Below are positions 1 to 37,783 of a DNA stretch of 37,783 bases, piece after piece. How positions within the stretch are numbered: position 1 is the stretch's first letter; the number at the start of each line of letters is the position of its first letter. This DNA comes from a virus. The stretch covers positions 1 to 37,783 of the IMG/VR virus record IMGVR_UViG_3300042332_000335, one strand, 5' to 3'. The position numbers and the translations under genes are program-made. A model generated the notes under the pieces. It saw only the letters and a list, made by a program, of their open reading frames with translations. It had not been told where the DNA came from and did no database searches.

Positions 1-92
1 AACAGCACGTAGTCCTCCAGCGCCTCCCGGGTCCAGCCTTGGAAGCTGTCGGGGAGCTTGCGGAGGAGGTAGTCTGTGATCTGGGGGATCAA
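1..92 (-). CDS. Partial 5' end of the GNAT-like gp13 gene (duplicate of 37657-37748)
   Basis: The first 30 or so codons of the GNAT-like internal virion gene appear here because of the terminal overlap. The start is a TTG at 90-92, which shares bases with the TGA stop (89-91) of the fibre gene. It is not a separate gene. The complete copy is at 37344-37748. Confidence 0.85.
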   Translation of the reverse strand, partial: MIPQITDYLLRKLPDSFQGWTREALEDYVL

Positions 93-127
93 ACGAGGAT
101 CTCTTGGAGGATTACCTGAGAGGTGGC
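1..127. repeat. Terminal direct repeat, left copy (assembly overlap)
   Basis: These 127 bases are identical to the last 127 bases of the window (37657-37783). Such an exact overlap, with a length typical of an assembler k-mer, marks a circular contig. It means the molecule is circular in assembly: either circularly permuted packaged DNA or a terminally repeated linear genome. The real unit length is therefore about 37,656 bp. The repeat carries the end of the fibre gene (89-127) and the beginning of the GNAT gene. Confidence 0.95.
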
Positions 128-1018
128 TCGGGTGTAACCGTTTTCGTACTGCTCATTAGCGTCACCCAATGTTCGGTTGAGAAAAAGAACCACATTTCCA
201 TAACTATAACACTTTATACGATACGTGACGCTGGAAGTTGTGTTTGGTGAATCAAGGAACGAGATTACTATGTTTGCCTGCGTGGAGTTTGTATCAGCAT
301 CAAACGGCATTACTTTTATTCCGTTTGTCCTTGTCTCAGGATTGATAGGAACACCGAGTTCAGTAACGGTTGATCCAACAACACGCTCAAGTATAAACGC
401 AGTAACCTCGTAGCATTCGCAACTGAAGTTGAACTGCACAAGAATCTTAGAAGCAGCCTCTTGAGGAGTTATGCTTGTCGTGAGAGCAGAAAGTATTACA
501 GCGTTTGCTCTTACGTTCGGAACATTGTACGTGGCCGTTCCTTCAAAGTTTGTAAAAGCAGTCCGCGGCCTCAATGACGTCAGTGAGCCTGCAGATAGCG
601 TCAGTCCAGTGCCGACTGTGATTTCCTCAATGTCTCCGGATGAAGCAGTGGTGCGACCGAGCAGCTTGTTGGTGTTGATCGCCTGAAACTTGGCAATGGT
701 CACCGCTCGCGCACCAATCTTGTTCTCAACAACAGCTCCGGTGCCGATATTGACCGTGCTGGCAGTGAACGTCAGGTCGGTTGAACTCAAAGCCACTGGG
801 CTCGCTGCAGCGCCGCTGCCATTGCCTACAAGCGTTCCTGATGCCTGAGAAACAAGCGACGTGAGCGGAACCGATCCTGCGCTGATCGACAGCGAACCGC
901 CATCGACCGTGCCCGTGACGTCGACGCTCGGCGTACCGAGCAGGTTGAGCGTGCTGGCATCCAGCGTAGTGGATGACGTGACGGTGGTTCCCGGTGTGAC
1001 TGTGACAAAGAGTGGCAT
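89..1018 (-). CDS. Tail fibre / receptor-binding protein (309 aa)
   Basis: This is a probable trimeric tail appendage protein. The N-terminal half is rich in Ser, Thr, Gly and Ala. Residues about 115-150 hold a LLGRTTASSGDIEEIT element that recurs in the large fibre at 27389-29689. The C-terminal ~130 residues form a beta-rich knob with SKILVQ, FLDSP, TYRIK and LNRTLGD elements, a layout common in fibres of environmental podoviruses. It starts with ATG 4 bases after the nozzle gene stop and ends overlapping the TTG start of the GNAT gene. Function is inferred from composition, repeat and position between gp12-like and gp13-like genes; the receptor is unknown. Confidence 0.7.
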   Translation of the reverse strand: MPLFVTVTPGTTVTSSTTLDASTLNLLGTPSVDVTGTVDGGSLSISAGSVPLTSLVSQASGTLVGNGSGAAASPVALSSTDLTFTASTVNIGTGAVVENKIGARAVTIAKFQAINTNKLLGRTTASSGDIEEITVGTGLTLSAGSLTSLRPRTAFTNFEGTATYNVPNVRANAVILSALTTSITPQEAASKILVQFNFSCECYEVTAFILERVVGSTVTELGVPINPETRTNGIKVMPFDADTNSTQANIVISFLDSPNTTSSVTYRIKCYSYGNVVLFLNRTLGDANEQYENGYTRATSQVILQEILV

Positions 1019-1021
1019 AGG

Positions 1022-4000
1022 TTAGACGTCGGTTTTGCCGTAGAGTCTGAAAGGAATGGCGATGGACTTCAACGAGTGGATGTTGAGCGCACCGGTGGTA
1101 GTGGTGACCACTGGCTGCATGGTAATGGAGTGCCTACGCAGGCGAGCCTTTTGACTGAAAGACTGCACGAGGCCTGCCTTAAATCCGGAAGTGTTGCACC
1201 GCAAACCGGGAAGCGTTGAGTAGTCTTCTCGGAACGGAGCGAGGAAGTTGTTGCCGGAGTTGTTGGTCGCAAAGGTGCCTGAGCCATAGGTGTAGTACGC
1301 TGTGCGGCTCTTGGTCTCGTTGGTTGCGATTGCGTAGGTCTCGTTCACGCCATCGAAGACAGCGCTCATGGAGTACGTGGGGTTCCAACTACTCAACTCA
1401 AACTGAACAAACGTCCACTGCTTGTGATCGACGTTGTTCTCCCCGGTGTGTCCGCGGAAGTAGACCGTGGTCGCAATCTGCTGAATGGATCCAGCCAGTG
1501 TGCGGTCCTGCAGCGCGTTCAGGTCGAAGTTGTGAATGAATCCACTCTCATCGGCCCAGCACAGCGTGTCGGTGCCTGCAACGATGACGCGAGTGTAGTA
1601 CCGCGGGACAAGCAGCGAGCCTTCCCAGTATCCTTCCCACGCTTGGTTCAGGAAGTTGTAGACCAGTGTGCGCTGGTTTGTTCCGTTACCGCCTTCAATG
1701 GGCACGCTCAGGATGTAGCGATTGTTGAAGTAGGTTCCGCAGGACTTCTCCCAGTTGGCTTGGTCGATCTCTTCGATGACGTCCTGAATAGGATCGGACA
1801 GCGGGAGAACCACAGACTGGCTTATACCAAACTCGGTCTGCTTCAGCGAGATGACTCCTCGCTGCGACAGAAAGATGATATCCGACCCCGTGGAAGCGAT
1901 AGAAGCCTGACTGACGCATCCAAACTCACGGGTGACCTCAGTGAGTCGGGTGGTGGACAAGTCGCCGTAGAGGTTCTCTACAGCGAGAATGCTGCGTTCC
2001 TTGAACACGATCAGCGTGGTCGTGTTGAACGGATACAGGGCCACCACAGCGTCGTTCGCCCCGGTGTTCAACTTGAACTCGTTTAAGATGGGCGAGTAGT
2101 GCAGCGGATCCAACACGTCCGAGACTGCGAGATAGTCGGGTCCGTAGAGTAGCAGCAGTCGGTTCTGGAAATACAGCCCTTCACGGCCTGCGGGTACGTT
2201 GGCTCCGGAGGCGGATGACTTCTTGATCGTGCCAGTAATGGACGCCGACGTGATGTCGACGAGAGTCGAAGGCATCGAAGGAGCCACCGTAATTGCAGTG
2301 TAGTTGCTGCCGGGATCTACGATGGTGGTCGATGTAACCTTGCCGTCGGTGATCGTGGTGGTAGCGCTGGCGTTTGAGCCTGCACCTGCAGTCAGCGTGA
2401 GCGTGGGTGCTGTGATGTACCCAGCGCCCTGATTGATCACAGTGAGCGCAGTCAGACCGTCGGTGGTCGGTGTGCTGATCGTAATCGTGGCAAGCGTCGG
2501 AGAATATCCGGAGCCACCGTTGACGATGGTGTATCCAGTCACCTTGCCGTTAGCCACCGTCAGCGTGATGTTAGCTCCGGATCCACCGCCACCGTTTGCG
2601 TTCACATTAGCTGTCGCGCTCACATACCCTGCACCAGCGTTTGTAATGCTTACTCCGGTGATTGTTCCGGAACCGTTGATCGTCAGCGTGGCAAGCGCTG
2701 TGGTGCGTCCAATAGTGGCCGTAATTACCGCACGCTCAGCGGTGTTCAGCGAGTCGGTTTCCTCAGTGTTTCCGCTGAACAGCTTCAGCGAGTTCTTGTC
2801 GCTCGGAAATACGTAGTAGATGCCGTTACTAACGCCTCCAGCCACGGTGACGTTGCTGATCGTGACCTGATCGCCGGGAACGAACGGATGGTTCGGTACG
2901 GTGATCGTGTCGTCAGTCGTCGATGAGGCCACGATAGCATTCACCGATGCTACACGGTTGAAACCGTTGTCGAGAGCTGAGACAGGGATTCCTGCTTCGT
3001 ATGACCCCTCCATGATCAGCGGAAGGCCGTCGTTGTAGAAGTCCGAGACTCCCTGCGTCACCTCGTAGCCGGTGGTGTTGTTTGCCAGCTCAAAGTAGTA
3101 CCGATTGGAAGACGTGAGGCCGGTGTTTAGCTCTACCTTGTTGGTTCCATCCTGAGCGCTTCCTAGGCTCAAGTGCAGCGTGCAGACGCCACCAGCCTTC
3201 ACGTTGACAAACAGGCCGAATCCCTGACCTGAAGATGTGGATGAAATCCACAATGCAGGCGCATTTCCTATCTGGAAGACACGCACGCGATCACCAGTCT
3301 GAAGGTCTGGTGTGACATTCAATGTCACAGTGTCCGTGGTCGAGTTTACGTCGGATCCTGTGAAGTAGTATCGAGCATTCCCCGGGCGCAGCATGACCAC
3401 AGCATTGGTGGCCTGCATCAGGCGCACCGGGCTGTAGATGTCGTGCCCGTTCATCGGGATCTCCAAGTGCGATTGATTTGGTCGCACAAGGTACATCCTG
3501 CCCTGCCCACCGTCTTCTGTTGCCAATGTACGGGCCTCGTTGGTGGCTACGATCAGCGCTTGGTAGCCGGTGTCCGGATCGCGGAAAGGCAAGATTCCAA
3601 GGATGTCTGTGAAGGCTCTTGTGGTCCCATAGAACTGAATGTTCCGGTTTGCTGACGCACCAAGAGAGATGGCCGCGGTGGACATCATCGCATTGGTGTT
3701 GTTGTCGTAAAGGCATCGTGTGCCATTAGGAAACACCAACGTGTTGGAGCTGCTGTCCGAGCAAATGATCGTATTGTTCGGGATGATTGCACCGGTGACC
3801 ACCTGTGTCTCAGGTGATCCAGACGTGACAATTACCGACCGAGTGAACGTGTTCCACTTGCCACCCCACTTGGGCTGCACGATGCCCCAGCGGTTCTTGA
3901 TGAGCTGATCCTGAAACGTCCTGTTGATCGCCTGACTGACAAACTGCGGCGGCACCTGATTGGGATCTAGGCGCGAGATTACGCCTTTGAACCCATCGTC

Positions 4001-4030
4001 GGTCGATACGATTTCAGGCAGGTCAGGCAT
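1022..4030 (-). CDS. Tail nozzle, T7 gp12-like tail tubular protein B (1002 aa)
   Basis: Predicted to form the distal nozzle of the short tail. The N-terminus (DGFKGVISRLDPNQVPPQF and following residues) is the recognisable start of podovirus tail tubular B proteins, and the gene directly follows the adaptor, as gp12 follows gp11 in T7. The middle (DNA about 2275-2720) carries at least four imperfect repeats of the type TGxxIxNxGxGYxxxP, a beta-helix-like insert that helps make it longer than T7 gp12 (about 800 aa). I chose the ATG at 4030, one base after the adaptor stop; an upstream TTG at 4081 would lie inside the adaptor gene and adds unrelated basic sequence. The C-terminal half is beta-rich (GHTGENNVDHKQW region). 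Confidence 0.8.
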   Translation of the reverse strand: MPDLPEIVSTDDGFKGVISRLDPNQVPPQFVSQAINRTFQDQLIKNRWGIVQPKWGGKWNTFTRSVIVTSGSPETQVVTGAIIPNNTIICSDSSSNTLVFPNGTRCLYDNNTNAMMSTAAISLGASANRNIQFYGTTRAFTDILGILPFRDPDTGYQALIVATNEARTLATEDGGQGRMYLVRPNQSHLEIPMNGHDIYSPVRLMQATNAVVMLRPGNARYYFTGSDVNSTTDTVTLNVTPDLQTGDRVRVFQIGNAPALWISSTSSGQGFGLFVNVKAGGVCTLHLSLGSAQDGTNKVELNTGLTSSNRYYFELANNTTGYEVTQGVSDFYNDGLPLIMEGSYEAGIPVSALDNGFNRVASVNAIVASSTTDDTITVPNHPFVPGDQVTISNVTVAGGVSNGIYYVFPSDKNSLKLFSGNTEETDSLNTAERAVITATIGRTTALATLTINGSGTITGVSITNAGAGYVSATANVNANGGGGSGANITLTVANGKVTGYTIVNGGSGYSPTLATITISTPTTDGLTALTVINQGAGYITAPTLTLTAGAGSNASATTTITDGKVTSTTIVDPGSNYTAITVAPSMPSTLVDITSASITGTIKKSSASGANVPAGREGLYFQNRLLLLYGPDYLAVSDVLDPLHYSPILNEFKLNTGANDAVVALYPFNTTTLIVFKERSILAVENLYGDLSTTRLTEVTREFGCVSQASIASTGSDIIFLSQRGVISLKQTEFGISQSVVLPLSDPIQDVIEEIDQANWEKSCGTYFNNRYILSVPIEGGNGTNQRTLVYNFLNQAWEGYWEGSLLVPRYYTRVIVAGTDTLCWADESGFIHNFDLNALQDRTLAGSIQQIATTVYFRGHTGENNVDHKQWTFVQFELSSWNPTYSMSAVFDGVNETYAIATNETKSRTAYYTYGSGTFATNNSGNNFLAPFREDYSTLPGLRCNTSGFKAGLVQSFSQKARLRRHSITMQPVVTTTTGALNIHSLKSIAIPFRLYGKTDV

Positions 4031-4031
4031 A

Positions 4032-4958
4032 TCAGCGGTTCGGAACGATGATCTGGCGCACGTACTTCTCCTGCAGGGCAACCTTGTCGATCTCCTTGGT
4101 CAGCTCAATCTCACCGAGTTCCAAGAAGGTCGTACCGAGGTCAACCTTGCCGTCCACTCGCAGCATCTGGCCTGCAGCCTTCAGACTGCACACCTCGCAG
4201 AAGCGGTACGGGAAAGCGTAGGCCGTAGCCTCGCCAGCAGTCGAGAGCAGTGGAGGACTCTTGCGGAACTCAAGCCAAGCAAACGGAAGCTCTTGCTCAA
4301 CAAGGATGCCGTCATCGGTCAGCGTGTAGGTGGGCTCCTGCTGACGCCACGTCACCCGAGGATCACCCGGCCACACACTGAACGTCTCGCCAATCTCAAC
4401 AGTACGAGTGGTGCCATCAGGGTTGGTCTGCTGGTTGATGTAGCGCAAAAACCTGTTCAGTTGTCCCCACGATGACGTGCTGGTCGGGAGAGTGCCTGCA
4501 GCCGCGGTAGCGTAGAGCGCGTAGTACTCCTGAGTATCGGGGTAGAGTACAATGTCGCCGATGTTGTAGACCTTGGTGGTGCTCCAATCGCCATTGGAGT
4601 TGCCGTAGGTAGGCTTGGCTTCAGCCCAGAACTGCGAGTTGAGCGTGCCGTTGGGGCCGTTAAGCGTAGGGGGATTTCCAGAGCCGGCAGCGCCGACGTA
4701 CTGGTAGTACTTCTGCTCGGTCTTGAAGTAGATGACGGTGCCCTGAGTGTACGTGGTCGCCGCACTGTAGTTCGGCGCGAAGAACTCCTGCTGATACACG
4801 GTCTGCTCGGGCCAGTTGAAGCACTCCCACGCGCTCCGTAATGACATGGAGATGAACGTGCGGAAGAGGTTGGCCTCTTCAGTCGTCAGCGTAGAGAAAA
4901 CGCGCCCAGTAAGCTCGCAGGCGCGTTGCAGCACGTAATCGTAAGAGACTGTTCTCAT
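4032..4958 (-). CDS. Head-tail adaptor, T7 gp11-like tail tubular protein A, with CBM-like inserts (308 aa)
   Basis: Predicted ring protein joining portal to nozzle. The helical N-terminus (VSYDYVLQRACELTGRV) and the C-terminal region (YRFCEVCSLKAAGQMLRVDG, then a helical tail with EIDKVALQEKYVRQ) are typical of podovirus gp11/gp4-type adaptors. Between them, residues about 63-92 and 125-168 hold two W/Y-x5-Y-x2-GD/T-V-x5-Y-Y-x-L elements resembling carbohydrate-binding module 5/12 repeats (the second reads YNIGDIVLYPDTQEYYALY, then SSWGQL). Start ATG at 4958 overlaps the upstream stop as ATGA; a TTG two codons earlier is less likely. Neighbours on both sides are virion genes. Confidence 0.75.
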   Translation of the reverse strand: MRTVSYDYVLQRACELTGRVFSTLTTEEANLFRTFISMSLRSAWECFNWPEQTVYQQEFFAPNYSAATTYTQGTVIYFKTEQKYYQYVGAAGSGNPPTLNGPNGTLNSQFWAEAKPTYGNSNGDWSTTKVYNIGDIVLYPDTQEYYALYATAAAGTLPTSTSSWGQLNRFLRYINQQTNPDGTTRTVEIGETFSVWPGDPRVTWRQQEPTYTLTDDGILVEQELPFAWLEFRKSPPLLSTAGEATAYAFPYRFCEVCSLKAAGQMLRVDGKVDLGTTFLELGEIELTKEIDKVALQEKYVRQIIVPNR

Positions 4959-5203
4959 TTCCAAGCCTTGCAGGACCAGTATTTAGCCGACAGCTTGCTG
5001 CCGGGGTTGTCGCATCCATGCCGAGCCATGAAGCTCTTCTTGTGCTCGGGCAAGTGCTTCTTGATGCTCATGTCGGGATCGCCGAAACGCACCAACTTAA
5101 CCTTGTCTCCTTCCTTAGCGAGCACGGCGGACTTCTTGGACTCCCCGGGGGTTGCCTTGGGCTTGTTGTAGCCGGAGAACTTGTTGCCCTTGTAGTTGAT
5201 CAT
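4955..5203 (-). CDS. Conserved small basic phage protein (82 aa)
   Basis: A short, lysine-rich protein beginning INYKGNKFSGYNKP and continuing KEGDKVKLVRFGDPD, then a conserved KKSFMARHGCDNPG...KLSAKYWSCK tail. This is a family I recognise from many podoviruses, where it lies next to the tail adaptor or lysis genes; its function is not established to my knowledge. The start ATG at 5203 overlaps the lipoprotein stop as ATGA, and its own stop overlaps the adaptor start. A possible longer frame beginning at 5227 would overlap the lipoprotein more deeply and is less likely. No signal peptide or membrane segment is visible. Confidence 0.75.
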   Translation of the reverse strand: MINYKGNKFSGYNKPKATPGESKKSAVLAKEGDKVKLVRFGDPDMSIKKHLPEHKKSFMARHGCDNPGSKLSAKYWSCKAWK

Positions 5204-5430
5204 TTGCTCTTGGGAAGTGCGTACCAACCTGCAGGAATCACAACCGTCGCCGGCCCGACCAGCTTCTGGTTCTTGTCGAAAGAATAGACGCTGGCCTTGG
5301 TCGGTTTAGCCAGCATCACGGGGTCACCGTTTGGGACCATCACCACCGTTGTATGGCAGGCCGGGAAGATCGGCAATGCGAGCATCCAGATCAGCCTTGA
5401 GCTTCTTAGGTGCTTTGCCGTGGTCGACAT
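5200..5430 (-). CDS. Small lipoprotein, candidate Rz1-like outer-membrane spanin (76 aa)
   Basis: The N-terminus has basic residues (KHLRSSR), a hydrophobic stretch (LIWMLALPIF) and a Cys at position 25 preceded by FPA, which reads as an atypical lipobox. The mature ~52-residue part contains GDPVMLAKP and ends VIPAGWYALPKSK, a pattern I associate with small phage lipoproteins beside lysis genes. The start lies inside the 56-aa gene (5324-5494) in another frame, so about 107 bp are read twice, like nested Rz/Rz1 spanin genes. Role in disrupting the outer membrane is inference; a general virion or surface lipoprotein is the alternative. Confidence 0.65.
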   Translation of the reverse strand: MSTTAKHLRSSRLIWMLALPIFPACHTTVVMVPNGDPVMLAKPTKASVYSFDKNQKLVGPATVVIPAGWYALPKSK

Positions 5431-5494
5431 CGGGTGGTGGTGTTTCTCGGATCCAGTCCAGCAGAGCCTTCGTGATCTGGTAGATCCAGTTCAC
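5324..5494 (-). CDS. Small protein overlapping the lipoprotein gene (56 aa)
   Basis: A GTG-started frame whose start overlaps the previous stop as GTGA (5491-5494), matching the junction style of this genome. The protein begins with an amphipathic segment (NWIYQITKALLDWIRE), then proline-rich TPPPD, a basic helix (KAPKKLKADLDARI) and a short tail ending GGDGPKR. The first half contains the out-of-frame start of the lipoprotein. It has no clear membrane-spanning segment, so calling it the inner-membrane partner of a spanin pair would be speculative. Its position between a holin-like gene and the lipoprotein gene suggests a lysis or virion-accessory role. Confidence 0.6.
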   Translation of the reverse strand: MNWIYQITKALLDWIRETPPPDVDHGKAPKKLKADLDARIADLPGLPYNGGDGPKR

Positions 5495-5688
5495 TCGGGC
5501 TTCTTGAGTTCCAACTTCTCCGAGGCGTCCTTAGCCATGACCAATCCGAAACCGGCAGAGATCGCGGCAATGGTGGACGTGATGTCGACCGAGGTGGTCG
5601 GATCACCGTCGAAGATAGCCTTCAAGGTTCCGCCAACAGCGACGAGGATGGCTCCGATACCGGCGATAGTGGTCTTGGTGTTCTTCAT
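5491..5688 (-). CDS. Holin-like small membrane protein (65 aa)
   Basis: Two hydrophobic segments, about residues 7-25 (TIAGIGAILVAVGGTLKAI) and 35-51 (ITSTIAAISAGFGLVMA), are joined by a short acidic loop (DGDPTTSVD). The C-terminus is charged (KDASEKLELKKPE). This small two-segment plan matches class II-like phage holins and a widespread phage family of unknown function. The ATG overlaps the preceding stop as ATGA, placing it in a run of tiny membrane genes at 5.2-5.9 kb. No endolysin is adjacent; the only candidate lies at 24.7-25.1 kb. Holin function is inferred. Confidence 0.6.
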   Translation of the reverse strand: MKNTKTTIAGIGAILVAVGGTLKAIFDGDPTTSVDITSTIAAISAGFGLVMAKDASEKLELKKPE

Positions 5689-5858
5689 TTCTTGATGGCT
5701 TTGTAGAGGGCAACACAGGCCGCAATGAGGCCGACCACGGCGGAGACGAAACGGATGCCGTCGGTAAGCTGTGGAAGCAGCGAGGCTGCTGTAGCTGCCG
5801 CCGCGGTGCTCAGTGAGAGCGCTAGGCCGTTTGTTCCGCCGTGGTTGGTTGCGTCCAT
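5685..5858 (-). CDS. Small membrane protein, holin-like (57 aa)
   Basis: The chosen ATG at 5858 lies just after the upstream stop and yields a Gly/Ala/Ser-rich N-terminus (GGTNGLALSLSTAAAATAAS), then LLPQLTDGIRF and one strong hydrophobic helix (VSAVVGLIAACVALY) before the basic end KAIKK. One or two membrane passes are possible. It is coupled to the next holin-like gene by ATGA. It could be a pinholin, antiholin partner or other membrane factor; the two adjacent genes together look like a holin pair. A longer frame starting at 5954 is rejected because it would overlap the upstream gene. Confidence 0.6.
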   Translation of the reverse strand: MDATNHGGTNGLALSLSTAAAATAASLLPQLTDGIRFVSAVVGLIAACVALYKAIKK

Positions 5859-5859
5859 G

Positions 5860-6015
5860 TTACTCTGAGGCTTTGGGTTGGGCTGCTGCGATGATGATGT
5901 CGGCCAAAGGAACGCCAACCTTGGCGTTCTGGTAGCCACCGGCCTTGATGGCAACGTCGATAAGCTGGAGCAGGCTATTGGTCTGCTCCTGAGTCAGTGT
6001 GATGGTAATTTCCAT
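5860..6015 (-). CDS. Small conserved phage protein (51 aa)
   Basis: A 51-residue protein of the form MEITITLTQEQTNSLLQLID followed by VAIKAGGYQNAKVGVPLADIIIAAA. This short beta-helix pattern (ITLT...LLQLIDVAIKAGG) is frequent in phages next to holin and head-completion genes; its function is unknown. ATG at 6015 is one base after the upstream stop. It has no signal peptide or charged tail. Confidence 0.6.
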   Translation of the reverse strand: MEITITLTQEQTNSLLQLIDVAIKAGGYQNAKVGVPLADIIIAAAQPKASE

Positions 6016-6016
6016 A

Positions 6017-6424
6017 TCAGGCCGCAGTGTCGGAAACGACAGGCTCCTCCGCAACCAAAACCGGCTCAACCTGAGGCAACATCGGAGGCACGATCATGGC
6101 GGGAGGAGCGGGCGGAACCCACGGCAGCGGCAGACTCACCACGGGCGGGTCGATCTGGTTCTGGATCTGCGCGGTGACGTTCGCTTCGATGGCCGCTTGA
6201 TCGACTCCATTGGCGAAGCACCAGCTCAAGACTTGAGCCTGCGTCAGATCAGGAAACGGCGTGAACTCACCAGACGGCGGCTGGAACGAACAGGAGCCGT
6301 AGCAAGTGCCGCTGTAGGTTTCGTCAGTGCCGTTGCATCGCCAATCGGCGGTGATGACGACATCGGTGAGAGTGCCTTCGGTCGGTTTGACCAACAGGCG
6401 TTCGATGATCCAGAGGATGGTCAT
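6017..6424 (-). CDS. DUF7936-like virion-associated protein (135 aa)
   Basis: The N-terminal ~95 residues follow a pattern known from marine and freshwater phages: WIIERLLVKPTEG, a beta-rich part with GTDETYSGTCYGSCSF, and an amphipathic stretch (LTQAQVLSWCFANG...AAIEANVTAQIQNQ), matching what I recall of the DUF7936 family. The C-terminal ~40 residues are Pro/Val-rich and low in complexity (LPLPWVPPAPPAMIVPP). It follows the second fibre gene by 13 bases. A structural or fibre-assembly role is suggested only by position. Confidence 0.6.
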   Translation of the reverse strand: MTILWIIERLLVKPTEGTLTDVVITADWRCNGTDETYSGTCYGSCSFQPPSGEFTPFPDLTQAQVLSWCFANGVDQAAIEANVTAQIQNQIDPPVVSLPLPWVPPAPPAMIVPPMLPQVEPVLVAEEPVVSDTAA

Positions 6425-6437
6425 GGTGGTAATGGTA

Positions 6438-7586
6438 TTAAACAGTGTAGGTGAGTGAAATTGTCATGTATCTCAATGCGCCAGCATTGTGAGTAATTGC
6501 TGCGCCAGCTCCTGCTGATACATTTCCATAAAGCTCCAAAACACTTGTAGACTGGCTCAAAAACACATAAGGGCTTCCTGTGAATGTTCCAATTTGATTC
6601 AAACTGACAACCCCAACACCATTTATATTCGAGCCACATGGAAACGTAAGTCCTGTGACTGTTATGTTACCAGATGCTCCGGTTGTATTAACACCATTGA
6701 ACGTTATTTCAACAAACACCTGCCTTCCGATTTTGGTGTATTTTCCAGTGGCAGTCACCGGAGTCGTCGGATCTGAAACACTACCCTTCAACGTCCCTGT
6801 CCAAGTCCCCTCCTCGTAATCATCCAGCGTATTCGCATCAGACGATGCCACTTGGGTGGCGGGGAAGTTGATACCGCTTGAAAGCTGCAAACAGCCCTTA
6901 CCCACACTCGGCGTAACTCCGATGCCGACGTTGCCGGAGGTGTCCAAAGTCATCCGAACAGCGCCGTTATTGAACAGCAACGGAACTCCAAGATATCCAA
7001 CTTCAACCTTTGTGGCATCAGCGTACAGATATCCGGTGTCGGTGCTTCCAACCCGCAAACCGAACATCGCGCTGGAGCTTCCTCCTGCAACCGCAAGTCC
7101 ACGGCCAGCAGCACCATAGCTAGTCGCAGTCGTACCAATCAACAGCCCCGTGGAGTTCAGGGTCATGGCGGTGGAGCCATTCAATCCGAAAGCAATTGAA
7201 GTTTTGGCAACAAGTGACAACGGCGCCCAATCTGCCGCATTATCAGTAAAACTGCCGATTGCTATTCCAGCAGATCCAAGGTGCGAAGCATCTGAAGCAA
7301 CCAATAGATTTCGATTTGCCCCATCTCGCACAATCAATCTTGCAACAGGAGTCAAAGTTCCCATTCCAACCCGATTATTTGCCGCATCCACGAACAGCGT
7401 ATTCGTATCCACCGTCAGATCGCCGCTGATGGTGGCGGAGGCGAGGGTGGCGGTGCCGCCGGAACCGAGGATCTGGTTGGTGGTGATCTTCTTGGTGGTG
7501 CCGGTGACGTCGACCACTGGCAACACATCGGTAGCCGGGGTCAGCGTCGTGATCGCTGTCAGTTGGGATATCTTGAGGTCTGCCAT
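6438..7586 (-). CDS. Tail fibre / appendage protein (382 aa)
   Basis: A receptor-binding-type protein. It opens with ADLKISQLTAITTLTPATD, a conserved fibre N-terminus found in environmental phages, continues with repeated beta elements (NNRVGMGTLTP, SGNVGIGVTPS) and then a C-terminal domain introduced by NTLDDYEEGTWTGTL and GKYTKIGRQVFVEITF. These are standard pieces of modular phage fibres. It is the second of three fibre-like genes in the genome. The ATG lies two bases after the stop of the 79-aa gene. Base composition in the 3' third is more AT-rich than its neighbours, suggesting exchange of the receptor-binding end. Confidence 0.75.
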   Translation of the reverse strand: MADLKISQLTAITTLTPATDVLPVVDVTGTTKKITTNQILGSGGTATLASATISGDLTVDTNTLFVDAANNRVGMGTLTPVARLIVRDGANRNLLVASDASHLGSAGIAIGSFTDNAADWAPLSLVAKTSIAFGLNGSTAMTLNSTGLLIGTTATSYGAAGRGLAVAGGSSSAMFGLRVGSTDTGYLYADATKVEVGYLGVPLLFNNGAVRMTLDTSGNVGIGVTPSVGKGCLQLSSGINFPATQVASSDANTLDDYEEGTWTGTLKGSVSDPTTPVTATGKYTKIGRQVFVEITFNGVNTTGASGNITVTGLTFPCGSNINGVGVVSLNQIGTFTGSPYVFLSQSTSVLELYGNVSAGAGAAITHNAGALRYMTISLTYTV

Positions 7587-7587
7587 G

Positions 7588-7827
7588 TTAGTAGATTGCT
7601 AGAACGATTTTGCCGCCGTCTTCCTGTACTAGGAAATCACCGGCTTGGGTGAGTAGTGAATCGAATGTTCCGAAAGTGATGACCAAGTGTCCGCCGTCTT
7701 CCTGCACCAAGTAGTCGCCGTTTTCGCAAAGGATGTCGCGCCGCTCAATCGGAGGATCAGGCGGAATGCCGCCGGCACCCAAACGGTGCGGCTGGCCCAA
7801 ACCTAGTCCTAGTCCGAGGCGAGACAT
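7588..7827 (-). CDS. Small repeat protein, probable virion appendage (79 aa)
   Basis: The protein has a Gly/Pro-rich start (RLGLGLGLGQPHRLGAGGIP) and then two copies of a short beta element: ENGDYLVQEDGGHLV and AGDFLVQEDGGKIV, about 28 residues apart. Similar wording (AENGDFVITESSDYILET) occurs inside the large fibre at 27389-29689, which supports a shared structural unit in tail appendages. Its start overlaps the previous stop by one base (TAATG) and it is followed two bases later by a fibre gene. No catalytic motif is visible. Confidence 0.6.
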   Translation of the reverse strand: MSRLGLGLGLGQPHRLGAGGIPPDPPIERRDILCENGDYLVQEDGGHLVITFGTFDSLLTQAGDFLVQEDGGKIVLAIY

Positions 7828-8081
7828 TAAGCGTACTTGCGGTTGTAGGCGATCAGTGAGCCGCTGCTGACCGTCACAGACGTCCAGACGCCAGCGATCT
7901 CATCGCCAGCCTGCAGCGTCACGCCAGCAGGGAAATTGGTGATGTTGGAAGTGGTCGCCCCGAGGATGGTAATCTCAAGAGCATGCAATGCCTGCCAGCT
8001 ACCAGTCACGGTGCCGGATGCGCTGGAGATGTACCTGCCGCCGTACTCTCCGGAAAGCTGACGATTGGATCCAACATTCAT
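7827..8081 (-). CDS. Small virion-associated protein (84 aa)
   Basis: A beta-rich protein with HALEITILGATTSNITNFPAG, then LQAGDEIAGVWTSVTVSSG and SLIAYNRKYA. This arrangement (N-terminal Gly/Ser part, FPAGV turn, final SGS-I-AY strand) is one I recognise from small proteins encoded between capsid and tail genes in many phages; capsid decoration or head completion is a reasonable guess. The start overlaps the preceding stop as ATGA. Confidence 0.55.
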   Translation of the reverse strand: MNVGSNRQLSGEYGGRYISSASGTVTGSWQALHALEITILGATTSNITNFPAGVTLQAGDEIAGVWTSVTVSSGSLIAYNRKYA

Positions 8082-8458
8082 AATGCGAACTTCTGACTGC
8101 TTCTTTTGCTACCACTCCATCCGACTTGCAAGCGTGTACCTCCGCATTTAACCCGGGCCTCGGGATTGTCACGCTCGACTTCGTTCAGGAACTGGTTGTC
8201 CTTCCAGCAGTCGTACCCGAGCTTGGTGCCCCAGTAGTGGTACAGCGTGGGGTCGATACGCATCCGCAAACGGCCAATGCCATCAATGGATTTGCGGTCG
8301 ATCTCGTTGCTCTGCTTGGCGATCTTCTTCTGCTGAATGCCAGCGTTGACCCAGTCCTTGTTGAGACCGTGACATAGTTCTTCGATCACCTGTGAACGAA
8401 GATTACCCGGGAGATCATCAAGCGATGCTGCGATTGCTGTGGAAAGTGAGTCGGCCAT
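8078..8458 (-). CDS. Conserved phage protein of unknown function (126 aa)
   Basis: A largely helical, charged protein. The middle (GRLRMRIDPTLYHYWGTKLG) followed by YDCWKDNQFLNEVERDNPEARVK is a conserved signature of a phage family found downstream of capsid genes. The C-terminus is basic (SGSKRSSQKFAL). It lies just after the intrinsic terminator at 8482-8522, so it must be read by terminator read-through or from a promoter I cannot identify in the short gap. No enzymatic motif is seen. Head completion or DNA-end protection would fit the location but is not shown by the sequence. Confidence 0.55.
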   Translation of the reverse strand: MADSLSTAIAASLDDLPGNLRSQVIEELCHGLNKDWVNAGIQQKKIAKQSNEIDRKSIDGIGRLRMRIDPTLYHYWGTKLGYDCWKDNQFLNEVERDNPEARVKCGGTRLQVGWSGSKRSSQKFAL

Positions 8459-8481
8459 GTTGCTGGGGATTGTAAGTTACT

Positions 8482-8522
8482 AAAAAGGGGGATGCCACCG
8501 GAACTTTCCAGCAACATCCCCC
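8482..8522 (-). terminator. Intrinsic (Rho-independent) terminator after the major capsid gene
   Basis: On the minus strand the RNA reads GGGGGAUG, a middle section, and CAUCCCCC, followed by UUUUU. The outer 8 pairs are perfect (8487-8494 with 8515-8522). The middle can keep pairing through G-U wobbles to an inner GGAA/UUCC, giving an almost unbroken stem of about 17 pairs with a 2-base loop. It lies 16 bases after the capsid stop and probably limits expression of the downstream genes relative to the abundant capsid protein. Confidence 0.85.
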
Positions 8523-8538
8523 ACTGTCAAAACAGAGA

Positions 8539-9597
8539 CTAGCTCGCGCCGTTGAACATACCAAAGCCGCTCGGGTTTTTGACCACGAGACCGGCAATGG
8601 CCTGCACCAGACGGGCAGGGCCACCACCAGCGTCAGGCAGCGTCATAACCTCGGGCAGCTTGCTGTATCGGATCTCCAACATATCCATCGGGATCACGTA
8701 GCCCTTGTAGGCCTGAGCAGACAGAGCAGCGCTATTCTTGCCACCGATGAAGGTGGTCGGGTGCAGGATCAAGCGGCCAAAGTCGCCCTCGAAAATATCG
8801 ATAGAAGACTTGAACGTGTCGCTCGACAGCTCTTGGTTGAAGGTGCGGACAGAGGTCGCAGCAATAGTGCTGGTGTTGGCCGTGGTGGCAGTAGCACCAG
8901 CCGTGAGGTTGGTGAACGCACGCTTGAGCGTGGTGCCCAAGATGGCGTCGTAGTCACGAAACACGCCGGTGTTGCCATAGATAGCAGTCAACACGTTCTG
9001 CACGGTAGCCTCGGTGAACGAAGCAGACGCGGTGGTGTCGACAGCGCCAGAGGCCGGGGCGAACACGGAGCCGGAAGCGCAAGCGCCAATGTTGGAGGCA
9101 TTGGTGCCGGTCAACCAGTTACCGAGCGAGCCGGTGAGGTAGGGGTTGCTACCGTTGTCAGCCTGAGCGGCTTGGTTCGTACAAGCGAAGGTCGCTTCCA
9201 TGTCGCGCTTCAGCTCAACAAGCTTCTTAGCGATACCGTTGGCGACTTCGTTGGTGACGCCAGCGACGTCCTGAGTCTGAGCGATGAAACCAACACGCAG
9301 ATCGCGGCGGAAAGCCTGCGCGTAGTTGTTCAGGCGGGTCCGGTTCTGCACCGGGTTGGAAGCGCTCGACACGGTCACGTCAGCGCCGTCGACAACGCCC
9401 TGCAACTGCGGGGCCTGATAGTTATCAACAGCCCAGCCAAACTGGGCGTTGCCGAGGTCTTTGCCCTTGGGGGCCATCGAGACCAGCGGGGTGCTCTTCT
9501 GGTCGACAATAGCAATATAGTCGGCCAAGTCCTCGCGGACTTCGGAGGTGGAAGCGAGCGGAACAGATCCGCCTTGGTTAGGTTGCAACAGAGGCAT
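8539..9597 (-). CDS. Major capsid protein, DUF5309 / SU10 type (352 aa)
   Basis: Forms the icosahedral shell, with an HK97-type fold expected for this family. The start (VPLASTSEVREDLADYIAIVDQ), the phrase STPLVSMAPKGK, the GFAxxAQ-like VGFIAQTQDVAGV and the helix KLVELKRDMEATFACTNQAA are characteristic of DUF5309 capsid proteins. The C-terminus contains FIGGKNSAAL...YKGYVIPMDMLEIRYS. It follows a scaffold gene and precedes a strong terminator, as expected for the most abundant virion protein. The ATG at 9597 lies two bases after the scaffold stop. Confidence 0.9.
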   Translation of the reverse strand: MPLLQPNQGGSVPLASTSEVREDLADYIAIVDQKSTPLVSMAPKGKDLGNAQFGWAVDNYQAPQLQGVVDGADVTVSSASNPVQNRTRLNNYAQAFRRDLRVGFIAQTQDVAGVTNEVANGIAKKLVELKRDMEATFACTNQAAQADNGSNPYLTGSLGNWLTGTNASNIGACASGSVFAPASGAVDTTASASFTEATVQNVLTAIYGNTGVFRDYDAILGTTLKRAFTNLTAGATATTANTSTIAATSVRTFNQELSSDTFKSSIDIFEGDFGRLILHPTTFIGGKNSAALSAQAYKGYVIPMDMLEIRYSKLPEVMTLPDAGGGPARLVQAIAGLVVKNPSGFGMFNGAS

Positions 9598-9599
9598 AA

Positions 9600-10589
9600 C
9601 TAGAACTTAAGTATTTGAGCCAATTCGGAGACACTTCCGGATTTCAAGAACTTGGATTTAGCGGCATCTCGCTGGGCCGTGGCTGCATCTTTCTTCATCG
9701 GAGCAGCAGTCGGTCTACCGGGCTGTGACGGTGCTTTCCTCGGCAATGCGGCGGGTTTGCCCTTTGCCGATTCACGCTCCAGTCGCAGCTTTCGTCCTTC
9801 AAGGAAGTCACCGACCAGCACCTGATACTCGGGCATCTGCGAGATTTGCGGCAGTTGCCGCAACACCTGCTGTGCCGCCGTGTACTCGGCGCTGGAGCGA
9901 TCCTTCCACCAAGGATACAACTGCTCCGCGATAGGCTTGATCTGCTTGTAGTTCTGCAGGAAGCGAGCACGGTTCGGAATGTGCAGATCCAGCGCATCTT
10001 CGACACGCCTGCGGATCTGTTTCACGTCCTCCGCGCTGTACTCCTTGCCCTCTACTTCGCACCCGTCGCTATTGTCCTCGCACCACCGACGCAGATTACG
10101 GGCCTTGGAGTACTCGTCATTGAGCTTCCCCTCATCCCACACATCAGCGAACGGATCCTGCGATGAAGCAATGGCAACAGGACGCTCAGATGCGGCCTGA
10201 TCCAGCTTCGATTTCGCGTCGTTAAGCTCCCGTTCAAGTGCCTCGGCCTTCTCAAGCGCTTCTTTCTTCTGGCGCGTGAGCTTGTCGATGCGCTTCTTGA
10301 AGCCCAACGATTCGTCCTCGTTCTTGTCTTCTGAAAGAACCTCCTCAGGCGACTCGGCCTGAGATTCCATTTCATCGGTTGGATCCGATTCCTCGGCCTG
10401 AACATCCGCACTCGCGGCATCGGGCTCCGGAGACTGTTTCTCGACGTTCTGCACCGGCTTCTCTTCAGCCCCGCTGAAGCGTTCCTTCAGCACCTTTGCC
10501 AATGCCGCCTCATCGAAGGTAAGCGGATTGATTGGGGGCCTTCCCGTGTTGTTATGGGGTGTCGCTTCCCCTTCGTTCTGGTTATCCAT
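9600..10589 (-). CDS. Capsid assembly scaffolding protein (329 aa)
   Basis: Acts as the internal scaffold for procapsid assembly. The N-terminal third is acidic and low in complexity (many E, D, P, S). Residues about 95-140 form a coiled coil (GFKKRIDKLTRQKKEALEK...ALERELNDAKSKLDQA). The remainder is helical and charged, and the C-terminus has a basic Ala/Lys helix (KKDAATAQRDAAKSKFLKSG) that would contact the capsid. Order portal-scaffold-capsid matches T7 genes 8-9-10. No protease domain is present. Assignment rests on composition and position rather than a conserved catalytic motif. Confidence 0.8.
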   Translation of the reverse strand: MDNQNEGEATPHNNTGRPPINPLTFDEAALAKVLKERFSGAEEKPVQNVEKQSPEPDAASADVQAEESDPTDEMESQAESPEEVLSEDKNEDESLGFKKRIDKLTRQKKEALEKAEALERELNDAKSKLDQAASERPVAIASSQDPFADVWDEGKLNDEYSKARNLRRWCEDNSDGCEVEGKEYSAEDVKQIRRRVEDALDLHIPNRARFLQNYKQIKPIAEQLYPWWKDRSSAEYTAAQQVLRQLPQISQMPEYQVLVGDFLEGRKLRLERESAKGKPAALPRKAPSQPGRPTAAPMKKDAATAQRDAAKSKFLKSGSVSELAQILKF

Positions 10590-10676
10590 GCTGTTTTGAG
10601 CCTAGCAAGTCGGCTGTTTTAACCATGGTTGATACGCCAACCAAGAAGCGTTGTACTAGTGAGATCAAATTGATGA
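10590..10676. other. Short gap between scaffold and 78-aa gene
   Basis: The 87-base gap holds short dyads (AACCATGGTT, and GGTTG/CAACC around a 6-base loop) but no U-tract terminator or convincing promoter. Nothing further is supportable. Confidence 0.4.
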
Positions 10677-10913
10677 CTAGTTGTCAACATTCTCACTCTT
10701 CAATGTGTTGATATACAACTGAAGGTCTTTGATAGATGCGGCTCTGCCACAGTTATAGGCTCTGCCATTAGCATCTAGGTCTGAAAGTATGGCCGAATTG
10801 GTCTCGGACTCTAGCTGGTCGTCGACGATCTGCTCAATGGCGAGCAAAAGCGGGTTCTGTTCGCCTGCTGAACGGAAGATTTCGACCAGTTTTTCGACTG
10901 AATAGCGACTCAT
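10677..10913 (-). CDS. Small conserved phage protein (78 aa)
   Basis: A helical protein (VEKLVEIFRSAGEQNPLLLA then IEQIVDDQLESETN) ending with a motif GRAYNCGRAASIKDLQLYI that I recognise from small proteins located beside phage portal genes. The function is unknown. Its ATG overlaps the portal stop as ATGA, so it is translationally coupled to the portal. No membrane segment or metal site is visible. Confidence 0.6.
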   Translation of the reverse strand: MSRYSVEKLVEIFRSAGEQNPLLLAIEQIVDDQLESETNSAILSDLDANGRAYNCGRAASIKDLQLYINTLKSENVDN

Positions 10914-12994
10914 TGTACTCCAAGACGTCCGGTGACGGCGTTTTGCTGTTGTTGCACTGAGAACTGCAGATTCTCAAGGTACTTTTGCAGATTAGCTTGG
11001 AAAAGCGGGTCCTGCTGCAGTTGCGCCTGATATTTCGGGTTGGATTGCAGCACCTGCTGCGTGAATTGCAGGCGCATAGCCGCGGTGGGGTCGTTCTCGC
11101 GCAGTGCAGGCGGGTTTCCGAGGCTCATCAGGGCCACCTCATCGTTGGTTTCCTTGAACATCTTCTGCGAGGCAGGGCCGGTCTGCATCACAAGCTCGCT
11201 GGCGAGCGTAGGATCAATGGTACGAAGCGCCACAGAGATCAGTTTGGCGCGATCAATGACGCCCACGGTGTCGAGAGGCAGCACCAATGAGGAAATAGCC
11301 TTGAGCTTCTCGGTCACAAGGTCGGTGGACAGCTCGCGCACGTCGAACTTCAGCGTGCAATCGAACTCCTGCACATTCTCCGGAATCTGAATCTGAGATC
11401 CGGTCACGCGCATGATCTCCTCAGGCCCCATGTACTGCAGCACCAATGCAAGAGTCTGTCGGAAGGCCTCGGTCCACCCGTGCAGCCAGTTGTTAATCAG
11501 GCGCTGCTGGCGCATCTGGGTGATCGCAGGGGGCACTTTCTCAGTAGGACGCCCAAAGTATCTGTCGGTCTGAGCCTCGACCGCGGCCATGAGTTGAAAC
11601 GCCACGTTTGGCTCCCGGGAAGGCGGTTGCATGAAGCCGATCTCACCGCGGCGGAGCACCGGGATCTGGATGGCCGGACCGATCTTCAGATTGCCGCCCC
11701 TAGTCTTCGGGACTTCGATGGGCGGGAGCGTCGTCAGGCTGGTGTAGTCGAACACCGAGTCGCGCTGGGCTTTGACCTCGTGCTGCCACGTAGACGCAAT
11801 CTCGGGCACGCCGCGGGATTCCACGATCTTTCGGTGGATCAGCTCGCTGCGCCACACCACAAACGGATACTGACCGTGGGCATAGTCTAGCAGTTCAAAA
11901 TAACCCCACTTGTTCCCAACCTGAGGGCAGAAGACGGTGTAGAACACGCCGGGGATACCATCCTCGTCCACAGCCTTCTGGTAGGCATAGACGATCTCGA
12001 TCAGGTTCGACCGATCCATCAGCGCGTTGTTCGACAGGCCGAGCGTGTAGGTGTAGTCCGCATAGTTTGAGAACCGGCCCATCGTGTTGATGGCTTCCTG
12101 CGCCCACTCGGCATCCCAGTCGTCGGTCTCGACCTTCTGCAGAACCTCCACCTCGGTCATGTAGAACCGGCGGAAGACAACACGCGCCGACTGGATGTCG
12201 GTGGTCTCCGGGGGAAACGCCAGCTCGTCATACGGTGCCAAGGCCGCGATCATCGGCTTGTTGGTGACCATCGTAGGCACCGGGAAGTCGCACTCGCCCT
12301 CGTCGCGCAGTTCGCGCACAGCCTTCAGCGCACGGCGCTTCGTAAGGTTCGGAAAGGCAGCAAGCAGGAGTTCCGCGGACTGATCGTCGGCCTCGGGATT
12401 GGCAATGAGTGCCGGCATATCGGCCAGCACCGAGCCCTGAGGAGACTGCGCGGCCAAGGCCACGATCTGATCCATCGTCAGGTACTGCTCTTTCTGACCC
12501 ATCTCCTGCTGCCAAGTCACGTGCACACCGGTCCAGCCGTAGGTCCACAAGTACTGGGAGAGCAGCTCGACCTCACGGGTTAAGTCGGTGTACATCCGAG
12601 CATTGATCGCCCAATCCATCAGGTTGTGCGCGGTGGACGCCACTTCCAGTTGGGAGACGTTGGAAGGAGCTACCCTGAGCATCGAACGCCAGAATGCAGT
12701 AGAGCACAGGTCGACCATGCCGTTCACCACCTCATCGGCCAGCGGGATCCGAGTGTCGCTAGCACCATCCCAAGGGAACGCCGGATTGGTACGATTGCCG
12801 TCGTTCCACTTCTTGCCGTCATCGGTCTGACCGGGCCACCGGCAGTAGCGCACGTTCTCGCTCTTCTGCACCCGACTGCCGATACCGTACTCGGTAGCGG
12901 ACCTGCGTAGCTCATCGGTCAATGCACCGATGTCGGGTGATGCACCGACCTTCGCCATCTGGTCGGTTGCCGTCTTATAGGAATTATCTTGCAT
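10910..12994 (-). CDS. Portal protein (694 aa)
   Basis: Forms the dodecameric DNA entry channel at one capsid vertex and binds the terminase motor and the tail adaptor. Features: an N-terminal segment with FPWDGASDTRIPLADEVVN, a helical core (LSQYLWTYGWTGVHVTWQQE), an ALAPYDELAFPPETTDIQSA clip region, RGVPEIASTWQHEVKAQRDS, and a Gln-rich helical C-terminus (LQKYLENLQFSVQQQQNAV). Length is within the range of large podovirus portals. It lies 11 bases after the large terminase stop, the usual order of packaging genes. Confidence 0.88.
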   Translation of the reverse strand: MQDNSYKTATDQMAKVGASPDIGALTDELRRSATEYGIGSRVQKSENVRYCRWPGQTDDGKKWNDGNRTNPAFPWDGASDTRIPLADEVVNGMVDLCSTAFWRSMLRVAPSNVSQLEVASTAHNLMDWAINARMYTDLTREVELLSQYLWTYGWTGVHVTWQQEMGQKEQYLTMDQIVALAAQSPQGSVLADMPALIANPEADDQSAELLLAAFPNLTKRRALKAVRELRDEGECDFPVPTMVTNKPMIAALAPYDELAFPPETTDIQSARVVFRRFYMTEVEVLQKVETDDWDAEWAQEAINTMGRFSNYADYTYTLGLSNNALMDRSNLIEIVYAYQKAVDEDGIPGVFYTVFCPQVGNKWGYFELLDYAHGQYPFVVWRSELIHRKIVESRGVPEIASTWQHEVKAQRDSVFDYTSLTTLPPIEVPKTRGGNLKIGPAIQIPVLRRGEIGFMQPPSREPNVAFQLMAAVEAQTDRYFGRPTEKVPPAITQMRQQRLINNWLHGWTEAFRQTLALVLQYMGPEEIMRVTGSQIQIPENVQEFDCTLKFDVRELSTDLVTEKLKAISSLVLPLDTVGVIDRAKLISVALRTIDPTLASELVMQTGPASQKMFKETNDEVALMSLGNPPALRENDPTAAMRLQFTQQVLQSNPKYQAQLQQDPLFQANLQKYLENLQFSVQQQQNAVTGRLGVQ

Positions 12995-13005
12995 GGTCGT
13001 AAATA

Positions 13006-14712
13006 CTAGTATCCACCGCCGCCGCGGGAATCAAAGCCCCCCTTGCCCACGTAAGCAAGGCCGGAGACCAAGAGCATCCCCAAGCAATCAATCGGATCCT
13101 TGCTCGCCCCCTTCTGCCCGTCGCGTCCGGTGTGCTCGCTCAAAGCATACGTCAGGTTTGCGCAGTCCTTGGTGATGTACAGGCTCGGCTCGTTCAATGG
13201 CGTCAGTGGCTGCGTGGCATCGTAGGATAACAAGCTGTTGATCGCTGACGTGCGCTGGTCTACTGGCACGCCCGGGGCAGGTACGAAGGCCATGGGTTCA
13301 TCCAGCGGGTTATCCGATTCTGCCAGTAGGTCGATCAGGGTAGTCCCGCCTTGCTCCGATAGTGCCGGGCTACCGCCTGCCTTAGGATCGATCAAGCGCA
13401 TCACAGGCTCGCCGTAACCAAGCTCGGCCTCAATGGTCCTGAATAGGTTTCGGTACTCCGATATCGACCGGCCAGCATCCAGAGTCTGCGCAGGTCCAGC
13501 CTTTCCATCAGGCTTCTCACTAGGCAGCACCCACTCGCCGTAGTTTGAGAAGTCGGGGAACTCCCGCACCACAATGCGCTTCCCATCCTCGTAGGCCAGT
13601 AGCCATAAACAGAACCAGTTACGTGCGCCTGCAGGATCGCAGACCATGTACAGTGTACCCCCGGCAGGCACCTTGTCGCGCTCGATGCAGTGGATATCCG
13701 GCCTGAACCTAGCGAAGGCCTTGCCGATGTTGTCCGAGGCCCACCCGTAGGCCCGGGTCAGGATCTGGCCCATGGGCGATGCCACCAGCTTCGACTTCAT
13801 TTCATCGAAGGGGTTGTAGGGGTTGTCCTCGGAGAAGAAGAACACCGTCCGCCGGTTGGTCTGGGCCTGCGCCATTGTGCGAGCAGCCTTGCCCACGGGC
13901 CACGTAGGGAGCGCCTGCTTGCTCTTGAGCAACTCAGCTTCATCGAAGCGGGTAATAGCCGAGCCAGCGGTGAACTCCTTATACACCGAGGCCACGCCTT
14001 CAAGCGGTGTCTGCGTCACCAAGAGCTTGCCGCGGCGGGTAATCAGTCGATACCGGAGCGTCTCAACCCAGCTCTGTGGCACCAGCTCATCGCACCAGAT
14101 CAAGTCGGCCTCGCGGCCCTCAATGGTGTTCTCGGATTGCGTGTAGTTCAGGAAGTCGCAGCGGGAGCCATTAGGCAGAATGAATGAGCCATCTGTGAAA
14201 CCATTCTTTCTGCTGTAGTTCAAGTAGTGGATGCGGCCTTTCTTAGTGGCTCGTAGTGCTACAGGGAGATAGTTGTATATAGCTGGCTGTTGTACGGTTA
14301 CGCTAGTGGCATGGCTAGTGTGACAGCATAGTACACTAGCGTTCTCCTTTTCCAATAGCGTTTGCACAACACGGCGTGCGGCCCAGAGTGTTTTGCCTGC
14401 GCGGTTACCACCGGAGATAAGGAGTTCTTGGGTAGCGCCAAACTCGGTGTTGGCTACCTCCCAGTGGTCGGGGATGAAGCCGTAGGTGTACGGATCGGCT
14501 TTCTCAAGGAGTACAAGCTGGGTGCGCTTGAGCTTCAACTCCAGTGCCCGGGGGTGCTGTGCGTCGACCTTGGGTATGACGGGGTGCTGTGGCTGCTCGT
14601 TCCACCATGCGTCGTTGCAGGCCTCGGAGCAGAAACGCTTTTGCTTAGGGCCTTCGCGGGGTTTGAGGATGGTGAATAGCTTGGAGCAGGTGAGGCAGAT
14701 GGGGTTGGTCAT
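13006..14712 (-). CDS. terL: Terminase large subunit with N-terminal zinc-finger-like motif (568 aa)
   Basis: ATP-driven DNA packaging motor and nuclease. Walker A is GGNRAGKT (residues 101-108) and Walker B is ADLIWCDE (202-209). The C-terminal RNase H-fold nuclease shows acidic motifs in YMVCDPAG, MRLIDPKAGG and KDPIDCLGM. An unusual N-terminal extension has CLTC at 6-9 and CSEAC at 28-32, a likely zinc-binding knuckle. There is only a weak ribosome site before the ATG, and a 277-bp gap separates it from the small subunit gene. The portal follows directly. The family assignment is secure; the zinc role is inferred. Confidence 0.92.
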   Translation of the reverse strand: MTNPICLTCSKLFTILKPREGPKQKRFCSEACNDAWWNEQPQHPVIPKVDAQHPRALELKLKRTQLVLLEKADPYTYGFIPDHWEVANTEFGATQELLISGGNRAGKTLWAARRVVQTLLEKENASVLCCHTSHATSVTVQQPAIYNYLPVALRATKKGRIHYLNYSRKNGFTDGSFILPNGSRCDFLNYTQSENTIEGREADLIWCDELVPQSWVETLRYRLITRRGKLLVTQTPLEGVASVYKEFTAGSAITRFDEAELLKSKQALPTWPVGKAARTMAQAQTNRRTVFFFSEDNPYNPFDEMKSKLVASPMGQILTRAYGWASDNIGKAFARFRPDIHCIERDKVPAGGTLYMVCDPAGARNWFCLWLLAYEDGKRIVVREFPDFSNYGEWVLPSEKPDGKAGPAQTLDAGRSISEYRNLFRTIEAELGYGEPVMRLIDPKAGGSPALSEQGGTTLIDLLAESDNPLDEPMAFVPAPGVPVDQRTSAINSLLSYDATQPLTPLNEPSLYITKDCANLTYALSEHTGRDGQKGASKDPIDCLGMLLVSGLAYVGKGGFDSRGGGGY

Positions 14713-14989
14713 TTCTCAATATTTTTCGTTTCTGGAACCCGTCGACTTTTAGCGATTCCGCCAAAACCCCGACCCCCTCCCCCGGGGTGGCCCTTGTAAC
14801 GGGGTAGGACATTGGTACGGCGGAGGGGTGCTGACGTGCGTTTCGATCAATGTTTACGGGCCTTTGCTGCTGGTTTGCGTCACCAAGTGAATATAACTGC
14901 TATTGTAGGCATGAGTGCCCGAAACAGGCCTAAAAGCGTGGTTTTCAGTGGTGCTGCCGCGGTAGGGGTAGGACATTTGGGGCCACTAC
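14713..14989. repeat. Non-coding gap between terminase genes with a 13-bp direct repeat (possible packaging or regulatory site)
   Basis: No supported gene lies here. GGGGTAGGACATT occurs at 14801-14813 and again at 14965-14977 (minus strand AATGTCCTACCCC). An 11-base core of it recurs at 16649-16659 inside the HTH gene. A GGCA-TGAG-TGCC mini-dyad lies near 14908. The left part has C/G runs (CCCCCTCCCCCGGGG). A small-terminase recognition (pac) site, an operator or a translation-control element for terL are all possible. Confidence 0.5.
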
Positions 14990-15601
14990 CTAAACCAGAT
15001 CGGGTGTCTGTTCGTCGTTCACGGGGGTCACATCGCGCTCTTTCATGTCGCGCATGAGGTCTCTGTGGCTCACAGAGGCTGTCATAGCGAGGTGAATGCT
15101 GGTAGGCTGGCCTTTGATTACAGCCAGCTTATCCGTGAGCACGGCCACTGATACGGGCAGGGAGCGGTCATCAATGAAAGTCATCGACTCTTCAGCCAAA
15201 CGCTTGGTGCCTTTCCATATTGCTACTTCAATGAATCCAGTAACATCCTTACGCCACTCTTCCTCAGTCTCCGGATAATCACTCGGTACTTTGACTCCCC
15301 GTATGTATTTGAATGTAGTAGTAGGATTAAGACCTGTTGTAGCAGATATATCAGCAAGCGACTTGTTTTGAAATATGCCTTCCACTATCTGATCAGCTTT
15401 CTCCTGATCCATCTTAGAGTTCGGGTGTTGGTTCTCTGGTGGCTTGATGTACCCAACATCCTCTGCAGCCTTCTTGACCTTATCCTTGAACTCCTTAGAC
15501 AGCTTAGGGTCATCACGTAGCGCCCACGTTACGCGGTTACGATCTGTTCCTGCCTTAGCAGCAACGTCATTGAGTGATGCCCTTGTCTTCTTACCCGGCA
15601 T
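14990..15601 (-). CDS. Probable terminase small subunit with LacI-type HTH (203 aa)
   Basis: Residues about 8-50 (ASLNDVAAKAGTDRNRVTWA followed by LRDDPKLSKEF...AEDVGYI) match the LacI-family DNA-binding helix-turn-helix. A second HTH-like part follows at about 65-105 (QIVEGIFQNKSLADISATTG). The C-terminal half (VSVAVLTDKLAVIKGQPTS and a charged helical end) resembles the oligomerisation part of HTH-type small terminases. Position immediately upstream of terL supports DNA recognition for packaging. The alternative is a transcriptional regulator. Its start overlaps the glycosyltransferase stop by 11 bases. Confidence 0.65.
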   Translation of the reverse strand: MPGKKTRASLNDVAAKAGTDRNRVTWALRDDPKLSKEFKDKVKKAAEDVGYIKPPENQHPNSKMDQEKADQIVEGIFQNKSLADISATTGLNPTTTFKYIRGVKVPSDYPETEEEWRKDVTGFIEVAIWKGTKRLAEESMTFIDDRSLPVSVAVLTDKLAVIKGQPTSIHLAMTASVSHRDLMRDMKERDVTPVNDEQTPDLV

Positions 15602-16412
15602 AAGGCTTGAACGAGTACGGAAACTCGCCCCAATGGTGGAGCTGTTTCCTTGGTTTCATTGAGTAGTGCTGCACATCGCACAGGGACAACCGCATGGCGG
15701 CAGCGTAGTCCTCCGAGAGGTACTCGTACTGCCCGGGCATGGTATCCACTGCGAACGGCATCCACAGGGTCGGGAACTCCTCGACCTGCACGTCCTTGCA
15801 CCAGTCGACTTTATACGGTGTCTGCACTCCTGACCCTCCGAGCGTATCAAGTGCGCCTATAAGGCAACGTCGAGGGATTGCGAGGCATCCGCTTGCGAAC
15901 ATCCGAATCGGCACAAGCTCAGTGGCGCACTCAGCATCATTCACTTGATGCTTTAGAGCGTGCAGATGCTCGGTCATCGGACGCAGGGCCGGCCTAGGCG
16001 GAACCGTTCTGCAAGGATAGGGGATGCACACGGTAGCCTGCTTCTCATGGGCAAGCTCCGCCATTCTGATGATGTCCTGCGGGTCGAACTCGATGTCATG
16101 GTCTACCTGCACCCAGACGTCCTTACCGGAATCTAGGAACCACTTGGTAGCCCTGCAGCGACTGCGGGAGATCAGTGCGTCCTCACGGATTGCCCGTAGA
16201 TCGGTCTGGCGGTCGCTCCGGCTGAAATTAGCCGCTAGGCCTACCCAAGACATCAGGCAGGCCGCTGAGATGCCGCCATAGGCATACAGGCTGACATGGA
16301 TGGAAGGCCTAGTGCCCGACTGGGTAACCTCATTCACTGTCGAGTTGGGCTTGGGTGCGTATAGGAACGGGTCGTCCATCTGGGGCGACTCTGTGTTGTT
16401 TGTGTCTGCCAT
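15591..16412 (-). CDS. GT-A type glycosyltransferase-like protein (273 aa)
   Basis: Residues about 37-60 (SIHVSLYAYGGISAACLMSW) and ALISRSRCRATKWFL lead to WVQVDHDIEFDPQDI, where D104-H105-D106 sits at the position of the metal/nucleotide-sugar binding DXD motif of GT-A folds. The rest includes ASGCLAIPRR and SEDYA, also typical for such enzymes. It probably transfers a sugar to DNA, a virion protein or a host surface structure; substrate is not deducible. I chose ATG 16412, one base after the upstream stop; the longer frame from 16514 overlaps the HTH gene. It is coupled to the small terminase gene. Confidence 0.7.
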   Translation of the reverse strand: MADTNNTESPQMDDPFLYAPKPNSTVNEVTQSGTRPSIHVSLYAYGGISAACLMSWVGLAANFSRSDRQTDLRAIREDALISRSRCRATKWFLDSGKDVWVQVDHDIEFDPQDIIRMAELAHEKQATVCIPYPCRTVPPRPALRPMTEHLHALKHQVNDAECATELVPIRMFASGCLAIPRRCLIGALDTLGGSGVQTPYKVDWCKDVQVEEFPTLWMPFAVDTMPGQYEYLSEDYAAAMRLSLCDVQHYSMKPRKQLHHWGEFPYSFKPYAG

Positions 16413-16413
16413 A

Positions 16414-16743
16414 TCAATCTTTGGTGCGTTGGTCGGTGAGAAACTGCTCGTGCCCCTTGCTGATAAGGTAGCAGATGGATCCGCGGGATACTCCGCAGGC
16501 CTCCGTGACTTCATCCAATGTCATGCCCTGCTCACGTAGGTCGTAGGCCATCCTGCAGAGCTGCGGAGTGTACTTCTGTTCGATGATGCGCTCTGTTTCC
16601 AATAGCATGGGGTCTAACGAACCATCCGGCAGGTACTTCTGGCCTACCGGGTAGGACATCCAGCCGTACTTGATAGCCTTCTTGATCAGTGCCGGGGCAT
16701 CGTTCAGCAGCTTGGCACGATCCAGATCGTACTTGGGTCTCAT
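16414..16743 (-). CDS. Small HTH DNA-binding protein (109 aa)
   Basis: The C-terminal part (TLDEVTEACGVSRGSICYLI) is a clear helix-turn-helix of the sigma-region-4/resolvase style, preceded by a helical segment (RIIEQKYTPQLCRMAYDLRE). The N-terminal half includes IKKAIKYGWMSYPVGQKYL. The start codon adjoins the helicase stop (TAAATG). It may be a transcription regulator or a small packaging or replication adaptor; the sequence does not decide. Within it, 16649-16659 repeats the core of the motif from the terminase gap. Confidence 0.65.
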   Translation of the reverse strand: MRPKYDLDRAKLLNDAPALIKKAIKYGWMSYPVGQKYLPDGSLDPMLLETERIIEQKYTPQLCRMAYDLREQGMTLDEVTEACGVSRGSICYLISKGHEQFLTDQRTKD

Positions 16744-18039
16744 TTAGTAAATCGGTGAAGGGTCGGTGAAACGGCAGTACTGGCCTTCGTACCAGAGGTT
16801 CACCAGTCCGCACTCGCCGTCTCTCTGTTTGGCAATGGCTATCACTGCTTCGCCTTGTGGTTCGTTCCTGTCCCGGTTGAGCAACAGCACGAGATCCGCA
16901 TCGCGTTCTATCTGACCGGAGTCTGCTAAGTCGGTCAGTCGTGGGATGCGTCCCTTGTCCTTTTCGTTCTCACGGTTCAACTGGGCGAGCGCTACGATAG
17001 CAGTTTTTGTGTCGGTGGCTACAGCTTTCAGCTTTCCCGATACTTCAGCGATCTCATAGGTCTTCTTCTCAGCAGCACGCGATCCATGGATTTTCTGCAG
17101 GTAATCTATGATAACCAACTGCACCTTCCACTTGCGCACTGCACGCCGTATCACCGCGGTAACAGATGAGATATTCGATATACTCGAGCCGGACACAAAC
17201 TGAATCGGACTACCAGCTATCTTTCCCGAGGCCATACTCATAGCCTTCATACCTCCTTGATCCAGATCGCCAGTCTTAATGCTCTGCATTGGCACAGAGC
17301 CAACACTAGATACCATACGTCTAACTATAGACTCATCGGACATCTCTAGCGACACAAATAGCGTAGGCACTCTCTCATTGATACAGGCAGCATTGGCTAT
17401 TGCTATGGCTATGGCTGTCTTACCAATGCTCGGTCGTGCCGCTATGATAGTCAGCTCGCCCAACTGGAAACCATCGGTCTTCTGGTCGAGATGGAAGAAG
17501 CCCGAGGTGATGCCCGAGAGCTTGCCCTTGCGGTTGAATCTCTCCTGCGTGGAGTCGATAAACCTGCCTACCACCGACTTGGAGGATTGCACGTCCTCCT
17601 TGGATGCCTCAACGGTGAGCCCTGCTTCGGCATTAGAGACGATTTGATCGACGCTTAGGGTCAACACAGCGGACTCACGTATCAGACGGTCTCCTGCGGC
17701 ACGTAGCTGGCGTCTGTGGTGGGCTTCCAAGACGGCCTTGAGGAAGGAGGGGTAGTTCGCGGCTGATGGGCACAGCTCGTCTGCCTTGCTCAATTCCTCG
17801 AAAGGCGGGGCGATCTGAGGAATAGAACGCTTCCACTCGGTGACAATAGACTTCAGGTTGACCTGCTCGCTCTTAGCAGTAATGCCTTTGATCAACTCAT
17901 AGATACTACGGAGCCTATCGTTCTGTATTGCATCAGTAGGGACTTGTGCGAATACCTCGTAACACACATCGGATCCTCCAGTAATACAGGAGCCAATAAG
18001 ACCAAACTCATCGTCGCCTGCGTCGAATGGGTCGTTCAT
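16744..18039 (-). CDS. DnaB-family replicative helicase (431 aa)
   Basis: Ring helicase that unwinds DNA at the fork. Residues 1-130 form the N-terminal DnaB domain. The RecA-like core begins near 175 with GITSGFFHLDQKTDGFQLGE, has Walker A ARPSIGKT (201-208), SLEMS (230-234), Walker B LVIIDYLQ (308-315), ALAQLNRE (350-357), LADSGQIERDADLV (371-384) and the arginine-finger region AKQRDGECG (403-411). It directly follows the initiator-like gene with an ATGA overlap, a helicase-loader/initiator pairing. There is no primase domain, so priming needs a host or unrecognised phage factor. Confidence 0.92.
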   Translation of the reverse strand: MNDPFDAGDDEFGLIGSCITGGSDVCYEVFAQVPTDAIQNDRLRSIYELIKGITAKSEQVNLKSIVTEWKRSIPQIAPPFEELSKADELCPSAANYPSFLKAVLEAHHRRQLRAAGDRLIRESAVLTLSVDQIVSNAEAGLTVEASKEDVQSSKSVVGRFIDSTQERFNRKGKLSGITSGFFHLDQKTDGFQLGELTIIAARPSIGKTAIAIAIANAACINERVPTLFVSLEMSDESIVRRMVSSVGSVPMQSIKTGDLDQGGMKAMSMASGKIAGSPIQFVSGSSISNISSVTAVIRRAVRKWKVQLVIIDYLQKIHGSRAAEKKTYEIAEVSGKLKAVATDTKTAIVALAQLNRENEKDKGRIPRLTDLADSGQIERDADLVLLLNRDRNEPQGEAVIAIAKQRDGECGLVNLWYEGQYCRFTDPSPIY

Positions 18040-18830
18040 AGGTAGTTCCTGATGTCGGTTGGATCATTGGGGTTGGGAGGCAACTTGGCGCTGCCTTCCT
18101 CAGATTTGTTTCCACCAGAAGCTAGAAGGCATCTAACCTTGTCGACTTCTCCGTTCCAATTGTTCAGCAGTGTCATCAGCTCCCGGCGGAGGTACGGGTC
18201 TTTCGACTTGTAGCGTGCTTCAACCAGCGCGATGTCATCCTCCGGTGTGTTCAACTCAAAGACCTCTTTCAAGCCCTTGATCTCCTTGGGACTCCAGCGT
18301 GTATCGGGACGGCGGTGAACCATTGCACCAACTCGCAGGCGGAAGGCTTCAAGCTCAGGAGAAAGGGCACGTGTGCCATCTCCTTCCTTTCCTTCCTTTC
18401 CCTTCCCTTCCTTAAGGCACGCGTGGTCGTCGCGTGGCTCACGCGTGGCTGACGCGTCAGATTCCTCGGTGTTTATTGGGGTTTCTTCAATGTTTCCTTC
18501 TGGATCAGGCAAAGCAGACTGCGATTCCCGGTTGTTGATCACTTGATGCTTTTTGAAACTCGGAATGCATCCAAAGCACGCGTCACCCACGCGATACTTG
18601 AGAACGAAAGCACGCGTGGTCAACGCGTCGAGCACGCGTGAAAAGTCGACTCCATCGTATGGCAGAATCTGCACACCGATGCGCCTAGGCTCCCACTTGA
18701 ATCGACCTTCCCGATCAGCAATGCACCACAGGCCTGCAAAGGCCACGCGGAGTGGCAGTTTGGTTTCTATCTCGGCTGCAAACAGTCCCTCGTGATGGAA
18801 GAACTCCGGTTTGATTGTACGGATTCTCAT
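18036..18830 (-). CDS. Replication initiator / replisome organiser-like protein (264 aa)
   Basis: The N-terminal ~100 residues (RIRTIKPEFFHHEGL..., FAGLWCIADREGRFKW, ILPYDG, IPSFKKHQVINNRESQS) form a winged-helix-type domain common in phage replication proteins encoded next to DnaB. A low-complexity linker rich in Lys/Glu/Gly (KEGKGKEGKEGDG) comes from a 35-base pyrimidine tract, followed by a helical C-terminal part ending KLPPNPNDPTDIRNYL that may contact the helicase. The gene body contains the 11-bp-spaced iteron array (18418-18641), the same arrangement as lambda O with its internal origin. Coupled by ATGA to both HNH gene and helicase. Confidence 0.75.
   Translation of the reverse strand: MRIRTIKPEFFHHEGLFAAEIETKLPLRVAFAGLWCIADREGRFKWEPRRIGVQILPYDGVDFSRVLDALTTRAFVLKYRVGDACFGCIPSFKKHQVINNRESQSALPDPEGNIEETPINTEESDASATREPRDDHACLKEGKGKEGKEGDGTRALSPELEAFRLRVGAMVHRRPDTRWSPKEIKGLKEVFELNTPEDDIALVEARYKSKDPYLRRELMTLLNNWNGEVDKVRCLLASGGNKSEEGSAKLPPNPNDPTDIRNYL
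18379..18413 (+). other. 35-base pyrimidine tract beside the iterons
   Basis: An uninterrupted C/T run of 35 bases on the plus strand (purine-only on the minus strand) lies 4 bases left of the first iteron cluster. It encodes the Lys/Glu/Gly linker of the initiator. Such tracts can melt or form unusual structures near origins, but that role is inference here. Confidence 0.7.
18418..18641. repeat. ACGCGT iterons at 11-bp spacing; candidate replication origin
   Basis: Palindromic ACGCGT cores start at 18419, 18441, 18452, 18578, 18612, 18623 and 18634, with one-mismatch copies at 18430 (TCGCGT) and 18589 (ACGCGA). Within clusters the start-to-start distance is exactly 11 bp (18419-18430-18441-18452; 18578-18589; 18612-18623-18634). 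The local unit is about CACGCGTGGCT. Because 11 is not a multiple of 3, the repeats fall in all three codon phases, so protein coding cannot explain them. Between clusters lies a ~115-bp more AT-rich part, a possible unwinding element. Confidence 0.8.
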
Positions 18831-19315
18831 TGATTTGCCTTGTTTTCGACTTCAGCAAATACGACTTGCGTCCTTAGTTTGGAGAGCCATTCGTCAGTCA
18901 TAATGCCAGCCTCTGCCGCATCTTTCAAAAGGTGCAGTGCTTCCAGTGGAGGCCACCCTGCTTGATGTGCCGCTCTTTCAATAAAGAAAAGCACTCCTTC
19001 ATCGCACCCAGATTCTTGCTGGATCAATTGCATCTGGCGTTCGATTTCAAAGCAGGCTGAAACTTCCCAGATGTGAAAGTAGGATGGCCTTTGTCGAGAA
19101 TCATCATTGCCCTCTGAATGGCACTTACGGCACAGCGTAGCCATTGATGATGCCGGGTATTCCCACGGCATTCTTCCTGAGATGTAGTAAAAATGGTGGA
19201 CCGAAAGCATGTTGGTTTCAGACGAACAATTAACGCACCGGAAACCGTCTCTAGACATGATTTGAAGGCGCTTCTTCTGCCACAGCGGATGTTGGAGTTT
19301 TTCGGAATATGTCAT
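18827..19315 (-). CDS. HNH endonuclease (162 aa)
   Basis: Residues 8-70 carry the HNH fold: HPLWQKKRLQIMSRDGFRC, C27-x2-C30, SVHH at 38-41, YYISGRMPWEYP, then LCRKCH at 61-66 with C62-x2-C65 forming the second half of the zinc site. The remaining ~95 residues are helical and unrecognised. It may be a free-standing homing-type nuclease or a nicking enzyme acting at packaging or replication; its place before the initiator gene favours a replication or DNA-processing link. No ribosome site is visible; a folded leader lies immediately upstream. Confidence 0.85.
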   Translation of the reverse strand: MTYSEKLQHPLWQKKRLQIMSRDGFRCVNCSSETNMLSVHHFYYISGRMPWEYPASSMATLCRKCHSEGNDDSRQRPSYFHIWEVSACFEIERQMQLIQQESGCDEGVLFFIERAAHQAGWPPLEALHLLKDAAEAGIMTDEWLSKLRTQVVFAEVENKANQ

Positions 19316-19318
19316 GTA

Positions 19319-19405
19319 TCAAACGGAAATCCCCACCAGACACAGGGTAGGAGATCGCAGGAAGGAACTGCGAATGCCTGTGGTGGTGGGGATAAAAGTT
19401 GTCAT
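19319..19405 (-). CDS. Possible 28-aa leader peptide before the HNH gene
   Basis: An ATG frame (MTTFIPTTTGIRSSFLRSPT and 8 more residues) spans the strong hairpin at 19329-19393 and stops three bases before the HNH start, so its translation would open the hairpin and could couple to the HNH gene. The only purine-rich stretch (AAGGAC) is too close to its ATG to be a normal ribosome site. It may simply be non-coding. Confidence 0.25.
   Translation of the reverse strand: MTTFIPTTTGIRSSFLRSPTLCLVGISV
19329..19393 (-). promoter_or_regulatory. Long two-part hairpin in the HNH leader
   Basis: Arms 19329-19346 (ATCCCCACCAGACACAGG) and 19377-19393 (CCTGTGGTGGTGGGGAT) pair over about 16 bases with a small mismatch. 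A second, inner stem TCGCAG/CTGCGA (19355-19360 with 19368-19373) closes a 7-base loop. No U-tract follows, so it is not a normal terminator. It ends 14 bases before the HNH start codon. Translation control or RNA protection fit best. Confidence 0.65.
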
Positions 19406-19489
19406 GTCCTTCAGATGGTTTCGACGCTCACCTCCTACAGCTCACGTCGACGGGCTCTCCCTATCGGATAGCCTGAACTCTGTCTAGGG
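19406..19489 (-). promoter_or_regulatory. Upstream part of the HNH leader with two more dyads
   Basis: TCGACG (19421-19426) and CGTCGA (19445-19450) are perfect inverted arms; on the minus strand the loop contains TAGGAGG, a ribosome-binding-like sequence. A further CTATC-G-GATAG dyad lies at 19461-19471. With the hairpin at 19329-19393, the 174-base gap looks like a folded RNA leader. No clear sigma-70 boxes are visible. Confidence 0.45.
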
Positions 19490-20152
19490 TCAGTACGCCG
19501 GTATCAGGATATCCGCCACCTTCTGCGTCAGCTCGACGTCCCGCCGGCAATAGTCAAGTGCCGCTTGACGGTTGGTATTCCACAGCGTCGAAAAGTCCGC
19601 GCCGTTGCCTGCCTTCTCACCGAGGCCTAGGTGCCTGCTGATCGCTGCCAGACTGCCGTGGGCACGGTTGTCCCCGAGCTGCCACACCTCACGCAGGTCG
19701 ATCACAAGATCGTTCCAATAGCGCCCCTGACGCAGCCAGTAGGGCACCTGAATCCGATGCTTCCAACTGCGCTTTATCAGGAACGGCAGGTCAAAAGGTT
19801 TCACGTTGAACCCAATGAGCTTCGGGTTGCGCTCGTAGTATGTCAGGAGATTCCACCACTCCCGCAGCATAGCAGCCTCACCACCGGGCTCCGACGAGAA
19901 GACTCCGGCCTGCTGGTGTTCGATGCGGTATCCGATGCACAGCACCTGTCCGCTCAGTGCATCCAATGCTGCGCTCCGGATGTAGTCCGCGGTGTGCGAC
20001 TCCTCGGCACGCTGGATCTTCTCTGCGATCAGGTCGGGGTTCTTAGTGTTGCCCAGTTTGACCGCGGCTGGATCGAACGGCGGGATAACAAGCTCCGATA
20101 GCGGTAACGGGCCTGTCTCGATGTCGAAGTAGATGTTAGGGTTTGCTGGCAT
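19490..20152 (-). CDS. DEDDy-type 3'-5' exonuclease (220 aa)
   Basis: A stand-alone proofreading-type exonuclease of the DnaQ/PolB-exonuclease superfamily. Exo I is IYFDIETG (D10, E12), Exo II is LIGFNVKPFDLPFL, and Exo III is ALDYCRRDVELT, with Tyr four residues before the Asp, so the DEDDy subclass. There is no polymerase domain and no polymerase gene in the genome, so it may trim ends in recombination or repair, or work with the host polymerase. I chose ATG 20152, which overlaps the previous gene by 17 bases; the ATG at 20203 would add an unlikely 17-residue extension. Confidence 0.85.
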   Translation of the reverse strand: MPANPNIYFDIETGPLPLSELVIPPFDPAAVKLGNTKNPDLIAEKIQRAEESHTADYIRSAALDALSGQVLCIGYRIEHQQAGVFSSEPGGEAAMLREWWNLLTYYERNPKLIGFNVKPFDLPFLIKRSWKHRIQVPYWLRQGRYWNDLVIDLREVWQLGDNRAHGSLAAISRHLGLGEKAGNGADFSTLWNTNRQAALDYCRRDVELTQKVADILIPAY

Positions 20153-20441
20153 TGGGTTTGGGTCGGTTGAGTGCGTAATAGGCTGTATTGAGTCCGACCC
20201 CAAAGTGCTCCGCGATCTCGCGGTAGTTGTGCCACTTGTGGGTCTTCCTCCACTGCTGGATCTTGTCGATTGTCTCCTGCTTGATTGCGTACTTCCTGTC
20301 GGGATGCTGTTTCTTGATCTTACGAGGCTGATTGAGAGGCTTTGGTGGCCTTGGTGGCTCCGGAGCTGGTGCTGGCCTCACATAGCCTGCTGGAGGCGCG
20401 CAGAGCTGCGCTATGCGCTCCGCGCTGAGATTGAGTTTCAT
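20136..20441 (-). CDS. Small HTH protein (101 aa)
   Basis: The N-terminal half contains a proline-rich stretch (APAPEPPRPPKPLNQPRK), followed by a basic part (KKQHPDRKYAIKQETIDKIQ) and a C-terminal helix-turn-helix (HNYREIAEHFGVGLNTAYYA). It is one of several small HTH proteins here and is likely a DNA-binding regulator or replication accessory. No ribosome site is obvious. An 87-base gap to the next upstream gene shows only a short direct repeat (TCACCG) and no clear promoter. Confidence 0.65.
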   Translation of the reverse strand: MKLNLSAERIAQLCAPPAGYVRPAPAPEPPRPPKPLNQPRKIKKQHPDRKYAIKQETIDKIQQWRKTHKWHNYREIAEHFGVGLNTAYYALNRPKPNASKP

Positions 20442-20528
20442 TGGAAAGATGTGTGCGTTTGTCCGCCGATGCGCACCCCCGGCTGCTAACCATGAATCAC
20501 CGATGACTACAGGTCACCGGAGAGTGTA

Positions 20529-20951
20529 TTACGTAGGCTTTCCGCAGTGAACACAGCAGACGTTGCGGCGGGGCCTACGATTAAGCGGCTCGACTTCAAG
20601 CCACTCGCAAATCTCGACGTAGGACTTACGTCCGAAGCTCCAAATGGCTCCCGGGTACAGGTGGCCGCTCTTGTAGAGGGCCAGCGCTTCCTCCTTGGAG
20701 TGGATGCACAGATCCTCAAGCACTCGGAAAGTGCGGTTGGTGAATGGGAAGCCCCACAGACGCAGGACCTCTTCCATCTCCTTGGCGCTGGCGATCACCT
20801 GATGGATCCGTTGGCGCGACAGGTTCAGCTTGTTGCCGATCTCCTGCAGGGTCATCCCATCGGAGCGCATCTGGACCACGCCGGGCACCAAGTGCTTGAG
20901 CTTGGCGTACTCCTTGCGCTTGGGCTTGATCTCAGAAAAAGACGTCGTCAT
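20529..20951 (-). CDS. Transcription-regulator-like protein: sigma-type HTH plus alpha-CTD-like domain (140 aa)
   Basis: Residues about 22-57 (LVPGVVQMRSDGMTLQEIGN then KLNLSRQRIHQVIASA) form a helix-turn-helix like sigma-70 region 4. Residues about 68-120 (TNRTFRVLEDLCIHSKEEAL... WSFGRKSYVEICEWL) follow the helix-hairpin-helix pattern of the RNA polymerase alpha-subunit C-terminal domain, including the FGRKS..EI signature. The C-terminus has Cys residues (CCVHCG). It may direct host RNA polymerase to phage promoters; this is inference. Its ATG overlaps the SSB gene end by 20 bases. Confidence 0.65.
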   Translation of the reverse strand: MTTSFSEIKPKRKEYAKLKHLVPGVVQMRSDGMTLQEIGNKLNLSRQRIHQVIASAKEMEEVLRLWGFPFTNRTFRVLEDLCIHSKEEALALYKSGHLYPGAIWSFGRKSYVEICEWLEVEPLNRRPRRNVCCVHCGKPT

Positions 20952-21675
20952 CGGCTGTGATCTCCTTGTTCGCTGCTTTGATTGCTTCGAGACGTGCGTT
21001 GATGGCTTGGATCAACTGCTTGTCCTGAGTGCTGGCGTTCTTGTCCGCCATGGCCTTCGGGATCCAGTGCTCGGCAAGCTGGCCAACCGAGATGTCGTTC
21101 AGGTCGCACAGCGGGACTCCGCGGAACTTACCCACGTGCACCTGAGTCTTCAGGATGTCGGTTGGGCGGTTGGTAGAACCATCGGGCCTGATGGTAACTA
21201 CCTTGTCATCCTCCCGGGGAGGCCTGTCCTGCAGGCGTACCCACTGGCCCGACGGCTTCAGCTCACCGCTCTTCAGCGGCATGATGAGCTTGATGTTGGC
21301 GTACACCTTGGTGCCGTCCATCGACTCCTCGTGAGCGATCACGATGCTGCAGGACTTGCCAATCAGGCTCTCTAGGTCGAGCGACTTGTTCTCTTGCTCG
21401 TTCAGCTTCCGCCCAAACCAGTCCTTGAGGAACTTGGTCAACGCTGCCTTCTCGTGCAATGAAGGCACCATGGGCTTGGTGAACACTACCCACGGCTGCA
21501 CCGGGTCGCGTGAGTCGTCCTGAAGATCAATCTCGAAAGCGAACTTGAACTTCTTCTTGGTGCCGTACTCGGTTTCGTACTCCTTGAGCGGAGTCACGTC
21601 CACACACACCGCCTTGCCCGTATACTCGGGGCACGGTGCGTACTCTTTCTTACCGCCGCTTGCGCTGATTATCAT
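20932..21675 (-). CDS. SSB-like single-strand DNA-binding protein with acidic C-terminal tip (247 aa)
   Basis: The N-terminal ~150 residues are an OB-fold-type domain of a phage family usually found beside replication genes: AVCVDVTPLKEYETEYGTKK, KFAFEID, PSLHEKAALTKFLKDWFG, SLIGKSCSIVIAHEE, YANIKLIMPL. A linker and a helical part follow, and the chain ends ADDDVFF, closely resembling the acidic, Phe-terminated tail by which bacterial SSBs recruit partners. A CAA-rich stretch (minus strand AACAACAACAAC) precedes the start, probably an unstructured leader. Likely coats single strands during replication and recombination. Confidence 0.75.
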   Translation of the reverse strand: MIISASGGKKEYAPCPEYTGKAVCVDVTPLKEYETEYGTKKKFKFAFEIDLQDDSRDPVQPWVVFTKPMVPSLHEKAALTKFLKDWFGRKLNEQENKSLDLESLIGKSCSIVIAHEESMDGTKVYANIKLIMPLKSGELKPSGQWVRLQDRPPREDDKVVTIRPDGSTNRPTDILKTQVHVGKFRGVPLCDLNDISVGQLAEHWIPKAMADKNASTQDKQLIQAINARLEAIKAANKEITADDDVFF

Positions 21676-21703
21676 GTGTCGTCTTACGTGTTGTTGTTGT
21701 TGT

Positions 21704-21895
21704 TTACTTGGAGGCCTGTTTTTCGACCTCGGAAAGCTGTTTCGCCATCCGGCTGTACTGCGCCCAATAGTCGGGCCATGTCTGCTTGATCTTCGCTATG
21801 TTCTCCGTATCGGCCACAAGGGCCGCGGCACCTAGTTTCCGCACAAAGCTGCCTCCGTATTCCATCATCGTCTCAATGGTTTTCTTGTCGTTCAC
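21704..21895 (-). CDS. Small conserved phage protein beside SSB (63 aa)
   Basis: A helical protein with the pattern MMEYGGSFVRKLGAAALVAD then IAKIKQTWPDYWAQYSRMA. I recognise this GGSFVxAL...WPxYW...Y signature from small phage proteins encoded next to single-strand-binding or recombination genes; no function is established. The start is GTG at 21895, overlapping the previous stop as GTGA. It ends in a charged helix (EVEKQASK). Confidence 0.65.
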   Translation of the reverse strand: MNDKKTIETMMEYGGSFVRKLGAAALVADTENIAKIKQTWPDYWAQYSRMAKQLSEVEKQASK

Positions 21896-22041
21896 TTGGT
21901 TGCCTTTCCCCGGCGTCGTGTCCAGTAGGACGTGAACTCAATCTTCTTGGCCCGTGCTGCACGGAAGGCTGCACCGACTTCTCCGCGGGACAGCACTCGG
22001 ATGCCATCGCCTTCACGCTGAATCTCTTTGGCTGATCTCAT
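21892..22041 (-). CDS. Small basic protein (49 aa)
   Basis: A 49-residue frame that fills the space between two coupled genes exactly: its ATG (22039-22041) overlaps the upstream stop as ATGA and its TGA overlaps the downstream GTG start as GTGA. The protein reads MRSAKEIQREGDGIRVLSRG, then EVGAAFRAARAKKIEFTSYW and a basic end TRRRGKATK. High Arg/Lys content suggests nucleic-acid binding. No known family is recognised. The double coupling makes it very likely to be real despite its size. Confidence 0.7.
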   Translation of the reverse strand: MRSAKEIQREGDGIRVLSRGEVGAAFRAARAKKIEFTSYWTRRRGKATK

Positions 22042-22226
22042 TGCACAATGAAGTCGAAGTTGGTTTGCCAGCTATGGCAAAGCCGGTTGTAGGTGTCGCT
22101 CTTGATCTTCCAAGTGCGCGGGTCTCGCGTTGATCCGGTGTGACGACACTTAATACGAACGTCGATGTCTTGAATCGCTATGTTTCGCAGCCGGTGGTCC
22201 GGTGGGAGTTCGTGGAGTTTGGTCAC
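22038..22226 (-). CDS. Small protein of unknown function (62 aa)
   Basis: Begins at GTG 22226, overlapping the upstream stop as GTGA, and ends at an ATGA junction with the next gene. The sequence contains LHELPPDHRLRNIAIQDIDV then KCRHTGSTRDPRTWKIKSDT and ends NFDFIVQ. No family is recognised. A longer frame from 22253 would overlap the upstream gene by more and is not preferred. Confidence 0.6.
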   Translation of the reverse strand: MTKLHELPPDHRLRNIAIQDIDVRIKCRHTGSTRDPRTWKIKSDTYNRLCHSWQTNFDFIVQ

Positions 22227-22630
22227 GGCTTGGCCTCCTTGGCTTTGTTCCACTGCTTCAGAGCATCAGACTGTTCTTGAGTTAAATCAGATGTGTACTC
22301 TGGGCAGAAATTCCAGAGTAGATTGTTTCCCGCCTCCTCCAGCCGGAGAATTTGCTCCATGTAATGCTTCCGCTCGTACTCTAGCTTGTCCCACAAAGCG
22401 CGGAGACGGTTTTCAAGTTGGGTGACATCGGATTGTAGCTCGCGGATCTTGGCGCACTGTGCGTCGGCCATCCATTCCTGCTTCATCAGTCCAAGAACCA
22501 TTTTCGCCGCGTCTGTGGCGGGTATGGATTCGTTGACCGTGAACCCACCATCCAGATCGACCCGCATGATTTGGGTCGTTGGATTGGATATCGGGTGGCT
22601 GTTGGTTGAAAAGTAGATTGGTTCGCTCAT
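22223..22630 (-). CDS. Coiled-coil protein of unknown function (135 aa)
   Basis: The first ~45 residues contain MRVDLDGGFTVNESIPATDA, and residues about 60-105 are a heptad-rich coiled coil (KIRELQSDVTQLENRLRALW then DKLEYERKHYMEQILRLEE). It ends in AKEAKP, the same ending and the same 16-base DNA end (TCACGGCTTGGCCTCC on the plus strand) as the 64-aa gene at 22812. ATG 22630 gives the ATGA overlap; the upstream alternative at 22645 is rejected. Function unknown. Confidence 0.6.
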   Translation of the reverse strand: MSEPIYFSTNSHPISNPTTQIMRVDLDGGFTVNESIPATDAAKMVLGLMKQEWMADAQCAKIRELQSDVTQLENRLRALWDKLEYERKHYMEQILRLEEAGNNLLWNFCPEYTSDLTQEQSDALKQWNKAKEAKP

Positions 22631-22815
22631 TTGCACTCCTTCCATTTAAACTGAGGTTTACCGCTTTGATCAGCCACCCATTCGGCATGGCCGTTTAGAA
22701 TTGCTTCACGCTGTAGATTTTCGATGCCCCTGCTGAATCCAATCAGATTTGAAAATATGCAGGCAAACAGGATCAAGAGTATGCACGGCATCACTGCCCA
22801 GTATTTGTCACTCAC
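22627..22815 (-). CDS. Single-pass membrane protein (62 aa)
   Basis: A hydrophobic segment at about residues 7-26 (AVMPCILLILFACIFSNLIG) makes this an N-terminally anchored membrane protein with a short hydrophilic domain (ENLQREAILNGHAEWVADQS then KPQFKWKECK). The start is GTG, coupled to the upstream stop by GTGA. It sits in the early small-gene chain rather than the lysis cluster, so a superinfection or membrane-modifying role is possible but unproven. Confidence 0.6.
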   Translation of the reverse strand: MSDKYWAVMPCILLILFACIFSNLIGFSRGIENLQREAILNGHAEWVADQSGKPQFKWKECK

Positions 22816-23006
22816 GGCTTGGCCTCCCTCGCTTTGAGCATCGCGTTGGCTATTTCATAAGCCTTACCAGATGCATTCTCTAAGCCCCATCCTCTGACAA
22901 TCAATGCCTCTATCGCCTTACCTGCAAAGTAGTCGCGGAGGGTCATGCCTGCTTGCCATCGGTCGTCTGGAAACGCCGGTCCTCCGTCGTTGATTGGTTG
23001 GTTCAT
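22812..23006 (-). CDS. Small conserved phage protein, GGPAFP family (64 aa)
   Basis: Shows the recognisable phage pattern DGGPAFPDDR...AGMTLRDYFAGKAIEAL...AYEIANAMLKAREAKP. Proteins with GGPAFP and GMSLRDYFA are widespread in phages and prophages of Gram-negative bacteria and remain uncharacterised. ATG at 23006 overlaps the upstream stop as ATGA; the ATG at 23021 would overlap more and is not preferred. Confidence 0.7.
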   Translation of the reverse strand: MNQPINDGGPAFPDDRWQAGMTLRDYFAGKAIEALIVRGWGLENASGKAYEIANAMLKAREAKP

Positions 23007-23377
23007 CGTGATTCCTCCCATTTGCCAATCGTGCGGAGGAAAGCCTCTGCGCGTTGGGATGCGGTGGCATTAACAACTGCAAACCTCCACGGCGCAGGAT
23101 TCTCTTTTTCGTCGTTCGACCGTTTGCAAATGTCGCAAAGATGATCTTCAAACTGGTCGGCTTGATCGTAATCAAAAATGGAAACCGCCTCATGCATGGC
23201 GTTGAGGTCGTTGAGGTAGTTGGGCCTCTTATGGTTGAACTGCAAAACTCCATTTGGGTCCATGCACCATTTCTCTGGCATGGTCCATCCCTGCTTTAAC
23301 TTCATTGCATCAGGATGGTCAGCGTTCTTCCACCCACACGCTTCCGCGATAGCAATGCGTTGTTGTTCTGGTTTCAT
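23003..23377 (-). CDS. Phage ABA-sandwich-domain-like protein (124 aa)
   Basis: The protein has EACGWKNADHPDAM, then NYLNDLNAMHEAVSIFDYDQ and ends ATASQRAEAFLRTIGKWEES, matching the phage ABA sandwich domain pattern (a small alpha-beta-alpha domain of unknown role found in many phages). A central CDICKR could bind metal. ATG 23377 overlaps the preceding stop as ATGA. It belongs to the coupled chain of small genes between 20.9 and 24.7 kb. Confidence 0.65.
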   Translation of the reverse strand: MKPEQQRIAIAEACGWKNADHPDAMKLKQGWTMPEKWCMDPNGVLQFNHKRPNYLNDLNAMHEAVSIFDYDQADQFEDHLCDICKRSNDEKENPAPWRFAVVNATASQRAEAFLRTIGKWEESR

Positions 23378-23724
23378 TTCGCCTCCTCCACGACCCCACA
23401 CGGGAGCCACGTTTTACCGCCGTCGGTGCTGTGTTCACGTTCGTCCAGCCATAGCTTTCGGTCAGCTTGGCAAGATACCCACCCCAGTAAATATCGATCT
23501 TGTGGATTATCCTTGAACCTCATCCACGCCCCTAGCGGAACCTCATCAGCAGTCCACGGGCGGAGCTTTGCGGTGGGTTTGATGCGGTAGTTGCCATTGA
23601 ACCAGTCCCAGCTTGGAGTCATTGCCTTCATAAAACATCCATTGGGAATCTCAGACTCCACTTCCTTCCCATCCACAAACGCCTGCATGACGCGGATGGC
23701 TTCGATTGTTTGTTCGCGTGTCAT
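23374..23724 (-). CDS. Conserved phage protein of unknown function (116 aa)
   Basis: Contains DGKEVESEIPNGCFM, the segment PSWDWFNGNYRIKP, then RPWTADEVPLGAWMRFKDNP and LLGWVSC, and ends TWLPCGVVEEAK. The DWFxxxYRIKP...RPWTxDEVPLG signature occurs in many phage hypothetical proteins; I know of no assigned function. Both ends are ATGA-coupled to neighbours. Confidence 0.6.
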   Translation of the reverse strand: MTREQTIEAIRVMQAFVDGKEVESEIPNGCFMKAMTPSWDWFNGNYRIKPTAKLRPWTADEVPLGAWMRFKDNPQDRYLLGWVSCQADRKLWLDEREHSTDGGKTWLPCGVVEEAK

Positions 23725-23957
23725 TTGTTTGTCCTCCCATGCTCAATCACAGCCTGCACGCCTCGCCGGCTACATCCGACCGCACGTGCGATCTGCTCCC
23801 GGCTAGATCCGTTGTCCCACATCCGCCACGCCAGACCGCTGTCGAAGGCCTCCGCGGGTTGCGCTAGGCTGCGTGACATCTGGCGTGCCTTCACCTCGGA
23901 CTGCTCTGGGTACGTCAGCCAGCCAGCGGCCACGGCCTTGCCCATGTCGATCTTCAC
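23721..23957 (-). CDS. Small HTH protein (78 aa)
   Basis: The C-terminal half carries a helix-turn-helix (NGSSREQIARAVGCSRRGVQ then AVIEHGR), preceded by a charged helix. The N-terminal part includes AAGWLTYPEQSEVKARQ, which resembles IKYGWMSYPVGQKYL in the HTH protein at 16414-16743. Probably a DNA-binding regulator. ATGA-coupled at both ends. Confidence 0.6.
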   Translation of the reverse strand: MKIDMGKAVAAGWLTYPEQSEVKARQMSRSLAQPAEAFDSGLAWRMWDNGSSREQIARAVGCSRRGVQAVIEHGRTNK

Positions 23958-24145
23958 TTTAGGCCCTCCAACTTCTCAATGCGTTGCTGCATCTCGCGGA
24001 TCACGTCGCAAAGCCCGATAATCGTTGTCCCAGTGCCATCGAGTCTCTTCCCTGTCTTGCCGGTGATTTCCAAACCACGGCGCTGCGCATCCAGCGCAAT
24101 GGCTCGCCACGGGTCGTCGATGAAGTCTGAAATCTTGACGCTCAT
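23954..24145 (-). CDS. Small protein with C-terminal helix (63 aa)
   Basis: Sequence begins VKISDFIDDPWRAIALDAQR, then a Gly/Thr-rich loop (TGKTGKRLDGTGTT) and a heptad-like C-terminal helix (VIREMQQRIEKLEGLK). No family is recognised. It is coupled by ATGA to the resolvase-like gene upstream and an HTH gene downstream. Confidence 0.55.
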   Translation of the reverse strand: MSVKISDFIDDPWRAIALDAQRRGLEITGKTGKRLDGTGTTIIGLCDVIREMQQRIEKLEGLK

Positions 24146-24597
24146 TTCAACCCCTCCGCAATCATGGCGTGCTCAAGGATCAGGACGGCATCGGCGGTCT
24201 TCAGGGTGATCCCCAGTGACGGCTGACGCTGCTGCGCCAACTGCTTCAGATGTGCCTTCCACTTGGTTCCATGGGTCGCCTTGTTGCCAGCCGAGATCGT
24301 CTTCTGCCAGCGCTGCGGGGTGACCTCGATCATCCTGAGGTTCATGGAAGCAATCAGGCCGTGCAGGTAGCCGACGTTGTATCCAAAGTGAAACATGGCG
24401 CTCCCGGGTGCTCCCTTGCCGCCCACATAGCCACCAACCTTTTCGAGGTAGACCACGTCGGACTGCGCCAACCAGTTGATCATCACATCCCTGATGTCAC
24501 CGTAGGTATCCGGCATCGGCTCGACGATCACTCGACCATTGGCAAAGTGCGCAATGCCGCCGCTTGCCCCGGGGTCGATAGCTAGGATGCGCCTCAT
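24142..24597 (-). CDS. RuvC-like Holliday-junction resolvase (151 aa)
   Basis: An RNase H-fold nuclease: motif I LAIDPGASGGIA (D8), the second strand ending VVYLEKVGG (E52), the TPQRWQK element at 93-99 and the C-terminal TADAVLILEHA (D136, with E142 nearby). This matches phage RuvC-like resolvases, which debranch replicative or recombining DNA before packaging. The length is typical. Coupled by ATGA to genes on both sides. In a genome lacking a T7-type endonuclease I it would supply the debranching function. Confidence 0.8.
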   Translation of the reverse strand: MRRILAIDPGASGGIAHFANGRVIVEPMPDTYGDIRDVMINWLAQSDVVYLEKVGGYVGGKGAPGSAMFHFGYNVGYLHGLIASMNLRMIEVTPQRWQKTISAGNKATHGTKWKAHLKQLAQQRQPSLGITLKTADAVLILEHAMIAEGLK

Positions 24598-24731
24598 CGT
24601 GCAGCCTTTCGCAGGTAGGCAGCGATGGCCTTGTCGGCCACGGCCTGTAGTTTGAGGCCTGCCTGTAGACAGTAGCTACGCAGGGCTTTGTGGGTTTCTG
24701 TGCTCACGTTTACGGTTTTCGGTTTGGTCAT
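24594..24731 (-). CDS. Very small ribbon-helix-helix-like protein (45 aa)
   Basis: From ATG 24731 the protein reads TKPKTVNVSTETHKALRSYC followed by a helix (LQAGLKLQAVADKAIAAYLR). The strand-helix-helix plan with VNVSTETHKAL resembles CopG/MetJ-type ribbon-helix-helix DNA-binding proteins. The ATGA overlap with the endolysin gene supports this start over the longer frame from 24806. Possible regulator of the neighbouring operon. Confidence 0.6.
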   Translation of the reverse strand: MTKPKTVNVSTETHKALRSYCLQAGLKLQAVADKAIAAYLRKAAR

Positions 24732-25060
24732 TTGAGATGCTTCTTCACCTTGGCCCAGTACGCCTCGGTGGCAGGCTTGCGGTCCCCGGTGGGACCCCCA
24801 TTCCAACGCCGGGCGAGCTGCTCGGTGGTGCAGTTCTTACCGTAGTGCGTCAGGTAGGCCTCGCACACCGCCCGGGCCTGCGCTCGGTTGGTCATGTCCT
24901 GATGCCGGTAGTGCGACCCGGTGAACTTGTTCACGTCCAGAACCACCGCTCGGTGGATCTGTAGTGGCCCTAGGGCGCGTCCGTTGTCGCCGACGGCCAT
25001 ATCGTTGCCGGATGACTCAACCGCGATCAGGGCGGTGATTAGGTTGGAAAGATTGCTCAT
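24728..25060 (-). CDS. SLT-type lytic transglycosylase / endolysin candidate (110 aa)
   Basis: The N-terminal half matches the lysozyme-like SLT fold: ITALIAVESSGNDMAVG with the expected catalytic E15, then GRALGPLQIHRAVVLDVNK. The rest includes CEAYLTHYG and ARRWNGGPTG, typical of these small enzymes. It has no signal peptide or membrane anchor, so release would need a holin such as those at 5.5-5.9 kb. Its place among early genes, 19 kb from the holin-like genes, is unusual for an endolysin; an ejection-related wall enzyme is the alternative. ATG start. Confidence 0.75.
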   Translation of the reverse strand: MSNLSNLITALIAVESSGNDMAVGDNGRALGPLQIHRAVVLDVNKFTGSHYRHQDMTNRAQARAVCEAYLTHYGKNCTTEQLARRWNGGPTGDRKPATEAYWAKVKKHLK

Positions 25061-25160
25061 GGTGTGAAGTTGGACTTGCGCGTTGTCCAGTCGCGCCCCT
25101 GTGCTCCGTATTCCTCACGAGCCGGATGGGGTGATAACGGTCACCCGACCGTAGAGTGGG
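25061..25160. promoter_or_regulatory. 100-base gap upstream of the endolysin gene
   Basis: Contains a perfect dyad ACGGTC-ACCC-GACCGT at 25137-25152. One minus-strand frame reads EEYGAQGRDWTTRKSNFTP and ends exactly at the ATGA of the endolysin start but has no start codon, so it may be a gene remnant. No clear promoter boxes or U-tract are seen. Confidence 0.4.
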
Positions 25161-25412
25161 TTAGGCGGTTGGCATCCAATGCTTCTCCGCTATCGGCTTA
25201 TCTTGATCCAGTTGGAAGTGGTGGGCGCAGCCACCTTCCAAAAAGCTGAACTTGATCGAAGGACCACCGTACCAGCCCATTATAGGGCAAAATGTATTAC
25301 AAGTGCGGACGATCTTTGAAACAATCTGTGTGCTGTACTCAAGCGGTCCACGCTGAACCCTAACTAGATCGCCAACCTCAATTGAGGCGAACAATTCAAT
25401 GTCTTTGAACAT
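25161..25412 (-). CDS. Small protein of unknown function (83 aa)
   Basis: From ATG 25412 the protein starts FKDIELFASIEVGDLVRVQR, continues GPLEYSTQIVSKIVRTC and GWYGGPSIKFSFLEGG and ends IAEKHWMPTA. The beta-rich start with EVGDLVRV suggests a small SH3/OB-like barrel, which is inference. The start lies 11 bases after the upstream stop; the longer frame from 25496 would run into that gene. Unknown role in the early region. Confidence 0.5.
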   Translation of the reverse strand: MFKDIELFASIEVGDLVRVQRGPLEYSTQIVSKIVRTCNTFCPIMGWYGGPSIKFSFLEGGCAHHFQLDQDKPIAEKHWMPTA

Positions 25413-25423
25413 AAGCCATTTTG

Positions 25424-25696
25424 TTAGTTGTTGATGAGTTGAGATGCGATGTGGTTGGCCTTGCCACCGTTTTGGAAGTTCTCTAGCCAAGACCATACGG
25501 TCTTCGGCAACTTGAGGTATCCATCTTCGTCCTCATTGATCAGTCTCCAGTTAATCTCAAGCCGGCCCTCATTGGCAGCAAATACGAGACTGGCGCTTCC
25601 ACGCTTCCAAGTTACCTCGTGATCAATTTCACCGAGGCTTAGGCTGCTGATCACTCTGACCCCAAGTGGGCCGGTGGTTATGATTTGATTGCTCAT
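25424..25696 (-). CDS. Small protein of unknown function (90 aa)
   Basis: Starts at ATG 25696 after a good ribosome-binding sequence (AAAGGAAC) that sits in a 7-bp hairpin. The protein contains TTGPLGVRVISSLSLGEIDH, EVTWKRGSASLVFAANEGRL and EDEDGYLKLPKTVWSWLENF. It is beta-rich with a helical end; I recognise no family. It is the first gene after an AT-rich 117-base gap and may begin an early transcription unit. Confidence 0.6.
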   Translation of the reverse strand: MSNQIITTGPLGVRVISSLSLGEIDHEVTWKRGSASLVFAANEGRLEINWRLINEDEDGYLKLPKTVWSWLENFQNGGKANHIASQLINN

Positions 25697-25813
25697 GGTG
25701 TTGTTCCTTTCGACAGGAACAATTTGCCACGAACTTCTTAACACGTCTACAGAGAAATGCAGATTTCTGTAGATTTTGAAAAATCACCAATGTTTACCGA
25801 GTCGAAACCGCTG
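25697..25813 (-). promoter_or_regulatory. AT-rich intergenic region with operator-like dyad and ribosome-site hairpin
   Basis: Two elements stand out. TCTACAGA (25746-25753) and TCTGTAGA (25766-25773) form a 28-bp dyad, operator-like in size. TTGTTCC (25701-25707) and GGAACAA (25716-25722) form a hairpin five bases upstream of the start, which would hold part of the ribosome-binding AAAGGAA sequence. The region is clearly richer in A/T than its neighbours. I cannot identify confident -35/-10 boxes, though a promoter is plausible here. Confidence 0.5.
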
Positions 25814-26107
25814 TCACTTCTGCGGAACGTAGGGCTCCCCGGGGTGCTCCTGAGCGTGTTCAGCGAAGGCTGCGTAGGCCCTGAGATCGACGTAGTTGTC
25901 GGCATGGAACACCCGGGAAGACCGATGCACCTTGAAGGCCACCATCATCAGCTCGACCAGATGCGCCGGAAGTGCGTGCGGCAGGGTAATTCCGTAGTGC
26001 TGCTGGATCAGGCCTGTCCATGACAGACCGATGTTGGTGTGGCTGTGGTGTGGCTCGCCGTAGACCTTGCCGCGCTGCTGGATGGTTTCTGTGACGACGT
26101 CGTTCAT
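25814..26107 (-). CDS. DUF6378-like phage protein (97 aa)
   Basis: From ATG 26107: NDVVTETIQQRGKVYGEPHH, SHTNIGLSWTGLIQQHYG, HLVELMMVAFKVHRSSR then HADNYVDLRAYAAFAEH. This spacing (YG..H...L.W......L....ELMMV..K..R......DNYVDL..Y) is the signature of DUF6378-type phage proteins, related in pattern to MazG-like helical proteins. Function is unestablished. A frame more than twice as long from 26419 is rejected: its extension overlaps the neighbouring gene and reads as non-coding. ATGA overlap at the start. Confidence 0.7.
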   Translation of the reverse strand: MNDVVTETIQQRGKVYGEPHHSHTNIGLSWTGLIQQHYGITLPHALPAHLVELMMVAFKVHRSSRVFHADNYVDLRAYAAFAEHAQEHPGEPYVPQK

Positions 26108-26343
26108 TTTATCTGCCGGTAGTGGGGTATTGGGTAGGCTCCGCGGGTGGGTGTTGAGATTCGGAATCGCTGCATCTCCATCAAGCCTGACTCTATGGCT
26201 TGCAGAAGCATCTTGTTGGTCTGAGATATTCCGAGGCCCCATACAGTGCCCCACTGGCGAGCGGTTTTCCACTCGGAATCGGGGACTTTGGGACGTTTCT
26301 GTAGTTCGTCCCGAATGCGCCTTAGAAGCTCGGCAGATTCCAT
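26104..26343 (-). CDS. Small winged-helix-like protein (79 aa)
   Basis: ATG 26343 follows a strong ribosome site (AAGGAGAAACCA), one of the few in this genome. The protein is ESAELLRRIRDELQKRPKVP followed by ARQWGTVWGLGISQTNKMLL and a basic end (RISTPTRGAYPIPHYRQIK). The middle resembles a wHTH domain that may bind DNA. It overlaps the phosphoesterase 3' end by 22 bases. Confidence 0.6.
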   Translation of the reverse strand: MESAELLRRIRDELQKRPKVPDSEWKTARQWGTVWGLGISQTNKMLLQAIESGLMEMQRFRISTPTRGAYPIPHYRQIK

Positions 26344-27083
26344 TTGGTTTCTCCTTGAGACCATTGATGCACGTAGAGTTGCGCCGAGTCCTCGGTGTAC
26401 TCGCCAAACACGATGCCATGCGACCAAGCTAGCGTACCACGTCGCCTGAGCGCGTAATCCATGCAGGGAGCGTCAGCAAGCGTCCCCGGGGACAAACACA
26501 CCGGATGATCGCTCCGACGTCCTGTAGCCATGCCTGCACGATGCGCATGGGCTACCACGGTGTTGCCCCAAGTCTCCGCGGTATCTCTGAGGAAGTTCTC
26601 GCCGTACAACAGGCCGTGGCCCCAAGAGAAACCGCCTAGCTTGTACCAGCTCCGAGGCAGCACATCATGGGTCTTGATGATTGTGTGCGCGTGCCGTTCG
26701 ATGGGCTCGAGCATCCGCTGCCAGATAGCCTCGGCAAAGCCGCGCACAACGGCATTGTGGTGGGTCAATAGGCGACGGGCTCGTTCATCATGGTTCCCCA
26801 CGAGAAAAACGGTAGGCCGCAAGGCCCAGAGAAACCTCCGCCCCTCGTCGATATCGTCAAGGTAGTCGTCTGCTGCATCGGAGTCGCCATCGTTGTTCAA
26901 AGCTCCTGCACGCAACGACGCAAGGTCATAGGCGTCCCCAAGGTGAATAACCTCATCGGGCTTGTACTGCTCGCGGAATAGCAGGGCAGCAGCAAGCGCA
27001 TCACGGTTGGCCCGGTTGCCGTGAGAGCATCCGATAGCCATGACGCGCTTGCGTGCTGGAACAATGTTCACACCAGATTGCAA
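26322..27083 (-). CDS. Calcineurin-like metallophosphoesterase (about 250 aa)
   Basis: The metallophosphoesterase motifs appear in order: AIGCSHGN (motif I), HLGDAYD (motif II), LVGNHDER (motif III), SWGHGLLYG (motif IV) and VVAHAHRAG (motif V). Motif I has Cys where the usual D-x-H Asp stands, so metal binding may differ. It may act on nucleotides, nucleic-acid ends or phosphoproteins. The frame begins with TTG at 27083 with GGAG 11 bases upstream; GTG at 27071 or ATG at 27041 are possible starts, and the N-terminus is uncertain by up to 14 residues. Confidence 0.8.
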   Translation of the reverse strand: MQSGVNIVPARKRVMAIGCSHGNRANRDALAAALLFREQYKPDEVIHLGDAYDLASLRAGALNNDGDSDAADDYLDDIDEGRRFLWALRPTVFLVGNHDERARRLLTHHNAVVRGFAEAIWQRMLEPIERHAHTIIKTHDVLPRSWYKLGGFSWGHGLLYGENFLRDTAETWGNTVVAHAHRAGMATGRRSDHPVCLSPGTLADAPCMDYALRRRGTLAWSHGIVFGEYTEDSAQLYVHQWSQGETKWNLPSF

Positions 27084-27108
27084 GCGGTAATTTGCTCCGA
27101 TTGCAAGC
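27076..27108. repeat. Direct repeat GATTGCAAGC in the gap before the phosphoesterase gene
   Basis: GATTGCAAGC occurs at 27076-27085 and 27099-27108, 23 bp apart, spanning the presumed start of the phosphoesterase gene. It could be a binding site for a regulator. The gap to the upstream 86-aa gene is only 35 bases. Confidence 0.4.
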
Positions 27109-27118
27109 CGCTACCGGA

Positions 27119-27379
27119 TCACGGCCACGAGGAGTAGACCACCGTGCCCTGCCCGTTTGCATCTACAAGCTCCACAGCATTTACGCCTTTGAGCTTCGCA
27201 AGCGATGACAGCAACTGGGTGTCGTTGTTGGCCTGAGCGATGCAGGTGGCAACGATGTCTGCGTCGTCGTAGGAAGCTGCCAGAAGCTCCTTGGTACGGT
27301 CACGCCAGACACGGATGACACGGCCACCGGAGAGCGGTACGCGCCGCATTGACTCGACGCACGGAAAGGTATGTTTCAC
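27119..27379 (-). CDS. Small protein of unknown function (86 aa)
   Basis: Lies 9 bases downstream of the large fibre gene. The start is GTG at 27379 or ATG at 27349 (MRRVPLSGG). The protein contains GRVIRVWRDRTKELLAASYD, DADIVATCIAQANND and a C-terminal beta part (VNAVELVDANGQGTVVYSSW). No family is recognised. A fibre-assembly or early role cannot be separated by sequence alone. Confidence 0.5.
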   Translation of the reverse strand: MKHTFPCVESMRRVPLSGGRVIRVWRDRTKELLAASYDDADIVATCIAQANNDTQLLSSLAKLKGVNAVELVDANGQGTVVYSSWP

Positions 27380-27388
27380 TTGTGGAGA

Positions 27389-29689
27389 TTACGAAAGGTT
27401 CACGGATTTCCAATTATATCCGTTGTGCACCCACAGAACGTTGGTGTTCGCAGCGTTGTTGGTCTGCAGGTACATCGGCACGTTGGTTGGTGGCGCACTG
27501 ACGTTAGTTGGCGCACCGCTTGGCGCTGATGATCCTGCTGGGATGTAAACAAACCCATAGGTCATGGAAGGGCTTCCAGCGGGGCCTTTGATGTCGGTAT
27601 CGACCTGATTCCAAGAGGAACCCTTTACCAGCTTTCCGGTGGTCCCATCGAATAGCGCGAAGTTGTTTGCAGTGGATGACGATGGGCCTGCCACATTACC
27701 CGCTGCGGCAATGCTGATTGTGCCGGAGCCGTTTGTGATCGTGATGTTGGTGCCAGCGGTTAGCGTGGCCTTGTTCAGCGTGCTGCCGGTCGTGTTGCCG
27801 ATCAGGAGCTGGCCGTTGGAGAAGCTGGTCTGCCCGGTTCCCCCGTTGTTCACGCCGAGCGTGCCAGTGATCCCGCTTGAAAGCGAGATCAGCGGAAGGT
27901 CGATGCCCTGAATCGTGGACATGACCACGTTGCTGCCGTCGCCGCGGAGGTACTGACCATTGGTTGCCGATCCTGCGAGATTGGTTATGGCTGCAGCAGC
28001 AGTGGTCGCTCCGGTTCCGCCATTGTCGATATCGAGCGTGCCTCCAAGCGTGATCGTTCCAGAACCCGTCACAGGGCCTCCGGAAGTGGTAAGGCCTGTC
28101 GTACCACCGGACACTCCCACGCTGGTCACAGTGCCGCTGTTACCAGTTGCGTTTAGTGTGCTGTCCGTCATCGACAAATTGGTGCCGAGCGTAATTTCTT
28201 GAACAGCAGCGCCTGTTGAATTGCTTCCCAAAAGTTTAGATCCACCGCTTACGGCTTGAATCTTACTGTAGGTGACCTTGTTGGGTCCGATGGTCGCGGC
28301 AAATGAACCTGTGCCAGAACCTGTCACATCCCCGGTGAGCGTGATCGTCTGGTCGCCTGTGTTGTTGCCGGAGGTAGTGCCCGAGATGTTCGATCCGGCA
28401 ATCGTGCCGGAAGCAGCCACCGATGTGGGCTCGATATTGCCAAGAGTAAGCGAGCCACTGGATACCGATATCCCAGCACCAAGCGTAATCTCATCGACAG
28501 CTCCAGCACTGTTTGCGACACGCCCAAGCAAACGATTTGATGCGCTGACAGTTAGTCCAGAAGCCGTGATGGCACCGCTTGCTGCAGCGCCGAGAGTGGT
28601 GCGCTGATTGGCAGCGCTTGTATCGTCCAGAATGGCCCTGCCAGCCGCGGTACAGGTGATTTCCTCTATCTGACCAGCGCCGGCAGACTGACGGCCTAGA
28701 ATGCGGTCTGTAGCGCTGACGTACTGCATCTTGTCGTAGGTGACAGCCTGCGGGGTAATTGTGGTGGTGATCCGGCCTTCGCCCTGCCCTGTGACATCAC
28801 CCGTCTCAAGAATGTAGTCGCTCGACTCGGTGATAACGAAGTCACCGTTCTCAGCCAGCAACCTATCGCCGCCAAGGATGATCACCTGATCGCCTGTATT
28901 GAATCCTGAGAGGTTCGATCCGGTGACCATAGCGCCTGCGCTGATGGCTCCCGATGCTGCCACGCTGGTGGGCGTAATGGCACCGAGAGACAGCGTGATG
29001 GCCGGCGTGGTTGTGGGATTGGCTACGCTGCCCGAAACGCCGTTTGCGGTGACAACCGATACGCTTGTAACCGTTCCGCTACCAGCCGGTCCCGGTGGGC
29101 CAGCAGGACCTGCAGGACCAGCGGGTCCTTGTGGACCCTGCACGCCGGCACCGCCCTGAGGCTTGGTCATCCCGGTGTCGAGCCGAGTGATCTCAAGTGT
29201 GGTGTAGATCTCGGGCTGTCCGATGTTCGATGCAATACCAAGGCCGTCTGCATGACCGCCGCGCTCAACGTAGTATTCCAGCCGGTAGACGGTGTCCTTG
29301 TGCGGCGTGATGCGCAGGTTCAAGGACACTTCCATGTCTACACTATTGTTTATGTAGAGCGATGGGCCGTACCCGATGACCACCGAGTTGGTCACGTCGT
29401 AGATCCGCAGCCTAGTTCCTTGGGTGTGGTGGAACGGTGCCAATACCTTCACCTGATAATTGCCAGCGGCCACCTTCCACTCATTGGACGCAAGATCAAT
29501 GATCAGGCTATTCGGATCGCTGCTGATGGTGTTGAGCGTTCGGGCTGTCCACACAGCAGCCACCGCTGTGCCGCCTGCGACGTTGTTGTTCTTCACGTCC
29601 TGCAGCACCGCGATCTTTAGCGTGAGGCTGTCGACGTCCTTACGCAGCTTGTTGATCAGGCTGGTGCTGGTTTGTGAATCGTAGCTCAT
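27389..29689 (-). CDS. Large tail fibre with collagen-like and beta repeats (766 aa)
   Basis: In the T7 gene 17 position. Residues 1-40 are helical (LINKLRKDVDSLTLKIAVLQ), suggesting a trimeric coiled-coil anchor. About 45-175 forms a beta domain (NEWKVAAGNYQVKVLAPFHH). A collagen-like Gly-x-Pro stretch (GPQGPAGPAGPAGPPGPAG) follows near 185-205. The long middle repeats elements such as LLGRVANSAGAVDEIT and SGNNTGDQTITLTGDVTGSG at least three times, shared with the fibre at 89-1018. The end (GSSAPSGAPTNVSAPPTNVP...WVHNGYNWKSV) is a probable tip. It most likely recognises the host surface. Confidence 0.85.
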   Translation of the reverse strand: MSYDSQTSTSLINKLRKDVDSLTLKIAVLQDVKNNNVAGGTAVAAVWTARTLNTISSDPNSLIIDLASNEWKVAAGNYQVKVLAPFHHTQGTRLRIYDVTNSVVIGYGPSLYINNSVDMEVSLNLRITPHKDTVYRLEYYVERGGHADGLGIASNIGQPEIYTTLEITRLDTGMTKPQGGAGVQGPQGPAGPAGPAGPPGPAGSGTVTSVSVVTANGVSGSVANPTTTPAITLSLGAITPTSVAASGAISAGAMVTGSNLSGFNTGDQVIILGGDRLLAENGDFVITESSDYILETGDVTGQGEGRITTTITPQAVTYDKMQYVSATDRILGRQSAGAGQIEEITCTAAGRAILDDTSAANQRTTLGAAASGAITASGLTVSASNRLLGRVANSAGAVDEITLGAGISVSSGSLTLGNIEPTSVAASGTIAGSNISGTTSGNNTGDQTITLTGDVTGSGTGSFAATIGPNKVTYSKIQAVSGGSKLLGSNSTGAAVQEITLGTNLSMTDSTLNATGNSGTVTSVGVSGGTTGLTTSGGPVTGSGTITLGGTLDIDNGGTGATTAAAAITNLAGSATNGQYLRGDGSNVVMSTIQGIDLPLISLSSGITGTLGVNNGGTGQTSFSNGQLLIGNTTGSTLNKATLTAGTNITITNGSGTISIAAAGNVAGPSSSTANNFALFDGTTGKLVKGSSWNQVDTDIKGPAGSPSMTYGFVYIPAGSSAPSGAPTNVSAPPTNVPMYLQTNNAANTNVLWVHNGYNWKSVNLS

Positions 29690-32600
29690 TTGGCTTTACG
29701 TCGAAGGATGCGTTGAGCCTCGTCAAGGCTGCTGGCGATGCCTATCAGGCTTCCTGCGGGGCCGTAGAGGCGAAGGGAGCCCTTGGCCTTGCCGGGGAGT
29801 GCACGGTAGCCACCGGTGAATGTGTAGGCACCGGGCATGGCGGAGTCGGGCTGGGGCATCATGTCCGCCGGCATATTGCGGATGGCGATTGCCGCAGCCA
29901 CGCGCCTAGGAGGAACGGCCCACAGGTTCTCCGGGTCGAACCGTTCGATCTCGGTAGCCTTCTTCAGTCGGACAGGATCCTCCATGCCGTCGTACAGCGC
30001 ACCGTAGAGCTTGTAGCCCTTCTCAAACAGGTCCATGGCATCGCGGTGGTCCTTGACGCTACGGCCTGTCGCCATGTCGCCGGCAGGCATATACCGGATA
30101 TCCTCCGATGTAGCCTTGAAGCGCTGCGAGAGCGGGATGACGTTGCCGGCGTCGTCGCGGGTAATGGGGTCGGCGGATTTGATTTGGGTTAAATCCGAAA
30201 CAACGTAGTTTTTGCGTGCAGGTAATGCAGAGATTCCTTCCGCTTTTTGACGAGGAGTCTGATTCAATGCCGGAGCGTTTCTCATCAACAATGTGTCTTT
30301 TGAGAGCAACCTGTCAGGATTGATCGCCACATCATTGAAGTCGCCTTCTTTGATTGTTCCTTTCAAATATACAGGCTCAACAGAACCTCCTTTTGCATAT
30401 CTGTTTGCCTCTTCAAGACTGTCAGTAAACCATTTCAATCCTGAAACATTTTGAATGTTTCGACCATCTTTGCTCCCACGATACACCGGCCCCACCGTGT
30501 ACCCCGCCGCCTTAGCAGCCTCATCGACCATCCGCTGCGCTGCCTTAGTGTCGCCCTGCTGCACCGCGGAGAGGTAGTCGGTGTCGGAGGGCATATATCT
30601 GACCTGCCCCATCGACTCTTGTTGGCCGGGTATCGACTTCTCGACAGGAAAGTCAGTCATCTGCTGACTCAGAATCTTATGCTTCAGCTCTGGGTAGGCC
30701 ACGTCCACCACTTGGTAGTGAGTCATCTTAGTGACGGGTTTTCCTTTGAGCACGTAGTCGTATGACAGGTGCGTCGGAACACCTGCCTGCTGCCCCGTCA
30801 ATATCGGGTCAGAATCTGAAATTGGATCAATACGAATGATACCTACAGCAGCACCAGTTGGTACATTCTTGAAGGCTGGCTCTTCGATTGAATCAACAAT
30901 CTTGATGGCATCAGGAAAACCAGCCTTGGACATCTTCTGCGAAAGCAGTGACTGATAGGCGATTTTCTCTCCTGCCTTGGTCGTTGTCTTAGACTTTTGG
31001 AAGTACGTTGAAGCACGCTTCTGCTGCGGCATCGAAACGATGTCATTGAACGCTTGGTCGAGCGTCTTCCATGTTTCAATGTGATCGGTGCGTAGCTTTG
31101 AGTCTGGATGCTTTGCGTACTTCTTTCTGACGGCATTCAGTTCACGCAAAGCCTTGGACTCCTTCATTGATCCATTGGCAACGCTCTCTTTCAAGTCGTT
31201 GAACCAGATGTGCGAGAACGTCTTATTTCCGATGACGTTTCCTTCCTGCATCAGCACCAGCTTGACGTATCCATTGTTAGCTGCCGCTCGACGCGCAACA
31301 CCGCGAGCAGTTCCGGTGCTGTTGAATGCCCAAACAACGCCATTTGCGAGGTTCTCCTTGATGGCCGGATAGAACATCCCGCCTTGCAAGTCGATGCCCT
31401 TGTATTTACCGACACGCATCCGATCAATGTGGATCGCTGCAATGGTTTTGGTGTCTGCAGCAATCTGCTTTTTGATTGCGTCGGTAACGCTTGGGAATGC
31501 GTCACGATTGATCTCAGGCATGAACCTGAGTTCAGGTGATTCATCCCATTTGATCGGTGTTCCCTGAAGCGGAAGAGATTCGACATCCGAGTCCGGTGCC
31601 GGAGTGCCCGGTTCAACCGTCTCGTCTGGAGTGCGAACTACATCCCCCGCTTGTCGAACCGCCCCGAGTTCTTGCCGGCCTTCTTCTCGGCCTTGCGTGC
31701 GACCGACAGCGCTATCGCCACGGCCTGCTTCTGCGGTTTGCCGGACTTCATCTCGCGCCGGATATTGCTGCTGACCGACTTCTGGCTGTAGCCTTGCTTG
31801 AGTGGCATCTGCTTTCCTTTCTGCTTGGGTTTGGGTGTCGTAGATCCCGATCAGCTTGCCGTCGGGACCGTAGAGCTTGTGCTTGGCTCCGCTGATGATG
31901 CGGTAGCCTTCATCGGAGTTGATGACCGACTTGTCGCCAATGGTTTCGGCAGGCATCCAGCGTTGCTTTGAGAGCTGGATGGCGTCCTCCGAGATACGGG
32001 CTCGGAAGTCCATCGGAGACATGGATCCGATGCGGTCTAGGCGGAGGTCGCGCACGAACTTGCGACCGCCCTTCTCCTGTGCGTTTACGAAGTCGCCGAG
32101 GAATCGGGCCTTGGCATCACCGAATATCTCGTAGGACCGACGGGCACCTTCCTTCTGGTCGAGGTTGGTGAAGTACTTCGCCAAGTCGGCCATGAAGCCG
32201 TCGGTGTTGTTCCAGAGGCCACCGATACTTCCGTCCTTGGTCAGTTCCTTGGTCAGAGCATTACGCACCTTGGTGATGTCGATCACCTTGACCAGCGGGT
32301 TGTCTGCCTTGGAGAGGTAGAAGGCATACGGCAGCACCTCGCGCTCGCTGACACGAATGCCGCTGTCGTACTTCGGAGAGTACTTCTTGGTGATCCGGTT
32401 GTACGCACGCTTGAGCGCTGCGCTATAGACCACGTGAATGCTATTGCCGGCATCCATGGCCGCATTGACTCCCCGGATCTTGTCCTTCATCCGGCTGCTG
32501 ATCGACTGGGACTGATCAATGGCAGACAACTGCTCGGGACTGAATCGTCCCATGAATGCACCATCGACCACACGGGCTCCCGGGATGTTCTCGGCAATGG

Positions 32601-34794
32601 AACGCAAGGAACTCATGTCCTTGTCGTCGCGTGCCCGAATCTCATCAGTAGACAGGTTTCTGATCGTGCCATCGGGCATCTGCTCGGCCACACCCATGTC
32701 TACCAGCTCCCGACCTGCAAGCGGGTTGGCAACGTCTTCCGGTTTCAGGACACGTCCGCCCTGTTCCGACTCCAGCATGATCTTCTCATCAAGCCGTTTC
32801 CGAGCGCGCAACAGGTCGCGCAGCATGGCGTTCACCTGAGGCGAGGCCTGCTTCAAATCAGGGAACAGCACCGAGTCGGTGGGCTTCACACCAAACGTGC
32901 GCTCAATCGACGCTGCAGCGTTTGCAATAGCCTTGCTGGCATTCTGCGTCAGAGCAGCGTCCAGAAGCTGTCTGCTAAGGCCGGTGAAGCCCTTCAGCAT
33001 TGCGTCCGGCTTCTGACCGGCAATCAACGCTGCGAAGTGTTCCGCGGCCAACTCAGAGGCGATGTAGTCCGCCTTCTTGTTGATGGTGTCGAACTGGGCC
33101 AGCTCATCGGCTCGCTGTTTGTTTCCAGCAGCCAGCTTGTCTCGGTACTCGTTGAACCGAGCCTCAATCTCGGCATCGTTGAATACGCCATCGGCCAGCT
33201 TGCGGATGACGTCTCCCTCCTGAATCCAACGGCCCACTAGAGCGTTCTTGATCTCGGTGGCACCACCGGAGAGCTGCTGGCTCTTCTCAAGCGCATGGAA
33301 CAGCTCGTGACCGAGAGTGTACAACGGGCTGTCGCCTTTGCCTTTCCCGAGTATGTCGGCATTGATGACGATGGTCGGGCGGTCGCCAATCTCGACCTGA
33401 ACGCCACGGGCTCGGCCCTTGTACTGATCAACAAAGTCAGCGTCCGAAAGGTACCGGATGTCGATGTCGCCAAACTGGCCTTTCACCAGATCACCGACGT
33501 CCATGAGCGCCGATGCGGTATCGACGCCGTGCGCATCTCGGACACGCTCAAACAGCGCCTTGGTAGTCGGGTCCTGCTGGGCATCAATGAAGCGCCCCAA
33601 GTCGCCAGCACGGGCTTCCTTGGCGGCAGCGCCGGTGAGCTTCTGGTACATCCGGCCACCGAGAGCACCGGCTGCACCCTGAACACCGCCAGAACCTAGG
33701 CCTGCAGCAGCCCCTTCTTCACCACCGGACAAATAGCCCAAGCCTGTACCAATGGCTGCGCCTTCAATACCTCCAGCGATACTCCTCAGTGAGGCATCCA
33801 AGGCAGCGTCACCGCCGTACTGCCCGACCACGCCGAGCATACGCTGGCGCAGGTTTGCGCCCGGGGCAGCACCGATGGCTTCCAGTGGCCCGATGCGCGA
33901 TGGCTGGGTCATCAGGTTCTCGCCAGCACGGGCCAGTGCCTCGCCGGCCTCGCGTGCGGTACGGATGCCTGCGGGAATGGCAGCGAAGGCAGCGGCCTCG
34001 GGAGCGATACCGAGAGCGCCGGCGATACCGGCAGTGGCCGCGGTGCTACGGAGCGCTTCAGGAGCCATTCCAAGCGCTTCCGCTGTCATACGCTCGGCAG
34101 CACCGGCAACGCGCTCCAGAGGCCTTGCAGCGCCGGCAATGGCGCGTCCTGCGAGTTGAGTGCCTTTACCGACTGCGCGGGTGGCGAGTTTGCCTGTCCC
34201 AAGGATTTCACCAACGCCGGGTACGAACAGCGTCGGGTCAAGAATCATTGAGACTCCCTGCACGTACTCCGGATTGGTGTACTCAGGTGGAACAACGAGA
34301 CCTTCTTCACCTCGTTCCAAACGGGCGGTGGTGTTTGCGAAGTCTCGGGCCTCAAGGAACTGCTGGTAGCGGGACTCAGGCGTGCCGGTGCCTGCAACCA
34401 GATCCTTGAACTTAAAGAGTGCTGACGATGGATCCTGAGACTGAGCAGCCAGTCCGTAAAGCTGGCGAGTTCCTTGAGCAAATCCCTCTAGGTAGTTCAG
34501 TGGGTTTGCTGCAGCGCCTTGAGCGCCTTGAGAAACAGCGCCACCGATCATTCCAATGGCAGCATCAGCGGCCTGCGCGGCGGTGTTGATCCAGTCGGTC
34601 TGCTTGTTCTTAGAGTACTCCTCGTACTTCAAGTAGTCTGCCTGCGTTGGCTTGAAAGCAGGATCCTGCATCGCCAGCGAGATGTCCTCGCCGGTTGCCG
34701 GGAACTGGTCGGCAAGAATGCGTTGCGCTTCGTTTTTGCTGACCGAGTCAGGAAACTCGACAACCTGAGCACCGACCTGCACCTGATATGGCAT
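29686..34794 (-). CDS. Giant polyvalent internal virion protein: metallopeptidase and ART-like modules (1702 aa)
   Basis: It occupies the T7 gp16 position and is probably ejected with DNA. Residues about 130-400 are Gly/Ala-rich, hydrophobic-helical. H496-E497-x-x-H500 in [10 protein letters not shown] is a zincin-type HExxH metallopeptidase motif. Residues about 1400-1530 match the ADP-ribosyltransferase-like module of polyvalent proteins ([50 protein letters not shown]). R-[WFY]-M-P occurs at 945, 1090, 1399 and 1567, at module borders. Copies of an LYGPxGxLIGI module lie near 945-1000 and 1639-1702. Starts at ATG 34794, 4 bases after the upstream stop. Confidence 0.8.
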
Positions 34795-34797
34795 AGA

Positions 34798-36489
34798 TTA
34801 TTCGAACTTTTGGGTCACAGTATTCCAACGACGAATACCGCCAGAGGCAGGTACTGTGGATTGCTGTTTTGGATTTAAGACCTCAAGTCCAAGCGCCTTT
34901 GCCTTGGTTTCAATTCCATTTCCAGCACGCTCCAAAAGCGACTTGAGCGCCTTGATGTTTGACGATTGCAGCGAAAAAATCCGAGTCGGATTCGGAACGA
35001 TGGTCTTCAGGATCTCTCGATCTGGTTCAGTAACAGTTCCGGGGCCAAGGACTTCCAATCGCAATGCGCCTTGAGCGCCAATTGCCAATTGCTCGGCCTC
35101 GGCCTTGATCTCAGGCGTTTGTTGTTGAGCTTTGCCCAATTGAGCTATCTCAATCAGTCGACTGATGCTGCGACGGCTATCCAGCACGTTTGAATACTGC
35201 TCTCTAAACTCTTTTGCTTCCGCCTCGGTAGGTGCCTGTCCTCGGAACTCAGGAGAATTGATGGTGAGTCCGCGCACCTTTAAAATGTCTCCAATGTCAG
35301 TCTTCGGATTAGGAACGAACTGTTCCTTGTCTCCGAATCTTACAACAGACCCAATGCCACCAACCTGTTCAATGGTGGTCGGCCTGCGCTGACCAACCCT
35401 CTCAAGGATCTGCGGAACCATTGCAATCGTCTCCGGTGTTGCTCCCTGCTGAATCAGGTACTGCGTCAGCCTCTTGGACTGATCCTCGTAGCTGATCGGC
35501 ACTTGCGTCGGGACGTTGCGTGTAATGGTCTCAGGAGGCTGCTGGATAGGCTGCGCCTGCTGTCCGGGCTGCAGCATACGCGGCGCAATCGTCTGCAACG
35601 CAGGAGAGCGGGACATGATCCCAGCCTGCTGCATAGCCGCTTGAGATTCGGCAAGCTGCTGCTGCTGGAGACGGGTGTTGGCCTCGACTCGTGCAGCGGC
35701 ATCAATCGGAGACTCAACACGAGGAGTCGGCCTACCGGGGAACGGAAACACAGGAGGATACGATGCCTGCAGCTCAGGAGACACATTCAACGCATTTGCC
35801 TGTCTTCCAAGATCGGCACCGTACTGCTGAAGCTGTTGCGCGGCTTGACCGTATCGACCCATGAAGTATCGGGCAGCGGTAGCCTCGGCCTGAGATGGGG
35901 TAGCCTGAACGGCAGGAGTCGATACACCCGGCATTGGCGGGAACTCAATCGTATCGGTGACCTGCTGCATCTGCGTGGTCGTGGTGGGCTGTTCCAATCC
36001 GTACCGGATAGCCTCAGTGAGGATGCCCTGCTGTTTGCGCTTATTAGCGGCTTCTTCCAACTGAAACGCACCGAGAGCCAACTGCTGGCGGGTGGCCTCG
36101 TCGGTAAGTTCCCGAGCACGCTGCTTATCAGCCCGATCCAAGAAGAACTCGGCATTGAGCAATGCGGCCTTCTTCTGCGGTGTCGACATCGAACCAAACT
36201 TCTTGATGTCGCCTAGGATCTTCGACTCAGGGCTGCGCTCGTCCATCACGTTGCCTGACTGGGCCATGCTCTGCAGGTACGGAGCCAGCGACTCCAGACG
36301 CTGAGTAAGGAACTCGCTCTCGGCCTTGTTCTGCCCATAGCGCTGCAGCGACTCGCCAATGGCATTGCCGATCTGCTGGATGCCTTGGCCGATGTTGCGA
36401 CCCGATTGGGCGTATGCCTCGATGAAACCGGAAGGAACGGCAGAAGGTCCGCCGCCTTGGTAGCCTGCTGAATAGCCGTATTGTGCCAT
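34798..36489 (-). CDS. Internal virion protein, gp15-like by position (563 aa)
   Basis: A large Gln/Ala-rich, mostly helical protein with a Gly-rich start (YGYSAGYQGGGPSAVPSG). Gln-rich stretches (TRLQQQQLAESQAAMQQAG) fill the centre, and the C-terminal ~200 residues contain EFREQYSNVLDSRRSISRLI and IFSLQSSNIKALKSLLERAG. It lies between two other internal virion candidates, matching T7 gp14-gp15-gp16 order, so it is likely ejected with the genome to help form the channel. Sequence similarity to T7 proteins is not visible, so the assignment rests on order and composition. Confidence 0.65.
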   Translation of the reverse strand: MAQYGYSAGYQGGGPSAVPSGFIEAYAQSGRNIGQGIQQIGNAIGESLQRYGQNKAESEFLTQRLESLAPYLQSMAQSGNVMDERSPESKILGDIKKFGSMSTPQKKAALLNAEFFLDRADKQRARELTDEATRQQLALGAFQLEEAANKRKQQGILTEAIRYGLEQPTTTTQMQQVTDTIEFPPMPGVSTPAVQATPSQAEATAARYFMGRYGQAAQQLQQYGADLGRQANALNVSPELQASYPPVFPFPGRPTPRVESPIDAAARVEANTRLQQQQLAESQAAMQQAGIMSRSPALQTIAPRMLQPGQQAQPIQQPPETITRNVPTQVPISYEDQSKRLTQYLIQQGATPETIAMVPQILERVGQRRPTTIEQVGGIGSVVRFGDKEQFVPNPKTDIGDILKVRGLTINSPEFRGQAPTEAEAKEFREQYSNVLDSRRSISRLIEIAQLGKAQQQTPEIKAEAEQLAIGAQGALRLEVLGPGTVTEPDREILKTIVPNPTRIFSLQSSNIKALKSLLERAGNGIETKAKALGLEVLNPKQQSTVPASGGIRRWNTVTQKFE

Positions 36490-36492
36490 AAG

Positions 36493-37347
36493 TTAGCGTC
36501 CACCAAACAGTTTACCGAAACCACCAGCGGATCCAGCTCCGCTGAATATTCCTCCACCGATGCTTCCAAGAGCACCGAGGCCACCACCGATCAGGCCTGA
36601 AGTAGCAGAAGCACCAGCAGCGTTTGCCGCCATCTGCGCCTGCTGGTTTCCGCCGTAGATGTTGGCAGCGTAGGCACTCTCAGGATTGAACAACTGGCCG
36701 GGGTTGAAGCCTTGAGCCTGCCCGAGGAATCCCTGAGATCCGGCAAAAGCCTGCGACGGGCGACCGAGCACCTGTTGGAAGACGTCGCCGTAAACGCCCT
36801 GACCGGCCTGCAGTGCGCCCATGGCCTGCTGCTGGCGTTGCTGTTGCAATCCAGCACCGACCATCTGCGAGCGCAGCGCCTCTTGGAACGCGGCATTCGG
36901 GCTCTGGGCAATGCCACGAGCAGAGGAGGCCATACGGGCCTGCTGCTGGGCCGCACGCTGCTGCTCGGGCGTCAACTGACTACCGGCCAACAGGCCAGAT
37001 GTGGCGTTGCGTGCGAGAATATCAGCGATCTGCGTCTGTTCTGGCGCAAAGCCCTGAATCGCAGCACGAGCTTGAGGCCCGAGCTTGGCAATGTCGGCAA
37101 TGTCACCGGCACGGGAGGCAGCACGACTTGCGGCCTCGACCTGCCCCATGGTGGGCGCAATCTGATCGCGGTAGAGCGCCAGAAGCTCGGGGGTAGCCTG
37201 TCGCACCAAGTCCAACTGCAGCGCTTGGTACTTGGGCGCAAACTGGGCTTCCGCGGCATAGCGCTGCGGTGCCAGCTCAAGCTGGGTACGGAGCGTGTCC
37301 GCGGTCTCTTGGGCGTAGTTGCGTGGTGCTGGTGCGTCTACTGTCAT
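36493..37347 (-). CDS. Internal virion protein, gp14-like by position (284 aa)
   Basis: An Ala/Gln-rich helical protein (QETADTLRTQLELAPQRYAA, AAEAQFAPKYQALQLDLVRQ) that ends in a Gly-rich, mildly hydrophobic tail (GLIGGGLGALGSIGGGIFSG). Such tails are typical of ejection proteins that insert in membranes. It overlaps the GNAT gene stop as ATGA. The order GNAT, Gly-tail protein, Gln-rich protein, polyvalent giant matches T7 genes 13-16. Confidence 0.7.
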   Translation of the reverse strand: MTVDAPAPRNYAQETADTLRTQLELAPQRYAAEAQFAPKYQALQLDLVRQATPELLALYRDQIAPTMGQVEAASRAASRAGDIADIAKLGPQARAAIQGFAPEQTQIADILARNATSGLLAGSQLTPEQQRAAQQQARMASSARGIAQSPNAAFQEALRSQMVGAGLQQQRQQQAMGALQAGQGVYGDVFQQVLGRPSQAFAGSQGFLGQAQGFNPGQLFNPESAYAANIYGGNQQAQMAANAAGASATSGLIGGGLGALGSIGGGIFSGAGSAGGFGKLFGGR

Positions 37348-37748
37348 AGGTGCTTGGATGCCACTCTATAGATCGGCATTGATCCTTTCGGATAGGTGGT
37401 CAGTTTTCCGTTGCGATACCCGATGGCCGGGAGAATTGCGCTTTCCGGCCTGTCGTGAAAGAACTTAGCCGCCACCGCCATTGCGAATACGGCGCAGTCG
37501 GCAGCGAACTGGTGCCAGTACCAGTGGTCGCCATTGGGGTCGCTGGCCTGCCACGTCCATGGCTTAGGCTCCGGACCAATCTGACGCCAGCCTACAAGCA
37601 CGGCAACCACCTGCTCGTCCTGAGTGGCGATCTTGAGCGTGCCCTGCTGCGCATGAAACAGCACGTAGTCCTCCAGCGCCTCCCGGGTCCAGCCTTGGAA
37701 GCTGTCGGGGAGCTTGCGGAGGAGGTAGTCTGTGATCTGGGGGATCAA
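37344..37748 (-). CDS. GNAT-fold protein, T7 gp13-like internal virion protein (134 aa)
   Basis: An acetyltransferase-type fold is suggested by the beta-strand with VVAVLVGWR, the aromatic segment KPWTWQASDPNGDHWYWHQF, AVFAMAVAAKFF and the final strand with LTTYPKG. T7 gp13 has a related GNAT-like fold and sits at the same place after gene 12. The start is TTG, in a TTGA overlap with the fibre stop. Part of the gene is repeated at the window's left end. The enzyme activity may be lost; no canonical acetyl-CoA motif (R/QxxGxG/A) is visible. Confidence 0.65.
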   Translation of the reverse strand: MIPQITDYLLRKLPDSFQGWTREALEDYVLFHAQQGTLKIATQDEQVVAVLVGWRQIGPEPKPWTWQASDPNGDHWYWHQFAADCAVFAMAVAAKFFHDRPESAILPAIGYRNGKLTTYPKGSMPIYRVASKHL

Positions 37749-37783
37749 ACGAGGATCTCTTGGAGGATTACCTGAGAGGTGGC
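37657..37783. repeat. Terminal direct repeat, right copy
   Basis: This is identical to bases 1-127. See the left-copy entry; it shows the contig closes into a circle of about 37,656 bp. Confidence 0.95.

Follow-up and report, generated by a model that had tools for sequence, protein, structure and literature searches.

Why a phage should carry a regularly spaced series of short palindromes in the middle of a protein-coding gene is the question raised by a 37,783-bp IMG/VR record (a 37.8-kb phage contig), the whole of which is referred to here as the window. The palindrome is ACGCGT and the gene encodes a putative replication initiator. An earlier note on this DNA had proposed the array as a candidate replication origin. 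The proposal has gained support, since motif and spacing are kept in relatives and the palindrome changes with the DNA-binding domain of the initiator. From the anatomy of the segment we consider it highly probable that positions 18376-18639 constitute a phage replication origin embedded in the gene of its own initiator.

A phased array within the initiator gene

The earlier count of seven exact and two one-mismatch ACGCGT cores in the initiator gene, with no copy elsewhere, is borne out by a motif count over the whole window. The exact copies (18419, 18441, 18452, 18578, 18612, 18623 and 18634) all fall within 18419-18639; the dinucleotide-shuffle expectation for the entire window is about 10. 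The one-mismatch sites 18430 (TCGCGT) and 18589 (ACGCGA) occupy the 11-bp register. The spacing had been described as a constant 11 bp in each cluster, which is exact within 18419-18457 and within 18612-18639. The description fails for the 18578/18589 pair: its members keep the 11-bp distance, but between its exact site and the last cluster there are 34 bp (3 x 11 + 1), out of strict register with the triple, so that the sites group as 4 + 2 + 3 rather than as two clusters.

That the repeats pass through all three codon phases had been taken to mean that coding does not explain them, and this holds. The seven ACGCGT use phases 2, 1, 0, 1, 1, 0 and 1. Two synonymous-codon nulls give per gene a mean of 0.7 for ACGCGT and of 0.008 for pairs 11 bp apart, against seven and three observed, and the array was matched in none of 20,000 synonymous-shuffle trials. 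The adjoining features noticed earlier are real as well: the pyrimidine tract covers 18376-18413 on the plus strand with one mismatch in 38 nt, and the interval between the arrays is modestly AT-richer than the window (55 % versus 44 %). A cumulative GC-skew check, suggested as a test of the origin, gave no signal in the window and no switch at the array site.

Table 1. Features of the window and array loci in other initiator families
Feature	Position	Strand	Description
Initiator gene	18036..18830	-	264 aa; PHROG replication initiation match and AlphaFold models
DnaB-type replicative helicase	16744..18039	-	PF03796, E=6.1e-71; phrog_19, E=2.2e-78
Iteron array A	18612..18639	-	Three ACGCGT at 11-bp spacing; encodes SRVLDALTTR (residues 64-73)
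Outlying pair of array A	18578..18594	-	ACGCGT (18578) and ACGCGA (18589), 11 bp apart
Spacer between arrays	18458..18577	.	Slightly AT-richer, 55 % AT
Iteron array B	18419..18457	-	Three ACGCGT and one TCGCGT at 11-bp spacing; linker-coding region
Polypurine tract	18376..18413	-	AAGGR 5-nt repeats on the coding strand; encodes linker KEGKGKEGKEG
Array loci in other initiator families	L105:7325-8455, L085:402-1163, L115:2-373, L159:10804-11556, L130:9024-10208		Linker array of ACGCGT, 11-bp spacing

The encoded protein resembles known initiators. Its residues 1-120 match the replication initiation protein family phrog_16167 (E=1.8e-40), and it and all 57 of its 57 aligned relatives match PHROG replication initiation families (phrog_16167, 1408, 2149 and 12556); these are protein families, whose library entries describe no origin sequence. 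Phage “replisome organizer” and “replication protein” models are among its significant matches. In the AlphaFold prediction residues 1-115 fold as an N-terminal winged helix, residues from about 115 to 157 form a disordered linker and residues 158-240 a helical C-terminal domain, with a pLDDT of 84 for the initiator model and of 91 for a model of the N-terminal domain. Pfam returned no match for the initiator, RepA_N or other, and a PDB sequence search matched no solved structure. In a PDB fold search with the initiator model winged helices were found, none of them significant, and Rep structures were likewise not significant. The helicase gene lies directly downstream and overlaps the end of the initiator gene by 4 nt.

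Conservation of the array and of the adjoining tract

Relatives were gathered blind to the motif, by protein and profile searches, which yielded 114 distinct loci, mostly fragments. Among those with a window-type N-terminal domain, 80 of 88 carry ACGCGT in an 11-bp series, and certain of the others come close to a match; a few relatives (L435, L437, L442, L444 and L448) have no recognisable array. Successive ACGCGT in non-redundant relatives are separated by 11 bp in 162 cases, by 22 bp in 26, and by 10 bp and 12 bp in one case each. The layout is kept too, with array A at codons 63-73, array B at about codons 116-143, and 102-183 nt from the last A to the first B site; an extra site 22 or 34 nt beyond the A triple is frequent. 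The spacer averages 51 % AT in the family, compared with 45 % for the gene. Relatives found by their protein thus keep motif and spacing along with it; that they might keep the protein alone was an outcome which the earlier note had named as speaking against an origin, and it did not occur. Nor did the other outcome named there, a motif common elsewhere in the genome, since the window has no further copy.

A scan of IMG/VR for 11-bp ACGCGT triples by DNA pattern alone, whose counts are lower bounds, added at least 109 new loci, and 87 of the 109, among the matches listed, lie in this initiator gene. A complete control scan with 12-bp triples gave 24 loci, none of them in an initiator gene, and chance pattern matches were rejected on this ground. 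Among bacteria, Rhizobiales, Burkholderiales, Gilvimarinus, Rubellimicrobium and others have genomes in which the initiator gene carries the array, and these copies presumably belong to prophages; about 81 of 117 pattern matches in bacterial genomes were not assigned to this gene. A full or partial array is also present in the Vibrio phages VvAW1 and 1.131, in the uncultured phage ct4oC223 and in a 46.6-kb plasmid of Bradyrhizobium ISRA432.

Outside the initiator gene, ACGCGT is depleted in the window and related loci (34 observed versus 68-127 expected). Avoidance of titration was considered as the reason and dropped: phages of the TCGCGA type described below show the same depletion, which is therefore not specific to the array. 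Dispersed triples do occur elsewhere. Contigs of a single planctomycete genome bin, Isosphaera sp. PR.3.33 (L212, L214, L217, L220, L229 and others), contain many ACGCGT 11-bp triples, apparently outside initiator genes, and a conserved 275-aa open reading frame without a family match (L111:334-1161, L120, L152) bears one outside recognised initiators. In two of the relatives that lack the ACGCGT array, L442 and L444, an HNH endonuclease domain is located inside the initiator linker, and L444 retains a purine tract.

The polypurine tract starts five nucleotides past array B on the coding strand and is the sole purine or pyrimidine run that reaches 25 nt anywhere in the window, both strands considered. 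Purine runs of at least 27 nt are found in 88 of the 114 initiator genes and missing from 26; the remainder of those loci has four such runs in 1.23 Mb of strand. The tract is periodic, its self-match peaking at lag 5 (0.73), and also at lag 10. For a codon test that set its stretch by amino acids alone, linker segments with six or more of G, K, E and R were taken. Glycine is encoded there by GGA or GGG in 97.6 % of cases versus 40.6 % elsewhere, and arginine by AGA or AGG in 89 % versus 16 %. Since similar stretches outside the linker show no such bias, the tract has been selected as nucleic acid. Selection at the nucleic-acid level thus acts on the tract as it does on the sites, and the tract is a second conserved element rather than a mere neighbour of the array.

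A G-quadruplex does not capture what is conserved in the tract, the motif being present in just 38 of 88 tracts. The tract could instead be a translation signal outside any origin, an internal ribosome binding site from which the C-terminal domain would be made, and it does contain an AAGGAGG-like sequence. However, an in-frame start codon stands at the right distance in only 6 of 88 tracts, less often than the 20 % expected at random, and we reject this function as highly improbable. The best reading of the tract is a role in DNA opening or helicase loading.

Arrays also occur in initiators of other families, though in few loci: phrog_9474 and DUF1376/phrog_9327 proteins carry ACGCGT at 11 bp in their linkers (Table 1). 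In all of these loci except L130 a stretch with a 5-nt period follows the array. Its letters differ between families, being AGGAC in DUF1376/phrog_9327 and ACAGA/ACATA and GATTA in two phrog_9474 proteins. In the TCGCGA group 6-7-nt purine-rich repeats take the place of the tract.

Protein code, binding sites and the N-terminal domain

The peptide encoded by array A (S64 to R73) corresponds in the AlphaFold model to helix 63-72, the third of the winged helix, which by the usual topology we take to be the recognition helix. Array A is thus predicted to encode the very helix that recognises DNA, one sequence doing two jobs. Its codons GAC (Asp), GCG (Ala) and CGT (Arg) are invariant in 57 of 57 members matched over the stretch, a count biased by the fact that many of these members were found by the motif.

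The amino acids of array A are conserved among ACGCGT members, and one might argue that the SRVLDALxTR helix and the GKE-rich linker are maintained for the protein, their encoding being incidental. This has next to no probability. Synonymous shuffles never reproduce the arrays, the sites use every codon phase at a spacing that is not a codon multiple, codon choice in the linker is extreme, and members without array A have different residues at the TR position. The synonymous nulls, the codon bias and the spacing in relatives together refute an explanation by coding alone.

A further line of evidence comes from relatives with a second type of N-terminal domain, which in 22 of 22 cases have TCGCGA at 10-bp spacing in the same layout. 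The N-terminal domain of the TCGCGA members is 34 % identical to that of the window protein, while their C-terminal domain is 62-71 % identical in one group. Conversely, ACGCGT members with an N-terminal identity of 64-92 % keep the site despite a C-terminal identity of 17-48 %. Palindrome identity therefore follows the N-terminal domain of the initiator, in what amounts to a natural domain swap. Because the site differs with the DNA-binding domain, the sites are linked to the initiator itself. The swaps are the best, if indirect, evidence suggesting that the winged helix reads the sites.

Two side observations belong here. Initiators that begin with MRIRSIKPEFWESES (L343-L379) have TCGCGA at 10-bp spacing, at nucleotides 129 and 139 and again at 332 and 342 of the gene, and their C-terminal domains are of several different kinds. 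In L447:2501-2845, a window-type initiator that lacks ACGCGT, ACATGC/GCATGC-like palindromes about 10-12 bp apart occupy the position of array A and may represent a third iteron type; this initiator also has a tract of GGGGAA repeats.

Two other functions of the sites have to be weighed against these data. Centromere-like sites, too, typically have phased arrays, and AspA and TubR, both centromere-binding proteins, are among the weak fold matches to the N-terminal domain. The array might thus be a partition, packaging or DNA-condensation site of another DNA-binding protein that lies in the gene by chance. This is quite improbable, given that in relatives the array stays within the initiator gene and changes with the N-terminal domain of the initiator. 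A regulatory operator, at which the initiator or another phage protein would bind to control transcription or elongation of the operon, is a somewhat better candidate but still unlikely. An iteron array of any kind can serve autoregulation as well, these sites are inside a replication gene, and site identity that follows the DNA-binding domain would suit autoregulation too. However, the sites lie 190-410 nt into the gene instead of at its start, the two arrays are accompanied by a strand-specific purine tract, and the same elements recur in other initiator families. Moreover, origins within initiator genes are an established arrangement (PMC7466680, PMC5703833).

The putative origin and known systems

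Repeated sites clustered within an initiator coding sequence beyond what coding demands characterise an embedded iteron-type origin, and this is what the window presents. Origin function and the steps that follow are proposed from the anatomy of the segment together with lambda and pSK41. The N-terminal winged helix of the initiator would bind the ACGCGT iterons in A and B, with the bound protomers aligned on one DNA face because the iterons are one helical turn apart. The two arrays, 102-183 bp apart, may then nucleate a single complex, which would have the AT-richer spacer wrapped or looped and would open the DNA at or beside the coding-strand polypurine tract beyond array B. The initiator could hold the exposed purine strand with its 5-nt repeats, or transcription of the gene could give rise to a purine-rich RNA:DNA hybrid that keeps it open. 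Finally, the C-terminal domain would load the phage DnaB helicase encoded next door.

Origins of the lambda type lie in the middle of the O gene and comprise iterons and an AT-rich tract; the O initiator binds the iterons and also single-stranded DNA of the opening tract (PMC7466680). The window shares with lambda and lambdoid O the position of its putative origin, midway through the initiator gene, as well as iterons and a compositionally unusual tract beside them (PMC7466680). It differs in the N-terminal family of its initiator, in the location of one array in the region coding for the DNA-binding domain and, as the earlier note had remarked, in the repeats themselves, which are 6-bp ACGCGT palindromes spaced by 11 bp and divided between two separate arrays. 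Its tract consists of purines in 5-nt repeats, whereas the opening region of lambda is AT-rich; in relatives the tract after array B averages 48 % AT, and even the spacer of the window has only 55 %. A PHROG comparison gave no O-like match for the window protein, and few relatives match O-like families.

The RepA_N origin of pSK41 is located centrally in rep, where it encodes the linker of an initiator composed of a winged-helix N-terminal domain, a linker and a C-terminal domain, and the protein sequence encoded by the origin is dispensable (PMC5703833). The window likewise has a winged-helix N-terminal domain and a separate C-terminal domain, with array B and the tract in the linker region. 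In comparison, pSK41 has four Rep boxes with A+T-rich tracts, and the text consulted makes no mention of a second array in the winged-helix coding region or of a polypurine tract (PMC5703833). With no O-like or RepA_N match for its protein and no AT-rich tract, the window falls outside both the lambda and the RepA_N kinds. The system would appear to work like the lambda and pSK41 origins while belonging to neither by sequence.

The basal unwinding system of oriC, with its DnaA-boxes and DnaA-trios (PMC8287927), offers another parallel, as both place double-strand sites beside short strand-specific direct repeats. The window has a phage initiator instead of DnaA, and purine repeats of 5 nt versus 3 nt (PMC8287927); the self-match of the tract at lag 3 is only 0.28.

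To our knowledge, origins have been mapped in few phages. Literature searches, which covered mainly open-access journals, brought up neither phage iterons with ACGCGT nor a phage origin with a polypurine tract, and no searchable paper described the two-array layout, the 10-11-bp palindromes or the polypurine repeat. The layout of array and purine repeat, recurring in the same gene of many phages, is apparently undescribed. It is conceivable, and we put it forward tentatively, that the tract represents a new and widespread phage origin element, a strand-specific 5-nt repeat in single-stranded DNA that is captured by the initiator, as a counterpart of the DnaA-trio, or held as a purine RNA:DNA hybrid. 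Its period would be kept while its sequence varies among initiator families (AAGGR, AGGAC, ACAGA/ACATA and GATTA), the TCGCGA and HK639-type groups having 6-7 nt. One of the arrays would double as code for the recognition helix.

With ACGCGT or TCGCGA at 10-11 bp in an initiator gene, and a strand-specific short repeat behind them, as a sequence signature, candidate origins could be recognised in uncultured phages and prophages by the hundreds. Ready-made pairs for studying how this winged-helix family reads DNA are available in the natural domain swaps, and the polypurine tract provides a candidate opening element that can be tested and is not rich in AT. A binding site overlapping the code for a recognition helix would be a clear case of a dual-function sequence.

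A layout resembling that of the window is also seen in HK639-type initiators (MARSRNIKP; L455-L534, and L333, which is HK639), where weak 11-bp repeats (AAGAAC/AAGCAC) form two clusters that are followed by TGATTCC 7-mers encoding LIPDS.

Follow-up and report, generated by a model that had tools for sequence, protein, structure and literature searches.

The window analysed here, the whole 37,783-nucleotide stretch of viral DNA, begins and ends with a direct terminal repeat of 127 bp (positions 1-127 and 37657-37783) and so represents a complete phage genome, with 37,656 unique bases; it encodes a podovirus-type major head protein, a terminase, a DnaB-like helicase and a Holliday-junction resolvase. 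On its minus strand, at 20529-20951, an open reading frame starting with ATG encodes a protein of 140 amino acids in which a helix-turn-helix (HTH) resembling region 4 of sigma factors (sigma4) is followed by a helix-hairpin-helix (HhH) resembling the C-terminal domain of the RNA polymerase alpha subunit (alphaCTD). The plus strand is also open at the same coordinates, without encoding a sigma4/alphaCTD-like protein. When the minus-strand frame is compared with those of ten relatives, the differences fall mainly at third codon positions (against L003, 17, 10 and 46 changes at codon positions 1, 2 and 3), and the same neighbours accompany it in the 36 loci compared; 20529-20951 is therefore a gene, and the protein it encodes is real, conserved and under purifying selection. 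Just upstream, overlapping it by 20 nt in the window, is a phage replication initiation gene of the NGO0469 family (20932-21675, minus strand; NCBIfam NF046043, 91 bits against a cut-off of 75), which precedes the 140-aa gene in 36 of 36 compared loci, though in L013, L040 and L055 the gap could hold a further gene. A gene for a 3'-5' exonuclease or DNA polymerase exonuclease-like protein, recognised by PHROG matches and synteny (19490-20203, minus strand), comes after it wherever these loci extend that far; the DnaB helicase lies further downstream and the Holliday-junction resolvase upstream. Two more small HTH-looking proteins without a clear family are encoded nearby (16414-16743 and 20136-20441, both on the minus strand).

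The HTH occupies residues 19-66 (20754-20897, minus strand), and its likeness to sigma4, pointed out in a preliminary description of this DNA, is upheld. Sigma70_r4 (PF04545) is the best Pfam hit of the 140-aa protein (E 6e-6, 26.1 bits against a cut-off of 24.1) and is matched by 27 of 27 family members, and an hhalign comparison of the HTH half with a profile of sigma4 sequences drawn from bacterial genomes gives 97.1% (E 8e-11). Matches in NCBIfam are mostly to sigma factors, partial and confined to their region-4 end. In structure comparison the predicted fold of residues 19-67 is close to sigma4 domains (about 1.4-2.4 A) and to other HTH proteins as well; it is the sequence that singles out sigma4, and the fold alone would not suffice. 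The T-L-x-E-I-G ... R-Q-R-I-x-Q signature of the HTH is shared with sigma-70 region 4 (PF04545) and with YlxM-type small regulators, and small sigma4-like HTH proteins are common. The recognition helix begins R46-Q47-R48-x-x-Q51, where position 46 is R or K and Q47, R48 and Q51 are invariant across the family. Compared with sigma-70 region 4, the loop before the HTH is five residues shorter, and the positions of E585 and R588 are taken in the window protein by Q47 and H50, which makes the canonical TTGACA a doubtful target. A counterpart of helix 5 is absent, the recognition helix (46-66) leading directly into the HhH domain. As to membership among the sigma factors, region 2 (-10 element, core binding) was not found in the 140-aa protein, which differs from them in having neither sigma2 nor sigma3.

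The second domain spans residues 66-121 (20589-20756, minus strand), with predicted HhH helices at 72-80, 86-95 and 108-118; confidence is 86-94 within this domain in the second structure model, whose overall confidence is 77.5, and a first, shallower model gave matches mainly to the HTH. Residues 68-120, for which the preliminary description had anticipated this architecture, are thus predicted to form an HhH rather than an unrelated fold. In profile-profile comparison the HhH half reaches 93.6% (E 2e-7) against the RpoA-CTD of 17 bacteria and a larger family profile reaches 93.9%, the controls staying at or below 3%: 200 column shuffles of the HhH profile do not exceed 2.9%, the reversed profile reaches 0.6% and the HTH half 1.0%. 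RuvA and LigA/UvrC-type HhH profiles score no more than 3% against the phage domain; RpoA-CTD itself is recognisably related to both (up to 82%). A generic HhH of the RuvA or LigA/UvrC kind is ruled out by this comparison as the source of the domain. At the level of single sequences, 8 of 18 domain sequences match PF03118 weakly and below the cut-off (best E 0.011; L055 has 13.2 bits against 23.8), and the window protein itself has no match. RpoA (2max) ranks first when the domain profile is run against PDB sequences (E 0.35) and RpoA is again the best match in 15 bacterial genomes (E 0.13), each result being weak singly. Structure comparison of residues 64-134 of the second model matched the alphaCTDs of several bacteria; the PDB matches listed for the HhH stretch are alphaCTDs, among them 7vpd_S (Z 5.3, 2.9 A, 55 residues), 2max, 5tw1_T, 9dvt_A, 8igr_G (1.8 A, 50 residues) and 3n97_C. 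Their Z values are modest (4.2-5.3), which is in keeping with a stretch of only about 55 residues. Because several tests agree, and the singly weak matches are consistent together, we assign the domain to this type: residues 66-121 specifically resemble the alphaCTD of RNA polymerase, as had been proposed.

The resemblance extends to individual residues, for which equivalences were taken from an alignment with E. coli RpoA. DNA-contact residues of alphaCTD other than R265 include N268, G296, K298, S299 and E302. Its minor-groove DNA binding involves R265 and N294 (PMC5511352). In the phage family, R73 (20733-20735, minus strand) corresponds to the minor-groove arginine R265, and G107-x-x-S110-Y-x-E113 (20613-20633, minus strand) supplies the equivalents of G296, S299 and E302; none of the four varies among the 85 sequences, and on this basis minor-groove DNA binding is probably retained. 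Two other equivalents vary between clades, that of K298 at position 109 (K in 59, R in 3, V in 21 and I in 2 of 85) and that of N268 (N in 43, R in 42 of 85). The FGRKSxxEI signature first noticed in the window thus holds for the family in part: F-G-x-x-S-Y-x-E-I is invariant in the 85 sequences, the lysine is present in 59, and the arginine gives way to W in most (R in 19 of 85, W in 62). In common with alphaCTD (PF03118) the phage domain has its fold, by prediction and profile, and these invariant positions; it differs by a three-residue insert, in the (S/T)-G-H-L-x-P region, before helix 4, and, unlike the alpha subunit, the 140-aa protein has no N-terminal dimerisation and assembly domain. 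Detachment from RpoA also occurs among bacterial alphaCTD-like domains. L369 carries a 113-aa stand-alone alphaCTD protein with a cysteine-rich N terminus (366-707, minus strand) and L370 one of 101 aa directly behind rpoA (388-693); the former resembles the phage protein in having a cysteine-rich stretch, and both differ from it in lacking a sigma4-like HTH.

At the positions where polymerase contacts would be expected, the picture is different. D259 and E261 of alphaCTD contact R603 of sigma70 (PMC5511352), and in the phage family these sigma-contacting acids are replaced by G67 and P69, both invariant. The beta-flap is held by sigma helices in and near H1, H2 and H5 (PMC2988021), the last of which has no counterpart here. 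Judged from the sequence, then, the DNA-reading features are for the most part kept and the polymerase-contacting features are not. The two domains join at L65-W66-G67, and when the HTH alignment is extended without gaps, sigma70 R603 falls on L65 and alphaCTD D259 on G67, two residues that contact each other when sigma4 and alphaCTD are bound next to one another at a -35/UP promoter (PMC5511352). Since the halves are joined at mutually touching residues, both could occupy neighbouring DNA sites, and a fusion point where sigma4 and alphaCTD meet could let both bind adjacent DNA; equally, any minimal fusion of sigma4 followed by alphaCTD would join near L65-G67.

Relatives of the protein encoded on viral contigs numbered 28, 107 and 240 in three scans with overlapping sets, and 161 viral loci that were read yielded 84 distinct relatives. 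Three queries against 50,697 records of annotated phages and a pattern search of bacterial species genomes gave no relative, and a full-length profile gave none in a sample of 743 bacterial genomes (299, 198 and 246, from the phyla of G006, G022 and G003), in which that profile has no positive control. A viral-protein structure library contained no match with E < 0.001 and, among the matches listed, none named as a sigma4-alphaCTD fusion; a literature search likewise returned no single-chain fusion of the two. Within the limits of the libraries searched, the combination of a sigma4-like and an alphaCTD-like domain in one chain appears to be new. The family also has conserved features outside the DNA-contact set, among them the family-specific (S/T)-G-H-L-x-P insert and a C-terminal knuckle, C133-x-H135-C136 (20544-20555, minus strand), which is invariant in 84 of the 84 sequences that reach it and probably binds zinc. 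C115 and H97 are also invariant and are perhaps further zinc ligands; matches of family members to Zn_ribbon_3 are weak (best E 0.13).

The two parts with which RNA polymerase grips a promoter at its upstream end are thus copied and joined in one small freshwater-phage protein, which probably binds promoter-like DNA. The preliminary description had gone further, noting that the genome has no RNA polymerase and suggesting that the protein could redirect that of the host. Family searches indeed recognised no RNA polymerase in the complete genome; a 1702-aa protein (29686-34794, minus strand) has no PHROG or Pfam match, so that the result is to be read as none found, not as none present. A search of the window with PF00940 gave no match, and the control sequences gave none either. 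The idea of redirection itself fares less well. Most DNA-contact positions are kept, polymerase contacts are missing or altered, and we therefore favour, with moderate confidence, a phage-borne DNA-binding regulator of promoter-type sites over a protein that binds the polymerase. In such a mechanism the sigma4-type HTH would read a -35-like sequence from its major groove, the alphaCTD-type HhH would use the R73/E113 pair to grip the minor groove of A/T-rich, UP-like DNA next to it, and the protein would occupy promoter-type DNA, be it phage early or host promoters; it might then compete with or reposition the host holoenzyme instead of joining the enzyme. The DNA binding, the composite target and the competitive mode are all things that we infer. 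Rfam, consulted for RNA families that might lead to targets, gave no match. Several observations weigh against a regulator: no binding site for the 140-aa protein was found, the 14-30 kb stretch shows no excess of promoters (5 observed against 7.6 expected), the K298 and N268 equivalents vary, E585 and R588 are substituted by Q47 and H50, and the gene sits in a replication block, adjoining the NGO0469-type initiation gene.

This last point would be natural for a replication or recombination accessory that acts alongside the NGO0469-type initiation protein by binding the phage origin or intermediates of replication, both polymerase-derived folds then serving as DNA-binding modules only. The constant site between the NGO0469-family and exonuclease genes, with DnaB downstream and the resolvase upstream, fits such a role, which we regard as possible though not probable: both modules resemble promoter-recognition domains specifically, the RuvA and LigA/UvrC profiles do not rise above 3%, and early phage operons often combine regulators with replication genes. 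Likeness in sequence and structure to both polymerase parts, in a genome with no recognised phage polymerase, is what a substitute for sigma4, alphaCTD or both would display, entering or contacting the host RNA polymerase and steering it to phage promoters. That the protein acts in this way is unlikely, given that it lacks helix 5, by which the far C-terminal end of sigma touches the beta-flap (PMC2988021), that invariant G67 and P69 at D259/E261 remove the known sigma contact, and that no alpha N-terminal domain or sigma2/3 is there to tether it. Finally, the insert and the invariant C115, C133, H135 and C136, lying as they do outside the DNA-contact set, might belong to a zinc-dependent adaptor whose alphaCTD-like fold makes protein contacts, for instance with host activators whose usual docking site is alphaCTD; with the positions of R265, G296, S299 and E302 all within the invariant core, we consider this very improbable.

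If the protein is the DNA-binding regulator that we favour, the end-to-start fusion of sigma4 to alphaCTD might amount to a polymerase-free 'promoter grip' on composite -35/UP sites, silencing strong host promoters or gating those of the phage, a proposal that we put forward tentatively. In T4, through Alt/ModA and AsiA/MotA, R265 is ADP-ribosylated, which silences the host alphaCTD, and sigma4 is remodelled (PMC2988021). The same two promoter contacts are targeted there, and the likeness is one of strategy: T4 modifies the host's parts, whereas this phage encodes its own versions, and its own sigma4-alphaCTD on the same DNA would be another route to a similar end. Phages are known to alter host sigma4 and alphaCTD, but a single chain with both was not found in the papers and annotated phage records searched. 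Were composite -35/UP DNA to be bound, the protein would offer a minimal, polymerase-free model of how the two modules read DNA jointly, and a further means by which phages stop or re-time host transcription; were it instead a replication factor, it would be a case of the DNA-reading modules of polymerase being reused outside transcription.

A separate feature of the genome is a non-coding element at 14713-14989 (minus strand), which separates TerL (13006-14712) from a TerS-like gene (14990-15601) and whose conservation in relatives is very strong. It contains AATGTCCTACCCC twice, flanking a core with an invariant ACAATAGCAGTTATATTCACTT, followed by an invariant GGGGGAGGGGGTC; the element shows no covariation, and it is possibly a packaging site, an origin or a late control region. 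Its core is exact in 21 loci, where it occurs together with the 140-aa protein. As a required partner or target of the protein the element is ruled out, L045, L058 and L080 encoding the protein without it. In place of the element, a TATGATAAAATG..ATTATCAG stretch lies upstream of the terminase in these three loci; L045 and L080 also carry a GGTTCGATTC stretch that resembles the T-arm of a tRNA, but no tRNA was found.
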